Origin: Lentibacillus sp. CBA3610
GTDB taxonomy: Bacteria > Bacillota > Bacilli > Bacillales > Amphibacillaceae
Direction: 5' to 3'
Length of the DNA stretch: 64,000 bases
Assembly (NCBI RefSeq): GCF_013373365.1
Contig: NZ_CP035925.1
Coordinates: 2,170,001-2,234,000 of the forward strand
Below the pieces are notes generated by a model, which was not told where the DNA came from, searched no databases, and saw nothing but the letters and a program-made list of their open reading frames with translations. The stretch's first letter is position 1, and each line of letters opens with the position of its first letter. A program made the translations under genes and the position numbers. Shown here piece after piece: positions 1-64,000 of the stretch.

Positions 1-471
1 ATAGCAGACCTTACAAAATTCAATGGCATCTTCAGGCCGGATGCCAAATCGGTGAAGGCCTGTATCAATTTTTAAATGCACCGGGACATTCTTATTCTGC
101 GCTACGGCTTCCCTGCTCAGCGCGTTTGCCAAATCCAGCGACGAAACAGATGCCGTGAGATCATATGCCACGAGATCAGCTGCCTGCCAGCTCATAATCG
201 AACTCAAAATGTGAATGGGAACATCGATGCCATCCGCACGAAGCTGTGCACCTTCCTCAACCATCGTCACCCCAAGGCGATCTGCCCCGGCGCTGACGGC
301 CGCATGACCAACAGGAACAACACCGTGACCATAGGCATTTGTTTTGATGACAGTCATGAGCTTGCTGTTCCCGGCGCGATGTTTTAACGTTCTGATATTC
401 GCCTGAAATGCATCAAGATCAACTTCCGCTACTGTTGGACCATAGGCTGTTAATGTTGATGGATGTGACAA
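1..471 (-). CDS. alr: alanine racemase, N-terminal part (runs off the window)
   Basis: PLP-dependent interconversion of L- and D-alanine for peptidoglycan; cytoplasmic. Only about 157 N-terminal residues are inside the window because the gene continues past its left edge. The PLP-lysine motif VIKTNAYGHG sits near residue 43 and KIDTGLHRFGI near residue 136, both typical of fold-type III alanine racemases. I chose the TTG start because AAGGAGGGG lies 6 nt upstream; an in-frame ATG further up overlaps that site. It follows dat on the same strand, separated by a hairpin, so the pair may supply D-alanine and D-glutamate together. Confidence 0.9.
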   Translation of the reverse strand, partial: MSHPSTLTAYGPTVAEVDLDAFQANIRTLKHRAGNSKLMTVIKTNAYGHGVVPVGHAAVSAGADRLGVTMVEEGAQLRADGIDVPIHILSSIMSWQAADLVAYDLTASVSSLDLANALSREAVAQNKNVPVHLKIDTGLHRFGIRPEDAIEFCKVCY

Positions 472-511
472 TAAGAACCCCTCCTTCATGATGCAATCTA
501 TCTTATTTGAG

Positions 512-541
512 TTAACGGGAAGATAGCAACCTTCCCGTTAA
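512..541 (-). terminator. hairpin at the end of dat
   Basis: Perfect 11-bp stem TTAACGGGAAG / CTTCCCGTTAA with an 8-nt loop; it overlaps the dat stop codon. There is no long U-run after it, so it may be a weak terminator or an mRNA stabiliser between dat and alr. Confidence 0.45.
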
Positions 542-1393
542 ACCTGGTTCCTGACACCTTGTTCGTACAGTGAACGGAACGCCTGTAAAACCTGCTTGGT
601 TATTTCACCCGGCTCCCCATTACCGATGGTGTGATCATCAACTTTTAAAATCGGAATGATATCCTGTTTTGTTGCTGAAATAAATACTTCATCAGCGTTA
701 AGCAAATCATCGACTGTAAATATTTGTTCATTTACCTTTAAATTTAGCTGGTCACATAATTGAATGATTTTTCTTCTGGTAATGCCATTCAAAATATAAT
801 TGTCAGCCGGATGTGTATAAAGCTCACCGTCTTTCACCATAAAAACGTTCGATGCACTTGCTTCCCGTGACAATATCACCTCGATGCAAAAACGCTTCAA
901 CGGCATTACTCTCAACCGCTTTTTGCTTCGCCATGACGTTAGGCAGCAAATTAAGCGTTTTAATATCACAGCGCAGCCAGCGGATATCCTCTGTGAGCAC
1001 TGCTTTTGCTCCCTTATCCTCGACGTCTGACTGGCGTTCTTCCTCACGTGTGTAGGCAACCGTTACAGCCGGGGTTTCCGGATTTGGAAACGCATGTTCA
1101 CGGGATGCTATACCGCGTGATACTTGCATATAAATAATGCCTTCTTCCAAGTTATTCGCTTCCACAAGCTTCCCGAGGTTGTTTTTTAATTCTGCAGTCG
1201 ATGCAGGCAATCGGAGCCGGAGCTCACGGGCACTTCTTTCCAAGCGTTCCATATGTTCATCCATCATCAGCGGCTCCCCGTCATACACACCGATGACCTC
1301 ATAAATACCATCACCGAATTGATAGCCGCGATCTTCAATATCAACTCTATTTTCCCGTTCCATGATCTGATCATTATATAGCATCTTGCTCAC
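538..1393 (-). pseudogene. dat: D-amino-acid aminotransferase with one frameshift
   Basis: Class IV PLP aminotransferase that makes D-glutamate from D-alanine and 2-oxoglutarate. Two overlapping frames together give about 285 residues, the normal family length (about 280). The first frame runs from a GTG start (AAGGAGG 7 nt upstream) to EAFLHRGDIVT. The second resumes at SASNVFMVKDGELYTHP and continues through NYILNGITRR to the C-terminus. The shift falls at about 857-870, exactly where family members read VTEGSxSNVF, so a single 1-nt indel explains it. The gene is otherwise intact, so either a recent mutation or a sequence error is possible. Confidence 0.85.
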
Positions 1394-1517
1394 CTTAAAA
1401 CCTCCTTATAAGCTGAAAATGACGTATGTATTTAGCTGGGGTTTCCCGCTGGCAGCACAGGGATTTACGATGTACAGGACATAACGAGATTTGCTTGCCG
1501 GAAACCAGTACCGATAC

Positions 1518-2507
1518 CTATTTGGGAATGGCATCTGAATAATTAGTCATGATGTCCATCATAGTCGCTGTATCAACACTGCAGCCGCTAATGACAACAA
1601 CCGCATGGGATCCCAGCTTGATGCGGTTATTTAAAATGGCGCCGATACCTGATGCGGCCGCACCTTCAACCATCATCCGGTGTTGATCCAGCATGAAGGC
1701 CATCCCCTGTGCTATCTGATCCTCGTCGATCAGCTGGATGTCATCAACATATTGCCGGACCATATCAAAGGTGTAGCGATTGTCTAAACCGATTCCGCCA
1801 AGTAAACTATCAGCCAGTGTATCCTGCTCTTCCACCGTGACGGGTTTGCCTTGTTGGATACTTTCATACATGGCATTACCTCTTTTTGTCGAGATACCGA
1901 TAACCTCGATAGCCGGGTCAGCGGATTTCAATGCGACCCCCAGTCCTGAGTGCATGCCGCCTCCGGATAACCCCGCAACGACCGTATCAACTAAAGGCAA
2001 GTCGTCGAGCAATTCGAGTCCAATTGTGCCCTGACCGGCGATAATGTGCTTATCATCAAACGGATGCACAACGGTCAGACCATGCTCTTTTTCCAGCTGA
2101 TAACTGCGATGTTCAGCATCATCCTGAGACTCACCATATATTTCAATCTGTGCACCGGAGCTTTTTAATGCATCGACTTTAGCTTTTGGCACCCGATTGG
2201 AAATACAAATGATGGCTCTAATACCAAACTGTTTTGCAATATAGGCAACACTCATACCAAAATTACCTGTCGAAAATGTTGTCACACCACGTTCTAGTTC
2301 TTCCGGCGATAAACTAAAAATCTTATTTGCCGCTCCCCTGATTTTAAACGAATGACTCGGGTTAAGATTTTCCAGCTTTAAATGAACCGTCGAACCTGTC
2401 AGCTTTGATAGTGTTTCTGAATAAATTAACGGTGATCTTGATATGATAGGCGCGATACGTTGCTTTGCCTCCCAAACATCACGTTGAGTGACTGGTTTAG
2501 CTGTCAT
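1518..2507 (-). CDS. eutB: EutB-like PLP-dependent dehydratase (hydroxyectoine utilisation)
   Basis: Fold-type II PLP enzyme of the threonine dehydratase family, 329 aa without an ACT domain. The PLP lysine is in SHSFKIRGAANK near residue 53; the glycine-rich phosphate loop is GLSGGGMHSG. The segment LADSLLGGIGLDNRYTF is, to my knowledge, typical of EutB, which is thought to act on the hydroxylated diaminobutyrate derived from hydroxyectoine. I chose the ATG at 2507 (AAAGGGGG upstream) over an upstream in-frame codon. Its place beside doeA-type genes supports EutB. A general serine/threonine dehydratase is the alternative. Confidence 0.75.
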   Translation of the reverse strand: MTAKPVTQRDVWEAKQRIAPIISRSPLIYSETLSKLTGSTVHLKLENLNPSHSFKIRGAANKIFSLSPEELERGVTTFSTGNFGMSVAYIAKQFGIRAIICISNRVPKAKVDALKSSGAQIEIYGESQDDAEHRSYQLEKEHGLTVVHPFDDKHIIAGQGTIGLELLDDLPLVDTVVAGLSGGGMHSGLGVALKSADPAIEVIGISTKRGNAMYESIQQGKPVTVEEQDTLADSLLGGIGLDNRYTFDMVRQYVDDIQLIDEDQIAQGMAFMLDQHRMMVEGAAASGIGAILNNRIKLGSHAVVVISGCSVDTATMMDIMTNYSDAIPK

Positions 2508-2615
2508 GCTATACCCCCTTTGGCTTTGGGCTGGGTGATTTTGTGATAGAGTAGTTACGCAAGTCAATCTTGTGTCGTGTGAATTTCCGGCGTGTTGTGC
2601 GATGTCTTCTGCTGT

Positions 2616-2755
2616 CGTACGATTTGAGTCATCCGTCGCACGATTTGGTGTTGACCTCGCTCGATTTGGGGCTGCTCTCGCACGGTTTGAACCTCTTGCC
2701 GCACGGTTTGGTGCTGATCTCGCACGGTTTGAGTCGCCCGCCGCACGATTCTAAG
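2616..2755. repeat. 21-nt degenerate tandem array (array 1)
   Basis: Six full 21-nt units plus a partial one. Each begins CGCACGRTTTGR and ends in about nine variable bases (units start at 2616, 2637, 2658, 2679, 2700, 2721, 2742). It lies between eutB and the M20 gene. An open frame through it on the minus strand is only a consequence of the 21-nt period. Confidence 0.85.
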
Positions 2756-2822
2756 ATTTTCCCGAATAAAATTCAGCCTGACCATACTGTGCAGCAGCCG
2801 TTCAATTAAGTATCCTCATCCA

Positions 2823-4028
2823 TTATTTCTTTTCAGCCAAAAAACGTCTCACATTTTCCGCCAAAATCGAGACACCGATTGGCAATACATTCTCGTCGAT
2901 ATCAAAATGAGGTGTATGCAAATCACGGGACTGTTCATCCCCCACTGCACACCCCAAAAAGAACATCGCTCCTGGTACAATCTGTGTCATATGAGCAAAG
3001 TCCTCGCCTCCTAATCCAAACGGCCTATCAAGCAATTCGAAGTCAGGATAAAGATCTTTGAATGTCTCACGGATCATCCGATTCACGTCCTGATCATTAT
3101 ATAACGCGGGATCCTCAGGCTTTATCGCCAATTGATAATCACCATCCAAAGATCTGACCAGGGAAAAGGCTTTATCCAATTCCTTATGCAGCAATTCACG
3201 GACATCAGGATGGTAGCTGCGCATGGTCCCCTTTACATGAACTTCGGATGGAATGACATTACCCGCAGATCCGCTTTGAATACTGCCTACGCTTACGACT
3301 GCCGAATCTAGAGGGGAAACCCGGCGTGCGACAATACCATGCAATGCCTGTAAGACCGGGCCAAGCATCCAGATCGGATCTTCTCCCAGATGGGGATACG
3401 CACCATGACCGCCGCTTCCACGGACCGTCGCTTCAAATACATCGACATTGGCCATACTGTACCCATCATGGACTTTGACACTTCCAACCTGATCTTCAGG
3501 GCTCATGTGGAGAGCGAGAACACGATCCACATCATTCAAGACGCCTTTTCTGATCATATAGGGGGCACCGGTTGATCCATGCTCATCTGCCTTCTCCTCG
3601 GCGGGCTGGAATAAAAATTTAACGGTTCCTTCCAGTTCACCGTTTTGAAATAAGTTTCCTATCAAACTGGCAACACCCAAACCGATTGCCGAATGTGCAT
3701 CATGTCCGCATGCATGCATAACGCCTTCATGTTCTGACCGGTAATGACATGCATTCGCCTCTTGGATTGGGAGTGCATCCATATCTGCCCGGATCGCAAT
3801 AACTGGTCCGGAACCGGATGAAATCGTTCCCAATATTGCCGTTGGGTAACCCACACCTGATTCAACGTGCATACCAGGGATTTTCTCCAAAGCTTCGGCG
3901 ATAAAGCGTGACGTTTCCACTTCCTGAAAACTTAATTCCGGCCATTTATGAAAATGCTGCCGCCACGCTGATATCTGCCCAAACATTGCCTGTGCCTTTG
4001 TTTGTATATCATTATACGTGGTTGCCAA
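2823..4028 (-). CDS. M20-family amidohydrolase, candidate N-acetyl-diaminobutyrate deacetylase
   Basis: Zinc-type M20D amidohydrolase/aminoacylase, 401 aa from a TTG start preceded by AGGGGGG; in-frame ATGs at 4067 and 4046 lack a good ribosome site. Visible family motifs are RADMDALPIQE, HACGHDAH, the PAEE pair and the C-terminal GGEDFAHM. Members cleave N-acyl amino acids, for example hippurate and N-acetyl amino acids. In the ectoine pathway a deacetylase must remove acetate from N-acetyl-2,4-diaminobutyrate; the described DoeB/EutE enzymes belong, as far as I recall, to an aspartoacylase-like family, and none is visible here. This enzyme is the only deacetylase candidate, an assignment from context. 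Confidence 0.7.
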   Translation of the reverse strand: MATTYNDIQTKAQAMFGQISAWRQHFHKWPELSFQEVETSRFIAEALEKIPGMHVESGVGYPTAILGTISSGSGPVIAIRADMDALPIQEANACHYRSEHEGVMHACGHDAHSAIGLGVASLIGNLFQNGELEGTVKFLFQPAEEKADEHGSTGAPYMIRKGVLNDVDRVLALHMSPEDQVGSVKVHDGYSMANVDVFEATVRGSGGHGAYPHLGEDPIWMLGPVLQALHGIVARRVSPLDSAVVSVGSIQSGSAGNVIPSEVHVKGTMRSYHPDVRELLHKELDKAFSLVRSLDGDYQLAIKPEDPALYNDQDVNRMIRETFKDLYPDFELLDRPFGLGGEDFAHMTQIVPGAMFFLGCAVGDEQSRDLHTPHFDIDENVLPIGVSILAENVRRFLAEKK

Positions 4029-4091
4029 ATTGATCCCCCCTGCCATATGGTCTATCAAACTTCCCAAAAGTAAGAAGAGATGAATCGGTTA

Positions 4092-4145
4092 AGAAAACTT
4101 TGGCACACGCTCAGGGGCGTCTGCCGAAGTTTTCTAAAAGGGTCA
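4092..4145 (-). terminator. hairpin between ridA and the M20 gene
   Basis: 14-bp stem AGAAAACTTTGGCA / TGCCGAAGTTTTCT with one G-T pair and a 26-nt loop. On the minus strand it lies just after the ridA stop and ahead of the M20 gene, so it may partly terminate or process the operon transcript. Confidence 0.5.
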
Positions 4146-4207
4146 ATCATCATTTTTTCTGCATTGCAAACCAGCAATTACCTTAGAGGCAATCTCCTGG
4201 TGTCTTA

Positions 4208-4591
4208 TCAGTCAACGGATGCGATCGCTGTGATTTCAACGTCGGTTTCCAGCAGCTGGCTGCCAATTGTAATGCGTGCCGGTTTCACGTCAACATCCTC
4301 AAAATAAGATTCATAGGCTTTGTTGAATCCCTGGACCGTTTCCTCATTCAAATCGGATAAATGGCAGGTCACGTATACGAGATTTGACAATCCTGCATCC
4401 TTCTCTGCCAGTATACTTTTTATATTTTCCAGACTGGCAGCGGTTTGTGCAGCAATCGAAGCGCCAACTGATTCACCATTTGCCTTTACACCGTCCTGAC
4501 CGGAAACAAAGATCAATGAATCTGTCTTCACACCCTGTGAATATGGACCACTTGGTTTTGGGGCGTTCAATGTTTCAATCGCCTCTTTCAC
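4208..4591 (-). CDS. ridA: RidA-family enamine/imine deaminase
   Basis: 127-aa member of the RidA/YjgF family, which hydrolyses reactive enamine/imine products released by PLP dehydratases. The family arginine is in KPARITIGSQLL and an acidic residue follows in DVEITAIASVD. The start is GTG with AAAGGAC upstream. It sits in the same gene string as the EutB-like dehydratase, which would release exactly this kind of imine, so a role in protecting the pathway or completing the deamination is likely. Family membership is certain; the substrate is inferred. Confidence 0.88.
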   Translation of the reverse strand: MKEAIETLNAPKPSGPYSQGVKTDSLIFVSGQDGVKANGESVGASIAAQTAASLENIKSILAEKDAGLSNLVYVTCHLSDLNEETVQGFNKAYESYFEDVDVKPARITIGSQLLETDVEITAIASVD

Positions 4592-4615
4592 TTGGCAACA
4601 GTCCTTTCTGCGGTA

Positions 4616-6032
4616 TTATTTCATACCAATCGATACATATTGGGACTCAACAAATTCTTCGATGCCCTCATGTCCGCCTTCACGGCCAATACCGCTTTCT
4701 TTCATACCGCCGAATGGTACTTGTGCGGCAGATGGACCGCCATCATTCCAGCCAACAATGCCAAAATCAAGTTTTTCAATCAGCTGGTGACCCCGGGATA
4801 CATTTTCCGTAAATACATACGCTGCGAGACCATACGGCGTGTCATTCGCCAATTTAGCCGCTTCGTCATCAGATGTGATTTTTTCAACAGGGGTTACCGG
4901 GCCAAACGTTTCTTCCTGCATCACAACCATTGATTGATCGACATCTTTGATAACCGTCGGCTGGTAAAAGTGACCGTCGTATTCGGTAAGGGCGTCACCA
5001 CCGGTTACCACTTCAGCCCCTTTGGAGACAGCATCATCAACATGGCGTTTCACCTTATCGAGTCCGTCCTGATTAATCAGCGGACCGATCTGAACGGAAT
5101 CATCCATCCCATCGCCGACTTTTAATTCCTTAACAGCTTCTGTCAGCTTATCGACAAACTTGTTATAAATGCCTTCCTGCACATAGATCCGGTTGGCGCA
5201 AATACAAGTTTGCCCTGCATTCCGGAACTTGGATGTGACCGTGCCTTTTACTGCCAGATCGACGTCTGCATCATCCAGGACAACGAGCGGTGCATGACCG
5301 CCAAGTTCAAGTGACAATTTCTTCACCTGATCCGCACTTTGACGGATTAATGTTTTGCCGACCTCTGTTGAGCCAGTGAATGTGACTTTACGGACCTTGC
5401 TGCTTTCCATGGATACTTTAGCAATCTTGGAAGATGAACCTGTTACAAGGTTGACAACCCCTTTTGGAAAACCAGCCTCCTCCACAAGTTCCATCAGTTT
5501 AACAGCAGTCAGCGGGCTGTCACTTGATGGCTTCATGATAATCGTGCACCCTGATGCAAGCGCAGGTCCCATTTTGCGTGTCAGCATGGCGGCCGGAAAA
5601 TTCCATGGTGTAATGGCCGTCACCACACCGACCGGTTTTTTCCATACTTGCAGACGTTTGCCTGCTGCATGCGTTGGAACGGTGTCACCGTAAATCCGTT
5701 TCCCTTCCTCAGCAAACCATTTAATGAAAGAAGCGGCATAATTTCACTCCCTCTTGATTTCATTTAATCGGTTTGCCCATTTCAAGCGTCATAATCCTGG
5801 CCATATCTTTCCTGATTAATCAAGCATCAGCTGATTCAATTTTTTCCAGGTAGCCTGCCCCGGTCATAAGCCGTCAGTTCGACCATGACAGAAATGCTTC
5901 ATACGCTGCGTCAACTGCCTTTTCTGCTTCTTTTTCACCGCCATAAGGAACTGTCCCGACAACTTCACCATTTGCGGATTCACAACATCATCGTATCAAG
6001 TTCGCTGCCTGCCCATTCACATTAATACTCAT
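4616..6032 (-). pseudogene. aldehyde dehydrogenase (succinate- or aspartate-semialdehyde type), broken N-terminus
   Basis: NAD(P)-dependent aldehyde dehydrogenase. The C-terminal 336 residues (4616-5626) are intact, with TPWNFPAAM, the catalytic-glutamate region SLELGGHAPLVV and the catalytic cysteine in NAGQTCICANR. Upstream the reading is broken: WFAEEGKRIYGDTVPTHAAG continues in frame to a stop near 5744, and GTVPYGGEKEAEKAVDAAYE plus ARIMTLEMGKPI appear in other frames back to an ATG at 6032. At least three indels are needed. In the ectoine route an enzyme of this class (DoeC) oxidises aspartate semialdehyde to aspartate. GabD activity is the alternative. Confidence 0.8.
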
Positions 6033-6171
6033 TAATAGTTTTTGTTTTTACCCGCCCATTTCTGCATCACTCCCATCTTGAAAATTAGCAGGCTGATACA
6101 CATCATAGATTCATAGACTATTTTTCCGTTGTACCAGCCTTTTTCAGAACTTTATCCGAAAATCGGGATGC

Positions 6172-7524
6172 TTAAACTTTCACACTTGCTGTTGCTGCTT
6201 CGATTGCCTCTTCCAGAATATCAAGGCCTTCTTCAAGCTGTTCATCTGTAGTCACAAGTGGCATCAATAGACGAACAACATTATCATAGACACCAGCGTT
6301 CAAGGCGATAAGGCCACGTTCGCGTGCTTCCTTCAATACCTGAGCGGTCATGTCTTTATCCGGTTCTTTTGTGTCACGGTCTTTGACAAACTCCAATGCA
6401 CACATGGCACCGAGTCCGCGGTAATCACCAATGCCATCAAATCGGTCGTACATTTTGCCGAACTTATCCATCACCTTTTCGCCGATCTTAACTGCCCGAT
6501 CATTCAAATTTTCATTTTCCATGACATCAAGAACGGCCAAACCTGCACGGCAGCCAAGCGGCGTTCCGCAATAGGTTCCGCCCAGCTCACCCTTTTGAGC
6601 GAAATCCATCACTTCCTGCCGGCTGATTATGCCACTGATTGGCAGGCCGGCTGCCATTGATTTGGAAACCGTGACTAAATCCGGCTCCACACCAAAATGT
6701 TCCATCGCAAAATATTTACCGGTCCGGCCAAACCCTGTCTGAATTTCATCAGCGATAAACAGGATGCCATGCTGCTTGCACAGTTCATATACCCCTTGAA
6801 CAAATTTTTTACTCGGGATAATAAAGCCGCTTTCACCCTGAACCGGTTCCATAAAGAAGGCAGCTACCTGAGACGGGTCGACTTCCGTAATGAAAAAGTC
6901 CTCTACCCGTTTGAGCAGTTCATCCGTATAAGCTTCCTCACTCATACCCTCAGGGCGACGATAATTGTACGGGAATGGTGCATGATAGACTTCCGGGGCA
7001 AACGGTCCATATTCGTATTTGTACGGTTTAACCTTTCCCGTCATTGACATCGCCAGCAAGGTCCGTCCATGAAATCCACCGGAGACCGAAACGACAGCCT
7101 GACGTCCCGTATACTTGCGGGCAATTTTCACGGCATTTTCATTCGCTTCTGCCCCGCTGTTCAAAAACATCACTTTTTTATCAAATCTGCCTGGTGACAG
7201 ATCGGCCAGTTTTTCCGCGAGCTCAACATACGAATCATACATCATGACGTTGAACCCGGTATGAATGTATTTTGGAGCCTGATCCTGCAGAGCGCTTACA
7301 ACCGTATCATGGCTGTGGCCGACATTGTTGACGCCAATTGCACCGGCAAAGTCGATAAATTGATTGCCATCAATGTCCTTAAGGAGTGCTCCTTTAGCGG
7401 ATTCCACAAATGTCGGTGTACCATAGCTGACACCATGTGGAACCGCATCATGTCTCCGGTCAAGCAATGCTTTTGCCTTAGGTCCCGGCAGTTGGGTTTT
7501 GACGTTCGCAAATTGTTTACGCAT
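6172..7524 (-). CDS. class III aminotransferase (GabT/DoeD-like)
   Basis: PLP-dependent omega-amino-acid aminotransferase, 450 aa, full length for the class. The PLP lysine is in TVSKSMAAGLPISG; SGAEANENAVKIAR binds the cofactor phosphate and ADEIQTGFGRTG holds the ring-contacting aspartate. The ATG at 7524 is supported by AAGGAGG 8 nt upstream; an earlier in-frame start would overlap gntR. Close relatives transaminate 4-aminobutyrate. In ectoine catabolism the same class (DoeD) converts 2,4-diaminobutyrate to aspartate 4-semialdehyde. The neighbours (doeA, eutB, regulator) favour the latter, but sequence alone does not separate the two. Confidence 0.85.
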   Translation of the reverse strand: MRKQFANVKTQLPGPKAKALLDRRHDAVPHGVSYGTPTFVESAKGALLKDIDGNQFIDFAGAIGVNNVGHSHDTVVSALQDQAPKYIHTGFNVMMYDSYVELAEKLADLSPGRFDKKVMFLNSGAEANENAVKIARKYTGRQAVVSVSGGFHGRTLLAMSMTGKVKPYKYEYGPFAPEVYHAPFPYNYRRPEGMSEEAYTDELLKRVEDFFITEVDPSQVAAFFMEPVQGESGFIIPSKKFVQGVYELCKQHGILFIADEIQTGFGRTGKYFAMEHFGVEPDLVTVSKSMAAGLPISGIISRQEVMDFAQKGELGGTYCGTPLGCRAGLAVLDVMENENLNDRAVKIGEKVMDKFGKMYDRFDGIGDYRGLGAMCALEFVKDRDTKEPDKDMTAQVLKEARERGLIALNAGVYDNVVRLLMPLVTTDEQLEEGLDILEEAIEAATASVKV

Positions 7525-7552
7525 ACGTTTAGCCTCCTTAAATTTAATAGCA

Positions 7553-8209
7553 TCATTGCCCGAGCAATTTTGTCTCGACGTATTCGATATGTTCCCTGAC
7601 TCTCCCATTCACTGTATGCACATCGTTCGAGACTAATGCGTCGAGCAATTGTTTATGCTCATCATAAAAAGACTGCGGACTGGAATAGTACCTGTCAAGA
7701 TGCATGAGAAATGTCCTGATCTGTACTTGAAGAGAATCATAAATTTTGATGATTCTTGAATTGCCGCACAAACCTACAACAAAACTGTGAAATTGCATAT
7801 CAAGGTCAAATAGTCCATTCCAGTCTTTTTCATCCGCTTTTTCCTTCATCTCGCTCACAATCGCCTCTAATTTCTGTAAGTGCTCAGATTCCAGACGCGG
7901 CATGGCCTGCATAAAGGCATGCGACTCAATCAGCGTGCGCAGCTCAATCATTTCGTTTGCATCCTGATCAGTAAAATCAGCAACATAGGTACCTTTTCGT
8001 GCCTGGCTGACAACCAGTTCTTCACTTTCGAGAATTTTCAGTGCTTCCCGTATCGTGCTGCGGCTCACATCGTAGGTTTCTGCAAGTTCTGTTTCCAGTA
8101 AACGCTCACCAAATTGAATTTCCTCATTCCAAATTTTCCGCTTTATCTGGTCAGCAATGAGTTCACTTAATGGTTTTTGCATAATGACGTTATGATCATA
8201 TGGTTGCAA
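7553..8209 (-). CDS. GntR-family regulator (FadR subfamily) of the ectoine-type cluster
   Basis: Transcription factor with an N-terminal winged helix (YDVSRSTIREALKILESEEL) and a C-terminal FCD ligand domain rich in helices and histidines (for example DLDMQFHSFVVGLCGNSR). I chose a TTG start at 8209 because AAGAAGGGAG precedes it; the in-frame GTG at 8242 has no ribosome site. It is first in the aminotransferase transcript and its own promoter carries ATTGTCGACAAT, also present at doeA, so autoregulation plus control of doeA is likely. The published ectoine regulator EnuR is, to my knowledge, a MocR-type protein; this one is not. Confidence 0.85.
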   Translation of the reverse strand: MQPYDHNVIMQKPLSELIADQIKRKIWNEEIQFGERLLETELAETYDVSRSTIREALKILESEELVVSQARKGTYVADFTDQDANEMIELRTLIESHAFMQAMPRLESEHLQKLEAIVSEMKEKADEKDWNGLFDLDMQFHSFVVGLCGNSRIIKIYDSLQVQIRTFLMHLDRYYSSPQSFYDEHKQLLDALVSNDVHTVNGRVREHIEYVETKLLGQ

Positions 8210-8250
8210 AACCCAATTACTCCCTTCTTTTAAGTTAAGCACTTATGTCG

Positions 8251-8306
8251 ATTGTCGACAATGAACATCTTATCCCTATCTTAATTTAGTTATGTATCAT
8301 TGTCAA
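8251..8306 (-). promoter_or_regulatory. gntR promoter with palindromic operator
   Basis: Minus-strand promoter: -35 TTGACA (8301-8306), 17-nt spacer, -10 TAAGAT (8278-8283). The perfect palindrome ATTGTCGACAAT at 8251-8262 lies just after the expected transcription start. The longer TGTCGATTGTCGACAAT context (8246-8262 region) is identical at the doeA promoter. Confidence 0.75.
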
Positions 8307-8414
8307 CTGGAATTTTGATAATTTAAAATTAATTGACTCAAGGAGCATTTGCGTCTATTTTTGAAGAAAGGCTCTTTTCGTAAATTTTTGTTCTTTAGCC
8401 TTTCGTCGTGATAT

Positions 8415-8886
8415 AAACTGCGACACACTGAAAAATTGAGTGCAATAATAACGCTCCGGAAATACGCTCCGCTGATATTGATGTTCTGCATATTGCATGT
8501 TTTAAACCACGAAAAAGTTAACGGGGTTTCTCTCACTTGGACAGAACACAACACAAAGCTGCGGAAAAATGCGAGACTCCTGCGGGAAAGGAACAGTCTG
8601 AAGACCCCGCAGCGAGCGGTCAAGGAACAAAGGCTAAATTCGCCACGTCCTGTGGCAACGCCTTTGTGACCAACATCGTGTTGGCCCGCGAGCGAGGAGG
8701 CTGAAGCGTTCCCCGCGGAAAGCGACGAGCAAAACATCCACCGAGTAATCTGCGAGTTGCGAGGAGTGCTGCCTCATCGAAAGCACTTGCAACACGACGA
8801 GCACCCAGTATTTTTCCGCAGCGACGAACCAACACTCAGTCCAGGTAGGCTGCAAGGAAGACTTTCCAGTAATTACGTCGCAGTTT
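8415..8886 (+). repeat. MITE-like element, copy A
   Basis: 472-bp GC-rich non-coding block bounded by AAACTGCGAC (8415) and GTCGCAGTTT (8886), a perfect 10-bp terminal inverted repeat. Inside are the segment CGCTCCGGAAATACGCTCCG and stretches such as CTCCTGCGGGAAAGGAACAG and CCCGCGGAAAGCGACGAGC, resembling intergenic repeats common in Bacillaceae. Copy B lies inverted at 10072-10487. Open frames inside it look spurious. Confidence 0.7.
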
Positions 8887-8971
8887 ATGGATTTTGTGTC
8901 AGACTAGTAATCTTTTAAAAATAGCCTTAATAAGAGCCTATTATTTGATAACGTGAAACGGAGGGATTGTT

Positions 8972-9957
8972 TTGACGAAAAAAATAACAGCGTACAACCG
9001 TGTCGAACAGCCGGTATTGGATGATTTGAGAAAAAGGTATGACGTTCGTTTTTTTAAAGACATCGACACAAAAAACGATCCGGCATTTCTGGAGCATTTA
9101 CGGCAGTCTGAAGGAATCATCGGACTCGAATTGCCTGTCGATGCTGAACTGCTGGACAATGCTCCGAACTTGAAAATTGTCAGTAACGTCTCTGTCGGAT
9201 ACAACAACCTGGATTTGGATAATATGACGAAACGAAACATCATGGCCACCAACACACCCGGAATCCTTACCGATACAGTGGCGGATGCAGTTTTCGGCAT
9301 TCTGGTCGCCACCGCCAGACGTATTCCGGAATTAGATCAATTCGTCAAAAACGGTGAGTGGCAGATCGAATCAATCGAAAGCGACCAATATGGTCTCAAT
9401 GTACACCATAAAACGTTAGGCATCATCGGGATGGGGCGGATCGGTAAAGCAATCGCACAACGAGGGCATTTCGGTTTTGATATGGACATTTTATACCACA
9501 GCCGCAGCCGGAAACCTGATGCCGAGGAAACATTTGACGCCGGATACCGCAGTCTCGATGAATTACTGGAAGAATCCGATTTCGTCTGCATGATCACGCC
9601 TCTGACACCGGAAACCGAGAGAATGATCGGAAAACGCGAATTTCAGTTTATGAAAAAATCGGCCATATTCATTAACGGCTCCCGTGGTCAAACAGTCGTG
9701 AAGCGGAATTGATCGAAGCGCTTCAAAAACGGTGACATCACAGCTGCCGGCCTTGAATGTAATTTGAAAATGAAACCGGTTGATCCAGACAATCCACTTT
9801 TAAAAATGAAAAATGTTGTATCAACACCCGCATAATCGGTCGTCCACCCATGAAACAGAAACTTGCCATGTCACAACTTGCTGCCAAGATCTTTGAAGCC
9901 GGTAATAATGGCGAAACACCACCGAATCTGGTTAACCCGGACTCACGGCAGGACTAA
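8972..9957 (+). pseudogene. D-2-hydroxyacid dehydrogenase (glyoxylate/hydroxypyruvate reductase type), frameshifted
   Basis: NAD(P)-dependent D-isomer 2-hydroxyacid dehydrogenase. The frame from a TTG start (ACGGAGGG upstream) is intact for 246 residues, with VSVGYNNLDL and the Rossmann motif GIIGMGRIGKAIAQRG. It then breaks at about 9690, after INGSRGQ. The rest of the family sequence (ELIEAL, GDITAAGLE, PVDPDNPLLKMKNVV, IGRPPMKQKLAM) follows in other frames to a stop at 9957, so at least two indels are needed and the catalytic His region is lost. It lies between the two inverted MITE-like copies, on the opposite strand to its neighbours. Confidence 0.85.
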
Positions 9958-10071
9958 ACCTGCGTATAAACAGCCCGTACATCCATTTTTGGTACGGCTT
10001 TTGCTGTTTTGAAAGTCATTACGGGAATCACACCAGAGCAGATGATCTACAGTTTGTAAACGTAAAATCTT

Positions 10072-10487
10072 AAACTGCGACGTAGAGTGCCTATGTTGAT
10101 TTCCGTTCCGGGCAGTCCGCCGCACTTAGGGCAACGCTTCAGCCTCCTCGGAAGAAAACCGCTTCCTGCTCAGGTCTAGCTGCCCGCTTTCCCGCAGGAG
10201 TCTCCTGCCCTCCACTCCAATCAACACTTTCAAGAGAGATTTAATTAAACAACACAAAATGAGATTATAAACAGCAAACAGTGGAAGGAAATACGCGGCG
10301 ACTCCAGCGGGAGAATAGGTATAGGTGAGACCCCGCAGTGCGCCAGCAATCTTTTCTGCGAGGAGCGTATGCCTCGCCGAGATTACTTGCAACGCGACGA
10401 GCACGAGGAGGCTCACCAGCCGCCCTAAGGTGCGCGGAGCGTATTTCCGGAGCGGTGTTGGAGCACATTTTCAGTGTGTCGCAATTT
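10072..10487 (-). repeat. MITE-like element, copy B (inverted)
   Basis: 416-bp block bounded by AAACTGCGAC (10072) and GTCGCAATTT (10487). Read on the minus strand its start, TGCGACACACTGAAAA then CGCTCCGGAAATACGCTCCG, matches the start of copy A at 8418, so the two are inverted relatives. The interior differs by indels. Confidence 0.7.
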
Positions 10488-10570
10488 ATCTCAAACTACG
10501 AGGTAAAACAGTTTACGACAAATGCCTTACAAAATGAACCAAACTGTAGACATACAAAATGTCTCTACAC

Positions 10571-11758
10571 TTAAGCCAGCCGGATATTTGGTTTAACCAT
10601 CAGTTCACGCGGGAATTCCGCGAGAATTTCACAACCAGTTTCAGTTACCCTGAACGATTCGCTAATCTCAACACCCATATTCTCCATCCAAATACCGGGT
10701 ATCAAATGAAATGTCATGTTTGGCTCCAAAACGGTTTGATCATCCGGTCTGAGACTTGCTGTATGCTCTCCCCAGTCCGGCGGGTAATTAAGCCCCACCG
10801 AATAGCCCATTCGCGACTCTTTTTTGATACCGCTCTTTTCAATGACACGCCGCCAGACACCTTCCAATTCTTCACATGTAACCCCCGGTCTGACCGCATC
10901 CAGCGTCGTGTTAATCCCTTCAAGTACAACATCTGAAACATACTGCATATCTTCAGAAGGCCTTCCGATCACAGCTGTTCTTGCCAGTGGTGAGTGATAG
11001 CGCCGGTAGCAGCCGGCTAATTCGATAATGACTGGATCCCCATCTTTAAACCTGTCGTCCGTCCAGGTCAAATGGGATGCGGATGTTTTGTCACCCGTCG
11101 GCAGCAATGGAACGATTGACGGATAATCACCGCCAAAATCCTCTGTACCACTTATTTGCGCATGGGATATTTCAGCAACAACATCGCATTCCCGAACGCC
11201 CTCATTAATCATATCGAAAGCCACCTGCATGGCGTTTTCGGAAATTCGGGCAGCTTGCTTAAGATAAGAAATCTCCCGCTCTGATTTAATAATACGTACC
11301 CAGTTCACCATATTGGTACCATCTTTAAAGGTGGCATTCGGCAAACCTTGTGTTAAACGCATATAACTTTTTGCCGTAAAATAATAAGCATCCATTTCAA
11401 CGGCTATTGTTTGTTTATCATAATTTTGTTCATTCAACAAATCACATATAAAATCCATTGGGTGTTTCGTTGATGACTGAACATAACTGTCATCATATGA
11501 AACGATATGACTTTCGTCGAGCCATGTGGTATGCAGGGCCGCATTCGCATCCTGGCCCCGACCGATCCAAACCGGCTGATCTTCATCGATAATAACAATT
11601 AGCATTTGATGAACATAAAATGACCATGCATCATACCCGGTCAAGTAGTTCATGTTCGCCGGATCAGTGATCATCAGTAAATCCACCCCGGCATCAGCCA
11701 TCCGGTACTTTGTATTGTTCAACCGCTCATGGAACTCTGAAATAGGAAATGTTAACAC
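10571..11758 (-). CDS. doeA: DoeA/EutD-type ectoine hydrolase (M24 fold)
   Basis: 395-aa member of the M24 creatinase/aminopeptidase P fold that, in DoeA/EutD, opens the ectoine ring. The N-terminal half has MNYLTGYDAWSFYVHQ (residues 36-51). In the catalytic half the usual metal ligands are absent: the peptidase pattern with two aspartates reads ELAGCYRRYHSPLARTAV here, as expected for the metal-free ectoine hydrolases. GYSVGLNYPPDWGEHTASLR and EPNMTFHLIPGIWM also fit that subfamily. A GTG start at 11758 follows GGGGAGGG; an upstream in-frame ATG overlaps it. It has its own promoter carrying the cluster operator. An Xaa-Pro peptidase is the less likely alternative. Confidence 0.82.
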   Translation of the reverse strand: MLTFPISEFHERLNNTKYRMADAGVDLLMITDPANMNYLTGYDAWSFYVHQMLIVIIDEDQPVWIGRGQDANAALHTTWLDESHIVSYDDSYVQSSTKHPMDFICDLLNEQNYDKQTIAVEMDAYYFTAKSYMRLTQGLPNATFKDGTNMVNWVRIIKSEREISYLKQAARISENAMQVAFDMINEGVRECDVVAEISHAQISGTEDFGGDYPSIVPLLPTGDKTSASHLTWTDDRFKDGDPVIIELAGCYRRYHSPLARTAVIGRPSEDMQYVSDVVLEGINTTLDAVRPGVTCEELEGVWRRVIEKSGIKKESRMGYSVGLNYPPDWGEHTASLRPDDQTVLEPNMTFHLIPGIWMENMGVEISESFRVTETGCEILAEFPRELMVKPNIRLA

Positions 11759-11919
11759 AGATTTTCCCTCCCCGTCATACATACTAGCGATATCATGAAA
11801 CCGCTTACTATTTGTCGACGTTTTGCAGGATGTGCTGTTTTGTGATGAAAATTTGAATCATTGATTGTAAAAAAATCAGGTCCGGAATGCTTGTTAGAAA
11901 TGAATGGACTAGTCTGTCG

Positions 11920-11971
11920 ATTGTCGACAATTGCTTAATTATATTATATTCATGAAAATTCACAGTGTCAA
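11920..11971 (-). promoter_or_regulatory. doeA promoter with the shared operator
   Basis: Consensus promoter on the minus strand: TTGACA (11966-11971), 17-nt spacer, TATAAT (11943-11948). The palindrome ATTGTCGACAAT (11920-11931) sits right after the start site, the same arrangement as at gntR. A further TTTGTCGAC half-site lies near 11811. Confidence 0.8.
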
Positions 11972-12340
11972 TTATTATTTAAATAATTTGAAATATTTAT
12001 TTTTATATAGGTGTTTTCTCAAAACAATACGCATATGGACATCAATACTCAAATGACTCTATGCAAGACCTGTTTCAGAAGCAAATGTGATGATTGTTTA
12101 ACAAGAACCCCGCCTTTCTTTACCCATACATTCCAAACTTAAAACATAACATCCTATTTGGTGTGCCGTTCGTGTATGCAATCTGCTGTCAGAAAAGTGG
12201 GGTAATAACAAAAGAAGTTAAGTTGGCTGCAATAATTGATTTTTACTTTAGTTCTTAAAAATTGATGTGGATCAAGTGAAAAGTCTGCAACAGGTGTCAT
12301 ACTAAATGTGAAATTAAGATTTATCCTGGATGTGGACGCT
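11972..12340. other. 369-bp gap without a recognisable gene
   Basis: AT-rich spacer upstream of the doeA promoter and before the small membrane-anchored protein. I see no convincing ORF, terminator or repeat in it. Confidence 0.5.
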
Positions 12341-12754
12341 ATGAAAAAAATCGTATTCGTTTCAATCATAACGATAACTGCCTCTTTGGCGGTGCTCATG
12401 CAGGTTGAATGGGGAATGCAAAAATTTACGGATACGCTTAATGTGAACCCGGATAACCTAACCGAACTGAAACTATCCCTGCCAAGTGACAGCAGCTATA
12501 AAACGACCGATGATCATGAGACAATCCAGGAATTCGTTGGCTATCTGAAAACGGTAAAGTATAAAAAAATCAGAGGTAATGAGCCATCTGAATTGCCGAT
12601 GAGTGGCAGTATGATTTATTTGTATGAAGATGAAGACGCGGATTTCATCGTTCTTTTTGAAGATAAAGTTCTGATTAGCCACTATTTTTATGAAATGAAA
12701 TCCGGCACAATTGAAATGGAATATCTCAGGAAATATTATCATTCAATTGAATAA
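12341..12754 (+). CDS. small N-terminally anchored protein of unknown function
   Basis: 137 aa from the ATG at 12341; an upstream in-frame ATG at 12308 only adds a hydrophilic extension. The N-terminus MKKIVFVSIITITASLAVLM is one hydrophobic segment without a lipobox cysteine, so it is an anchor or signal peptide; the rest is acidic and soluble (YLYEDEDADFIVLFEDKVL). No family is recognised. It stands alone between doeA and flavodoxin. An extracytoplasmic location is inferred from the leader only. Confidence 0.6.
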   Translation: MKKIVFVSIITITASLAVLMQVEWGMQKFTDTLNVNPDNLTELKLSLPSDSSYKTTDDHETIQEFVGYLKTVKYKKIRGNEPSELPMSGSMIYLYEDEDADFIVLFEDKVLISHYFYEMKSGTIEMEYLRKYYHSIE

Positions 12755-12847
12755 TTATTATTTCGCCCGCACCACTTATATACATCAACAAGCAGCGACC
12801 TTTTCGTAAACGTCCAAAAACTTTCTTAAATATGTCATGTTTTTAAA

Positions 12848-12877
12848 TTGAAAACAGTTCTCATTAGACGGTATAAT
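12848..12877 (+). promoter_or_regulatory. promoter of the flavodoxin gene
   Basis: TTGAAA (12848-12853), 18-nt spacer, TATAAT (12872-12877); the start codon follows 35 nt later after AAGGAGATG. Confidence 0.65.
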
Positions 12878-12912
12878 AAATCCAGGTCAGGATGTTTTAA
12901 GGAGATGATTAT

Positions 12913-13362
12913 ATGGCTAAAGTCTTAGTATTATACGCTAGTCTGACAGGCAGTACTGAAATAATGGCCGAGGAGATGACCAATCACCTAAAAGAAAAAG
13001 GTCATGATGTGGAACATAAATCATTTGACCTCGATCCAATTGACGCTCAGCGATTGGAAGAGTTTGACAGTATCCTGTTTGGATCATATTCATGGGACGA
13101 CGATATTCCGTTTGAAGTGGAAGACTTTTATTTCGATATGGATGATGTTGATCTTACCGGAAAAACGGTTGGTGTTTTCGGATCTTGTGACACTTATTAT
13201 GATATATACGGACCGGCTATTGACACCCTTGCAGCGAAGTCACAGGAACGGAACGCAACTGTTTATGAGGAAAAATTCAAGTTCGAACTTGAGCCGGATG
13301 ATAAAGATATTGACCACGGTTTCGAGTTTGCCGATGCCGTTATAAATCTCGGGGCAAAATAA
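12913..13362 (+). CDS. short-chain flavodoxin
   Basis: 149-aa FMN-binding electron carrier. The phosphate-binding loop is YASLTGSTE near residues 8-16; the aromatic FMN-stacking loops are FGSYSWDDD and GSCDTYYDIYGP, in the expected positions. The length fits short-chain flavodoxins. ATG with AAGGAGATG upstream. It is monocistronic, converging on a reductase across a hairpin; that reductase could be its partner, though proximity is the only evidence. Confidence 0.92.
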   Translation: MAKVLVLYASLTGSTEIMAEEMTNHLKEKGHDVEHKSFDLDPIDAQRLEEFDSILFGSYSWDDDIPFEVEDFYFDMDDVDLTGKTVGVFGSCDTYYDIYGPAIDTLAAKSQERNATVYEEKFKFELEPDDKDIDHGFEFADAVINLGAK

Positions 13363-13396
13363 CCCCTCAAATACCGGACATTGACTTTTTACCAAT

Positions 13397-13433
13397 AACG
13401 CGAATCCAGTAAAAGCGGTACCGGATTCGCGTT
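13397..13433. terminator. bidirectional hairpin between flavodoxin and the reductase
   Basis: 11-bp perfect stem AACGCGAATCC / GGATTCGCGTT separated by 15 nt, located between the convergent genes. U-runs are weak. Confidence 0.6.
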
Positions 13434-13458
13434 AATTTATACCACATAAACCTCATAG

Positions 13459-13551
13459 AAAAAACGCTGACGCGTCTTTTCAGATGCCAGAGGTCAGAGG
13501 CAGGATTGGAAGAAATCGGTGAGTTAGCCGATTTCAAGATTGAAGTCTTCA
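13459..13551 (+). repeat. dispersed ~90-nt repeat, copy 1
   Basis: Contains CTTTTCAGATGCCAGAGGTC, GGATTGGAAGAAATCGGTGA and GTTAGCCGATTTCAAGATTG. The same blocks, with small differences, occur at 18925-19003 and, inverted, at 51980-52074. Confidence 0.75.
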
Positions 13552-13632
13552 TCTAAAATGTTATAGTTTCCAACCTCATTAAAAAACTGCCACAGCGCTG
13601 CCACCATGACAGTTTTGCTATATGAGCCTCTA

Positions 13633-14349
13633 TTAGTAGCCATAAAACTCTTCGGCACGGATGTTATCCTCATTTGCACCGGCTTCAACGAGCATATCAT
13701 ACATCGCATTGACCATATCACCCGGACCGGAAAGATAATAAATGGGTTCACTTACGTCGGATACATAACGTTTCAGCATTTCCTCATCAATATAGCCGCT
13801 TTCCCCGTTCCATTCATCAGCGCCCGCTTTCGTCATGACCGGAATATACTTGAAATTCGGATTCTTTTCCTCAAATGCTTTGAAATCCGATTGAAATGGT
13901 GCATCTTCAGGGGTTGTGTTGGAATGAAGCAGGGTCATATCATGAGAAGTCTGCTTATTCGTTGCTTCGGCTATCATACTTCGAATCGGTGTAATCCCAA
14001 TACCGCCAATAATAAAAACAGCCGGCGTTGACTCTGTTTTATGCAGTGTAAAGTTTCCAATCGGTCCGTCAAATTTCACCTCTGAGCCCTCCGGCAATTT
14101 TTCCAGTTCCCGTTTAAAGGCCGAATCCCGTATTCGTGTTGCCGTCACCAGATCATTTTCGGATGGGGCATGGACAAAGGAAAACTCCCGGCTATTCCCT
14201 TTTTCACCCGTTTCACTTGGATCAATCAACGTAAAATCACCGAACTGGCCCGCCTTGAATTCAAACCCATCCGGCATCTCCCAGTGAAACGCCATCGTAT
14301 CATTCGCGATCTCCTCTTTTCGAAGCAATTTGATTTTTTCTTCTGCCAT
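13633..14349 (-). CDS. ferredoxin/flavodoxin-NAD(P)H reductase-like flavoprotein
   Basis: 238-aa FNR-fold oxidoreductase: an FAD-binding barrel first (FKAGQFGDFTLIDPS, then NSREFSFVHAP), followed by the NAD(P) lobe (AVFIIGGIGITPIRSMI, YYLSGPGDMVNAMYDMLVEA). There is no iron-sulfur domain and no extra N-terminal domain, so it is a stand-alone reductase. The start at 14349 is set by AAAAGGAGTTG. It passes electrons between NAD(P)H and a carrier; the adjacent flavodoxin is a plausible but unproven partner. Confidence 0.85.
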   Translation of the reverse strand: MAEEKIKLLRKEEIANDTMAFHWEMPDGFEFKAGQFGDFTLIDPSETGEKGNSREFSFVHAPSENDLVTATRIRDSAFKRELEKLPEGSEVKFDGPIGNFTLHKTESTPAVFIIGGIGITPIRSMIAEATNKQTSHDMTLLHSNTTPEDAPFQSDFKAFEEKNPNFKYIPVMTKAGADEWNGESGYIDEEMLKRYVSDVSEPIYYLSGPGDMVNAMYDMLVEAGANEDNIRAEEFYGY

Positions 14350-14465
14350 ACGTTTCAACTCCTTTTACAACTAACTCACTGGTAATCATTCTATTTGTAC
14401 TTTTCCCTGAATATACCCGGCTAAACACGAGGCAACATACAACGACCGTTAACCGGGCAAATGAG

Positions 14466-15458
14466 TCAACTATTAAAAATCAGATACTGTACGAAAAAAT
14501 AGCCAATGACCGTTATGATGGAAGGGATACTGTATACCCATAGCGATGCTGAACGTTTTCGCATGAATGCCCAAATCACAACCGCAACAAGTAAGGTTCC
14601 CCCAATCGCTGAAAGGAGATGCGACACAGACGCATCTGCCAGGATCGATCCTTTCTGATAAATGACATCTGAAGCCGCAAGTATAAACATATTTAGCATA
14701 TTGCTTCCAAGAATTGCTCCGGTTGCCAAATTAACGTTTTTTAAACGCAATGCCTGATAAACAGATACCCCTTCCGGCAGTGAGGTTGTCGCTGCAATCA
14801 GAAAGCTTCCTATGAAACTGGAGCCCATACCAGTTACAGCGGCAATCTTGTCACCCGTAATCGAAAGCAATGTTCCCGCTCCCAGTATAAAAATGGCTGC
14901 AATAATAAAGCCGATCACCGCATGTTTCACAGAGATGGATTTCTTTTTGGCCGGTGCTTGTTCCGCTTCCTTTACTTCTTCTTCACTAACGGTTGGTGAT
15001 GGCATTCTGCTGATTACCACCATTCCAAGAATATAAACCATCATGATCAGCAACGCGTCCACACCAACTCCGAAAATGGTATAATCAAGACGAAGCAGCA
15101 ATGCGGCTGATACAAGAATCATCAAAATCAGGCCCAAAATTGCCGTATACTTATGATTGTCACTCGCTAAATGAAATAGCCTGTGCCGCCTGTAATATAA
15201 ATCAAACACCGCAAGTATGAATACATTAAAAAGATTGGAGCCAAGCATATTCCCGACTGCTATATCAACATTATCAATAATGACAGCAGAGAAACTTGTC
15301 GTCACTTCCGGCAATGACGTGGCACCAGCCAGCAAAATCGTCCCGACAATCATCCCGCCCATTGCTGTTTTTTCACTGATCACATCAGCATACTCTGATA
15401 ATTTCATGGCAGTATATACTGTTAATGCAGCTGCTAATAGAAACCATACAAATACCAA
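14466..15458 (-). CDS. Na+/Ca2+ exchanger (CaCA family, YrbG type)
   Basis: 330-aa membrane antiporter with two inverted halves, each with the alpha-repeat of the family: AGATSLPEVTTSFSA with VGNMLGSNLFNVFIL in the first, and ATTSLPEGVSVYQAL with GAILGSNMLNMFIL in the second. About ten hydrophobic helices, with an acidic/lysine-rich cytoplasmic loop (SEEEVKEAEQAPAKKK) between the halves. The TTG start follows AAGGAG by 8 nt. It exports Ca2+ (possibly another cation) against Na+ entry, fitting a salt-adapted host. Confidence 0.88.
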   Translation of the reverse strand: MVFVWFLLAAALTVYTAMKLSEYADVISEKTAMGGMIVGTILLAGATSLPEVTTSFSAVIIDNVDIAVGNMLGSNLFNVFILAVFDLYYRRHRLFHLASDNHKYTAILGLILMILVSAALLLRLDYTIFGVGVDALLIMMVYILGMVVISRMPSPTVSEEEVKEAEQAPAKKKSISVKHAVIGFIIAAIFILGAGTLLSITGDKIAAVTGMGSSFIGSFLIAATTSLPEGVSVYQALRLKNVNLATGAILGSNMLNMFILAASDVIYQKGSILADASVSHLLSAIGGTLLVAVVIWAFMRKRSASLWVYSIPSIITVIGYFFVQYLIFNS

Positions 15459-15629
15459 CGTAACAACTCCTTATGTATTGGGACTGCCCATGCCTATAAT
15501 GTACCCTGAAAGATAAATTTTAAAGACAAAATTAGACATAATACGAGGGAATTGTAACGCAAAAAAATATTAGCAGCCAATAATAACCACTTTCATTCCT
15601 ACAAACGCCCATAATTGTCTATAGCGGAC

Positions 15630-15792
15630 GGCTATAAATTGCGGGAAAATCGCTGTAGTTTAAGTCGAAACCGCTGTAGATTTTTAGCTCGGCGCTGTAG
15701 ATTGATGTGAAATCGCTGTAGTTTGAGAAGAGTTCGCTGCAGATTTAACGAGGTTCGCTGTAATTTGAGCCTGAATCGCTGTAGTTCCAACG
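15630..15792. repeat. 21-nt degenerate tandem array (array 2)
   Basis: Six full units of 21 nt starting CGCTGTAGWTTKA at 15651, 15672, 15693, 15714, 15735 and 15756, with a degenerate unit before and a partial one at 15777. Each unit has a conserved first half and about nine variable bases. The period equals that of the array at 2616, although the conserved sequence differs. Confidence 0.85.
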
Positions 15793-15977
15793 TTAATAAG
15801 CGTAACAACCACGGATGAAGTGATTTTTCGGCAGTGTATCTTTCAATGACAAATTCCAGATCTATCTGTATTTAATGGAAGTCAGGTGGTTCATAACTAT
15901 TTTTTGCACACCCAAACTAATGCACTGTTTAGTATGATATGATACAAACAAAACGATAATTAAAGGAGCGATAAAAC

Positions 15978-17027
15978 ATGACCCAATTCCCCGTTTTCGA
16001 CGGACATAACGATACATTACTCAGACTTCACACATCCGATACTCCAGCATCATTTTTTGAGGAAAGCTCAGATGGACACATTGATTTGCCCCGTGCTAAG
16101 AAAGGTGGGCTTGGCGGTGGTTTTTTTGCCGTATTCACGCCGAATGAAAACTATGAAGTTGAACCGGAAAACTACTTAACGGAGAACGGCTATGATGTGC
16201 CGCTGCCGCCACCAATCTCCCAGGAAAAAGCCTTAGCATTCACAAACGCACTCGGAGCCAGATTATTCAAGCTGGAATCTGAGGCAAATGACCAGTTAAA
16301 AGTTGTGCGGACGGCCGATGAGTTGAAGCATTGTCTGGAAAATGACATCATGGCAGCCATTTTTCATATCGAAGGGGCTGAGGCGATCGATACCGATTTT
16401 AACGCCCTGCATGTGCTTCATCGAGCAGGACTGCGGTCACTCGGCATTACCTGGAGCCGGCCGAATAAATACGGGGAAGGCGTGCCGTTTCGCTATCCAT
16501 CGTCTCCCGATACCGGCGGCGGACTCACAGACGCCGGCAAAGCGCTCGTCCGGAAATGCAATCAGTTGGGCATCATGATTGATAACACCCATCTTAACGA
16601 AAAAGGATTTTGGGATGTTGCCAGTCTCACTGACGCTCCGCTTGTCGCAACCCATTCGAACGCACATGCGCTGAGCCCAATTGCGCGGAACCTGACCGAC
16701 AAACAGATCACCGCCATTGCTGAATCAAATGGTGTTGTTGGTATTAACTATGCGGTAAACATGCTGCGCGAGGATGGCGGGCTCGGAACAGATATTTCGC
16801 TGGATAAAATTGTCCGGCATGTGGCTTATATCGCCGAAAAATTTGGTGTTGATCATGTGGCTTTGGGGTCCGATTTTGACGGCACGACCGTTCCTGACTC
16901 ACTAAAAGATGTCACCGGTTTGCCAAAGCTGGTTGATCGCTTAAAAGCTCATGGTTTTCATGATGACGAACTGAAGAAAATCACACACGGAAATTGGATT
17001 CGTGTGCTGGAAGATACGTGGAAGTGA
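15978..17027 (+). CDS. membrane-type dipeptidase, M19 family
   Basis: 349-aa zinc dipeptidase (renal dipeptidase family) that cleaves dipeptides, sometimes with a D-residue. The zinc ligands are visible in order: the HxD of DGHNDTLLRL near residue 10, the glutamate of HIEGAEAID, two histidines in DNTHLNEKGF and VATHSNAHAL, and LGSDFDGT near the end. No signal peptide, so it acts in the cytoplasm. ATG preceded by AAAGGAGCG. It is a single-gene unit closed by a hairpin at 17158. Confidence 0.92.
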   Translation: MTQFPVFDGHNDTLLRLHTSDTPASFFEESSDGHIDLPRAKKGGLGGGFFAVFTPNENYEVEPENYLTENGYDVPLPPPISQEKALAFTNALGARLFKLESEANDQLKVVRTADELKHCLENDIMAAIFHIEGAEAIDTDFNALHVLHRAGLRSLGITWSRPNKYGEGVPFRYPSSPDTGGGLTDAGKALVRKCNQLGIMIDNTHLNEKGFWDVASLTDAPLVATHSNAHALSPIARNLTDKQITAIAESNGVVGINYAVNMLREDGGLGTDISLDKIVRHVAYIAEKFGVDHVALGSDFDGTTVPDSLKDVTGLPKLVDRLKAHGFHDDELKKITHGNWIRVLEDTWK

Positions 17028-17157
17028 GTTAAAGTACATCTTGAAGCCGATAGCTCTGAGGAGGGTTATTGGGTTTTTAGGTTAAGCCGGAAGCCGTCGA
17101 TATCTGAGATTAACCGCACAACTTCCCCTGTCATCTTAGTTATCCGGGTGAAGTATC

Positions 17158-17203
17158 AAACGAAAAGCTGTTGATAACCATCATATCAACAGCTATTCGT
17201 TTC
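17158..17203 (+). terminator. terminator after the dipeptidase gene
   Basis: Stem around AGCTGTTGATA / TATCAACAGCT extended by AAACGAA / TTCGTTT with a small internal mismatch, followed by TTCCCTCT. Confidence 0.65.
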
Positions 17204-17307
17204 CCTCTGTGGACTGCTTTATCTCCTCTCAAAATTCCTTATTTTACCTGATATATCCTGCTAAAGCCCATTTTTTTAAAATCACCCAATTTGTACAAGT
17301 TTCCCTC

Positions 17308-17336
17308 TTGGAAAAACATACCTTCCATGATACAAT
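17308..17336 (+). promoter_or_regulatory. promoter of the ABC transporter operon
   Basis: TTGGAA (17308-17313), 17-nt spacer, TACAAT (17331-17336), 61 nt ahead of the ATPase start codon. Confidence 0.6.
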
Positions 17337-17397
17337 ACGCTAAAACCTATATTCCCGATAAACTTAGTTTGTTTTAAATGAGGAGTGAAATAAACCC

Positions 17398-18180
17398 ATG
17401 TACCTGAGTGTTAACAACGTCGGCAAGTCATTTCCCCGTCATGGTGAAGAGCCGCTAAAGGCACTTGAAACGATTAATCTGCCAATCAATCAAGGTGAAT
17501 TCATCTCATTACTTGGGCCGTCCGGATGCGGCAAATCAACACTGCTTTCCATTATGGCCGGATTGACAGAGCCCTCATCCGGTTCAGTCAGTCTGGAAAA
17601 TGAACGCATAACCGAACCCGGACCGGATAAAAGCATGGTTTTTCAGGAGCCGGCCTTATTTCCGTGGATGTCGGTTAAGGAAAATGTCACGTTTCCACTG
17701 CGCAAAAAGCTGCGTAAAAAGGAACAGGAATCAGCAGTCGCCCATTTTTTACAAATGGTCCATCTCAGCCAATTTGCCGAAAATTATCCACATGAACTCT
17801 CCGGCGGCATGCAGCAGCGCGTAGCTATTGCCAGGGCGCTGGCGATGGATTCGGGCCTGCTTTTAATGGATGAACCATTCGGAGCGCTGGATGAACAAAC
17901 CCGACAGGTGCTTCAAGATGAAGTAGAGAAAATCTGGCAAGAAACGAAAAAGACTATCGTATTTGTCACACATAGCATCCGTGAAGCTATTAAACTGTCA
18001 GATCGCATTATCATCATGAGTGCACGTCCGGGCACAATCATTTCAGACTTTAAAGTGGATCTGGAGCGCCCGCGTCAGCAAAAAGATATGGCCCTTTTGG
18101 AAGAAGACGTTATGGCCATCCTGAAAAAAGAAATTGAAAGCGTGATGAAAGAGGAGTTGCAACATGCCGGCAGTCATTAA
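17398..18180 (+). CDS. ABC transporter ATPase, nitrate/sulfonate/taurine type
   Basis: 260-aa ATP-binding subunit of an importer. Walker A GPSGCGKST, signature LSGGMQQRVAIARALAM, Walker B LLLMDEPFGALDE and switch histidine VTHSIREA are all intact. The sequence fits the SsuB/TauB/NrtD class. It overlaps the permease gene by 17 nt, so the two are translationally coupled. It powers import with the downstream permease and lipoprotein. The substrate cannot be read from the ATPase. Confidence 0.9.
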   Translation: MYLSVNNVGKSFPRHGEEPLKALETINLPINQGEFISLLGPSGCGKSTLLSIMAGLTEPSSGSVSLENERITEPGPDKSMVFQEPALFPWMSVKENVTFPLRKKLRKKEQESAVAHFLQMVHLSQFAENYPHELSGGMQQRVAIARALAMDSGLLLMDEPFGALDEQTRQVLQDEVEKIWQETKKTIVFVTHSIREAIKLSDRIIIMSARPGTIISDFKVDLERPRQQKDMALLEEDVMAILKKEIESVMKEELQHAGSH

Positions 18181-18925
18181 ACGTATTATCTTTTTCACGA
18201 TTCTTATTTTAATCTGGCAGGGGATTTTCCTCCTTGGCATTTGGCCGGAATCCATGATACCCAGTCCGTTTACTGTGGCTGAAACAATCATCGCCGGTTT
18301 TGCCGATATGACACTCGTTTATGATATTTTGGCCAGTTTCCGTCATCTCTTAATCGGACTCGCCGTTTCACTCGTCATCGGGACCCTTCTCGGCGTGCTG
18401 CTTGCCAAGGTGAAATTGGCTGATGAGACACTTGGCACGATGATTTTGGCCCTGCAAAGTGTCCCGAGCATTGTCTGGGTGCCACTTGCTATTATTTGGT
18501 TTGGCTTTACCGAAGCGTCCATTATTTTTGTCGTTGTCATTGGCGGAACATTTGTCATGACGATGAATATGCGTATCGGGATTAAAAACGTCGCACCGAT
18601 TTATCTGAAAGCCGCCCGGACGATGGGGTCAAAGGGAATGGATTTATTTTTTAAAGTGGTAGTTCCAGCATCCATCCCGCACGCCGTCACCGGTGTCCGG
18701 CTGGCATGGGCATTCAGCTGGCGCGCTCTGATGGCCGGTGAAATGCTGAGCACGGGACCCGGACTGGGTTACACACTCAGTTATGCATCTGATTTTAACA
18801 ATATGAGTCTTGTTATCGGGATTATTATCATTATTGGCGTCATTGGTTCAATTGTCGATCAGCTGATATTCCAGCGAATTGAAAATAAAGTTCTCAAACG
18901 CTGGGGGATGGAAGAAGCAGCATAA
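18164..18925 (+). CDS. ABC transporter permease, SsuC/TauC type
   Basis: 253-aa inner-membrane subunit with about six hydrophobic helices and the cytoplasmic coupling loop that docks the ATPase (YLKAARTMGSKGMDLFFKVV, PASIPHAVTGVRLAWAFSWR). ATG follows GAGGAGTTGCAAC inside the end of the ATPase gene. It forms the translocation pore for the substrate delivered by the lipoprotein encoded next. The dispersed repeat lies directly after its stop codon, inside the operon. Confidence 0.9.
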   Translation: MPAVIKRIIFFTILILIWQGIFLLGIWPESMIPSPFTVAETIIAGFADMTLVYDILASFRHLLIGLAVSLVIGTLLGVLLAKVKLADETLGTMILALQSVPSIVWVPLAIIWFGFTEASIIFVVVIGGTFVMTMNMRIGIKNVAPIYLKAARTMGSKGMDLFFKVVVPASIPHAVTGVRLAWAFSWRALMAGEMLSTGPGLGYTLSYASDFNNMSLVIGIIIIIGVIGSIVDQLIFQRIENKVLKRWGMEEAA

Positions 18926-19003
18926 GAAAAACTCAGGCCTAACCTCGTTTTCCAGAGGTCAGAGGCCGGATTGGAAGAGATCAGCAAGCTGGCTTGTTTC
19001 TGC
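18925..19003 (+). repeat. dispersed ~90-nt repeat, copy 2 (inside an operon)
   Basis: Begins AAGAAAAACTCAGGCCTAAC and contains TTTTCCAGAGGTCAGAGGCC and GGATTGGAAGAGATCAGCAA, collinear with copies 1 and 3. It lies between the permease and binding-protein genes and supplies a false N-terminal extension to the latter's reading frame. Confidence 0.75.
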
Positions 19004-19043
19004 ATCACCCTATATTAAACAACAACATCAGAAAGGGGTTTTT

Positions 19044-20045
19044 ATGTTGAAAAAACTTTTTGGTCTTTTAATGGTAAGCATACTTCTGGTGCTGGCAGCA
19101 TGCGGCAGCGGCAGTGGTGAAGCTTCAGGAGGCAGCGGTGAAAGTGAAACAGTTACCATTGGCTATTTTCCTAATCTGAACCACGCACCGGCGATGGTTG
19201 CCAAACAGAAAGGAATGTATGAAGAACACCTCGGAGGCAATGTCAATGTCGAATACCAGACATTCCCGGATGGTGCTACGTTTATGAAAGCACTGGCTGC
19301 CGGTGAAATTGAAGGCGGACTCGTCGGACCGGGACCGGCAATGAACAGCTTTATTTCCGGTGTGGATGCCCAGATAATCGGCGCCTCTTCAACCGGAGGA
19401 ACGGTAATCGTCTCCCGTAATGGAAGCGGCATTGAGTCCTGGGAAGACGTTGAAGGGTCAACCTTTATTTCACCACGTGTCGGATGCACACACAATGTTC
19501 AATTTGAAACATATATGAAAGAAAGAGGCGTTACCTCCGAACGTACCGGTGGCTCCATGACTCATGTAACCGGTGAGCCGGCAAGGTATCAGTCCATGTT
19601 TGAAAATGGTGACGTTGATGTCGCCACAGCGCCCGAACCATGGGCATCCGTTATGGAACAAGAAGTGGATGCCAATGTCGTCATCCCGACAAGCGAAATT
19701 TCGTTCGGGGAAACATTGCCGGCAGCTGTCATGGTCACATCCGATGACATGGTTGATAACAACAGCGAACAGGTCCAAAAATTAGTTGACGCCCATAAGG
19801 AAGCTGTTAACTATATTAACGATAACCCGGACGAAGCAATCGACATTACCATCGAAGGTATTGCCGACATCACAGATCAACAGCTGGAAAAAAGCGCAAT
19901 GGAAAATGCTTGGGAGCGCACAAATTTCACCTATGAAGTCAATCCTGACGTCATCCAGGAATTCGGCAACTCATCACATGACCTGCAATTCCTGAAAGAG
20001 CAGCCGGATTTTGAAGGGTTTGTGAATACGTCGTTTGTGGAGTAG
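19044..20045 (+). CDS. substrate-binding lipoprotein of the ABC importer (SsuA/NrtA-like)
   Basis: 333-aa lipoprotein; signal peptide with lipobox LVLAACGSG, the cysteine near residue 20. The mature part is a type II periplasmic-binding fold: TIGYFPNLNHAPAMVAKQKG, then GEIEGGLVGPGPAMNSFISG, GGTVIVSRNGSGI and DVATAPEPWASVMEQE. The ATG at 19044 has GAAAGGGG upstream; the longer in-frame reading comes from the intergenic repeat. It captures an anionic substrate (sulfonate, nitrate/bicarbonate or related) outside the membrane. The exact ligand is unknown. Confidence 0.88.
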   Translation: MLKKLFGLLMVSILLVLAACGSGSGEASGGSGESETVTIGYFPNLNHAPAMVAKQKGMYEEHLGGNVNVEYQTFPDGATFMKALAAGEIEGGLVGPGPAMNSFISGVDAQIIGASSTGGTVIVSRNGSGIESWEDVEGSTFISPRVGCTHNVQFETYMKERGVTSERTGGSMTHVTGEPARYQSMFENGDVDVATAPEPWASVMEQEVDANVVIPTSEISFGETLPAAVMVTSDDMVDNNSEQVQKLVDAHKEAVNYINDNPDEAIDITIEGIADITDQQLEKSAMENAWERTNFTYEVNPDVIQEFGNSSHDLQFLKEQPDFEGFVNTSFVE

Positions 20046-20065
20046 GTTTGAGAAGGCTTATGTAC

Positions 20066-20106
20066 AAAAAGCACGGTGCACTTGAAAATTGAGGGCCGTG
20101 CTTTTT
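20066..20106 (+). terminator. terminator of the ABC transporter operon
   Basis: Perfect 11-bp stem AAAAAGCACGG / CCGTGCTTTTT with a 19-nt loop. Confidence 0.85.
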
Positions 20107-20570
20107 AATAAGGTGTACGTAAAAATATCTTAAACAGGGTTTTGTCCAAGTTGCATTTTTCTGAATGAATCACGTCAGCAAGTTTTTTTATTTCCTTTAT
20201 GTTAATTCCACGCATATAACCTGAATTCCTGCCAAGTTATACCTATGTTGGAATATCAATCCTTAGGTACTTATAAGGGTTTACTTGCATTTTGATCATT
20301 TCGCCAATATAGTGCTTGTACCATTGCTATTTAAAGTGGATTCATAAACAGCCGAGGTTTATACCGTTCATGGTTTGAAAGAAAAGCGACAAACAGAAGA
20401 GCAGTTGGAGAAATGGATTTAGAGTTGGAAATTTTATATCATACCCTGACAGAAAAGAACTTTTTTTTGGCATTCTCTAACTGGCTTGTATCCTAATTTA
20501 GAAGGAAGTCTTGTTGTATTTCCTTACTCAATCCTCGCATATTTAATTTGATATTGTAGTGCAGTTATGT
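20107..20570. other. spacer without a supported gene
   Basis: AT-rich DNA between the ABC transporter terminator and the LacI gene. Short frames occur but none has a start, ribosome site and recognisable sequence. It marks the left border of the AT-rich sugar-acid block. Confidence 0.4.
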
Positions 20571-20705
20571 GCATTTTCAACGGGATGGCTTCGCGGATAA
20601 TGGTTAGGTTTGATGATTGCATCGGAGACCGATCAAAGTTATCATGATTGGGACGGCAATGTACTAAAACCTGTTCTACCGTTATTAGTACCTACCAAAG
20701 ATTAA
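20571..20705 (+). pseudogene. C-terminal remnant of an unidentified protein
   Basis: A frame reading AFSTGWLRG, one stop, then WLGLMIASETDQSYHDWDGN followed by VLKPVLPLLVPTKD and a stop at 20703-20705. It has protein-like composition but no start, and ends 27 nt before the LacI gene. I do not recognise the family; it may be what is left of a gene disrupted when the AT-rich block arrived. Confidence 0.3.
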
Positions 20706-20732
20706 ACTATCCGTTTAGATTGGAGCATCAAC

Positions 20733-21719
20733 ATGGAAAAGAAGATTATTTCAGCTAAGGACGTAGCTAAGTTGGCGAATGTTTCTCAATCTACCGTTTC
20801 ACGAGTTTTTACTACTGGTGCAAGTGTTTCTGAAAAATCGAGAAAGAAAGTATTGAAGGTAGCAGAAGAATTAAATTATCGCCCCAATGCATTAGCAAGA
20901 GGCTTAATAAAACGAAAAACAAATATAGTCGGCCTGGCAATGAAAGATATTCAAAATCCTTTTTATCACGAAGTTTTGGGTATGTTCACACAAAAGTTAA
21001 GGGAGAAAGGGTTTAGCGTGTTATTTGTATATACGGAAAATGAAGAGATTGAACAAGGTGAGATAAATAATTTTCTGGAATATAATGTGGGAGGAATTAT
21101 TGTCACCGATGCACTTCTGTCTTCTAATTTAGTCACCAAACTCCATAACAATAACATTCCGGTAATATTATTCAACCGGTACCACAAGGATATAGACTGT
21201 CATTCTGTTTCTTGTGATAATATAAAAGCTGCATCAGAAATTGCTTCTTATATTTATGATAAAGGATACCGGGATATTGTTTTTATTACAGGGAAAAGTA
21301 ATGCATCAACAAGCAGAGATAGACAAAAGGGCTTCACTGATTTTTTTAAACACAAAGGGATAGCCATTACTATTTTAGAGGGAGATTATTCCTACGAGAC
21401 ATCCTACCATCTAACAGAAACTATAATTGAAAACGGTCACGAGCCTGAGGTGGTTTTTGGGGCTAATGATATTACAGCGATAGGTGCCTTAGATGCGTTA
21501 AAGGCAATGTCTATTTCTGTGCCAGAGGATGTTGTTGTTATAGGATTTGATAATATAAAAATGTCTTCCTGGCCTAGTTATATGCTATCTACTTGGGCAC
21601 AGCCAATAGAAGAAATGGTAAATGAAACAATAAATCTACTTTTGACAAATCCGAAACGTACTAATAAAGAAACATTAAAACTAAAAGGTCATTTTATTGA
21701 TCGTAATACGACAAAATAA
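20733..21719 (+). CDS. LacI-family regulator
   Basis: 328-aa repressor: N-terminal helix-turn-helix (SAKDVAKLANVSQSTVSRVF), hinge (YRPNALARGLIKRKT), then a sugar-binding-protein-like effector domain (VVFGANDITAIGALDAL, VVVIGFDNIKMSSWP). ATG preceded by GATTGGAG. It lies directly upstream of the HisD-like gene on the same strand and is probably its local regulator; a LacI/CcpA-type operator overlaps the promoter in between. Base composition is more AT-rich than the flanking operons. Confidence 0.9.
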   Translation: MEKKIISAKDVAKLANVSQSTVSRVFTTGASVSEKSRKKVLKVAEELNYRPNALARGLIKRKTNIVGLAMKDIQNPFYHEVLGMFTQKLREKGFSVLFVYTENEEIEQGEINNFLEYNVGGIIVTDALLSSNLVTKLHNNNIPVILFNRYHKDIDCHSVSCDNIKAASEIASYIYDKGYRDIVFITGKSNASTSRDRQKGFTDFFKHKGIAITILEGDYSYETSYHLTETIIENGHEPEVVFGANDITAIGALDALKAMSISVPEDVVVIGFDNIKMSSWPSYMLSTWAQPIEEMVNETINLLLTNPKRTNKETLKLKGHFIDRNTTK

Positions 21720-21735
21720 TAGAAACACTTTTTCA

Positions 21736-21764
21736 TTGACAATTGTAACCGTTTCCGTTTATAT
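21736..21764 (+). promoter_or_regulatory. promoter of the HisD-like gene with a LacI/cre-like operator
   Basis: TTGACA (21736-21741), 17-nt spacer, TTATAT (21759-21764). The spacer holds TGTAACCGTTTCCG (21745-21758), close to the LacI/CcpA operator pattern with a central CG, so binding would block polymerase. Confidence 0.65.
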
Positions 21765-21803
21765 TTTATATAAAGCTATTTACATAGCTTTTTATTTAAA
21801 TAT

Positions 21804-21823
21804 TTTTGCATACGTATGCAAAA
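21804..21823 (+). promoter_or_regulatory. perfect 20-bp palindrome before the HisD-like gene
   Basis: TTTTGCATACGTATGCAAAA lies just upstream of the ribosome site (GGAGGGAGAGAG). It is a likely operator for a dimeric regulator and differs from both the LacI-type site and the GntR-type sites of this block. A role as an mRNA hairpin is also possible. Confidence 0.6.
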
Positions 21824-21841
21824 TGGAGGGAGAGAGATAAC

Positions 21842-23125
21842 ATGGCAACATATCTCAAAAAAGGGAAAATAGAAGAAGATATCCAGAAAGAAGATGCAAA
21901 GGTATCCGAAATCGTCCGTTCAACTATTAATAACATTGAAAATGAAGGGGATAAAGCAGTCAGAGAGCTATCGGAGAAATTCGATAACTGGAGTCCAGAT
22001 AGCTTTCGATTAACCGGGGAACAAATTGAAGAGATTTGCTCAACTATTCCTGAACAAACGGTAAAAGACATCGAGTTTGCACAAAGCAATATAAGGAAAT
22101 TTGCTGAAGAACAACGAAATTCCATGAAAGACATTGAAGTAGAAATGATGCCTGGTGTACTACTTGGTCATAAAAACATTCCTGTAAACAGTGTAGGCTG
22201 CTACATACCTGGTGGTCGCTATCCAATGGTGGCTTCTGCTCATATGAGTGTTCTAACTGCTAAAGTAGCTGGCGTGAACAGAGTGATTGCTTGCACTCCA
22301 CCAATAAATGGCGAAATACCTGCTACAACTGTTTTTGCCATGCACAAAGCAGGCGCAGATGAAATTTATATTCTTGGCGGAATTCAGGCTATGGCCGGAA
22401 TGGCTATTGGGACAGAAACGATCGCACCTGTAGATATGATTGTTGGACCAGGTAATGCATTTGTTGCGGAAACAAAACGTCTGCTTTACGGGCGGGTTGG
22501 AATTGACTTGTTGGCGGGTCCAACTGAAACTCTTGTTGTTGCAGACGAAACAAGTGATCCAGAAATAATTGCCACAGATCTTTTAGGACAAGGCGAACAC
22601 GGACCGACATCCCCCGGTGCTTTAATAACAACATCTAAAGGCATTGCTGAGGAGACATTAAAAGAAATTGAACGACAATTAAAAGTCTTACCTACTGCTG
22701 ATGTCGCAAGTGTTTCCTGGGAAGATTACGGACAAATTATCCTCGTTGATGATGAGCAAGAGGCTTTAAAAGAAGCAGACCGTCTGGCATTTGAACATGT
22801 GGAAATTTTAACGAAAAAACCTGATTTCTTTTTAGAAAACATGACGAATTACGGTTGCCTATTCTTAGGGCCAGAAACTAATGTCGCTTATGGAGATAAA
22901 GTAATTGGAACGAACCATACATTGCCAACAAAAGGAGCAGCTAAGTACACTGGGGGGCTTTGGGTAGGTAAGTTTTTAAAAACTGTTACTTATCAAAAGA
23001 TCACTTCGGAAGAACAAAGTGCTTACATCGGTGAATATGCTGCCAGGCTTTGCCAGCTGGAAAATTTCTCAGGTCATGCTGAACAAGCGTTATTACGCGT
23101 TCGTAAGTATGGAAACAAAAAATAA
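21842..23125 (+). CDS. HisD-like alcohol dehydrogenase (histidinol/sulfopropanediol dehydrogenase family)
   Basis: 427-aa zinc- and NAD-dependent dehydrogenase of the histidinol dehydrogenase family, which oxidises an alcohol through the aldehyde to a carboxylate. [33 protein letters not shown] and [14 protein letters not shown] are conserved. The zinc/catalytic region reads [19 protein letters not shown], where biosynthetic HisD usually has AEHD; the EHG form recalls HpsN-type sulfopropanediol dehydrogenases. It is not next to his genes but opposite a tetronate-type pathway, so a polyol or sugar alcohol/aldehyde is the more likely substrate. ATG chosen after GGAGGGAGAGAG. Confidence 0.82.
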
Positions 23126-23154
23126 AGGTAACTTTTTTAAACAGAAATGAAATA

Positions 23155-23190
23155 TAAGAAAAACCGGGCGAAGTTGCCCGGTTTTTCTTA
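23155..23190. terminator. bidirectional terminator between the HisD-like and SDR genes
   Basis: Perfect 15-bp stem TAAGAAAAACCGGGC / GCCCGGTTTTTCTTA with a 6-nt loop, between convergent genes; U-runs on both strands. Confidence 0.95.
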
Positions 23191-23228
23191 TATATTAATG
23201 CCGATTATTTGATGTAACTCCTATCTAT

Positions 23229-23993
23229 TTACCAAACAGTCCATCCACCATCCACAAAAATTGTTTGTCCTGTCACCATGCTTGAAGATGCGGAACTTAA
23301 ATATAATATCGCCCCGAATAAATCTTCTGGTTTGGCTAGACGGCCAAGGGGGATACGGCTCATTACATCTTTTTGAAAATCAGGCTCCTCAAACATCGGT
23401 TTCGTAAGTGGCGTTTCAACGAATGTCGGAGCGACAGCATTAACGTTTATATTATGATTGGCCCACTCGATAGCGAGAGACCGTGTCAATTGGGTTATGC
23501 CGCCTTTACTCGAACTGTAAGCACTGCGTTTATAATATCCGACAGCCGCCATCTGTGAAGACATATTAATAATTTTTCCATTCTCGCTTTTCTTTATATA
23601 TTCTGCAGCAGCTTGACAGCAGAAGAAGGCACTTTTTAAGTTCAGATCCAGAACTTGATCCCAATCCTCTTCAGTGATCTCTTCTGCCGGTTTTGTAATA
23701 TTTGTTCCTGCGTTATTTAATAAGATATCAATTTGGCCAAAGTGATCATTGATTTTTTCCATAGCAGGCTGGATCTTTTCTGTGTTTTTTATATCGAGTG
23801 GTACGGCAAGAGCCTTATATCCTGAATCTGTAAGTTCTTTTTCAAGTGCTTTAAGCTTATCTTCATTTCTTGCGATAAGTGCAACACTTGCTCCTGACTC
23901 AGCCATAAATTTCGCAATCTCAATCCCAAGTCCTTGGCTCGCACCAGTAATAACGGCTACTTTCCCTGTTAGGTCAAAAAGTTTATTTATCAT
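23229..23993 (-). CDS. short-chain dehydrogenase/reductase
   Basis: 254-aa classical SDR. Cofactor loop TGASQGLGIEIAKF, NNAG near residue 90, catalytic serine (MSSQMAAVG) and YxxxK (SAYSSSKGG) are all present; the C-terminus ends TGQTIFVDGGWTVW. ATG follows GGAAGGAATGG. It is last in the minus-strand string starting at ltnD or tctC and probably oxidises or reduces a sugar acid or alcohol intermediate of that pathway. The substrate is not identifiable from sequence. Confidence 0.88.
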   Translation of the reverse strand: MINKLFDLTGKVAVITGASQGLGIEIAKFMAESGASVALIARNEDKLKALEKELTDSGYKALAVPLDIKNTEKIQPAMEKINDHFGQIDILLNNAGTNITKPAEEITEEDWDQVLDLNLKSAFFCCQAAAEYIKKSENGKIINMSSQMAAVGYYKRSAYSSSKGGITQLTRSLAIEWANHNINVNAVAPTFVETPLTKPMFEEPDFQKDVMSRIPLGRLAKPEDLFGAILYLSSASSSMVTGQTIFVDGGWTVW

Positions 23994-24028
23994 ATGCTTC
24001 CATTCCTTCCATAAGGCCTCAATCCCTA

Positions 24029-24688
24029 TTAACCTTTTTCAGCAAGCTTAACAATTGCATTTGCACTAACTTCCGGACCAGTTAAAATTGGCGTTGAACC
24101 TCTTTCGTAAGAATCAAGTGAACGTGCCATAGAGTACTGTGCGAGTATAAGGGCATCAGAGTCCTTGGATAGTTTGTCAATTTCTGTGTGGATTAATTCG
24201 TCATGCTTGGCTTGATTCGCTTTTTGTAAAGCTTGGAAAGCCTCCGGTATGACGACAGTATTGACATCAATCGTTTTCCCTTTCTCTTCAGCAGTTTTAT
24301 ATAGTAAGTTTGTTGTTGTGGGGCCAGCTTTTGCTACCGTTGCAATGACGCCGATTTTACCTCCAATTTCTACCGCTTTATCCAACATACTTTCATCTGA
24401 ACTCAGTGCTGGTACACCAAACAAATGCGTGATCTCAGGAACGTACGGAGAAAATGAAGAACATGTTAATAAAATAGCGTCGGCACCTGCGTCTTCTGCT
24501 TTTCCAGTGATATCCATTAATCTTCTAATCATACTTTGTGTGATTGTATTCGTTTCATTTAATTCATAAATTAGTCCTTCATCCATCACATTGATCAAAT
24601 CTACAGATGGATGATGTGTATGAAAAGCATGCAAAATTGGTTGAACAGAATTCATCGTTGCATGAACCAGGCCAATTTTTGTACTCAT
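24029..24688 (-). CDS. Asp/Glu racemase-fold protein 1 with a single catalytic cysteine
   Basis: 219-aa protein of the aspartate/glutamate/hydantoin racemase superfamily, starting GLVHATMNSVQPI. The first catalytic-cysteine motif is present (AILLTCSSFSPY), but the second, normally LGC, reads ALILAQYSMARS with glutamine in place of cysteine. A two-cysteine racemase mechanism is therefore unlikely; a one-cysteine isomerase or another activity fits better. ATG at 24688 after TTGGAGGG. It lies between otnC and the SDR, and a paralogue precedes ltnD. It may take the role of the missing OtnI isomerase, which is an inference. Confidence 0.8.
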   Translation of the reverse strand: MSTKIGLVHATMNSVQPILHAFHTHHPSVDLINVMDEGLIYELNETNTITQSMIRRLMDITGKAEDAGADAILLTCSSFSPYVPEITHLFGVPALSSDESMLDKAVEIGGKIGVIATVAKAGPTTTNLLYKTAEEKGKTIDVNTVVIPEAFQALQKANQAKHDELIHTEIDKLSKDSDALILAQYSMARSLDSYERGSTPILTGPEVSANAIVKLAEKG

Positions 24689-24817
24689 CGTATTCCCTCC
24701 AATAAAATAAATGGCTGTTACTTTGCTACAATTGATACCGTCTCTTAGTAACTGCTGGTTTGATATCAATTTTGAAAAACATTCTTCTACTCAGATCCGG
24801 TTTCGAACAGAAAGAAA

Positions 24818-25402
24818 CTATAATCTATTGCGCAACTCCCATGCAATATTGGTACTTTCTTCCAGTTCTTCCAGTGCATTAAAAGCATGCATTAAATCGT
24901 TCCCTGGAACAACGGGGCCATGGTGACTTAAAAGCCAGCCATCACTGTCTGCTACACGTTCATCAAATGCATCAAAAAGCTCTTTACTTCCAGGGTGTTC
25001 ATAAGGAATTAAACCGACAGTTCCCAACTGCATTTTCAAATATGGAGTATGATCTGGAATGCAATCTGATTCATTTAAATCTGGTACACAGCTCCAAAGC
25101 ACAGAATATTTACTATGGACATGTATAACTGCACCAGTTTGGGGTTTTGCTTTGAAAGCAGATAAATGTAATGGCAGCTCTTTACTCGGTTTTAATTTAT
25201 CGTACCTGCGGCCATCAAGACCCACAACAGCAAAATCATTTGGACTCAATTTTCCAAAACATGTTCCACTGCCTGTGATATAAACTTTATCCTGATGTAA
25301 AAAACTTAAATTCGCAACACTCCCTGTAGCTTTACCACGGTCGAATAGGCTGCGGGCAACCCATATAGCATCATCAAACTTTTCCTCTAAACTTTTATCC
25401 AT
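24818..25402 (-). CDS. otnC: class II aldolase-like 3-oxo-tetronate 4-phosphate decarboxylase
   Basis: 194-aa protein of the class II aldolase/adducin family. Metal-binding histidines are in AVIHVHSKYSVLWS (HxH) and LLSHHGPVVPG. Next to otnK and ltnD it matches OtnC, which decarboxylates 3-oxo-tetronate 4-phosphate to dihydroxyacetone phosphate. The ATG at 25402 follows AAGGATGGGGGAAG; the coding region starts beside the otnK stop, so the two are coupled. Fuculose-phosphate-type aldolase activity is the alternative if read alone. Confidence 0.85.
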   Translation of the reverse strand: MDKSLEEKFDDAIWVARSLFDRGKATGSVANLSFLHQDKVYITGSGTCFGKLSPNDFAVVGLDGRRYDKLKPSKELPLHLSAFKAKPQTGAVIHVHSKYSVLWSCVPDLNESDCIPDHTPYLKMQLGTVGLIPYEHPGSKELFDAFDERVADSDGWLLSHHGPVVPGNDLMHAFNALEELEESTNIAWELRNRL

Positions 25403-25416
25403 ACTTCCCCCATCCT

Positions 25417-26658
25417 TCAATATGTTAAAGATAATGCACGTAGAAAAAAGTCCGTATCTCCAAAATTTCCACTTTTGAGCACTATTTGTATTCGGGTATC
25501 CTGTGTAGGGATCATAACAGGTACTCCTGGTGCGATACTTTGCCCAATATGGTATCCTGTATATCCTAATCTTTTTGTTACCGCTCCACTTGTTTCCCCT
25601 CCAGCTACAATAATCCGATGATATCCTTCTTTCGCAGCAAGTGCTGCCAAATCCGCCATAGCTTTTTCCAATGTTTCGGCAACTTCTTCTTTTCCTTGTT
25701 CCTGTGTTCGTCTAACATTCTCTGGTGTATCACTGCTATAAACTAATACAGAGTTCTTCCTGTTTTGAGAGATGAAGTTCCAAATGTTTTCCACCGATTC
25801 TTCACCTGATAATAATTTCATTGGGTCAATAAAATAACTTTCCCCACCAGATTTTTCATACTCAGCAATCTGATTTCTAGTTGCTTCACTGCAACTGCCA
25901 GATAAAATTAGAGCCGGTGCTCCTGAGGCTGCAAAGTCTTTGGCTTCTAAACTTTTCTTGTATTTTTTCGCCAACGGCTCTGCCAGCCCACTCCCACCAG
26001 TAATCAGTTTTAAATCCCCAAAAGATCGAACCAATTTTTCTGCATCTTCTTCTTTTTCATAGTCGGGTATAATATAAAACCGCTCTGCATCTATTTCGTT
26101 TGATACATTTTCGATAAATTCATCAGTATCCTCTTCCCGATGAGAATTCGGTAATTTTACACTTGGATAATTACTTTGCGCATCCATTAAGCGAACCAAA
26201 TCGCTATCCCACATCGGTGTATGTGGATGATCTTTCATCGGGCTTTCGTGTAATGGAATGCCTTTTACATATAAATGTCCTTCTTTAACCGTTCGTCCAT
26301 TTACCGGGAGAGCGGGGCAAAGAATGGTATGGGGCACATCAAGTTCTTCCATTACAGCGTCACAAATTGGTCCTATGTTACCTTCAGGTGTAGAATCAAA
26401 CGTAGAACAGTATTTTACATAAAATTGTTGTACTCCACGCTCCTGCAGCCACTTTATTGCTTCGAGAGATTCGTTGACAGCCGTTTTTGTTTCCTGAGTA
26501 CGTGTTTTTAAGGCTATTACACATACATCGGCTTCTTCAGTAATGTCCCCTTCAGGTATACCATTGTACAAAGTTGTACTGAGGCCGCCTTTTACAAAGA
26601 AAGAGGCTATATCACTTCCACCAGTAAAATCATCTGCAATACAACCAATGCGAAACAT
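25417..26658 (-). CDS. otnK: four-carbon acid sugar kinase (3-oxo-tetronate kinase)
   Basis: 413-aa kinase of the former DUF1537 family, which phosphorylates 3-oxo-tetronate at C4. The N-terminal domain shows ADDFTGGSDIASFF and the C-terminal domain the nucleotide-binding GGETSGAVTKRLG. The ATG at 26658 follows AGGAGGT. Directly followed by otnC and preceded by ltnD, the order of known L-threonate/D-erythronate operons. Confidence 0.92.
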   Translation of the reverse strand: MFRIGCIADDFTGGSDIASFFVKGGLSTTLYNGIPEGDITEEADVCVIALKTRTQETKTAVNESLEAIKWLQERGVQQFYVKYCSTFDSTPEGNIGPICDAVMEELDVPHTILCPALPVNGRTVKEGHLYVKGIPLHESPMKDHPHTPMWDSDLVRLMDAQSNYPSVKLPNSHREEDTDEFIENVSNEIDAERFYIIPDYEKEEDAEKLVRSFGDLKLITGGSGLAEPLAKKYKKSLEAKDFAASGAPALILSGSCSEATRNQIAEYEKSGGESYFIDPMKLLSGEESVENIWNFISQNRKNSVLVYSSDTPENVRRTQEQGKEEVAETLEKAMADLAALAAKEGYHRIIVAGGETSGAVTKRLGYTGYHIGQSIAPGVPVMIPTQDTRIQIVLKSGNFGDTDFFLRALSLTY

Positions 26659-26694
26659 ATTTACCTCCTGGTATTTCATAATTATTAAGAATTA

Positions 26695-26772
26695 ATTCAG
26701 TTGAGTCGAATCCACTTAGAGTAATATTGCATTTACACTAAGTGAATAAGAACAAAACACAGTCAACTGAAT
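26695..26772 (-). other. nested inverted repeats between ltnD and otnK
   Basis: Outer arms ATTCAGTTGA / TCAACTGAAT and inner arms CACTTAG / CTAAGTG enclose an AT-rich loop. On the transcript they can form a long interrupted hairpin between the two genes, perhaps for differential expression or partial termination. Confidence 0.5.
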
Positions 26773-26790
26773 ATTAGTAACTTCTACCTA

Positions 26791-27696
26791 TCATTCAACC
26801 CCTTCTTTACGAACCTTTACACCTAGCATGTCTTCATAGAATCGAATCATGGCATGTTTATAATAATCACGCTGTCCACCTTGTAATGCGTGCTGATAGG
26901 ATTGCATTGCCCCATTTAACGTTGGCAGTGGAATCTCATTTTTCACTAGCACTTCATACATACTCTCCATATCCTTATATGCTTTATCAAGTGAAAATCC
27001 ATGTTCAAAATTTCCCTCTAATACCTTAGGTATCAGCGTTTTTGATGCAAAACTGGAACCGGTTGCTGTCATTAATACATCCCCAAGCTTTTCGGGATCG
27101 AGGCCAAGCTTAACACCTACCGGCATTAATTCAGAAAAGCTTGCTGTACAGATGTTTAACGCACTATTATTTATCATTTTTGTCAATTGTCCAGCACCAC
27201 TGCCACCCATATAAAGGACTTGCGTTCCCATTTTGTCAAGCAATGGTTTTATATTATTAAATACTTCCTCATTACCACCACACATGATGCTGAGTGTTCC
27301 ATCCATGCTTTTAGCTTGTTGTCCGGAAATCGGGCAATCCAGAAAATCAATGCCCTTGTCCTGACATTTTTCTGCAATTTCTTGTACGCCCAGGTAACTT
27401 ATTGTGCTAAAGTCGACAATCGTCTGTCCCGGTTTTAAATGTTGCAGGATACCATTTTCACCTAATATAACTTCTTTAACGATATTTAAATTTGGCAGAC
27501 ATAGAAATATATAATCACTGTCTGTGGCATCAGCAATATTAGATGAGGTATTTAAACCTTCTTTTTGGAAGTCTTCAAGAGCTTGTGGACTTGTATCACA
27601 TGCAAGATATTCATGCCCGCCTTCTTCTGCACCCTTTGCAAGATTTAAAGCCATTCCTTTTCCCATTACGCCTAGTCCAATAAAACTTACCTTCAT
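26791..27696 (-). CDS. ltnD: 3-hydroxyacid dehydrogenase, L-threonate dehydrogenase type
   Basis: 301-aa member of the beta-hydroxyacid dehydrogenase family (tartronate semialdehyde reductase-like). Rossmann motif GLGVMGKGMALNL, substrate loop DCPISGQQAKSMDGTLSIM and catalytic lysine in GAGQLTKMINNSALN. With otnK and otnC downstream it fits LtnD, oxidising L-threonate at C2 to 2-oxo-tetronate. ATG at 27696 after AAAGGAG; the upstream in-frame ATG overlaps the preceding gene. Another 3-hydroxyacid substrate remains possible. Confidence 0.85.
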   Translation of the reverse strand: MKVSFIGLGVMGKGMALNLAKGAEEGGHEYLACDTSPQALEDFQKEGLNTSSNIADATDSDYIFLCLPNLNIVKEVILGENGILQHLKPGQTIVDFSTISYLGVQEIAEKCQDKGIDFLDCPISGQQAKSMDGTLSIMCGGNEEVFNNIKPLLDKMGTQVLYMGGSGAGQLTKMINNSALNICTASFSELMPVGVKLGLDPEKLGDVLMTATGSSFASKTLIPKVLEGNFEHGFSLDKAYKDMESMYEVLVKNEIPLPTLNGAMQSYQHALQGGQRDYYKHAMIRFYEDMLGVKVRKEGVE

Positions 27697-27747
27697 TATA
27701 AAAATCTCCTTTGCTTTATACTTGTTGTTTGGAAATATTACCTTCAA

Positions 27748-28410
27748 TTACTGTTTTTGATCTTCTACTGCTTTTAATACTGCTTCCACTGCCTCTCTTG
27801 GACTTGTCAATACCGGAATTCCTAGTGATGCAGTTTCTTGTTCAGCAGATGCCTGAGTAATCTGTGATAAAATTACAGCCTCAGATCCTCTCTTTTTCAA
27901 TTCAGCTGCCGCTACGCGGTTAAGCAAGTTGTGTTCCTTTTCTTTTCCAGCCTTTAATTCTGTCATAGCTTGCGTATTTATTTCGACATCTACCTCAGCT
28001 GTTTTACCAAATTCACTTGCAAGCTTTTCTAATTGGGTCTTAGTTGCTGGTCCAGAAGGTGCGTTTGTAGCAACCACACCTATTTTTTTGTAGTTATTTA
28101 TAGCTTTTTCCAACATGGGACGATCAACTGCTAATATTGGTACTTTTATAAATGGCTTTACAACATCTACAATCGGAGTTAGAACGGTACATGCTACAAT
28201 GATTGCATCAACTTCTGCTTCTTGTGCCTTGATTGTAATATGAATAAAATCCCGATATATTTTATCATCCATACCCTTAATCTGATTCGCATGATATTGA
28301 ATATTTTCATCTACAAAATTTAGCAAAGTTACATCAGGAGCCAGTTTTTTAAATGCTGAATTTAAGGGTGGTACTGCATTACATGTTGCATGAATAACAC
28401 CAATCTTCAT
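27748..28410 (-). CDS. Asp/Glu racemase-fold protein 2 with a single catalytic cysteine
   Basis: 220-aa paralogue of the protein at 24029, starting GVIHATCNAVPPL. It keeps the first cysteine motif (AIIVACTVLTPI); the second reads AVILSQITQAS, again Gln where racemases have Cys. The two differ enough not to be a recent duplication. ATG chosen 7 nt after AAGGAGA. It is first in the ltnD string, so it is expected to act in the same pathway, perhaps isomerising 2-oxo- to 3-oxo-tetronate or handling the imported acid. Confidence 0.8.
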   Translation of the reverse strand: MKIGVIHATCNAVPPLNSAFKKLAPDVTLLNFVDENIQYHANQIKGMDDKIYRDFIHITIKAQEAEVDAIIVACTVLTPIVDVVKPFIKVPILAVDRPMLEKAINNYKKIGVVATNAPSGPATKTQLEKLASEFGKTAEVDVEINTQAMTELKAGKEKEHNLLNRVAAAELKKRGSEAVILSQITQASAEQETASLGIPVLTSPREAVEAVLKAVEDQKQ

Positions 28411-28531
28411 AGTCATTTCTCCTTGTATATGTTAGTAGTAAATGCGGAGTGTATAATAAATTTTCAGTTAAAATCTAATTCATTATCCTACACATTTTTA
28501 CATCAAGAGTTGGATCCTAACTTTAGCATTA

Positions 28532-29215
28532 CTAGTTTTTCAGGCCAGTTTCTAACAGTTCATACATAGCTAATTCACTGTTTTTGGCCTCCATATGAGA
28601 TTGCATATACATCCTTGCATTATTAGCATCTCTACTCGCTATTGATCTAGCAATCATTTGATGATAATGTACTGCTTTTTCTATCATTTGCTCTTTTTTA
28701 GCAAAAGTGTGCATTAGCATTAATTCTTCTTGCAACTCTGCATACGCTTTAATGGCATATTCATTATGCGTTGCTTGAACAATTAATTTATGAAAACGTA
28801 AATCTTCCTCATGTGTTGATTGCTTATTTTCAGCCAATTCTCTCATGATATTGGTAGATTCAGTAATCATTTCTATCTCATTATTAAATGCTTGCTGTGC
28901 CGCTTCTGCAGCAAACGACGGTTCTATCATAATACGAAATTCTGTTAACTTTAATAATTTCATAAATGAAGAGCGGCTTACATTTGTAAACTGCATGGAA
29001 CCGTCATAAGCTACGAAGGTTCCTCTGCCTTGTTGAATACTAACGTAACCTTTAGTTTCTAAGGATCTATACACTTCTCGTATGGTGGAGTTACCTACCT
29101 TATACTTGGCAGCTGATTGACTGATTGTTGGCAGCTTTGTTCCAACAACCCATTCTTCACTTTCGATTTTCAGCTTCATCTCATCCAAAATTTTTTGGTA
29201 TTGAATTTTAAACAT
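28532..29215 (-). CDS. GntR-family regulator of the sugar-acid block
   Basis: 227-aa FadR-type regulator: winged helix (AAKYKVGNSTIREVYRSLET, GRGTFVAYDG) and a helical FCD effector domain (DLRFHKLIVQATHNEYAIKA; histidines near the end in KAVHYHQM and SHMEAK). ATG follows ATGGAGGGAA. It sits between tctA and the catabolic genes, all on one strand. The palindrome ATTCATCAGATGAAT just upstream and ATACATCGGATGTAT at the tctC promoter are probable binding sites, so it likely controls itself and transporter synthesis. Confidence 0.88.
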   Translation of the reverse strand: MFKIQYQKILDEMKLKIESEEWVVGTKLPTISQSAAKYKVGNSTIREVYRSLETKGYVSIQQGRGTFVAYDGSMQFTNVSRSSFMKLLKLTEFRIMIEPSFAAEAAQQAFNNEIEMITESTNIMRELAENKQSTHEEDLRFHKLIVQATHNEYAIKAYAELQEELMLMHTFAKKEQMIEKAVHYHQMIARSIASRDANNARMYMQSHMEAKNSELAMYELLETGLKN

Positions 29216-29254
29216 AGGTTCCCTCCATTATTTATTCCTGGCAATCAACTCCAC

Positions 29255-29269
29255 ATTCATCAGATGAAT
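29255..29269 (-). promoter_or_regulatory. GntR operator upstream of its own gene
   Basis: Perfect odd palindrome ATTCATC-A-GATGAAT, 40 nt before the start codon. It shares the pattern ATNCATCNGATGNAT with the site in the tctC promoter. Confidence 0.7.
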
Positions 29270-29353
29270 TAAAATTCATAAAGTGGAATCATTTAACTAA
29301 TAGTTTACACAATAAGCATACAACATGGAACAATGACAGATATAAAACTTTGT

Positions 29354-30838
29354 TTATTTTTTAAACAATCCAACTACCTTACCAAGCAATGGTGTTGATT
29401 GAAGGACAGAAAAGAAAGCGATTATTAATAGTATTACCGCTACCGGACTGGACAGGAATACAGCCCAGCTTCCTCCCCCTATTAACAACGATTGATGCAA
29501 GCTAGTATCTAACATACTACCAAGGATCAACCCTACAACTAAAGGAGCCACGGGTACATCTATTTTATCCATGAAATAACCAAGAATTCCAAAGACGAAC
29601 ATAATCATTACGTCAACCATACTGTTTTGCACTGCAAAAGTTCCAACCACGGATAACAAAATGATAATTGGAGCTAAGATCTTCCCTGGTATCCTAGTAA
29701 TACCTACCGCTACTTTTGTGTATAAGAGACCTATAACAAATAAAAATATACTCGAAAACAATATGGCCCATAATAAAGTATAGGCTACATCTGCATGTTC
29801 AGTCATTAGTGTAGGACCAGGCATAATTCCATGTATCATCAAACCCCCGAGCAATACAGCTGTTGCTGAACTACCGGGAACTCCCAATGTTATTGTTGGA
29901 ATGAGCGCTCCGCCAACCACTGCATTATTAGCTGATTCAGGAGCAGCTAATCCATCAATGTGTCCCGTACCAAATTTTTCTTTTTCCTTTGAAAATCTTT
30001 TAGCCTCGTTGTAAGCGAACCAACTGGCTGTATCTCCACCTGTACCAGGAATCAAACCAGTAAGTACACCAATTCCACCTGAGCGTAAAAAATTTATCCT
30101 TTGTCCTATAAATTCTTTCCAACTCGGTAAAATCTTATCTTTAATTTTACTAGCTTTTGCTACTGCTTTATCTTTTTCTATTAACCTTAAAGCCTGAGGT
30201 ATCGAAAATAATCCAATCAACGCAACAACAAAAGAGATACCATCAAATAAATATACACTCCCAAAGGTAAATCTGGGAATTCCAGTTATTGCGTGCATAC
30301 CCATCAAGGAAACTAATAAACCAATCGTACCCGACAGAAGACCCTTAATTACAGACCCAGCTGAAAGAGACGAAATAATCGTTATGCCCAATACAGCAAC
30401 TGCAAACATTTCCCGAGCTCCGATATTAAGAGCAATTTGTCCTAAAAGCGGGGAAATGGATAAAAGAACAATACCACCTATAACCCCACCTACTAGAGAT
30501 GATACAAGCGAAATACCTAAAGCTCTTCCTGCGTGCCCTTTTTCTGTCATTACATATCCATCTAATATTGTAGCAGCTGCGGCGGGGGTTCCAGGAGTCC
30601 GAATCAATATTGCTAATATTGATCCCCCGTACATCCCTCCCATATATAAGGAGGCTAACATGGCAATCCCATTTGCCGGATCCATCCCATATGTTAGTGG
30701 CAATAAAATTGCGATTGCCATGGTAGCTGATAAACCTGGCATCGACCCAACGAATATCCCTAACGCCATACCTAGAGCTATAAAGAATAAACTATCTATT
30801 GAAAGGACATTCACTAAGCCTGCCATAATTTCATTCAT
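29354..30838 (-). CDS. tctA: TTT transporter large membrane subunit (TctA)
   Basis: 494-aa polytopic membrane protein of the tripartite tricarboxylate transporter family. The N-terminal glycine-rich segments are typical (GIFVGSMPGLSATMAIAILL, YMGGMYGGSILAILIRTPGT), and the second half repeats the pattern (GLIPGTGGDTASWFAYNEAK, GVPGSSATAVLLGGLMIHG). It forms the transport channel with TctB and receives substrate from TctC. Position beside ltnD/otnK/otnC suggests uptake of a tetronate or similar hydroxy acid. Confidence 0.93.
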   Translation of the reverse strand: MNEIMAGLVNVLSIDSLFFIALGMALGIFVGSMPGLSATMAIAILLPLTYGMDPANGIAMLASLYMGGMYGGSILAILIRTPGTPAAAATILDGYVMTEKGHAGRALGISLVSSLVGGVIGGIVLLSISPLLGQIALNIGAREMFAVAVLGITIISSLSAGSVIKGLLSGTIGLLVSLMGMHAITGIPRFTFGSVYLFDGISFVVALIGLFSIPQALRLIEKDKAVAKASKIKDKILPSWKEFIGQRINFLRSGGIGVLTGLIPGTGGDTASWFAYNEAKRFSKEKEKFGTGHIDGLAAPESANNAVVGGALIPTITLGVPGSSATAVLLGGLMIHGIMPGPTLMTEHADVAYTLLWAILFSSIFLFVIGLLYTKVAVGITRIPGKILAPIIILLSVVGTFAVQNSMVDVMIMFVFGILGYFMDKIDVPVAPLVVGLILGSMLDTSLHQSLLIGGGSWAVFLSSPVAVILLIIAFFSVLQSTPLLGKVVGLFKK

Positions 30839-30919
30839 ACAATTTCCCTCCTTGCATTAAGTACTATTTCCTAGTTTATCTTTCTTTTCTTCTTGTTAGC
30901 TTGTGTAACTCCTATCTTG

Positions 30920-31378
30920 TTAAGAGAAAATACCCATTGGAAGGGGAATATTTAGGAACATACTAAACAAACCATAGATAAACGCTGTAAACACGATGGA
31001 AAGCAATATGGCCGTAGTAATTTTTGTAGCTTTTAAATAGGTCAGTGCTACAAAAAGAAAAATTGGCGTTAATAGGAAGTAACCGATTACATCTATGAGA
31101 ATGATATATAAAGCAATTAAGGTGCCGAATAGCAGTACTCGCTTAACATTAAGTTCTTCAGCCTTTTTCTTTTCTGCTTTACTTATCTCTTCTTTCTCTT
31201 TCTTATATTTCATAAAAGCTTCTATATACATCCCGATACCCAGCAAAGCTATTATTATAATCAAAATTTGGGGCAACCTTGCAGCTGATGCAGGATAATT
31301 AAGTGATTCTATAAAGAAAACAATACTTAAAATTAAAATGAAAATACTCCCAATTGAATGCTTTACCAAATATGACAC
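30920..31378 (-). CDS. tctB: TTT transporter small membrane subunit (TctB)
   Basis: 152-aa protein with four hydrophobic segments (for example SIFILILSIVFFIESL and ILLSIVFTAFIYGLFSMFL) and a charged cytoplasmic loop (KKEKEEISKAEKKKAEE). Sequence is poorly conserved in this family, but size, topology and position between tctC and tctA identify it. It is the small partner of the large subunit. Confidence 0.88.
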   Translation of the reverse strand: MSYLVKHSIGSIFILILSIVFFIESLNYPASAARLPQILIIIIALLGIGMYIEAFMKYKKEKEEISKAEKKKAEELNVKRVLLFGTLIALYIILIDVIGYFLLTPIFLFVALTYLKATKITTAILLSIVFTAFIYGLFSMFLNIPLPMGIFS

Positions 31379-31445
31379 TTCTCAACCTCCTCTTCTCTTA
31401 CAATATGAGAGAAGAAAGGCCTTCTTCTCTCATGTTGTATTTGAG

Positions 31446-32441
31446 TTACTGTTCATATTGGTCTTTAACTTCTTCCCAAAGATCAGCAGAAGTCTTTTCT
31501 TCTTCCTCAAGGTATTCAGCGTATTCGTCTCCCAGCTTAAGATCCATTGGAAGTGCTAAATTGTCCAAATCTTCCTGGAATTCCTCATTGTCTTCAAGCT
31601 GGGCGAAGGCTTCAATTAACCTTTCCTTTGCCTCTTCCGGTATATCAGCTGGTGCACTATAACCACGAGAAGAGCCAGAGACTACATCTAATCCTAATTC
31701 ACTAGCAGTCGGTACATCAGGCACCATTTCAATCCTCTCTTCACTAAAGACTGCTAAGGCTCTTAAATTACCTTCTTGGATCTGCTGATATACTACGCCA
31801 AGGTTATTAAAACTGACATCTACATCACCACCGGCAGCTGCCTGCCATGATGGACCATCTCCGTCATATGGAATAAGTTCCATGTCCAATCCACTTTCTT
31901 CCATCCATTTTAGTTGAGTAAAGAAGTCATCTCCCCCAACTCCCGAATTAGAAGCAGTTAAATCTCCTGGATTTTCACTCAAATAATTGGCAAATTCCTC
32001 GTATGTTTCAAATTCACTATCCGCAGGTACTACTATAACTCCAGGATCTGTAACAACATTTGCGATGGGCTCAAAGTCCTCTAAACTATAAGAAATTTCA
32101 TCGTTCATCAAGTAGTTTGTCATAAGCATCGGTCCGTTTGTAATGCTAATTGTATATCCATCATTTGGAGACTGTTGAGCAACCCTTGTCCAGCCAATCG
32201 CCCCAGCAGAGCCAGGAATATATTCATTGTTAAAAGATACACCTAAGTTTTCTTGCAAGTAAGGCTGTGTAACCTGAGCCAATTGATCACTGCCACCACC
32301 TGGATCAAACCCTTGAATAACTGTTATATCCTCATCAGGATAATTGGGGGCACTATTAGCACCATCGCTACACGCTGCTAATACTGAAACCAGTGTTACC
32401 ATTAAAATCGTTACAAACATCTTTTTAAAATTAATATTCAC
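31446..32441 (-). CDS. tctC: TTT transporter substrate-binding lipoprotein (TctC)
   Basis: 331-aa lipoprotein with lipobox SVLAACSDG. The mature domain has the TctC pattern: ITVIQGFDPGGGSDQLAQ (where the family often has PGGxxD), FNNEYIPGSAGAIGWTRVAQ and AASGGD-like AAAGGDVDVSFNNLG. The start is GTG with AAAGGGG upstream. First gene of the transporter operon, behind a roughly 390-nt leader. It binds a carboxylate outside the cell; the substrate is inferred as a four-carbon sugar acid from the neighbouring genes. Confidence 0.9.
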   Translation of the reverse strand: MNINFKKMFVTILMVTLVSVLAACSDGANSAPNYPDEDITVIQGFDPGGGSDQLAQVTQPYLQENLGVSFNNEYIPGSAGAIGWTRVAQQSPNDGYTISITNGPMLMTNYLMNDEISYSLEDFEPIANVVTDPGVIVVPADSEFETYEEFANYLSENPGDLTASNSGVGGDDFFTQLKWMEESGLDMELIPYDGDGPSWQAAAGGDVDVSFNNLGVVYQQIQEGNLRALAVFSEERIEMVPDVPTASELGLDVVSGSSRGYSAPADIPEEAKERLIEAFAQLEDNEEFQEDLDNLALPMDLKLGDEYAEYLEEEEKTSADLWEEVKDQYEQ

Positions 32442-32753
32442 CTTTTCCCATCCCCTTTGTTTTTTGATAACGCTTACTATTAGACTTGCTTATATTCTTT
32501 AATTTTCACAAATTAACCGTTTTCATTTTAGATCCATTATTTATCACTCTCCTTTTCTTTAATTGAGAATAAAAAATAGTAATTCTTAACAACCTATTGA
32601 TTTGACTAAGCAATCATTTCTATCAAAACAAGTTTAATTCTTCCTTTGATTGTAGTGAGTTCTCCTAAGTTATAAAGTTGAAACCTACCTTACGAGAAGA
32701 AATTGCAATGATTCAGCTCATTTTTTAAATGAAAGCGTAATTGGCTCCTCCAA

Positions 32754-32767
32754 TCAAAGCGCTTTCA
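32754..32767 (-). promoter_or_regulatory. cre-like site in the tctC leader
   Basis: TCAAAGCGCTTTCA, one mismatch from the CcpA consensus, about 70 nt downstream of the tctC -10. Further partial matches, TGAAAGCGTAATTG near 32730 and TGATAACGCTTACT near 32464, lie in the same leader, suggesting carbon catabolite repression by roadblock. Confidence 0.6.
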
Positions 32768-32836
32768 ACTTTTTGCAATTCCATCAAGAAACTCACTATT
32801 TTTTTGTCGAAATATCAAAATTGTGTTGATGAGTAA

Positions 32837-32865
32837 AATATACATCGGATGTATTTATTTGTCAA
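32837..32865 (-). promoter_or_regulatory. tctC promoter with GntR operator in the spacer
   Basis: TTGACA (32860-32865), 17-nt spacer, TATATT (32837-32842). The odd palindrome ATACATC-G-GATGTAT (32840-32854) covers the -10 and part of the spacer, the classical position for repression. Confidence 0.8.
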
Positions 32866-33389
32866 TACTTTTTCTTTTTTTATTTCTTATAGTATTTTTA
32901 TTTTTCTAATGACATTTTACTTTCCATTGTCATTATTTTACCACGTGAATATTGTTAGTGTTGTTACTACCTATTTTTGCAGTACATACAATCATTACTA
33001 ACCAGGAACCATTGATCTCAGAGATTTTTCCGGGTATTTTTTAGCAATATTTCGGTAGAATAATATACGTATTATGGAACTTGGTTAGGAGATAAAATTC
33101 ATATGCTTTTTCTTAAAATGAATTTGAAATAAGATAGGACGAAAATATTTACCATCGTATATAGTAGTCACAGTGATAGGACCACCAAATAAGCCATATT
33201 TAAAAAATTAATTCCCGTGGATACCTTGCTGAACTAAAAAAAGAGTACGAGGGCTCGATTGTTTATTAAGTTCACCATGACATTTCGGAACAGTAGTGAA
33301 GATTGTCTTCAATCGAAGCAAGCCGTAGGAAGAACTTTGACTACGCCGCGTTAAGTTGGGTTTGCTGAATGACTTATATCTTATTCAAA
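32866..33389. other. intergenic DNA without a supported gene
   Basis: AT-rich sequence upstream of the tctC promoter. Fragments such as LAELKKEYEGSIVY appear near 33230 in one frame but stop at once. I see no gene; it may hold decayed mobile DNA continuing into the transposase remnant. Confidence 0.4.
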
Positions 33390-34310
33390 AGTATGAGGGA
33401 TTTTCTACTGTGAAAACATGTTTGGATTATCAAATAAAAAACCGCAAAAAGTATCCCAGAGGATCTTTTCAAGGTTCATAGTCAGGAACTGGATGGAGCG
33501 ACCGCTTCACTCATTGCATGAGGCATGCTGAAATAAGAGTAAGCCGTTAGAAACGCTTGCCTCCATCGCACTCGTTCTATGGCATCCTGGTATTCAACTG
33601 TTTTGAAGCCGATTTCTTGCTTATCTTTAGAAGGGGCCAGTTTTTGAGCCCTCTTAACTGATGCCACGTTGCTTGTAGTATTTCCGTCACTTGTTCGTTT
33701 AAATTTGATCGGCAAGGCCAGATACACCATAGCGTTTTTTATAGATTACAACGGCATTTTGGAGGCGACACCTCCATGATAGGCGCCCCATGACAGTTGG
33801 TCCAGTGTGGCAAATGCCATTAATCATGCTCACGGGAGATTTTTGAACTCTGAATTCAACATTAGCATCTGGTTTCCACGTACAATCAGACGTACATGAG
33901 GTTAATGGAACAAACAATGCAATGGTCGATTTTAATGCTTTTTATTTTCATACATGCTTCGCTGCTGACAGTTTAGTTCCTGTATCACCATTAATTCCGA
34001 TATTGCCACTTTTCCAGGGATGACAGTACTACTTGTCGAACAAGGCACGAGACATATTCCAGGTCCCTGAGGACGTAGTTTAGTTATTACCAATAGCTTT
34101 ACGAACCTTTTTGCGCCTCGGATTCTTTTGCTTGGACTTCAAGATATCCTTAGGATCAACGGTTGTAGTGGGTGATGAGCAATAACACCTTTACCCAATA
34201 CGAGCACGAACAGTGTTTAACACCAATACGCCGAGCCGTTGTCCCTGCCCAGGATAGCTTGTACTAATCCACTGCCTCCGAGTCATTAGATTTGACAAGT
34301 CGCGATGCGC
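33390..34310 (-). pseudogene. decayed transposase (IS5/IS1182-like DDE type)
   Basis: Reading the minus strand in changing frames gives a recognisable series: KSKQKNPRRKKVRKAIGNN, then LNLMYVRLIVRGN followed by PDANVEFRVQKSPVSMINGI, then LSWGAYHGG, then YGVSGLADQI, then KDKQEIGFKTVEYQDAIERV. This order matches the catalytic core of IS5-group transposases (RPIVRGK...VEFGAK...LSWDAYNEG...ADKIY...EGKFG). There are many stops and shifts, so it is inactive. Element ends are not visible. Family placement is by memory of the pattern. Confidence 0.55.
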
Positions 34311-34455
34311 TTACTATTTTTCAAATAAATATGAAGGATAATATATTATAGGGGTTTGAGACATATTGCTGATTCAGTTACGAAGCCTCACTATTTCCCT
34401 GAGTCAAATTCAAACAAAAAACAAGCGGCAGTATAAAACACCGCTCATTTCATCA

Positions 34456-35988
34456 TTACGATTCACTTACCAAGATTGTCACAGTCTCGGCGCCAGGAAG
34501 TTCAGCAGATAATCGGTCCGCCTGCTTGGCGTCTGTTTCCGGACATTTTGAATCGCCGAATGGCTGATACCAACAATAGAGCCGGTGCACCCGCGATTGA
34601 GTATAAGTTGCCGACTTCAAATTCATGACGGGCACGGTTGAGATGCTCACGATTATTCGAGATAACCGCACCAGTCAGCGCGTAATCGGTATTGTTGGCG
34701 ATATCCAGCAGTTCATCAAAATCTTTTGCTTTGGCAAATCCGACAATTGGGCCAAAAATTTCTTCCTGCATGACACGGCCTCAGGATCCATGTCTTTAAA
34801 GATCGTTGCTTGAAACATGATAGCCTTTGAATCATCAGTTTCCCGCCATAAACGAGTTCGCCTCTTTTTTGCCGATTTCAATATAATCCTTAATTTTATC
34901 AAATTGCTTCTGGTTGGCCACAGCACCCATTGGCACATCCTCTTCACCAGGGTTACCGAATGTGTAGGCTTTCGCATGTTCAATCGCTTTTTCAAGCACG
35001 TCATCATAAACTCCTCTTGCACGGATCGCACGGAGCATGCCGAGCATTTTTGGCCTGGAGCCGAATGCAGAATCCACATTGGATTTGGCAGCCAGATCAG
35101 ATCGGCATCCTTATCAACAATTATCGTGTCTTTCCGCCATTTCGGCACACGGCGCTCAAATGGTTCTGGCCATCCTGTACAGATGCACGGTTGTAAATGC
35201 GGTTAACAGTTCCAACTGATCGGTAAAATTAATGAAATGCGTGTCTTTAATGATCCAACGAGATAGTCACGATTTCTGGCTGGATCACCGGCACAAAGTT
35301 GAGAACGCCTTTTGGCAGGCCGGCTTCTTCCAAAATCTCCACAACTTTGTAAGCAATCACCGGTGTGTTTTCAGACGGCTTCATCAGTACCGGGTTGCCG
35401 GCTACAATCGGTCCGACAGTTGTTCCGGTCACAATGGCAAATGCAAAGTTCCACGGCGGAATGGTAACACCCGGTCCCAGCGGCTGATAAAAGTACGTGT
35501 TGTTTTCACCGGGACGGTCATTGATCTCCTTGCCTTGTCCAAGACGGATCATTTGACGGCCATAATACTCCAGGAAGTCAATGCCTTCCGCTGTGTCCGC
35601 ATCTGACTGCCCCCATGGCTTGTTCGCTTCATAGGACATCAATGCAGAAATTTCATGCTTTTGGCGACGTGCGATAGCTGCTGCTTTGAACATGACCTCC
35701 GCACGCTCTTCTGCTGTCCATTTTTTCCATGATTTAAACGCTTCTTTCGCTGCTTCCATCGCCTGATCAATATGTTCTTTCGTCGCCATGGAAGATTTTC
35801 CGATAACCTGTTCTTTATTGGCCGGATTGACGACGTAAGCTTATCATCGGTATAAACGCGCTCCCGCCAATGACGAGCGATAATCCTGCCTAATTCGCTT
35901 TCAACTTTTCGGAGAGCTGCTCGTAATCTGCACGATTTTGCTTATCGCTAAAATCAGTGAATGGTTCATGTTTATAAGGTAGTACCAT
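34456..35988 (-). pseudogene. rocA: 1-pyrroline-5-carboxylate dehydrogenase (RocA type), multiply frameshifted
   Basis: NAD-dependent aldehyde dehydrogenase that converts pyrroline-5-carboxylate to glutamate in proline/arginine breakdown. The start VLPYKHEPFTDFSDKQNRAD after GGGAGG and the length (about 1.5 kb) match RocA. A long middle part is readable (AMEAAKEAFKSWKKWTAEER, PLGPGVTIPPWNFAFAIVTG, GNPVLMKPSENTPVIAYKVV). The frame breaks near 35895, 35245, 35080-35120, 34800 and 34580, so at least four indels are needed and the catalytic-cysteine region is scrambled. Confidence 0.88.
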
Positions 35989-36113
35989 CGTATAACCTCC
36001 CGTAAAAAATAGAATCAAACCTATTTTCCAGTTTACTATAAACCGATGTGAAAACGCAATCTGACACAATTCATCGCATGGCCAAATCGGCGCCAGTCCC
36101 CTATACGCCTGAT

Positions 36114-36434
36114 CTATTCATGCTCTTCACTATGAACGGTATCTTCAAGAAAAATTTCGGAATGTGTATGATCATGTACATCACAATAATAGACAACTGA
36201 TTTTAGTTCATGTGAAACATCACATGTTCGCGTTCTTTCGATAAAGTTTCCAGTATGTATATTCATGTGATCCAGCTTTCGACGTTTCGTATGGGTGCTG
36301 TATTCCTGCCAATTGTGCCGCTCGGTTTCGCCTTCAATTGGTTTGGCTGAAAGCTTTCGGGAAGACAATTGGCAGAAGAACCGTATCATGAGACAAGCCC
36401 GAGAAAAAGTTTTTTCATTCACATCACACTTCAC
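36114..36434 (-). CDS. hypothetical protein
   Basis: 106-aa frame, histidine- and charge-rich (THTKRRKLDHMNIHTGNF, VVYYCDVHDHTHSEIF) with no membrane segment. No clear ribosome site is seen before the first ATG; an internal ATG near 36270 could begin a shorter product. It lies alone between two decayed loci. I do not recognise it and it may not be expressed. Confidence 0.3.
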   Translation of the reverse strand: MKCDVNEKTFSRACLMIRFFCQLSSRKLSAKPIEGETERHNWQEYSTHTKRRKLDHMNIHTGNFIERTRTCDVSHELKSVVYYCDVHDHTHSEIFLEDTVHSEEHE

Positions 36435-36640
36435 TTTGATAAAAATTTATACACTAGTCTTTTCACCTGCCACATTCTATACTTATTTTCAGACACATTA
36501 TCGACAAATTTCGTTAAATATCTAACAGAAGAACCGTGAATCTGTTAAAATAAAGAAAGAAATTTTCATCTGCTTGTAACTGGATTAAGATTCACACTGA
36601 GGTTTACGTTATCCTGGATGGAAAGGAGAAAACAGCACTC

Positions 36641-37191
36641 ATGGGTTGGCTTTTTTGGAAAAAAGACAAAGAATCAGATCAACTATCTGAAGACATCAAC
36701 CAACTAAAAACACAAACAGCAGCAACTGAGGAAAAAATCGCGGAAATGGACAAGCAACTGCAGAAAATGACCAGACTGCAATATAAGTCAGGTAAACGAC
36801 GGAAGACAAACTGGATATCTGACAATGGTTACTGAACATCAGGCCAACGCGACAATAGCTGATTCAAAGCGCGTTGTCGAAAACCTGATTAAACAAATCG
36901 ATGATATGGACATTGCTTTCACAACTTACAGCTGATTCGGTGGTCCGGCTCATTCAGCAAATGGACCGATTCTTATTGCTGACACTTGAAGAATTTTGGT
37001 TTGACCGAAACATTGGGAAGGGGACATCTTTGATTCCGAAACTTGGCCGATCGGTTGAGTCAATCCCGGCGGAAAATAATCAGCTTCGGCCTTATGAAAT
37101 CATCACTGTCCATAAACGGGGCTTTGCCTTCAACAAAGGCGACATTATCCGCAAAGCTCACGTCACAACAGTCAGGGGAAACACACAATGA
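36641..37191 (+). pseudogene. GrpE-like nucleotide exchange factor, frameshifted
   Basis: First gene of a chaperone operon. ATG after GGAAAGGAG; MGWLFWKKDKESDQLSED begins a coiled-coil segment typical of GrpE-like proteins. The frame breaks near 36790, continues as TIADSKRVVENLIKQIDDMD in another frame, breaks again near 36930, and ends with QLRPYEIITVHKRGFAF, a GrpE-like C-terminal pattern. At least two indels are needed. Its partner would be the Hsp70 whose ATG overlaps its end. Confidence 0.65.
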
Positions 37192-38939
37192 CGCAATCAA
37201 TACAAACAATCAATCATTCCGGCCGATTATCGGATCGACTGGGAACAACCAACTCGGCGGCAGCCTATATATACAAACAAAAGCCGAACATCATTCCGAT
37301 GAAGCATGATGAGCCTATGCTGCCATCTGTCGTATTGCGTGATCCCGATGGAAAAATCATTGTCGGAGAAGATGCCAGAAGTGCTTTAGTCGCCATGCCG
37401 GAACATACGAAAGCTGCTGTAAAACGGGACATGGGTGACGAAAAAACGATTCCTCTCGGCAATAAGTCATTTACACGGAGAAATCTCTGATCGATTATTA
37501 CGGTGCCTGCCTATTTCACCAATCAACAGCGCCAGGCAACGAAAAAAGCCGGTGAACTTGCCGGATTCACGGTTGAACGAATCATCAATGAACCGACAGC
37601 TGCCGCACTTGCTTATGGTATCCAGCATATGCAGGACGATACGCATATACTCGTATACGACCTTGGCGGCGGCACATTTGACGTCTCGGTCGTTGAGCTG
37701 CTGGACGGTATTCTTGAAGTCAAAGCATCTGCCGGTAACCACCAGTTAGGCGGGGAAGACTTTGACTGGCTTTTGGTGGACTGGTTTGCAGAACACATCC
37801 TGGATGAGCACAAAATCGACCCTCGGGATGATGTGCGGGCAAAGGCACGTTTAAAAGAGGAAGCTGAAAAGGTGAAAAAACAACTGTCATTCAATGAATC
37901 TGCCGACGTTTCCATCCCTGTTGCTACCGTCAGCGGGAATAAACCAATTGGTCTCGACCTCACATTGACCCGTGAGAAATTTGTCAGTCTGATAGAACCG
38001 TTGCTGCATGAAACACGTGACAAACTGACACAGGTTCTGGCCGATGCTAATCTTACACAAAATGATATTGATAACGTCATCCTGGTAGGCGGTTCAACCA
38101 GAATTCCGCAAGTACACCAGCTCATATCGGATTATTTCGGACGTGAACCGAAGTCCGATATTAACCCCGATGAAGCTGTAGCATTAGGCGCAGCAGTACA
38201 GGCCGGGATTAAATCAGGCGCCCTTGAAAACAGCCATTTCATTGTGACCGATGTGGCACCTTTTTCCATGGGAATTGCAGTGTTGGATGATACCAGCCGC
38301 CGCATCAAACCTGGGGCGTTCCATAAATTGATACCGCGAAATACAACGATTCCGGTGACACGCACCGAAACGTATTATACATCAGTGGACAATCAAACAG
38401 CGGTTAATATTGAAATCTATCAAGGCGAAAATGATTGGGTAAAAGACAATTATTTTCTTAATGAATTTTTGCTGGAAGGATTGCCGCCAAAACCTGCAGG
38501 AAATGAGGCTGTCAATGTAACATTCCGCTACAACTTAAACGGTATATTGGAAGTGACAGCCAAAAATGCGTCATCCGACAATGAAATGACCGTCACGATT
38601 GATGACGCCATAGACCGGAGCTCCGAGGAAGCATTCGAGGACAGCCTGGCCAAAATCGAAGCAGCTTATGAAGTGGATGAAGACGACATCGATGAACAAC
38701 TGGATTTATTTAATTGGGATGAAGAAGCAACGGATCAGGAAGCGTCCCATGACGATTTGCAAAAAGAGGCAAAAGAATGGAAAACCCGTTTTTCGGATGA
38801 GCTTGCCGGACGGTCGGAACACGATGGTTTGCAGGATGCCATCAGTGAATTGGAGAACGCCATCCAAGCAAACGATCCCATTCGTCTGAACGAAGCAATC
38901 GAACATGCCATTGACCTGGCAATTGAGCTAGAGTTATAG
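37188..38939 (+). pseudogene. Hsp70-family (DnaK-like) chaperone, N-terminal frameshifts
   Basis: Second Hsp70 of the organism type, about 580 aa if repaired. The N-terminus shows RLGTTNSAAAYIYKQKPNII, normally preceded by GIDLG, but the frame is shifted near 37230 and again near 37480. From 37503 a 478-aa frame is intact: [59 protein letters not shown], then the substrate domain ([19 protein letters not shown]) and an acidic tail. The adenosine and phosphate-2 loops are present; the phosphate-1 loop is split off by the shifts. Followed after 13 nt by the J-domain gene. Confidence 0.8.
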
Positions 38940-38952
38940 GGAGGGAAATTGC

Positions 38953-40194
38953 ATGTCCAGTGAAGAGCAAAGCTACTATAAACTATTAGGAACGACTGCT
39001 AAGATCAGCCAGCGGCGAATTAAGGAAAAATATATCAAAGCTGTCAAAGCGCATCCGCCTGAAACAGATCCGGAACAATTCGAAAAAATTCGCGAAGCCT
39101 ATGAAACGCTAAAGGACCCAGTCAAACGAAAACAGTACGACATTTCAAGGAAATATGGCGGAAAAATCGAAAAAATGCTGGATAAAGCCAGTCAACTTCA
39201 CAATCAGGCAAATTATAAAAAAGCCGGGCAAGTCTACCAGGATGTGTTACACGTTGATCCGGATAACTTTTCCGGTCAGACAGGACTTATGTTTGCTTCC
39301 ATCGGGTTGGATAATCTGGATACGGCTTATGAAATGCTGGAAAAATTATTAGCTTCACCTGTTCTTGACGAGGATGACATGCTCACGCCTGCAGAAATTT
39401 ATGGAACCTTTGGACGGAAACTGCTCGATAAAGGATACATGAACGAATCTGTAAAGTTCTTTGAAGAAGGAATCAGCCGTTTTTCGGAGAACACAAGCAA
39501 TTTAGCTGAGGGCTTAACGATCGCCTATCTATTAGTGGGTGATGAGGAAAAAGCCGTCGATACAGCTGAGCAAAACCTCCCACCGGAACATAATCAGTCA
39601 ATTTTGGATCTTTCGAGGTTTCTCGTTTGGCTCCTGGTCATCCTCCAATCGGAAAACTGGTCGAAATTATCAAAGGTCCAGGCACGTTTCCGTAAATTCC
39701 TGAAAAATTTGCAGGACGAAGAGGATCAGGAAGAGGCATTTTATGAACTCCTGGAAGAATACGAGGAAATGTATGATCGGCAAAGCTATCGCAAGGCGGA
39801 AGTTTTCCTTGACTTTGCAAAAATTGTCAAACCGCCCTATGAGGATATAAAAGACGACTTAAAGGAAATCAAAAAGTTAGCCCGAATAGACAAGGAGTTC
39901 CAGCGACTGTTATCAGATGAATCAATTTTCCCGTTGGTTATTTATTATACAGTCCATTGGTATATTGAAGACGTGACGCATCCGCTTCTTTTGGAAATGA
40001 GCAATTTCTTCACGAACGATTTCTTAGCTGACCTCGAGGAAGAAGAGGAATACTTCGCAGCCGGGATCCTGAAATTGCAAAAATCCTACCCTGGTCTATA
40101 TAATCATTTGAAGCCGCAGTGGGATGACTTATATAAAGATCTAACAAAAAACTTTAACCGTGAAATGAAAAGGGGCTTGAAGAAACTGATGTGA
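38953..40194 (+). CDS. J-domain protein with TPR-like repeats
   Basis: 413-aa co-chaperone partner of the upstream Hsp70. The first 65 residues are a J-domain (YYKLLGTTAKISQRRIKEKY, FEKIREAYETLKDPVKRKQY), but the HPD motif needed to stimulate Hsp70 ATPase reads HPPETDPE. Then come helical TPR-like segments (KAGQVYQDVLHVDPDNF, NESVKFFEEGISRFSEN) and an acidic helical C-terminus. ATG after GGGAGGG. The gene is intact while its two upstream partners are frameshifted. It closes the operon ahead of a strong terminator. Confidence 0.85.
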   Translation: MSSEEQSYYKLLGTTAKISQRRIKEKYIKAVKAHPPETDPEQFEKIREAYETLKDPVKRKQYDISRKYGGKIEKMLDKASQLHNQANYKKAGQVYQDVLHVDPDNFSGQTGLMFASIGLDNLDTAYEMLEKLLASPVLDEDDMLTPAEIYGTFGRKLLDKGYMNESVKFFEEGISRFSENTSNLAEGLTIAYLLVGDEEKAVDTAEQNLPPEHNQSILDLSRFLVWLLVILQSENWSKLSKVQARFRKFLKNLQDEEDQEEAFYELLEEYEEMYDRQSYRKAEVFLDFAKIVKPPYEDIKDDLKEIKKLARIDKEFQRLLSDESIFPLVIYYTVHWYIEDVTHPLLLEMSNFFTNDFLADLEEEEEYFAAGILKLQKSYPGLYNHLKPQWDDLYKDLTKNFNREMKRGLKKLM

Positions 40195-40213
40195 CCTGTC
40201 CACGGTGTAATTG

Positions 40214-40245
40214 AAAGGAAACCGGCACATTGCGGTTTCCTTTTT
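40214..40245 (+). terminator. terminator of the chaperone operon
   Basis: Stem AAAGGAAACCG / CGGTTTCCTTTTT with a short loop, U-run included. Confidence 0.85.
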
Positions 40246-40297
40246 CGTGGTTGTATTACAAAATCAATCGCATCATCAGATCATTTCGTTTGCAAAA

Positions 40298-40648
40298 CTA
40301 TTCCTCTGATGTTTTTCTTAATTCCCTTACTTCCTCTTGCTTTAAATCTGTTATTTCCACAATCTGCTTATCGGAGTAGTTTTGACGTATTAACTTTTGA
40401 ACGACGTGTTTCAGCGCATCTTTCCTGCCTTCTTCTTTTCCTTCTTCCTTTCCTTCCTCTTTTCCTTCTTCTTTACCTTTTTCCCATCCCTCTTCCTTCA
40501 ACTCGACAAAAATCTCTGCCAATGTTTGCGACGGATTTGTTTTTTCTGCCTCCATTTTTTGTGCAACCTCCTTTCCCACATACGGGATGATATCGTCCGC
40601 TAATTTTTTGGATAAATCTTTCGGAACCTGAAGTAAATAATCAAATCC
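40298..40648 (-). pseudogene. C-terminal fragment of an Rpn-family nuclease/transposase-like protein
   Basis: About 115 C-terminal residues remain: LLQVPKDLSKKLADDI, KTNPSQTLAEIFVELKEEGW, a (KGKEE)n-type run and VQKLIRQNYSDKQIVEITDL. This tail is typical of Rpn (recombination-promoting nuclease, PD-(D/E)XK) proteins of about 290 aa. The nuclease domain is missing and no start belongs to it, so the gene is a remnant. The repeat is a 12-nt microsatellite coding EEGK. Confidence 0.7.
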
Positions 40649-40746
40649 TAATCATCTTTTTACAACAATCTGAACAATTGGTGATATCAGTCAGTATTAT
40701 TATACTTACAAAAAAGTTTATCACACTATTCCCTGGATATATAATA

Positions 40747-40774
40747 GGCCACCTCACCAAGGTGAAGTGACCTC
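40747..40774 (-). terminator. possible terminator after rbsB
   Basis: Imperfect stem GGCCACCTCACC / GGTGAAGTGACC with almost no loop, 12 nt after the rbsB stop; no clear U-run. Confidence 0.5.
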
Positions 40775-40785
40775 TCAACCCGCCA

Positions 40786-41730
40786 TTATTCTGTTACAAA
40801 CTCCAGTTCAACCGGAATAAACTCATCAACCGATTCATCACTGACAACAGAACCGACTGCGTCAATCGCATTTTCACCGATTAATACCGGCTGCTGAGCA
40901 ATTGTCGCATCCAATGTTCCTTCTTCAACAGCTGCGACAGCATCATCTGTTGCATCAAAACCGACAACCGTCACATCGTCCAGCATACCATTTGATTCGA
41001 GTGCCTCGACTGCACCAAGCGCCATTTCATCGTTGTGGGCAAATACAGCATCGATCTCGTCGGTACTCTGAATAATATTTTCCATCACATTCAGACCTTC
41101 AGAACGGTTAAAGTTTGCTGATTGCTGGGCAACGACTTCCAAATCATCCATTTCATCAACAACATTATGGAAACCTTCTCCACGTTCATTTGTTGCCGAT
41201 GCACCTGGTACACCTTGCAGTTCAACCATATTGCCACTCTCACCAAGCTCCTCGGCAATAAATTCACCAGCCATTTCGCCACCTGCAACGTTATCTGAAG
41301 CGATGTGCGTTACAACGTCACCGCCATCAGCACTGCGGTCAACTGTCATAACCGGCACATCTTGTGAGTTAGCGGATTCAATTGCTGTGACCACAGCTTC
41401 AGAATCAACAGGATTGACGAGGAGCACATCAATATTCTGCTGCAGCAAGTCTTCAATGTCACTTAATTGTGACGACGCATCATCCTGGGCGTCTGTTACG
41501 ACAATCTCATAACCCGCTTCTTCTGCCGCAGCTTCAGCACCATCACGCAATGTGACAAAAAACGGATTGTTTAAAGTGGATATGGAAAGGCCGACTTTCA
41601 CCGAGTCATCTGAGCCTCCCTCAGATGACGCGTCCTCTCCCTCATCTGAGCCAGGACTTTCTGTGGTACAAGCACTGACAACCAACAGCAATACTGCCAA
41701 AATCCCCATTCGTTTCAACCACTGAGTCAT
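40786..41730 (-). CDS. rbsB: ribose-binding lipoprotein RbsB
   Basis: 314-aa D-ribose-binding protein; signal peptide with lipobox LLVVSACTTE, then a Ser/Gly/Glu-rich linker. The mature domain starts KVGLSISTLNNPFFVTLRDG and shows VNPVDSEAVVTAIESAN, PVMTVDRSADGGDVV and FAHNDEMALGAVEALE, the pattern of type I periplasmic-binding proteins for ribose. Last gene of rbsRKDACB, delivering ribose to RbsAC at the cell surface. Confidence 0.95.
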   Translation of the reverse strand: MTQWLKRMGILAVLLLVVSACTTESPGSDEGEDASSEGGSDDSVKVGLSISTLNNPFFVTLRDGAEAAAEEAGYEIVVTDAQDDASSQLSDIEDLLQQNIDVLLVNPVDSEAVVTAIESANSQDVPVMTVDRSADGGDVVTHIASDNVAGGEMAGEFIAEELGESGNMVELQGVPGASATNERGEGFHNVVDEMDDLEVVAQQSANFNRSEGLNVMENIIQSTDEIDAVFAHNDEMALGAVEALESNGMLDDVTVVGFDATDDAVAAVEEGTLDATIAQQPVLIGENAIDAVGSVVSDESVDEFIPVELEFVTE

Positions 41731-41752
41731 TGAAATTCCTCCTTAAAACTAA

Positions 41753-42703
41753 TTATTTAGATTTTCTATCCAATAATACAGCGAGCAGAATGACGCCACC
41801 TTTTACAATTTGCTGATAGAAAGACGAGACATTCATCAGATTCAGACCATTGTCGATAACGCCGATAATCAAGGCACCGATTAATGTACCCGTGATACGT
41901 CCGCGTCCCCCCATAAGACTTGTGCCGCCAATAACCACCGCTGCAATGGCATCCAGTTCAAACATTTCCCCAGCGGTTGGCTGCGCCGAGTTGAGCCGGC
42001 TTGTCAAAATGATGCCGGCCAGAACGGATAGCATTCCGGTCAGGGAATAAACGCCTATTTTGATCCGGTCCGCCTTAATACCGGATAGGATTGAGGCTTC
42101 TTCATTACCGCCGACTGCGTACACTTGACGGCCAAACACAGTCTTTCTGAGTACAAAGTAAAGAATCAGAAAAACACCAAGCATTAAAATGACCGGAAAA
42201 GGAACACCAAAAACATAGCCACGCCCAATCATTTCAAATGTAAAGCTGTCTGACAGTCCGGTGATTGGTCGCCCGTCAGTGTAAACCAGTGTTGCGCCGC
42301 GGTAAATCGTCATCGTAGCAAGTGTCGCAATAAATGGCGCCACTTTTCCTTTCGTGATGATCAGACCGTTAATGGCCCCCAGACCTAATCCGATTAAAAG
42401 TCCCAGCAAAACTGCCAACACCGGATCCATGCCACCTGCCAGGAGTCCTGCTGTTAATGCACTTCCTAGCGCAAGCAAGGAACCGACCGATAAATCAATG
42501 CCTGCTGTTAAAATAACAAATGTCATGCCAAATGCTATCAGGGCGTTAACAGATACTTGCCGCAGCAAATTTAATATATTATCCAGTGTAAAAAAGCTAT
42601 CACTCATAAAGCCAAGAAATATTACCATAATGATGAGTCCAATTAACGGCCCCAATTTGGAAAAATCCTTAAAGAGATTATCCTTCCACTTCAACTTGCT
42701 CAC
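41753..42703 (-). CDS. rbsC: ribose ABC transporter permease RbsC
   Basis: 316-aa membrane subunit with eight to ten hydrophobic helices. [20 protein letters not shown] and the coupling-region motif [20 protein letters not shown] are characteristic of RbsC/XylH-type permeases. It overlaps the end of rbsA by 26 nt, indicating coupled translation, and acts with RbsA and RbsB in ribose uptake. Confidence 0.95.
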
Positions 42704-44197
42704 CTCCTGCAGCTGCTGTCATAATATTCTCCTGATCAGCTTCATCCCGGTTCATTATTTTTGCGATTGTTCCTTCATGAATCACCATAATCCGATCACT
42801 GACACCCAATACTTCCGGCAATTCCGAGGAAACCATAATGATAGACACACCATTTTTGGTTAATTCATTCATGATGTTATAAATCTCTTTCTTGGCACCA
42901 ACGTCAACACCTCTGGTTGGCTCGTCCAGAATTAGCAGTTTTGGTTCAATGCCGAGCCATTTGGCAATAACGACTTTTTGCTGGTTACCACGCTTAATGC
43001 TTTCGTTTCCTGTTCTGCACCGGTTGCCTTAACCGTTAACCGATCCATTAATGCGGCAATCAATCGGTGTTCTTTTTTTGCTGAAATCACACCATTATTG
43101 GAAATCGATTTCATGTTTGTCAATGAAATATTATCGCCTATGGAGAAGTCAGTCAGTAATCCTTTAGACTTCCGATCCTCCGTAATAAAACCAATGCCTG
43201 CCTTAATCGCATCTGACGGATGTTTAATGGTTAATTCCTGACCATTCAAGTATATACGGCCGTTCTGTTTTCCGGCATACCCGAAAATTGCCTCCATAAT
43301 CTCCGAGCGTCCGGCTCCCATTAGCCCGGCAACTCCCAGTATTTCGCCTTCTCTTACTGAAAAACTGATATCTTTAAACAGTTCTTTTCCAGCCAGGCTT
43401 TTCACTTCAAAGATGACATCACCGGGATTGTGGTCGCGTTCAGGGAACCTGTCCCCCAGTTCACGTCCGACCATCATTTTAACAATGGTATCGAAGTCAA
43501 CATCAGCAGTGTTTTCTGTACCGATGTACTCCCCATCACGCAAGATGGTAATACGGTCACAAATCCTGAAAATTTCTTCCATCCGGTGCGAAATGTAAAT
43601 CACTGCGACACCTTGCTTTCGTAATGATTCAACAACCTCAAAAAGGTTTTCAATTTCACGGTCTGTCAGTGCAGCAGTCGGCTCGTCCATCACAATCAGT
43701 TCAGCATTCGTTGAGATCGCCCTGGCAATTTCAATCATTTGCTGCTTGCCGACTGATAAATCGCCGGCAATTTCATCTGGATCGATATTCGATACCCCCA
43801 GCTTTTGCAGATTAGCCTCGCATTGTTTTCGCATTGCTTTTGTATTCAAAATACCGGTTTTGCCATAGGTGATATTTTTACCGAGAAACATGTTTTCGGT
43901 AACAGTCAGGTGCGGAATGATATTCAATTCCTGATGGATCACCATGATTCCATTCTGCTCAGCTTGTTTCGGGTGGGAAAAATCGACCTCATGCCCGTTA
44001 AGCCTAATAACACCTTTATCCCGCTTGTGGATTCCGGTCAGTATTTTAATTAACGTTGATTTACCGGCACCATTTTCCCCGACCAGCGCGTGAACCTCTC
44101 CTCTATTAATTGAGAAATTCACGTTTTTTAATACCTGGTTGCCGGAAAATGATTTGCTGATTTCCTGCATATCTGCAAATGGTGTATTCGTCATCAT
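42678..44197 (-). pseudogene. rbsA: ribose ABC transporter ATPase RbsA, single frameshift
   Basis: Tandem-domain ATPase, about 505 aa if repaired, normal for RbsA. Domain 1 has GENGAGKSTLIK and DLSVGKQQMIEIARA with VMDEPTAALT; domain 2 begins GLMGAGRSEIMEAIFG. The frame is lost at about 42990 inside the second signature motif: ALS is followed by VVTSKK where ALSGGNQQK is expected, explained by one missing G. The other frame continues [20 protein letters not shown] to the stop at 42678. A recent mutation or a sequence error; as written ribose import by this system would fail. Confidence 0.9.
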
Positions 44198-44214
44198 GTC
44201 ACCTCCTCTTTCTT

Positions 44215-44610
44215 TTAGAAAATCACGCCGGATTTTAAAATCACATTCGCAAACGGTGTTGCTTCTCCCGTTCGGATCACTGCTTTTGCTTGTTTGATTT
44301 CTAGTTTAAAATTTTCATGCGATATATACTGAATTGGGATGCCCGCATAGTTTGATGTCACCTGGTTGTGCAATGACATATTTGCTGTTTTGATTTCTTC
44401 AGCCATTGTCATGTCTTCAATCGCCATATCCTCTGCAACGGCTTCAAGTACAGACAAAAAGTCCGGCGTCCCAAGCTTTAATGATAGATCAACAACCACT
44501 GTGTCATCCGGAATTGGCAGCCCGCAATCCGCAATGATGAGCGTATCAGTATGTCCCATTCCAGCCAGTACCGAGGCGATATCACGGTTTAAGATGCCAG
44601 CTTTCTTCAT
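44215..44610 (-). CDS. rbsD: D-ribose pyranase RbsD
   Basis: 131-aa enzyme that interconverts pyranose and furanose forms of ribose so that RbsK can phosphorylate it. The family start KKAGILNRDIASVLAGMGHT with the catalytic histidine and DTLIIADCGLPIPD is clear, as is the C-terminal RTGEATPFANVILKSGV. Overlaps rbsK by 4 nt, ATG preceded by GGAAAAT inside rbsK. Confidence 0.96.
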   Translation of the reverse strand: MKKAGILNRDIASVLAGMGHTDTLIIADCGLPIPDDTVVVDLSLKLGTPDFLSVLEAVAEDMAIEDMTMAEEIKTANMSLHNQVTSNYAGIPIQYISHENFKLEIKQAKAVIRTGEATPFANVILKSGVIF

Positions 44611-45503
44611 TCGGACATTTTCCTTTCCTGTAAAAATTCCTGGATGTCTTGTTTTGTCGGCATCCCGACTTGTGCACCCACTTTCGAAACCGATAAGGCT
44701 GCTGCAGCGTTTGCATTTATGACTGCATCCTCCAATGAGGCCCCAGCGGCGAGTTCTGCAGCCAATGCACCGTTGAATGTATCCCCGGCACCGGTTGTGT
44801 CTGTCACTTGAACATTATGACTCTCGATTTCCCGGCTAACGCCTTTGTCTGCAAATGAAACACCTTCATCACCACGCGTCACAATCAGCTTTTCCTGAAT
44901 GGACTCAAATAGTGGATCTTCTTTCATCGATGCGAGTTCAATTTCATTTGGCGTCAAATAAGAAACATTTTCCAGGACTTTTTCCGGCAATGGCTGAAAC
45001 GGTGCAGGATTCAAAATAACAGGGACACCATTCGGTTCGGCAATGCCCACGGTGTTTACAATCGTTTCCATCGGTACTTCAAGCTGCAGTAATACGATGT
45101 CACTGTTTTTGATTAAGTCACACTGTTTAGCGACAACTTCGGGCGTCACATGCTTATTGGCACCCGGAGCAAAAATGATACGGTTATCATTTTCCGATAA
45201 AATGATCGTAGCTGTTCCAGTAGCTGTATCCTGAACCGTCTCAATCCCCTCTGTTTGAATATGCTCGTTTTCAAAGTTTGCAAGAAGCGATTGGCCAAAG
45301 GGATCCTCTCCAACTGCTCCGATGAAATTCACATTTGCTCCCATTCGAGCCGCAGCAATCGCCTGATTGGCCCCTTTGCCGCCCGGATTGGTAAAAAAGT
45401 CATGACCCTGAACGGTCTCACCCTGCAGCGGCATTTTATCGGTTGTGACCATTAAGTCCATATTAATACTGCCTATAATACATACATTCGGTTTGGCGGT
45501 CAT
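44607..45503 (-). CDS. rbsK: ribokinase RbsK
   Basis: 298-aa PfkB-family kinase making ribose 5-phosphate. N-terminal GSINMDLMVTTDKMPLQGET, substrate loop NPGGKGANQAIAAARMGANV, and the catalytic anion hole VTDTTGAGDTFNGALAAELA with the catalytic Asp. Two adjacent ATGs exist; the second (45503) is better spaced from AAGGAGGGG. The rbsR stop overlaps the start. Confidence 0.96.
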   Translation of the reverse strand: MTAKPNVCIIGSINMDLMVTTDKMPLQGETVQGHDFFTNPGGKGANQAIAAARMGANVNFIGAVGEDPFGQSLLANFENEHIQTEGIETVQDTATGTATIILSENDNRIIFAPGANKHVTPEVVAKQCDLIKNSDIVLLQLEVPMETIVNTVGIAEPNGVPVILNPAPFQPLPEKVLENVSYLTPNEIELASMKEDPLFESIQEKLIVTRGDEGVSFADKGVSREIESHNVQVTDTTGAGDTFNGALAAELAAGASLEDAVINANAAAALSVSKVGAQVGMPTKQDIQEFLQERKMSE

Positions 45504-46492
45504 CATACCCCTCCTTTCAATGTTGATTGACGTTCAATAAGCCGAACAGTCAATTCTTCTGCTGCAACACCGTACTCAGCGGACTGGATCTGTGTCATAA
45601 GTATTTCAGCCGCTTTCGCACCAATGTCATAAATCGGCTGAGCCATTGTTGTCAGTGTTGGCGTTAACGTCCCGCCGATGGCAATGCCGTCAAACCCTGC
45701 CACGGCCAGATCATCGGGCACTTTTTTTCCTACAGAAGCCGCTGCATTTAACACACCGGCTCCCATTAAGTCATTCCCGGCAAAGATGCCGTTTATTTCC
45801 GGATAGTTGGTGAGCAGTTTTATGGCTGCTTCCCGGGCAACGTCAAAATTATAAGCACCCGACACCACATAATCACTGTTAAACCAATCTTCATGCTTCA
45901 CCTCATCCAGATAACCTCTCAAACGAAGCGCAGCATTATCCACATGTTCCGGTCCGGCAATATGTGCAATCCGCGTGCAGCCAATCGATTTCAAATATTG
46001 AACCGCCTGCACGCTGCCACTGCGATTGTTAACGGTAACGGAAGAAATGTCGGGGCTTATGATCCGGTCAAGTGCCACGATTGGTACCTGAATATGCTGT
46101 AGATCTTCTTCCCTCAGTGAACTCGAAACGATAATAAAGCCGTCAGCCGATTTTTGCTGCAGTGCATTTAAATAATCCATTTGTTTGTCGATATCATTAT
46201 CTGTATTGCAAAGCACAAAGGTATAATCATGCCTATTCGTAACATCTTCAATAGCACGGGCGAGCTCCGGAAAAAAGGGATTCGTAATATCCGGCACAAA
46301 CAATGCGATCATTTTTGACTGCCCCTTGAACAAGCTGCGTGCCACATCATTCGGCAGGTAATTTAATTGTTCGATTGCTTCTTTGACCCGCTTCTTCGTT
46401 CCATCATTCACATAGCCATTGCTGTTAATGACTCTGGAAACCGTTGCTGTTGAAACCTTAGCGAGTTCAGCGACATCACGGATTGTTGCCAT
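45503..46492 (-). CDS. rbsR: ribose operon repressor RbsR (LacI family)
   Basis: 329-aa repressor: helix-turn-helix RDVAELAKVSTATVSRVI, hinge YLPNDVARSLFKGQS, then a ribose-binding-type effector domain (FVPDITNPFFPELARAIEDV, GIFAGNDLMGAGVLNAA). First gene of the rbs operon, so it is autoregulated through the two palindromes around its promoter. Confidence 0.94.
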   Translation of the reverse strand: MATIRDVAELAKVSTATVSRVINSNGYVNDGTKKRVKEAIEQLNYLPNDVARSLFKGQSKMIALFVPDITNPFFPELARAIEDVTNRHDYTFVLCNTDNDIDKQMDYLNALQQKSADGFIIVSSSLREEDLQHIQVPIVALDRIISPDISSVTVNNRSGSVQAVQYLKSIGCTRIAHIAGPEHVDNAALRLRGYLDEVKHEDWFNSDYVVSGAYNFDVAREAAIKLLTNYPEINGIFAGNDLMGAGVLNAAASVGKKVPDDLAVAGFDGIAIGGTLTPTLTTMAQPIYDIGAKAAEILMTQIQSAEYGVAAEELTVRLIERQSTLKGGV

Positions 46493-46524
46493 ATGATGAC
46501 CCTTTCAGTAAGTTATTTAATGTT

Positions 46525-46614
46525 GTGTAACGGGTTACACATTTAAATAAAAAAACACAAGTTGTTATGTAACCCGTTACACACTATAATAAAGCGGTTA
46601 CATTAAGTTGTCAA
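46525..46614 (-). promoter_or_regulatory. rbs operon promoter with two RbsR-type operators
   Basis: Minus-strand promoter TTGACA (46609-46614), 17-nt spacer, TATTAT (46586-46591). Downstream lie GTGTAACGGGTTACAC (46568-46583 as read on the minus strand) and a second copy of the palindrome at 46525-46540, 43 nt apart. Both are LacI-type operators with a central CG; a looped repression complex is plausible. Confidence 0.85.
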
Positions 46615-46726
46615 TAGACAATTGAAAATTAAATTACAGACTGGCAGACATGAATCAATCAAGGAAAAGATTTCAGGTTTCTACCAGTTTTACATTAACC
46701 ATTAGGCCCGCCGAAGTAATTGATTC

Positions 46727-47665
46727 CTACAAATAATACCAATACGTCCCACCATTTAATTCCCGGTGACATTCACCCTTATTCCGTAAATATTCGAGGT
46801 GTGCGAGCGTTTCGCCAACCGCAAATCGCATCTCATGTACAGTCAAACGCTTTCGGAACAACTGCTGAGAGATTTGATAAATAGAAGCACCGCTGCCAAT
46901 AGCCAACAATGTCTGATCCAGTCGTTTATCATGGTGTGACTTGATTTCCTCTATCCGGTCATTCGCGCCAAAAAACGGCTCACCATGGGAGGGCACAACA
47001 AAATCTGCATCACGTTGCTTAATTTTGTCCAATGACTCCAAATAGCGTGCCAGCGGATCCGGCTCACCATGAAACCAATACGAAATATTCGGTGTGATTT
47101 TCGGTAAAATATGGTCTGTCGACAGAAGCATATTATTGTCATGATTATAAAACGTAACCAGGCCATCCGAGTGTCCCGGTGTCGCAATCACTTCAAAATG
47201 GTGCTTACCAATTGAAATGGTGTCACCATCCTGCAAAAATTGATTCACTTCCGGATATGGGATCACCAATGGGACAAAATCTTTTGTATTCGTCAGCATC
47301 GCTTCCGCTGTGTCTTCCGGGATACCCGCCAGCAAATAATTTTGTGACAGTGTATCCAAAAACGGTTGATCCCAAGCTTTTGTTGCAGCCTGGAAGTCAA
47401 TATCGGTCATGTGAACGCGCGCATTGTGTTTGAGCTGAAGTCCGCCTGCATAGCCGAAATGATCCGGATGATAGTGTGTTACGATAATATCGGTTACATC
47501 CTTTCCGCTCAGCTCTTCTTCCCATCGTTTCACGGTTTGTTCGTTATGCAGGCCTGTATCGATAACAGTCCAACCATGTTCACCTTCAGCCAGAAAACAA
47601 TTAACATGATCAAGGCGGAATGGCAAATCCAGTGTTATACATTTTAATCCGTATTCTTCCAGCAT
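46727..47665 (-). CDS. MBL-fold metallohydrolase
   Basis: 312-aa metallo-beta-lactamase-fold hydrolase. The two-metal motif THYHPDHFGYAGG, downstream ligands in TPGHSDGLVTF and LLSTDHILPK, and a final VVPSHGEPF are all present. An extra C-terminal helical region (about 70 residues, LTVHEMRFAVGETLAHLEYL) is typical of the subgroup found in Bacillus. ATG at 47665 after GGAGGTGG. Paired with the esterase gene. Substrate unknown; thioester or lactone hydrolysis is common in the family. Confidence 0.85.
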   Translation of the reverse strand: MLEEYGLKCITLDLPFRLDHVNCFLAEGEHGWTVIDTGLHNEQTVKRWEEELSGKDVTDIIVTHYHPDHFGYAGGLQLKHNARVHMTDIDFQAATKAWDQPFLDTLSQNYLLAGIPEDTAEAMLTNTKDFVPLVIPYPEVNQFLQDGDTISIGKHHFEVIATPGHSDGLVTFYNHDNNMLLSTDHILPKITPNISYWFHGEPDPLARYLESLDKIKQRDADFVVPSHGEPFFGANDRIEEIKSHHDKRLDQTLLAIGSGASIYQISQQLFRKRLTVHEMRFAVGETLAHLEYLRNKGECHRELNGGTYWYYL

Positions 47666-47688
47666 TTTAGACCACCTCCAATCCATAA

Positions 47689-48456
47689 CTAAAAATCATT
47701 AGCTCTTTGTATCTCCTTGATAAACGCAATACACTTCTCTGCTATCAGCTCTTTATCATTGTCCAGCGTTGCAACATGATAACTGTTCTCCAGCATGACA
47801 AATTCACGTACATCTGACGAGATTGATTCATAGATTTCCCGTGAATTCTCCGGTGGAACGACATGGTCCACAGCAGATGAAAAAATCATAGCAGGTGTAT
47901 TTACCTCCGCAAGTTTCCCCCGAACCATTTCAAACAAATCGATACCCTCTTTCATCGACTTAACCGGGGTTTCTTGATAAGCCAATTCCTCTATGCCCTC
48001 CTGTTTGATATCTGACCCAATGCCTTCTACAAACCGTGTTCCTGTATTTTTCAGGGCTTCATAGTTCTCAATCATATCAGGCATATGGGTTGCAGCATTT
48101 ATTGGCATAATGCCTTTTATCTCAGGATGTTCCGCTGCCAAATAAAGTGTTAATGTTCCACCCATGGACAAACCGGTCACAAACACTTCCTCACAAGTAG
48201 CCTGTAATTTTTCCAATCCTCGTTCTACCGTTTGGATCCACTCCTGATATGTACTTCCCTCCATATCCTCCGGGTCAGTTCCATGCCCGGCCAGCCGCGG
48301 ACCAAATACCGTAAACCCTTGTTCGGCCAACTGCTTACCAAGAAAATGCACGCTTTGTGTTGTTCCTGTAAAACCATGTATGACAAGCACCCCTGTTTTG
48401 TTACCCGGATAATAGAATTCCTCGGCTTCTGACATAACTGGATATGTATCTGCCAT
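47689..48456 (-). CDS. alpha/beta-hydrolase, carboxylesterase/monoacylglycerol lipase type
   Basis: 255-aa serine esterase. Oxyanion motif VIHGFTGTTQSVHFL, nucleophile elbow VTGLSMGGTLTLYLA (Ser near residue 97), acid in SAVDHVVPPENS and histidine in NSYHVATLDNDKE form a complete triad. Resembles the Est30-type carboxylesterases of Bacillus and Geobacillus. No signal peptide. ATG preceded by AAGGAAGG; followed by the MBL-fold gene after 23 nt, so probably co-transcribed. Confidence 0.9.
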   Translation of the reverse strand: MADTYPVMSEAEEFYYPGNKTGVLVIHGFTGTTQSVHFLGKQLAEQGFTVFGPRLAGHGTDPEDMEGSTYQEWIQTVERGLEKLQATCEEVFVTGLSMGGTLTLYLAAEHPEIKGIMPINAATHMPDMIENYEALKNTGTRFVEGIGSDIKQEGIEELAYQETPVKSMKEGIDLFEMVRGKLAEVNTPAMIFSSAVDHVVPPENSREIYESISSDVREFVMLENSYHVATLDNDKELIAEKCIAFIKEIQRANDF

Positions 48457-48698
48457 CCAATCACCTTCCTTGATTTATTACTGTTAATTTTAACATAATC
48501 CAATACATATGTCTGAAAATTACAATCAAAAACTTTGCCAATCTACCATCTTAATGAATTACTGGAATGGAGGGAGGGACATCCGATTACATACGGAATT
48601 ACTCCCTGATTTCGGTTTTCGACTTAAGTTGACATTTATTTCCCGGGTAATAATCCCTGGACAGAAAATTAAAATTAAAATGTTTATTCACTTAGCCC
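48457..48698. other. spacer between the esterase and tRNA-Ala
   Basis: Divergent intergenic DNA. Apart from the two promoters expected at its ends I see no gene, repeat or terminator. Confidence 0.4.
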
Positions 48699-48727
48699 TT
48701 GAAAATCAGCTAAAAAATGACTATAAT
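48699..48727 (+). promoter_or_regulatory. tRNA-Ala promoter
   Basis: TTGAAA (48699-48704), 17-nt spacer, TATAAT (48722-48727), 17 nt before the tRNA. Confidence 0.8.
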
Positions 48728-48744
48728 AAATATCGGAATCAGAC

Positions 48745-48817
48745 GGGGCATTAGCTCAGTTGGGAGAGCGCATCGCTGGCAGCGATGAGGTCGTCGGTTC
48801 GAGCCCGACATGCTCCA
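48745..48817 (+). tRNA. tRNA-Ala (anticodon GGC)
   Basis: 73-nt cloverleaf: acceptor GGGGCAT pairs with ATGCTCC (one G-T), D-arm GCTC/GAGC with AGTTGGGA, anticodon stem CATCG/CGATG around CTGGCAG, and T-arm GTCGG/CCGAC with TTCGAGC. The CCA end is not encoded (ATCA follows). Anticodon GGC reads GCC/GCU alanine codons. It is a solitary tRNA, a typical integration target. Confidence 0.95.
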
Positions 48818-48924
48818 TCATATTATCTGAAATTACATCATGACAATGGTTATGGTGTTTTATTATGCGTTGACTTAGCGGAAGCGAAATACCCTTCACA
48901 ACATATGGCGAAGGGTCTTCAAAT

Positions 48925-48956
48925 AACATGTCCTTTCGAGGAGGGCGTGTTTTTTT
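48925..48956 (+). terminator. terminator after tRNA-Ala
   Basis: Stem AACATGTCCT / AGGGCGTGTT with two G-T pairs, then TTTTTT. A weaker hairpin ACCCTTC/GAAGGGT lies just upstream at about 48891-48916. Confidence 0.7.
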
Positions 48957-49098
48957 ATTGTCTAATGATAAACGGAAAGGAAAACAGGTCACCACAAAGC
49001 ATTGAAGAGGTTGGAATCGTTAGCGAGTGTTGTCATCCAAGCGACAAAGCCATTTAACTCTGTTAAACGAATATTTCTTCGGGGGACTTGCGGGTAAA

Positions 49099-50001
49099 TT
49101 AAATAGAAGAACGGTGGCGCTGACAATGAAGCAAATATCTTGTTTTACGATTGGGTAAATAAATCGCGACGGGAAAATTCCCGTCGCATTCGTATTGGTT
49201 AGGGTTATTGAAAAACGATTCAACTTTCGAAGCTTTGTCACCGTTCAATGTATATGTAACGCCATATGTTTCGCCTTCCCCGTCATGGTTCAAGGCAACG
49301 TCAAGGTCGTGAATGATTTGCTTGATATATTCATATGCCTGCCGCATTTCTTCGGGTGCTTCCTTCCATTGGTCGGAACGTTCAACGTCTTCTTTCGCTT
49401 GTCCTTGATGACCAAGGTGCGACGTTCGAGCAAATTGCATATGATTGATAAGGGTTTTCATATGTCCAATATTTACAAAATCCTTTTGAATCGTTTTGTT
49501 TAATTTCCCCATATGAAAATTTGTATTGTCCTTTGCTTCGGTAAATTCTTGCGCCTTCAAATAATAATTGAACCCTTCGTCATAACCCGTTTGTTTCCAT
49601 TTTGAGTAGTCCATTTGTTCCGAAAAACTTTCCGATTGTTCCGCTATGAAATCGGAAACCTTTTCGTCCGTGTTTTTTAAAGAATCCTTATATTCTTCAA
49701 CGTTTATGGGTGGCGTACCTTTCACTTTCAACATTTCTTCGCCTTGGTCGTTCGTATACCTTTCGCCCTCTAATTCTGCTAAATCTGCCACTTGTACTTC
49801 CTTAAAGTCGTCTTGTTCGCTTTTAGATTTTTCTTTTGCACTATCAACGTTTTCAACTTTGGGGGCGTCCTTTGTTTCCTTCGTTTCACCGTTGTTTAGT
49901 GCGGTTTCGTCTTCGTTTCCCCCTGCAAAAATCTGGGCGATTCCAAACGTTGACGCAACGACAACAACCGCCGAAGCTCCTGCAATAATTTTCTTTTTCA
50001 T
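49099..50001 (-). CDS. secreted or membrane-anchored protein of unknown function
   Basis: 300 aa from an ATG with AAAGGGGGGAT upstream. An N-terminal signal/anchor (AGASAVVVVASTFGIAQIFA) is followed by a long acidic/lysine-rich linker (NNGETKETKDAPKVENVDSA) and a helical domain (EEMRQAYEYIKQIIHDLDVA, ending GVTYTLNGDKASKVESFF). No family recognised. The last ~30 codons run through the perfect hairpin GCGACGGGAA/TTCCCGTCGC (49167-49188), which looks like a terminator, so the natural stop may be earlier and the C-terminus altered by an indel near 49205. It lies between tRNA-Ala and a tRNA remnant, suggesting acquisition. Confidence 0.65.
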   Translation of the reverse strand: MKKKIIAGASAVVVVASTFGIAQIFAGGNEDETALNNGETKETKDAPKVENVDSAKEKSKSEQDDFKEVQVADLAELEGERYTNDQGEEMLKVKGTPPINVEEYKDSLKNTDEKVSDFIAEQSESFSEQMDYSKWKQTGYDEGFNYYLKAQEFTEAKDNTNFHMGKLNKTIQKDFVNIGHMKTLINHMQFARTSHLGHQGQAKEDVERSDQWKEAPEEMRQAYEYIKQIIHDLDVALNHDGEGETYGVTYTLNGDKASKVESFFNNPNQYECDGNFPVAIYLPNRKTRYLLHCQRHRSSI

Positions 50002-50175
50002 TTAACTACTATCCCCCCTTTGGAAATTATCGATAATGTAAATGTAACAAAATGTTAAAAAGACGTAAATAACTCGCAATTCCCTTTGGTCCGCTTTACA
50101 TAACATGTGTTGTACAGGTTGATACCCCTCTTAAACCTCAAAAATAATCGACTTTTGAAAGTTTATCATTTTTTT

Positions 50176-51579
50176 CTATTTAGCTAGTTGTTTTTTTTCT
50201 ACCGGATTTGCAAAGTAATTCTCTGTTTCACGTTTAACGACTTTAAACAGCAGCAATAATCCAATCAGGTTTGGTATTATCATAAGCCCATTTGTCAGAT
50301 TGGCAATCGTCCACATGAGTGATAAGTCGGCTACTGAGCCAAGAAACGTACAAGCAATATAAAGCACACCGTAAATAGATAGATATTTTAAACCGAATAA
50401 ATATTCAAAGCACTTCGCTCCATAGACATACCAGCCGATAATCGTGGAAAATCCAAAGAACACAACGGAAATGGACACGATATATTCACCAAGCACCCCG
50501 AGCGCTGATCCAAATGCGGCACTGGTTAATGCACCTGCTTCAAGGCTGGGATCATGTTGTACGCCGGAGAGAAGTCCTCCAGAAGGATCCCAGAAACCAG
50601 TAACAAGCAGAACAAGACCAGTCATGGTGCAAACAATAATCGTTACAATGAACGTACCTGTCATCGCAACAAGTCCCTGCCTCACAGGATGTGTTGTCTT
50701 CGCGTTACCAGCAATTAGTGCGACGGTACCCAGACCGGCTTCGTTGGAGAATATTCCTTTTGAGACACCCTGCTGGATTGCCTGGCTGACGACAACGCCT
50801 GTAAAACCGCCAGCTGCAGAAACAGGGGTAAAGGCATGTTCAAAAATCAACCCGAATGCCGGGAGAATTTTATCATAGTTAACGATTAAAACTAATAGAG
50901 CACCAACAATATATAAAACAGCTAAAATTGGTACGAATACACCAGCCACATTACTGATGCGCTTCAAACCACCAAAAATGATAAGACCAACCAGAACAAC
51001 GAGCAGTAAGCCTGTAATCCAACCGGTGACATTGAAACTATTATCCATGACATCAGCAATGGTATTTGACTGGACACCATTTCCGGTTCCAAGTGCAGCA
51101 ATTGCCGCGAAAAGAGCGAATGCGACAGCTAGAGGCTTCCACTTCTTGCCAATCCCGCGTTCGATATAATACATCGGTCCACTGGAATATTCACCATTCT
51201 CATTTTTTACCCGATAAATTTGCGCGAGTAATGCCTCTGAGTATTTGGTTGCCATTCCAAGCAGTCCGACAACCCACATCCAAAAGAGCGCTCCCGGTCC
51301 ACCAAGTGTAATAGCCGTCGCTACCCCAGCGATGTTACCGTTGCCAATCATGCCGGCAAGCGAAGTCATCAGCGCCTTAAAGTTACTGACGTCTCCTTCA
51401 GCACTCGAATCCTTTTTGTCGGGAACAAAGGCAAGTTTTAAAGCATATGTCAGCTTGCGAAATGGCATCCCTTTTAAAATAATTGTTAGAAAGATACCGG
51501 TTCCAACAAGCAAAATTAAACTGGGTGCTCCCCAAAGAAAGTCGTTTATCTTATTTAATATATCTACCAAATATCCCAT
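50176..51579 (-). CDS. alanine/glycine:Na+ symporter (AGCS family)
   Basis: 467-aa amino-acid carrier with about ten to eleven helices. Hallmarks are SLAGMIGNGNIAGVATAITL, GGPGALFWMWVVGLLGMATK, the YSSGPMYYIERGIGKKWKPL loop and QGVSKGIFSNEAGLGTVAL. It imports alanine or glycine with Na+, matching AlsT/DagA-type carriers. Its promoter and a cre-like site lie upstream. It ends the stretch between the two tRNA sequences. Confidence 0.93.
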   Translation of the reverse strand: MGYLVDILNKINDFLWGAPSLILLVGTGIFLTIILKGMPFRKLTYALKLAFVPDKKDSSAEGDVSNFKALMTSLAGMIGNGNIAGVATAITLGGPGALFWMWVVGLLGMATKYSEALLAQIYRVKNENGEYSSGPMYYIERGIGKKWKPLAVAFALFAAIAALGTGNGVQSNTIADVMDNSFNVTGWITGLLLVVLVGLIIFGGLKRISNVAGVFVPILAVLYIVGALLVLIVNYDKILPAFGLIFEHAFTPVSAAGGFTGVVVSQAIQQGVSKGIFSNEAGLGTVALIAGNAKTTHPVRQGLVAMTGTFIVTIIVCTMTGLVLLVTGFWDPSGGLLSGVQHDPSLEAGALTSAAFGSALGVLGEYIVSISVVFFGFSTIIGWYVYGAKCFEYLFGLKYLSIYGVLYIACTFLGSVADLSLMWTIANLTNGLMIIPNLIGLLLLFKVVKRETENYFANPVEKKQLAK

Positions 51580-51613
51580 CTCCTATGACTTTAATACGAT
51601 TCGATAAATGAAA

Positions 51614-51628
51614 TGAAAACGCTTTTCA
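51614..51628 (-). promoter_or_regulatory. cre-like palindrome upstream of the symporter
   Basis: TGAAAACGCTTTTCA, close to the CcpA site, between the promoter and the start codon, a roadblock position. Confidence 0.5.
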
Positions 51629-51749
51629 TAAAGCAAAATCTTAGATATCGCTTACATTAAAATGCCTCCAAATAAACCACCTCTCCAGTAACCATTTACT
51701 CAAAATAAACCGTTATCAAAAACGACAATTATCAGACAATATAAATCTA

Positions 51750-51778
51750 ATATTATATAATTCGTCAAAATTCGTCAA
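51750..51778 (-). promoter_or_regulatory. symporter promoter
   Basis: TTGACG (51773-51778), 17-nt spacer, TAATAT (51750-51755). The -35 region is a tandem duplication of AATTCGTCAA, giving a second possible -35. Confidence 0.55.
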
Positions 51779-51849
51779 TAACATAACGAATAAACAGAAA
51801 TTTCCTACTTCCAGCAAATTCTAATATTTTGTTGTTGTTAATCGTGCTA

Positions 51850-51881
51850 ATGAGGTCACCGCTTCGAACCCGATAGCTCCA
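51850..51881 (+). pseudogene. 3'-half tRNA remnant
   Basis: ATGAGGTC, then ACCGCTTCGAACCCGAT and AGCTCCATC follow the same course as the 3' half of tRNA-Ala (variable loop, T-arm, acceptor strand, discriminator) with several substitutions and one missing base. No 5' half is present. A strong terminator follows 22 nt later. Confidence 0.6.
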
Positions 51882-51903
51882 TCTTAATAATTCTTCTCTA
51901 CTA

Positions 51904-51941
51904 AAAAAACAGATCAGCAGGCAGCTGCTGATCTGTTTTTT
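51904..51941 (+). terminator. strong hairpin terminator after the tRNA remnant
   Basis: Near-perfect stem AAAAACAGATCAGCAG / CTGCTGATCTGTTTTT, 4-nt loop. No intact plus-strand gene precedes it, so it probably belonged to the lost tRNA transcript. Confidence 0.85.
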
Positions 51942-51979
51942 AAAAGTTAAGAAAGTATATCATCTCAAGTTCAGGGGAC

Positions 51980-52074
51980 ATTTCAATCTGAAATTAGCTA
52001 ATTCACCGATTTCTTCAAGTCTGACTTCCGGTATCTGACCTCTGAAAAGACGAGTTCAGCCTAGAGTTTTTCTT
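51980..52074 (-). repeat. dispersed ~90-nt repeat, copy 3 (inverted)
   Basis: On the minus strand it starts AAGAAAAACTCTAGGCTGAA, continues TCGTCTTTTCAGAGGTCAGA, and ends GAAGAAATCGGTGAATTAGC followed by TAATTTCAGATTG. Lies just after the TRAP permease stop, as copy 2 follows the ABC permease. Confidence 0.75.
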
Positions 52075-52097
52075 AATGCTTGGTTTTTCTGTAAAAA

Positions 52098-54056
52098 TTA
52101 CGCTTCAGCCGTTTTAAGACCTCCCGCATCATCATCTTTCCGCTGTTTTTGAATGAACCATACCGCTGCAATGAGTCCTATGCCAACCACATTCGTTACG
52201 AACTCAGGAAGAATGAGCGATAAGCCTCCCGCAAACAATGCGAGCCGTTCCCAAGCTCTTGATTTTCTGGCAAAGTACCCAATCATGGCACTGCTGATTC
52301 CCATCATGCCAATGACAGCTGTAATGACGGCCATGACAAGATTCACCGCGGTCACGTCCACCAGTACAAGGATCGGATTATAAACGATAATATACGGGAT
52401 GATAAACGCAGCAATAGCCAATTTGACAGCTGTTACCCCTGACTTGAATGGATTTGCTCTGGCAATGCCTGCCCCCGCATATGCGGCGAGACAGACCGGC
52501 GGGGTGATATCCGCAACAATGCCAAAATAGAACACAAACATATGCGCAGCAATCGGCTCAATCCCGAACTCATTAATTAGCGCAGGGGCTGCAACTGTCG
52601 CGGTCACAACATAATTGGCTGTAGTCGGAAGTCCCATGCCCAGTATAATACAGGCAATCATGGTGAAAATGAGTGCCAATACCAGAATACCACCGGATAA
52701 AGCGATGATTCCGGCAGCAAACTTGGATCCAAGTCCGGTGATGCTGACAACTCCCGCAATAATTCCTGCCGTCGCAACAGCTGCAATGACCGGGAGTGCC
52801 ACCCTTGCCCCCTGCTCCAGCACATGAATAATCTCGCGCAGGGACATCCGGGTTTCCTTGCGAATAAAGCTGACCAAAAAGGCAGAAACAATACCGAGCA
52901 ACGCAGCACGCTGAGGGGTGAACCCAATTAAAATCGTTCCAATGATCATCAGCAATGGAAGCAATAAATAGCCATATTTAATAAACAGCGTCCTGAAAAC
53001 CGGCAATTCGGATTTTGGCAGCCCCAGTATACCAAGTTTTTTGGCTTCAAAGTGCGTCCCGATAAAGATACCTGTAAAATATAATATTGCCGGGATCGCC
53101 GCGGCCAGCATAATCGTTGAGTATTGCACGCCTAAATATTCCATCATAATGAAGGCCGCAGCACCCATTAACGGCGGCATGATTTGGCCACCTGTTGAAG
53201 CGGAGGCTTCGGTTCCAGCAGCAAATTCCGGTTTAAATCCGGCTTTTTTCATCATCGGTATGGTAAACGATCCCGATGCGACCGTGTTGCCAACTGAACT
53301 TCCTGAAACCATGCCCTGCATACCACTTGCTGCCACCGCTGCCTTGGCGGTTCCACCGGTATACTTTCCTGTCAGCGCAAATGCCATATCATTAAAAATT
53401 TTGCCGATATTCGTGTGAATGAGCAAGACACCAAAAAAGAGAAACAAATATATAAATTTCGAGGAGATTTGAATAGGTGTTCCAAATACACCACTTTCCT
53501 GAAACCATAAATCTGTTGCCACTGCGTCCAGAGAAAAGCCAGGATGGGATAAAACGTCTGTCGGAATATAGTTTCCGAAAATCGCATATAACAGCGTGAT
53601 GCTTGCTACAATAACAATCGGAAGCCCGACCGTGCGCCGTGTTGCTTCCAGAACAAGCAATACACCAATAATAGCCAGTACAATATCAATGGGGCTATAG
53701 CCGGAAATTCTGCTTTGCAATATGGATTCAAAAAAGAAAATTTTATGATACGTCACATACATCGCCATAAATGCCAGTATCACATCATACCAGGGAACGT
53801 TTTTCTGCTTTTTCTGCAATCCTTTTTTCGCCGGGAAAAGCAAGAAAATAATCCCAAGCGCTGTCCCTAAGTGAATAGCACCTTGCTGTTGCGATGGCAG
53901 TGTGCCGAAATAGCCTGTATATAAATGGAAAAGGGTTAAGGCAACACCCAAAAACATAACGATCCATGCCCATTTCCCAAGATTAATTCGCGATTGACTT
54001 TCTTTATCATATTTCGTCAACATTTCCTGTGTATCCGCATTAGATTGATTGCTCAT
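52098..54056 (-). CDS. TRAP transporter fused permease (4TM + 12TM)
   Basis: 652-aa membrane protein in which the small (DctQ-like) and large (DctM-like) TRAP subunits are fused, as in TAXI-type systems. N-terminal helices (WIVMFLGVALTLFHLYTG) are followed by the large-subunit motifs AAVAASGMQGMVSGSSVGNT, KPEFAAGTEASASTGGQIMP and GMGLPTTANYVVTATVAAPA. Na+- or H+-driven uptake of an organic acid captured by the TAXI protein encoded upstream. I placed the start at the ATG before SNQSNADTQ; the upstream frame is unsupported. Confidence 0.92.
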   Translation of the reverse strand: MSNQSNADTQEMLTKYDKESQSRINLGKWAWIVMFLGVALTLFHLYTGYFGTLPSQQQGAIHLGTALGIIFLLFPAKKGLQKKQKNVPWYDVILAFMAMYVTYHKIFFFESILQSRISGYSPIDIVLAIIGVLLVLEATRRTVGLPIVIVASITLLYAIFGNYIPTDVLSHPGFSLDAVATDLWFQESGVFGTPIQISSKFIYLFLFFGVLLIHTNIGKIFNDMAFALTGKYTGGTAKAAVAASGMQGMVSGSSVGNTVASGSFTIPMMKKAGFKPEFAAGTEASASTGGQIMPPLMGAAAFIMMEYLGVQYSTIMLAAAIPAILYFTGIFIGTHFEAKKLGILGLPKSELPVFRTLFIKYGYLLLPLLMIIGTILIGFTPQRAALLGIVSAFLVSFIRKETRMSLREIIHVLEQGARVALPVIAAVATAGIIAGVVSITGLGSKFAAGIIALSGGILVLALIFTMIACIILGMGLPTTANYVVTATVAAPALINEFGIEPIAAHMFVFYFGIVADITPPVCLAAYAGAGIARANPFKSGVTAVKLAIAAFIIPYIIVYNPILVLVDVTAVNLVMAVITAVIGMMGISSAMIGYFARKSRAWERLALFAGGLSLILPEFVTNVVGIGLIAAVWFIQKQRKDDDAGGLKTAEA

Positions 54057-54152
54057 ACCATCACCATTTCTTTGGAAGATTTGAAAGTGGAGATGGACCA
54101 TTCACAGAAAATCCATCTCCACTCGATCAATTTTGGAAAATGTTAACGGTTA

Positions 54153-55157
54153 TTACAGATCATCAAAACTTTCAATACCTGTTGCTTCACGTGTTACGAT
54201 TTGGACAATCTCCGGATAGATATGGCCGATAAAGGCAGCATTGTCAACTTGGGCATCCTCAAAATCGCCTTCACCGTTCATAGCGTCAATTGCCGGGACA
54301 TTAACAGTCATGCCCAGATCCATATTGCCATCACGAATGCTGGACAAGTTTTCAACGGATGCACCTGTTTCCGTATTGGTCACACTCACGCCGTCAAGAT
54401 GATTATTCCATACGTTCGCCATCTCTCCACCAAGCGGATAGTAAGTGCCGCCCTGGCCTCCCGTACCCAGAACAAGCTCACTTTTACGATCTGACTCATC
54501 TGCCGGCAAATCGGCAACCTCATTTTCGACCGTTACACCTTGCTCTTCGTAATACCGTTTTGCTCCTGGATGAATCGGTAAACCTTCCGAACCCTCCAAT
54601 GCATTTTCAATCGTCATTTCCTCGGACTGTGCGTGTGTATTTTCATCGGCACTTTCCACCATAATCCTGGCTAGCTCATACCCAAGTTCTTCGTCAATTG
54701 TTTCTGTGTTGCCCATCAATATAGCACGTGCGGCGACTGTATTCACATCGGAATCCTGAAACGCATATGTGTCTGCCGGAATGGTGAACTGGTTGTAACC
54801 GCTGTTTTCCTCAATATGCGAAATCGCTTCATCGGACAACCCAAGTAATTTGACATCCCCTGCTGATGCCTGCAAATTTTCGATGCTTCCGGCCGGCATG
54901 CCTAAAATACCAATTGATACATCAATATTGCCGTCCTGTACACCGTCAGCTGCATCACCAAATCCCTCTTGATACGCATTGTAGTCGTCCTCTCCAATGT
55001 CATAAGCATCAAATATTAATTGTGAAGCCGAGTTTGTCTCACTGGCAGGCGGCCCAATCGCAATATTATTCCCGCCGCCCCCGCATGCACCAAGCAGCAG
55101 CGTCACCCCAAACAACAATGATATGATACTTACCACTTGTTTCTTTCGCATTCGCAT
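54153..55157 (-). CDS. TAXI-family TRAP binding lipoprotein, apparently circularly permuted
   Basis: 334 aa: signal peptide with lipobox LLLGACGGGG (Cys25). Residues 30-208 match what is normally the C-terminal part of TAXI proteins: NIAIGPPASETNSASQLIFD, DGNIDVSIGILGMPAGSI, FTIPADTYAFQD, ending GLPIHPGAKRYYEEQGV. After a linker (209-227), residues 228-334 match the normal N-terminal part: LVLGTGGQGGTYYPLGGEMA, TETGASVENLSSIRDGNMDL, HIYPEIVQIVTREATGIESF and a stop just after DDL. The natural order is reversed at the point where relatives read ADLKGKRVxxG. It feeds the fused permease downstream. ATG after GAGAGGAGAGGGG. Confidence 0.88.
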   Translation of the reverse strand: MRMRKKQVVSIISLLFGVTLLLGACGGGGNNIAIGPPASETNSASQLIFDAYDIGEDDYNAYQEGFGDAADGVQDGNIDVSIGILGMPAGSIENLQASAGDVKLLGLSDEAISHIEENSGYNQFTIPADTYAFQDSDVNTVAARAILMGNTETIDEELGYELARIMVESADENTHAQSEEMTIENALEGSEGLPIHPGAKRYYEEQGVTVENEVADLPADESDRKSELVLGTGGQGGTYYPLGGEMANVWNNHLDGVSVTNTETGASVENLSSIRDGNMDLGMTVNVPAIDAMNGEGDFEDAQVDNAAFIGHIYPEIVQIVTREATGIESFDDL

Positions 55158-55178
55158 CCCCTCTCCTCTCTGTAGTGT

Positions 55179-55192
55179 TGACAGCGCTTTCA
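55179..55192 (-). promoter_or_regulatory. cre site upstream of the TAXI-TRAP operon
   Basis: TGAAAGCGCTGTCA on the minus strand, a full CcpA consensus match, between promoter and start codon. A weaker second site, TGATAGCGCTGTCC, is at 55228-55241. Confidence 0.75.
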
Positions 55193-55252
55193 ACGACACG
55201 TTAAATAGTGAAAATAAATGCAATGACTGATAGCGCTGTCCAATTTTAGTTC

Positions 55253-55282
55253 ATTATATGCTCTATTATGGTAAATAATCAA
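55253..55282 (-). promoter_or_regulatory. TAXI-TRAP operon promoter
   Basis: TTGATT (55277-55282), 18-nt spacer, TATAAT (55253-55258). Confidence 0.6.
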
Positions 55283-55419
55283 CAGTTTATTTCAAAAATA
55301 CTAAAGTTTTGAAATTTAACAACTGTTTTCTGGTTATGCCAAAACTGTTTGGTTAACTTACAATTGAAAGGTGGATACTGTATTTTCGGCGTTCCAAAAA
55401 ACGGGTTACTATCTCATTC

Positions 55420-55764
55420 CTACAATCGAAAGAAATGATAGAAAAGGGGCGTCTCGTCATAGGTGTGAACTGAAAGATTTCGTTTTTCTAAAGCTTTTAT
55501 CCATGTATGACCATCGTCAATCAGTCCACTTTGAAAGGCTTGCTTAATGGTTTGACGCGGGCTATTGACAATAAACCCTTCTGTTTCCAGATAATCTTTA
55601 AGGACTTTCCAGGAAAGTTCACATGTCATCTCGAAAAATTGAATGATTCCAGCACGTTCCAGCTCGTTATCAATTGTCTGATTTGTATATTTTTCCAAAA
55701 GCTTATATGATCGCTCAAAGTTTTCAAAGCGCTGTCTCCATCGGCTATTTTTTGAGGAATTCAT
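55420..55764 (-). CDS. HI0074-family nucleotidyltransferase-substrate-binding protein, truncated orphan
   Basis: 114-aa helical protein of the HI0074 family, the partner of minimal nucleotidyltransferases. RWRQRFENFERSYKLLEKYT, FFEMTCELSWKVLKDYLETE and SPRQTIKQAFQSGLIDD are characteristic. Relatives are about 140 aa and continue after HTYDE; here the frame ends PLFYHFFRL soon after, so an indel has removed the last helix. No nucleotidyltransferase gene is adjacent on either side. ATG after GAGAGGGG. Probably a decayed half of a toxin-antitoxin-like pair. Confidence 0.7.
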   Translation of the reverse strand: MNSSKNSRWRQRFENFERSYKLLEKYTNQTIDNELERAGIIQFFEMTCELSWKVLKDYLETEGFIVNSPRQTIKQAFQSGLIDDGHTWIKALEKRNLSVHTYDETPLFYHFFRL

Positions 55765-55934
55765 CACAAAATCCCCTCTCATCGTATTTGGTTTCATTAT
55801 AAGTGAAGTTTAATCAGACAACAAACGTTTTTCCAGATAATTATGAGGTGGGGAATTGTGACATCGACCACACAAATAACTGCAGACGCGTGATATAATC
55901 AAGCTGTTAACAGTCCATGTAATTGGAGGATACG

Positions 55935-56399
55935 ATGAACAAATGGTTCTATTTAAACGTGCTTTTACTCGGGTTAGGTCTATGGAAAATAGCTGAAAAT
56001 AACATGTCCCTGCACATTTTATTCGGTGCTCTGGGACTGTTACTTTTCCTGTTTAATTGGACACGGCATGCTGTTTTCTCAACCATCCGCAACACTGACA
56101 ATCGTCAAACAAAAATAAAACTCGCCAGACTATCCAGGAAAATAGTGCCTTTCCATCGCTGGATTGGCACAACAGCACTTATACTGGTATTGATTCACGC
56201 TGCTCTGATTGTTAATCTATCCGGTTTCAGCTGGCAAAATATAAAACTATTAAGCGGGCTCCTGGCAGGAATTGTTTTGATAGCGATGGTCACCAGTGGC
56301 TGGATGCGGCTTTATCGCTCCACTGCCCGAAAACGAATGATTCATATATGGCTGGGAATAACCCTGTTTTTTTTGGTTGCACTTCATATCGTGCTATAG
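55935..56399 (+). CDS. small membrane protein, possibly heme-binding
   Basis: 154 aa with about five hydrophobic helices (FYLNVLLLGLGLWKIA, LHILFGALGLLLFLFNW, WIGTTALILVLIHAALIVNL, LLAGIVLIAMVTSGWM, IWLGITLFFLVALHIVL). Histidines placed within or at helix ends (FHRW, LIHAAL, MIHIW, ALHIVL) resemble the spacing in ferric-reductase-like or cytochrome b-type four-helix proteins, so heme binding is possible but unproven. ATG after TTGGAGGATACG. Monocistronic, ending at a shared terminator. Confidence 0.65.
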   Translation: MNKWFYLNVLLLGLGLWKIAENNMSLHILFGALGLLLFLFNWTRHAVFSTIRNTDNRQTKIKLARLSRKIVPFHRWIGTTALILVLIHAALIVNLSGFSWQNIKLLSGLLAGIVLIAMVTSGWMRLYRSTARKRMIHIWLGITLFFLVALHIVL

Positions 56400-56455
56400 A
56401 TAGCATTAATAATTTTTGTCCTATATACTAACTATGATTGAATGGTTCCTAGCAA

Positions 56456-56495
56456 AAGAAACCTGCACATCCATAGTTCATGTGCAGGTTTCTTA
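56456..56495. terminator. bidirectional terminator between the membrane protein and ilvA
   Basis: Stem AAGAAACCTGCACAT / ATGTGCAGGTTTCTT with a 9-nt loop, between convergent genes. Confidence 0.92.
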
Positions 56496-56561
56496 TCTCT
56501 GCTGGCGGCTCCCTAGATCTGAGAGCCCAATCAAACATCACGAGCTAAAATTGGTTTCCCT

Positions 56562-57566
56562 TCACGCCGAATGATGCCATTTTTTCGACAGCCTTTGAAT
56601 CATCGGCAGGGTACTGATATCCATATTCCCGCCGCTGACAATGATACCGCAGTGCTCCGATTTAATGTGGCTGCCATGAGCAAACAGTGCGGCCAGTGCT
56701 GCAGCCCCAGCGCCTTCCAGCAATGTCTTGTTACGTTCAAGCATGTAGACTATTGCCGACGCGATTTCCTCATCCGTTACCGTGACAATATCATCCACAT
56801 ACTCATTGATCAGCGGTAACGTCCGCTCACCTGGTTTCTTGACAGCAATCCCTTCTGCAATCGTTGATACCTGATCAAGCTGTTTAACACGATTATGATA
56901 GTAGCTTTGATACATGGCAGATGCACCGGCTGACTGAACACCGATAACCTTGACATGGCGGCTCATATGCTTGGCAGCGGCGGCGATTCCGCTTATCAGT
57001 CCACCGCCGCCGACCGGAACCAGGATCGTATCAATCCGGTCTTCCTGCTGAAGCATTTCCGTGGCAATCGTCCCCTGACCGGCCATGACATCATAATCGT
57101 CAAACGGGTGGATATATTCCGCCCCAGTCTGTATTTGCCGCTTCATGGAGGCATCATAAGCTTCCTGAAACGACTCTCCCGTCAGCACAACCTCTGCGCC
57201 ATAAGCGCGTGTTGCGTTCACTTTGGCTGCCGGCGTTTTTTCCGGCATAAAAATCGTTGCCCGGACATTCAATTTTGCGGCAGCATTCGCCACCCCTTGA
57301 GCATGATTGCCTGCAGATGCCGCAATCACACCTCTTTCCAGCTGTTCATCCGATAGTTGCATTAATTTAAAACTTGCACCTCTGAACTTGAATGAACCGG
57401 TTTTCTGCTGGTTTTCCATTTTAAAATAAACGCGTTTTCCGACGAGCGCATCAGTTGTCGCTGATCTCATAACGGGGGTCCGGTGAGCTAATGTTGCTAA
57501 ACGATTTCGCGCTGCAGCAACGAGGTCACCTGTTAAGCAATTCCCAATTTCGTCACTCTCCTTCAT
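56562..57566 (-). CDS. ilvA: threonine ammonia-lyase without regulatory domain
   Basis: 334-aa PLP enzyme converting threonine to 2-oxobutyrate for isoleucine synthesis. PLP lysine in TGSFKFRGASFKL, phosphate loop VPVGGGGLISGIA, C-terminal SGGNMDIST. It ends where the ACT-like allosteric domain of the 420-aa Bacillus IlvA would begin, so isoleucine feedback through that domain is absent. The ribosome-site-like AAGGAG lies inside the first codons after the ATG, so translation may begin a few codons later. It closes the ilv-leu operon. Confidence 0.9.
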   Translation of the reverse strand: MKESDEIGNCLTGDLVAAARNRLATLAHRTPVMRSATTDALVGKRVYFKMENQQKTGSFKFRGASFKLMQLSDEQLERGVIAASAGNHAQGVANAAAKLNVRATIFMPEKTPAAKVNATRAYGAEVVLTGESFQEAYDASMKRQIQTGAEYIHPFDDYDVMAGQGTIATEMLQQEDRIDTILVPVGGGGLISGIAAAAKHMSRHVKVIGVQSAGASAMYQSYYHNRVKQLDQVSTIAEGIAVKKPGERTLPLINEYVDDIVTVTDEEIASAIVYMLERNKTLLEGAGAAALAALFAHGSHIKSEHCGIIVSGGNMDISTLPMIQRLSKKWHHSA

Positions 57567-57595
57567 GATATGAAATACGGTTGTTCTATAAAAAT

Positions 57596-58183
57596 CTATC
57601 GAACGTTCTCAAACGTCGTAATTTTATCTTCGTGCTGCAATGTGAGTGCAATATCATCCAGTCCATGAAGCAGATTTTCCCTGTGATAGGGTGAAATGCC
57701 AAAATCAATTTTCCGTTCCCCATCCTGAATCATCTGTTTCTCCAAATCCACTGTCAGCACTAATTCATCCTTTTCAGCCTGTTTCATCCATTGTTGTACT
57801 TGTTCCTCGTTCATTTGGACAGGAATGATGCCATTTTTCATCGCATTATTATAAAAGATATCGGCAAAGCTTGATGCAATAATAACGCGAAATCCATAGT
57901 CCTCGAGCGACCACGGCGCATGCTCCCTGGATGACCCGCAGCCGAAGTTTTCCCCAGCGAGTAAAATCGTCCCATTTTGATACGCCGGTTTATTCAGGAC
58001 AAAATCATCACGCGCGTCTCCATTCTCATCAAACCGCCAATTATAGAAAAGGAACTGACCAAATCCGCTTCGTTCAATTCGTTTTAAAAATTGCTTCGGG
58101 ATGATCTGATCCGTATCGACATTCGCCCGGTTTAACGGAACAACTGCTCCTTCATGTTTCCGTATCGGTTCCAGTATTGACAC
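57596..58183 (-). CDS. leuD: 3-isopropylmalate dehydratase small subunit
   Basis: 195-aa swivel-domain subunit of isopropylmalate isomerase. NVDTDQIIPKQFLKRIERSG, LLAGENFGCGSSREHAPWSL and RVIIASSFADIFYNNAMKNG are conserved. The exact start is uncertain: the 58183 GTG overlaps GGGAGGTG, and a CTG six nt after that site is possible. Acts with LeuC, whose gene ends 24 nt upstream. Confidence 0.95.
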   Translation of the reverse strand: MSILEPIRKHEGAVVPLNRANVDTDQIIPKQFLKRIERSGFGQFLFYNWRFDENGDARDDFVLNKPAYQNGTILLAGENFGCGSSREHAPWSLEDYGFRVIIASSFADIFYNNAMKNGIIPVQMNEEQVQQWMKQAEKDELVLTVDLEKQMIQDGERKIDFGISPYHRENLLHGLDDIALTLQHEDKITTFENVR

Positions 58184-58207
58184 CTCCCATCAGCTTTTTA
58201 GCACACG

Positions 58208-59620
58208 TTATGCTGAATAAACGTTTGCCGCAAACTTCCTGACATCTACAAAATGGCCTTGAATCGCCGCAGCTGCCGCCATTTCCGGACTTACCAAATG
58301 CGTGCGGGCGCCATTGCCCTGCCTGCCCTCAAAGTTCCGGTTCGACGTCGATGCACAGCGGCCGCCTGGTGGCACAACATCATCATTCATCGCCAGACAC
58401 ATGCTGCACCCTGCTTCACGCCACTCAAAGCCGGCTTCTTTAAAAATAACATCCAGCTCTTCTTTTTCGGCCTGCAGTTTTGTCCCGAATGATCCCGGGA
58501 CCACGATTGCCCTGACATCGTCATTCACCTGGTGGCCTTCAACAATTTTAGCCGCTTTACGCAAGTCAGTAATGCGTGAATTCGTACAGGAGCCGATAAA
58601 TACATGGTCAATGTTGATCGACTGGATTGGCTGATTTGCTTCAAGCCCCATATAATCAAGGGCGCGTGATACATCGTCCTGATTTTCAGACATATTCACA
58701 TCCGGTGTGCTCCCGCTGACCGGAACACACATGCCGGGGTTGGTGCCCCATGATACTTGCGGTTCGATTTCCTCGGCATTGATTGTGACCGTTTCATCAT
58801 ACACGGCCCCTTCATCGGTTGCCAAATCGAGCCATTCACGAGCTTTCGCATCGAACGCTTCCCCTTGCGGCACATGCGGCTTATCACGCAAAAATTCCAC
58901 CGTCGTTTCATCCGGACTGATCAAGCCAGCTCTTGCGCCGGCCTCAATTGACATATTACAAACGGTCATCCGGCCTTCCATTGACAAATTGCGGATCGCT
59001 TCACCCGTATATTCCATCACATAACCGGTGCCAAAACGAACGCCGAATTTGGAGATAATCGCTAAAATTAAATCTTTTGCGGTTACGCCTGTTCCAAGAT
59101 CACCTTCCACGTGAACATTCAATGTTTTCGGTGGTTGTTGCCACAGTGACTGGGTCGCCAGTACATGCTCGACCTCACTTGTGCCAATGCCAAACGCCAA
59201 TGCGCCGAAAGCCCCGTGAGTGGACGTATGACTGTCACCGCAGACAATCGTTTTACCTGGCTGTGTCAGTCCCAGCTGCGGCCCGATGACGTGGACAATC
59301 CCCTGATCGGGATGAAACATATCGGCCAGTGTAATACCAAAGTCTTGACAATTTTTCTTCAATGTTTCCATTTGTTTTTTGGAAATTTGATCGTCAATGA
59401 CATCCCTGTTTTTCGTTGGCACGTTGTGGTCCATTGTCGCAAAGGTCAAGTCCGGTCTTCTTACTTTCCGGTTATTCAGCCGAAGCCCTTCAAACGCTTG
59501 CGGGGACGTCACTTCATGCACGAGATGCAAATCAATATACATCAGATTCGGTTTATCTGCTTCCTCATGCACCACATGTTTCTTCCAAATCTTTTCAACA
59601 ATCGTTTCCGGCTTTCCCAT
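58208..59620 (-). CDS. leuC: 3-isopropylmalate dehydratase large subunit
   Basis: 470-aa aconitase-family subunit; [4Fe-4S] ligands in [15 protein letters not shown] and [31 protein letters not shown] binds substrate. Isomerises 2- to 3-isopropylmalate in leucine synthesis. ATG at 59620 after AATGGAGGTG; the upstream in-frame ATG overlaps leuB. Confidence 0.96.
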
Positions 59621-59637
59621 TTTGTCACCTCCATTTA

Positions 59638-60744
59638 CTAGACATATATATTGCAAATACTATCCGAAACACTTTTAACGGTCAGATTTTCCACAACAGC
59701 AGCCGTCATTTGTTCAGTACTGACGAGCTGGCCGTTTTTGATATCCAGATCAGTTGTATAATAGCCTTGTGCCAGTGATTCACGAACTGCGCGTTCAACA
59801 GCGGCAGCCTCTTCTTCCATTTGGAATGAATGTCTTAACATCATGGCCACTGAAAGAATGGTGCCTAACGGATTGGCAATTCCCTTTCCGGCAATATCAG
59901 GCGCTGAACCATGGACCGGTTCATACAAACCGACACCATCAGATCGGATGCTTGCAGATGGCAGCATTCCCAATGAACCGGTCAGGACTGACGCTTCATC
60001 ACTTAAAATGTCTCCGAACATATTCTCAGTCACCATGACATCAAATTGATTTGGCTGGGTGATCAGTTTCATGGCAGCCGCGTCAACCAGTTCATGTTCA
60101 ACCACAACATCAGGATATTCCTTGCTTTTTTCGTTGACGATTTCACGCCACATCCGGCTGGATTCCAAAACGTTGGCTTTATCAACGGATGTCAGATGGT
60201 TACGCCGCAAGCGGGCGCTTTGAAATGCTTTATCAATAATCCGCTCCATTTCATCCCGTGCGTAATAAAGTGTATCGACCACGGCATTGCCGTTATCCCG
60301 ACGTTCACTCGGCTTGCCGAAATAAAGTCCGCCTGTCAGTTCACGGATAATTAAAATATCACTTCCATCGATGATATGCTCTTTCAGCGGGGAAGCATGC
60401 AGCAATGATGGAAATCCTTTGACCGGGCGCAAATTAGCGAACAGCCCAAGCGCTTTGCGGATTCCCAGCAAGCCTTTTTCCGGCCGCTTCTCTGCAGGAA
60501 GTGCATCCCATTTGTCACCGCCGACAGCTCCGAGTAAAATGGCATCAGCCTCCCGGGACGCTTCAAGAGTCGTTTCCGGAAGCGGGGTATCATAGTGATC
60601 GATGGCCGCACCGCCGATTGCGTACTCGTGCAGTGTAAAACTGTGGCCAAATTCGCTGGCTGCTGCATGCAGCACGTGTTTTGCCGATTCCACAATTTCG
60701 TTCCCAACACCATCACCCGGAAGCAAAACAATGTGTTTATTCAT
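59638..60744 (-). CDS. leuB: 3-isopropylmalate dehydrogenase
   Basis: 368-aa NAD-dependent beta-decarboxylating dehydrogenase. N-terminal [28 protein letters not shown], metal/substrate site [20 protein letters not shown] and [20 protein letters not shown]. Third step of leucine synthesis. ATG after AAGGAGGGGGAAG. Confidence 0.97.
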
Positions 60745-60834
60745 TTACTTCCCCCTCCTTTGTTTGTTTTCAGGCAAACTTGCCAGCATGTCATGAGCTG
60801 TATTCGCTTTTTTAGAGTTCCTGCTTCAGTTAGG

Positions 60835-63448
<2,614 letters not shown>

Positions 63449-63967
63449 TTAAACCAAATGTGAATTGATTTCAGTAACCTCCTGAGGCTGATAACCTCTC
63501 AGAAATGCTGTCATACCAGTTCGTGCGAGTTCCTTTATGCCATATGGTCTTAATAAGGCAATCAGCGCTTCGATCTTATCCGGTTTGCCCGTCACCTGGA
63601 TGGTCAGGCTATCCTTGCTGACATCAATGACGGAAGCCCGGAATGGGTTAATGACTCCCTGGATTTCAGCACGCTGCTGGCCGCTTCCGCCAACTTTGAT
63701 CAACGCCAGTTCGCGTGCCACAATCGCCTTTTCCGTAATATCTTTCACCTTCAGAACATCAATTTGTTTGTTCAGCTGTTTCGTCAATTGTTCGAGCTTT
63801 TGATCGTCACTGACTTCCACAACAAACGTCATTTTTGATATGCCGTCCCGCTCCGATTTACCGACAGAAATGCTTTCGATATTGAACTGCCGCTTATGCA
63901 GCATGCCGGTAATCCGGTTCAGGACGCCGCTCTGATCCTGAACATCAGCTGTAATGATCCGTCTCAT
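63449..63967 (-). CDS. ilvN: acetolactate synthase small (regulatory) subunit
   Basis: 172-aa ACT-domain subunit (ilvH/ilvN) conferring valine feedback on IlvB. N-terminal ACT domain DQSGVLNRITGMLHKRQFNI with IESISVG, and the C-terminal domain with RASVIDVSKDSLTIQVTGKP. First visible gene of the ilv-leu operon; ilvB is expected just beyond the right edge. Followed 36 nt later by ilvC. Confidence 0.95.
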   Translation of the reverse strand: MRRIITADVQDQSGVLNRITGMLHKRQFNIESISVGKSERDGISKMTFVVEVSDDQKLEQLTKQLNKQIDVLKVKDITEKAIVARELALIKVGGSGQQRAEIQGVINPFRASVIDVSKDSLTIQVTGKPDKIEALIALLRPYGIKELARTGMTAFLRGYQPQEVTEINSHLV

Positions 63968-64000
63968 CGTGTCACCCCTATCATCTCGTGCAGCCCTTTT

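What the first reader, a model, noticed from the sequence alone, without database searches (positions are those of the whole stretch)
54153..55157. TAXI binding protein with its two lobes in swapped order (circular permutation)
After an ordinary lipoprotein signal, the mature protein begins with the segment that in TAXI proteins follows the KGKRVxxG hinge (NIAIGPPASETN...HPGAKRYYEEQGV). It then passes through a 19-residue linker into the segment that is normally first (LVLGTGGQGGTYYPLGGEMA...GIESFDDL) and stops exactly where relatives continue with the hinge. Nothing is missing; only the order is changed. The fused permease next to it is intact. It could be a natural permutant that folds into the same two-lobed shape with new termini, arisen by tandem duplication and trimming. 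I know of no described permuted TAXI protein, but could not search.
Basis: partly seen in the sequence, partly recalled or inferred. Interest (0 to 1): 0.82.

Follow-up and report, generated by a model that had tools for sequence, protein, structure and literature searches.

The report
Naturally circularly permuted TAXI transporter binding protein
A nutrient-catching lipoprotein of a bacterial membrane transporter has its protein chain re-threaded (old start and end joined, new ends opened elsewhere); dozens of related species keep the same rearrangement, so it is a real natural variant and not a sequencing error.

Summary
The gene at 54153-55151 (-) encodes a TAXI-family TRAP solute-binding lipoprotein whose sequence is circularly permuted. 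It is no artefact: 43 distinct genes from 41 genomes of two related families, read in sequence, have the same order, the same cut to within a few residues and a 17-20-residue conserved linker; four lie in single-contig genomes. In the window's family 30 of 159 genomes carry it, in the second 12 of 22. Permuted proteins form one clade (100/96); each half alone (99/93, 86/87) and the neighbouring permease (99) agree, so it arose once and travels with its own permease. Both halves are under strong purifying selection. AlphaFold2 predicts the usual two-domain fold with its elements in rotated order (pLDDT 90).

One correction: the swapped segments are not the two lobes. The cut lies 12 residues past hinge strand 1, inside domain 2; domain 1 becomes contiguous and the lipid anchor moves to domain 2, usually on a short tether. 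Most pocket positions match the nearest unpermuted relatives, so it probably works as an ordinary TAXI binding protein; its ligand is unknown. Permuted binding proteins are known in other families (TpMglB-2, glycine-betaine proteins); I found no described TAXI case.

The parts
54153..55151 (-). Circularly permuted TAXI-family TRAP solute-binding lipoprotein, 332 aa (334 aa if the ATG at 55157 is used)
   Evidence: Pfam PF16868 and TIGR02122 far above cut-offs with out-of-order stretches; 43 distinct genes with the same order
55083..55151 (-). Lipoprotein signal peptide and lipobox (LLLGAC), modified Cys = residue 23
   Evidence: Sequence read directly; a lipobox-like pattern was found in every row; lipobox consensus recalled
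54531..55073 (-). Segment that is C-terminal in ordinary TAXI proteins (most of domain 2, hinge strand 2, C-terminal part of domain 1), here N-terminal; residues 27-207
54708..54746 (-). Hinge strand 2 (model strand 113-125 = residues 136-148)
   Evidence: AlphaFold2 secondary structure
54477..54536 (-). Linker joining the old C-terminus to the old N-terminus (residues 206-225); first half conserved, one Ala invariant in 43 of 43
   Evidence: predicted well ordered (pLDDT means 97, 93 and 86 for model residues 181-190, 191-200, 201-210)
54156..54476 (-). Segment that is N-terminal in ordinary TAXI proteins (N-terminal part of domain 1, hinge strand 1, start of domain 2), here C-terminal; residues 226-332
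54192..54239 (-). Hinge strand 1 (residues 305-320 = VcGluP 116-131)
   Evidence: mapping of the alignment onto the domain limits of PMC11574862
52098..54101 (-). Fused TRAP permease (QM); the start may be the later ATG at 54056 (read by eye)
   Evidence: TIGR02123 E 1.9e-217; permease match downstream in 43 of 44 permuted locus rows, 42 of 43 distinct genes
54083..54124 (-). RNA hairpin between binding-protein stop and permease
   Evidence: Fold -25.3 kcal/mol, z -4.0
55179..55193 (-). Catabolite-repression (cre)-like site TTGAAAGCGCTGTCA just upstream of the start codon
   Evidence: Pattern match; cre consensus recalled; not tested for function

Best explanation
It is a genuine, functional, circularly permuted TAXI-type TRAP solute-binding lipoprotein, which arose once and has been kept in two related families of one order (f1, f2; the named members are NCBI Bacillaceae). 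Shown here: conserved permuted order, single origin, purifying selection, linkage to its own fused permease, a predicted canonical two-domain fold in rotated order, mostly unchanged pocket positions. Inferred: it is exported and lipidated at Cys23, closes on a small (probably carboxylate) ligand like other TAXI proteins, and hands it to the adjacent fused permease. The lipid anchor now sits on domain 2, usually six residues before the first core strand, instead of on domain 1 behind a mostly longer tether; the old termini are joined by an internal, predicted-ordered linker. Likely origin (inferred, not shown): tandem in-frame duplication, loss of the first N segment and a stop near the start of the second C segment.
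For: Order read in sequence: 44 locus rows permuted, 43 distinct genes from 41 genomes. Prevalence: 30 of 159 genomes in the family, 32 genes; 12 of 22 genomes in family f2. Single-contig genomes G000, G088, G152, G394 carry it. Trees: one clade in N+C (100/96), N alone (99/93), C alone (86/87); permeases likewise (SH-aLRT 99, 78 rows). dN/dS at most about 0.07 in the 18 of 20 comparisons where dS is not saturated. AlphaFold2 pLDDT 90, pTM 0.85; 20 of the 21 listed elements of the unpermuted control recur in rotated order, the missing one being the short helix at the cut. The control aligns along its whole chain to six solved TAXI entries at Z 32.9-37.5; the permuted model's best is OpuAC, Z 12.8. 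Of 13 mapped pocket positions most agree with the five nearest unpermuted relatives; 46, 156 and 201 differ wholly or partly. Permease downstream in 43 of 44 rows.
Against: Nothing has been measured: no ligand, structure or transport data. The C half alone gives only 86/87 support, and the bootstraps of the single-half trees had not settled. AlphaFold2 may know the TAXI fold from solved entries, so its confidence is not independent proof of folding. The key VcGluP ligand residue Gln93 is Val in all 43, so the ligand is unknown; pocket positions 46 (Tyr here, Phe in four of the five nearest relatives), 156 and 201 are not the same as in those relatives. One permuted gene (L002) has no permease match in its locus. 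Tether lengths are compared across what is one evolutionary event, five permuted proteins have tethers of 14-19, and one unpermuted relative (L071) has only 7. No duplication intermediate was seen.
Confidence: 0.9

Rival explanations
1. Assembly or sequencing artefact: the real gene has the normal order, or there are two tandem genes.
Against: 43 distinct genes from 41 genomes have the same order, four of them in single-contig genomes; linker and both ends are conserved.
Confidence: 0.005
2. A decaying or non-functional rearranged gene.
For: None found; the only oddity is one copy (L002) without a permease match.
Against: dN/dS at most about 0.07 in both halves in unsaturated pairs; no internal stops in the permuted matches listed; intact permease; persistence across two families.
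Confidence: 0.01
3. A chimera: the C half of one TAXI paralogue fused to the N half of another (fission and fusion between paralogues) and not a permutation of one gene.
For: Fission and fusion is an accepted route to permutants (PMC3320104, passages). The halves differ in closeness to some relatives: L006 53% C, 65% N; L071 59% C, 55% N.
Against: Both halves separately put the permuted rows in one clade, and the C-half tree puts that clade beside L006, L057, L068, L070 and L071 (fork 86/80). The N-half tree drawing was cut from view, so its sister group was not read. Halves from two very close paralogues cannot be excluded.
Confidence: 0.12
4. The protein works as a domain-swapped dimer or as an altered, signalling-type binding protein and not as a monomeric transporter subunit.
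For: Permuted ribose-binding-protein halves can swap elements and dimerise (PMC9815098, abstract and introduction passages); copy L002 lies next to a PAS-GGDEF-EAL-PilZ gene and has no permease match.
Against: A monomer with an ordered linker is predicted with high confidence, though only a monomer was modelled; 43 of 44 rows sit beside the permease; permeases form a matching clade.
Confidence: 0.06

Closest known systems
TAXI TRAP solute-binding proteins (VcGluP/VC0430 of Vibrio cholerae, TtGluBP of Thermus thermophilus; Pfam PF16868, TIGR02122)
   Same: Sequence family, predicted two-domain fold, lipoprotein signal as in many TAXI proteins, fused permease next door, Tyr45/Ser75/Glu125-equivalent residues present
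   Different: Chain order rotated with a new internal linker; lipid anchor on domain 2; Gln93-equivalent is Val, shared with the nearest unpermuted relatives
TpMglB-2 (Tp0684) of Treponema pallidum, 'Type Ic / Cluster Bc' binding proteins (PMC4990184; abstract and passages read)
   Same: Natural circular permutation of a tethered binding protein, found in treponemes and Gram-positive bacteria; authors suggest that the topology may be an adaptation to anchoring
   Different: ABC-type, Type I/Cluster B fold, different cut and an extra (fourth) hinge crossing; separate family
Glycine-betaine binding proteins such as OpuAC of Bacillus subtilis (PMC2395249, passages read, reports permutation relations among glycine-betaine-binding proteins; its reference list names OpuAC and ProX)
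   Same: Two-domain binding protein from a group with permuted members; OpuAC is the best whole-chain structural match of the permuted model (Z 12.8, 212 residues, rmsd 3.5). That OpuAC is the permuted form relative to ProX is recalled
   Different: 13% identity in that match; ABC transporter and betaine ligands (recalled and entry titles)

Membership tests
TAXI TRAP solute-binding protein | Scores above curated cut-off of PF16868 / TIGR02122 | tested here: met
   216 bits versus 27 and 224 bits versus 84.35; 43 of 43 members of A2 match PF16868
TAXI TRAP solute-binding protein | Family's linear order of segments | tested here: not met
   Profile end matches residues 27-205, and the start of solved TAXI chains matches residues after them; same in 43 genes. 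It is therefore a permuted variant
TAXI TRAP solute-binding protein | Encoded next to a fused TRAP permease | tested here: met
   TIGR02123 1.9e-217; 43 of 44 permuted locus rows
TAXI TRAP solute-binding protein | Two-domain fold with two hinge strands | tested here: met
   Prediction only: long strands 113-125 and 282-298, pLDDT 90, matching control strands 234-246 and 96-112
TAXI TRAP solute-binding protein | Ligand residues of VcGluP (Y45, S75, Q93, E125) | tested here: inconclusive
   Y, S and E conserved in 43 of 43, Q93 is V in 43 of 43; the paper finds Q93 in only 54% of its TAXI alignment
TAXI TRAP solute-binding protein | Ligand binding and transport | not testable with these tools
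   No biochemical data
Circular permutant of a TAXI protein | Matches relatives over its length after rotation | tested here: met
   Rotation raises global score from 505-582 to 908-947 against four unpermuted relatives
Type Ic / Cluster Bc (TpMglB-2-like) | Type I fold with that permutation | tested here: inconclusive
   Not among the 50 rows shown; sequence family is TAXI
OpuAC-like ABC binding protein | Membership in a glycine-betaine binding-protein sequence family | tested here: not met
   Only NMT1_3 found in Pfam at E up to 10; structural similarity only

The most novel reading that the evidence does not exclude
Moving the chain ends onto the other domain is itself adaptive for membrane-anchored binding proteins: here the lipid Cys is usually held six residues from the first core strand of domain 2, fixing orientation towards the permease. 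This would be convergent with TpMglB-2 and with OpuAC (whose tethering I recall, from no call), so circular permutation would be a recurrent evolutionary route for re-siting the anchor of tethered binding proteins.
Probability: 0.25. Interest if true: 0.8.

Novelty: new variant of a known kind. Interest (0 to 1): 0.58.

Why it matters
It is a natural, single-origin, widely kept circular permutation with close unpermuted relatives (halves 53-69% identical to the five nearest) that sit beside related permeases. That gives a clean natural experiment on whether chain order and anchor position matter for a binding protein's folding, hinge motion and docking on a TRAP permease. It bears on the suggestion made for TpMglB-2 that permuted topology is an adaptation to anchoring. 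It also shows that profile matches can come in the wrong order within one protein and still score as an ordinary family member.

Tried and rejected
Assembly artefact, pseudogene: rejected (see rivals). Remnants of the lost segments beside permuted genes: blastp of both halves of six TAXI proteins against three frames of up to 400 nt on each side of 43 genes gave three scattered hits (12-49 aa, E 0.027-0.62), none convincing. Duplication intermediates: no open frame above 415 aa among the listed matches. Permutants outside f1 and f2: none by match extent in the order sample (14 of 397 genomes with a full-length permuted match, all f1 or f2) or in the phylum sample (own genome alone, of 398). 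Those cut-offs (1e-45, 1e-40) could miss distant, independent permutants; most of the C-segment-only matches were not read in sequence; no other phylum was searched. Plasmids: no match at 1e-20 in 72,556 records. Literature: 'TAXI' + 'TRAP transporter' + 'circular permutation' 0 papers; 'circularly permuted' + 'TRAP transporter' 2 papers, one the TpMglB-2 paper, the other on jumbo phages (listing only); the library is open-licence PubMed Central only. Tether comparison: 31 of 35 unpermuted proteins measured; four (L058, L061, L062, L069) dropped because the motif search failed, all with long tethers by eye; the three distant TAXI proteins of the own genome (L009, L010, L012) were left out beforehand. 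The Mann-Whitney p there treats relatives as independent and is not relied on. No TAXI entry appears among the 50 rows; Foldseek did list the TAXI entry 9ibp over 201 columns, TM 0.49.

Full report
WHAT IS THERE. On the minus strand at 54153-55151 lies an ORF of 332 aa (an in-frame ATG at 55157 gives 334 aa) with a lipoprotein signal ending LLLGAC. After the Cys the chain reads GGGGNNIAIGPPASETN..., which in the TAXI profiles is the second part: Pfam NMT1_3 positions 111-289 and TIGR02122 positions 141-320 match residues 27-205. Residues 226-332 match the first part of solved TAXI proteins. A plain global alignment to four unpermuted relatives rises from 505-582 to 908-947 (best of 50 shuffles 59) when the window protein is rotated at the linker, and rotation lowers the score against two permuted relatives. 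Downstream is an intact fused TRAP permease.

HOW COMMON. A genome-collection scan gave seven loci. Six (Lentibacillus halodurans, Virgibacillus sp. MSJ-26 twice, Oceanobacillus damuensis, O. indicireducens, Ornithinibacillus gellani) have the permuted order over the full length; one (Fervidibacillus halotolerans) has the normal order. In the window's family 43 of 159 genomes match at 1e-40; 30 of these hold full-length permuted matches (32 genes), and the other 13 match essentially only the C segment. In family f2, 14 of 22 genomes match, 12 of them permuted. In an even sample of the order, 70 of 397 genomes match at 1e-45 and 14 are permuted, all in f1 or f2. In the phylum sample (398 genomes) only the own genome has a full-length permuted match. 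I read the order in the sequence for 44 permuted locus rows (43 distinct genes from 41 genomes; L082 repeats L004) and 38 unpermuted ones. The twelfth f2 gene (G930) rests on a single full-length profile match, and the other unpermuted matches were not read. The window's own genome also holds three ordinary-order TAXI genes.

ONE ORIGIN, LIVING GENE. I built trees of 80 de-permuted proteins, leaving out L082 (duplicate) and L012 (distant). The 43 permuted rows form one clade with support 100/96; with the N segment alone 99/93, with the C segment alone 86/87, the bootstraps of these two not having settled. Permeases next to permuted genes form a matching clade (SH-aLRT 99; quick tree of 78 rows, 42 permuted and 36 not; L002 has none, L006's is split and was dropped with L012 and L082). 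In the C-segment tree the nearest unpermuted sequences are L006, L057, L068, L070 and L071 (fork 86/80); in the N+C tree the fork that holds them and the permuted clade is open. In ten close pairs of permuted genes, scored separately for both halves, dN is 0-0.083 while dS is 0.17-1.5, or saturated in one pair; the ratio is at most about 0.07 in the 18 unsaturated comparisons.

ANATOMY. The crystal structure paper on VcGluP (PMC11574862, passages read) gives domain 1 as residues 29-115 plus 268-328, domain 2 as 132-254, hinges 116-131 and 255-267. Through the alignment, the window's last residue falls at VcGluP 143 and hinge strand 1 at window residues 305-320. So the cut is inside domain 2, 12 residues past hinge strand 1. 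The new chain runs: lipid Cys, domain 2, hinge strand 2, C-terminal part of domain 1, linker, N-terminal part of domain 1, hinge strand 1, short domain 2 tail. Both hinge crossings remain, domain 1 becomes contiguous, and the anchor moves to domain 2.

TETHER AND LINKER. Between Cys and the first core strand there are 6 residues in 30 of 43 permuted proteins (median 6, range 6-19) against a median of 24 (7-65) in 31 of 35 unpermuted ones measured. This is one clade, hence one event, and not a statistical test. The internal linker is 17-20 residues (median 18), its first half conserved, with one Ala invariant in 43 of 43, and is predicted as ordered (block means 97, 93 and 86 over model residues 181-210).

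STRUCTURE. AlphaFold2 on the 43-sequence permuted alignment gives mean pLDDT 90.0, pTM 0.85. The unpermuted control (Fervidibacillus, 35 sequences) gives 91.8 and 0.85. Of the control's 21 listed helices and strands, 20 recur in the permuted model in rotated order; the missing one is the short helix 120-123, at the cut, where the permuted model has a three-residue turn. The control aligns along its whole chain to six TAXI entries (4ddd, 1us4, 8u79, 9ibo, 8s4j, 9ibp) at Z 37.5-32.9 over 289-291 residues. The permuted model's best whole-chain match is OpuAC of B. subtilis (Z 12.8, 212 residues, rmsd 3.5), and Foldseek aligns the TAXI entry 9ibp over 201 columns only: the same fold threaded differently. 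Glycine-betaine binding proteins are reported to have permutation relations among themselves (PMC2395249, passages).

FUNCTION. Of 13 pocket positions named for VcGluP and mapped here, the permuted clade keeps Tyr45, Ser75 and Glu125 equivalents in 43 of 43. It has Val at Gln93 in 43 of 43, as do all five nearest unpermuted relatives and 22 of 30 others; eight others have Gln. Against the five nearest, position 46 is Tyr in 42 of 43 where four of the five have Phe; 156 is E 20, G 13, A 10 where all five have G; 201 is I 26, L 11, V 6 where all five have L; the other ten positions agree in at least 42 of 43 (the window protein alone has Gly at Ser40). So the permutation left the pocket largely unchanged, and the ligand is plausibly that of the unpermuted sister group; since Gln93 is a main glutamate determinant in VcGluP, glutamate cannot be assumed.

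ORIGIN. The two standard routes are duplication with trimming, and fission with fusion (PMC3320104, passages). The new N-terminus begins just before the IAIG strand and the new C-terminus ends at or a few residues after DL: between them they divide the DLKGKRIAIG stretch to within about three residues, as trimming of a tandem duplicate would need. No intermediate or convincing remnant was seen, so the route is inferred.

KNOWN OR NEW. The closest precedent in kind is TpMglB-2 of Treponema pallidum, a naturally permuted, tethered ABC binding protein, for which an adaptation to anchoring was suggested (PMC4990184, abstract and passages). The present case is a different transporter class and fold type. 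My literature searches found no description of a permuted TAXI protein, within an open-licence library only. I rate it a new variant of a known kind.

Noticed in passing
window 54083-54124: Strong hairpin between the binding-protein stop codon and the permease start (z -4.0); could set the ratio of binding protein to permease. Not compared with relatives.
   Followed up: partly
window 55179-55193 (-) and 51643-51657 (-): Two cre-like (CcpA) sites, upstream of the TAXI gene and of the sodium:alanine symporter gene (50176-51579); 6 matches in the whole window against 1.8 expected, reached by 2 of 100 shuffles; consensus recalled. Suggests carbon-catabolite control.
   Followed up: partly
L002:4352-8567 (Virgibacillus sp. 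MSJ-26): A second permuted TAXI gene of this genome, without a permease match in its locus, lies directly upstream of a PAS-GGDEF-EAL-PilZ (c-di-GMP) gene on the same strand; might feed a signalling system, or be chance.
   Followed up: partly
L006:6023-9497 (Fervidibacillus halotolerans): The fused permease next to this close unpermuted relative is split by a DDE transposase gene.
   Followed up: yes
L074-L080 and L090: A separate unpermuted TAXI group (7 loci of the window's family, one of another family) has Gln at the VcGluP Gln93 position (8 of 30; sequences), so may be the glutamate-type transporter of these bacteria.
   Followed up: no
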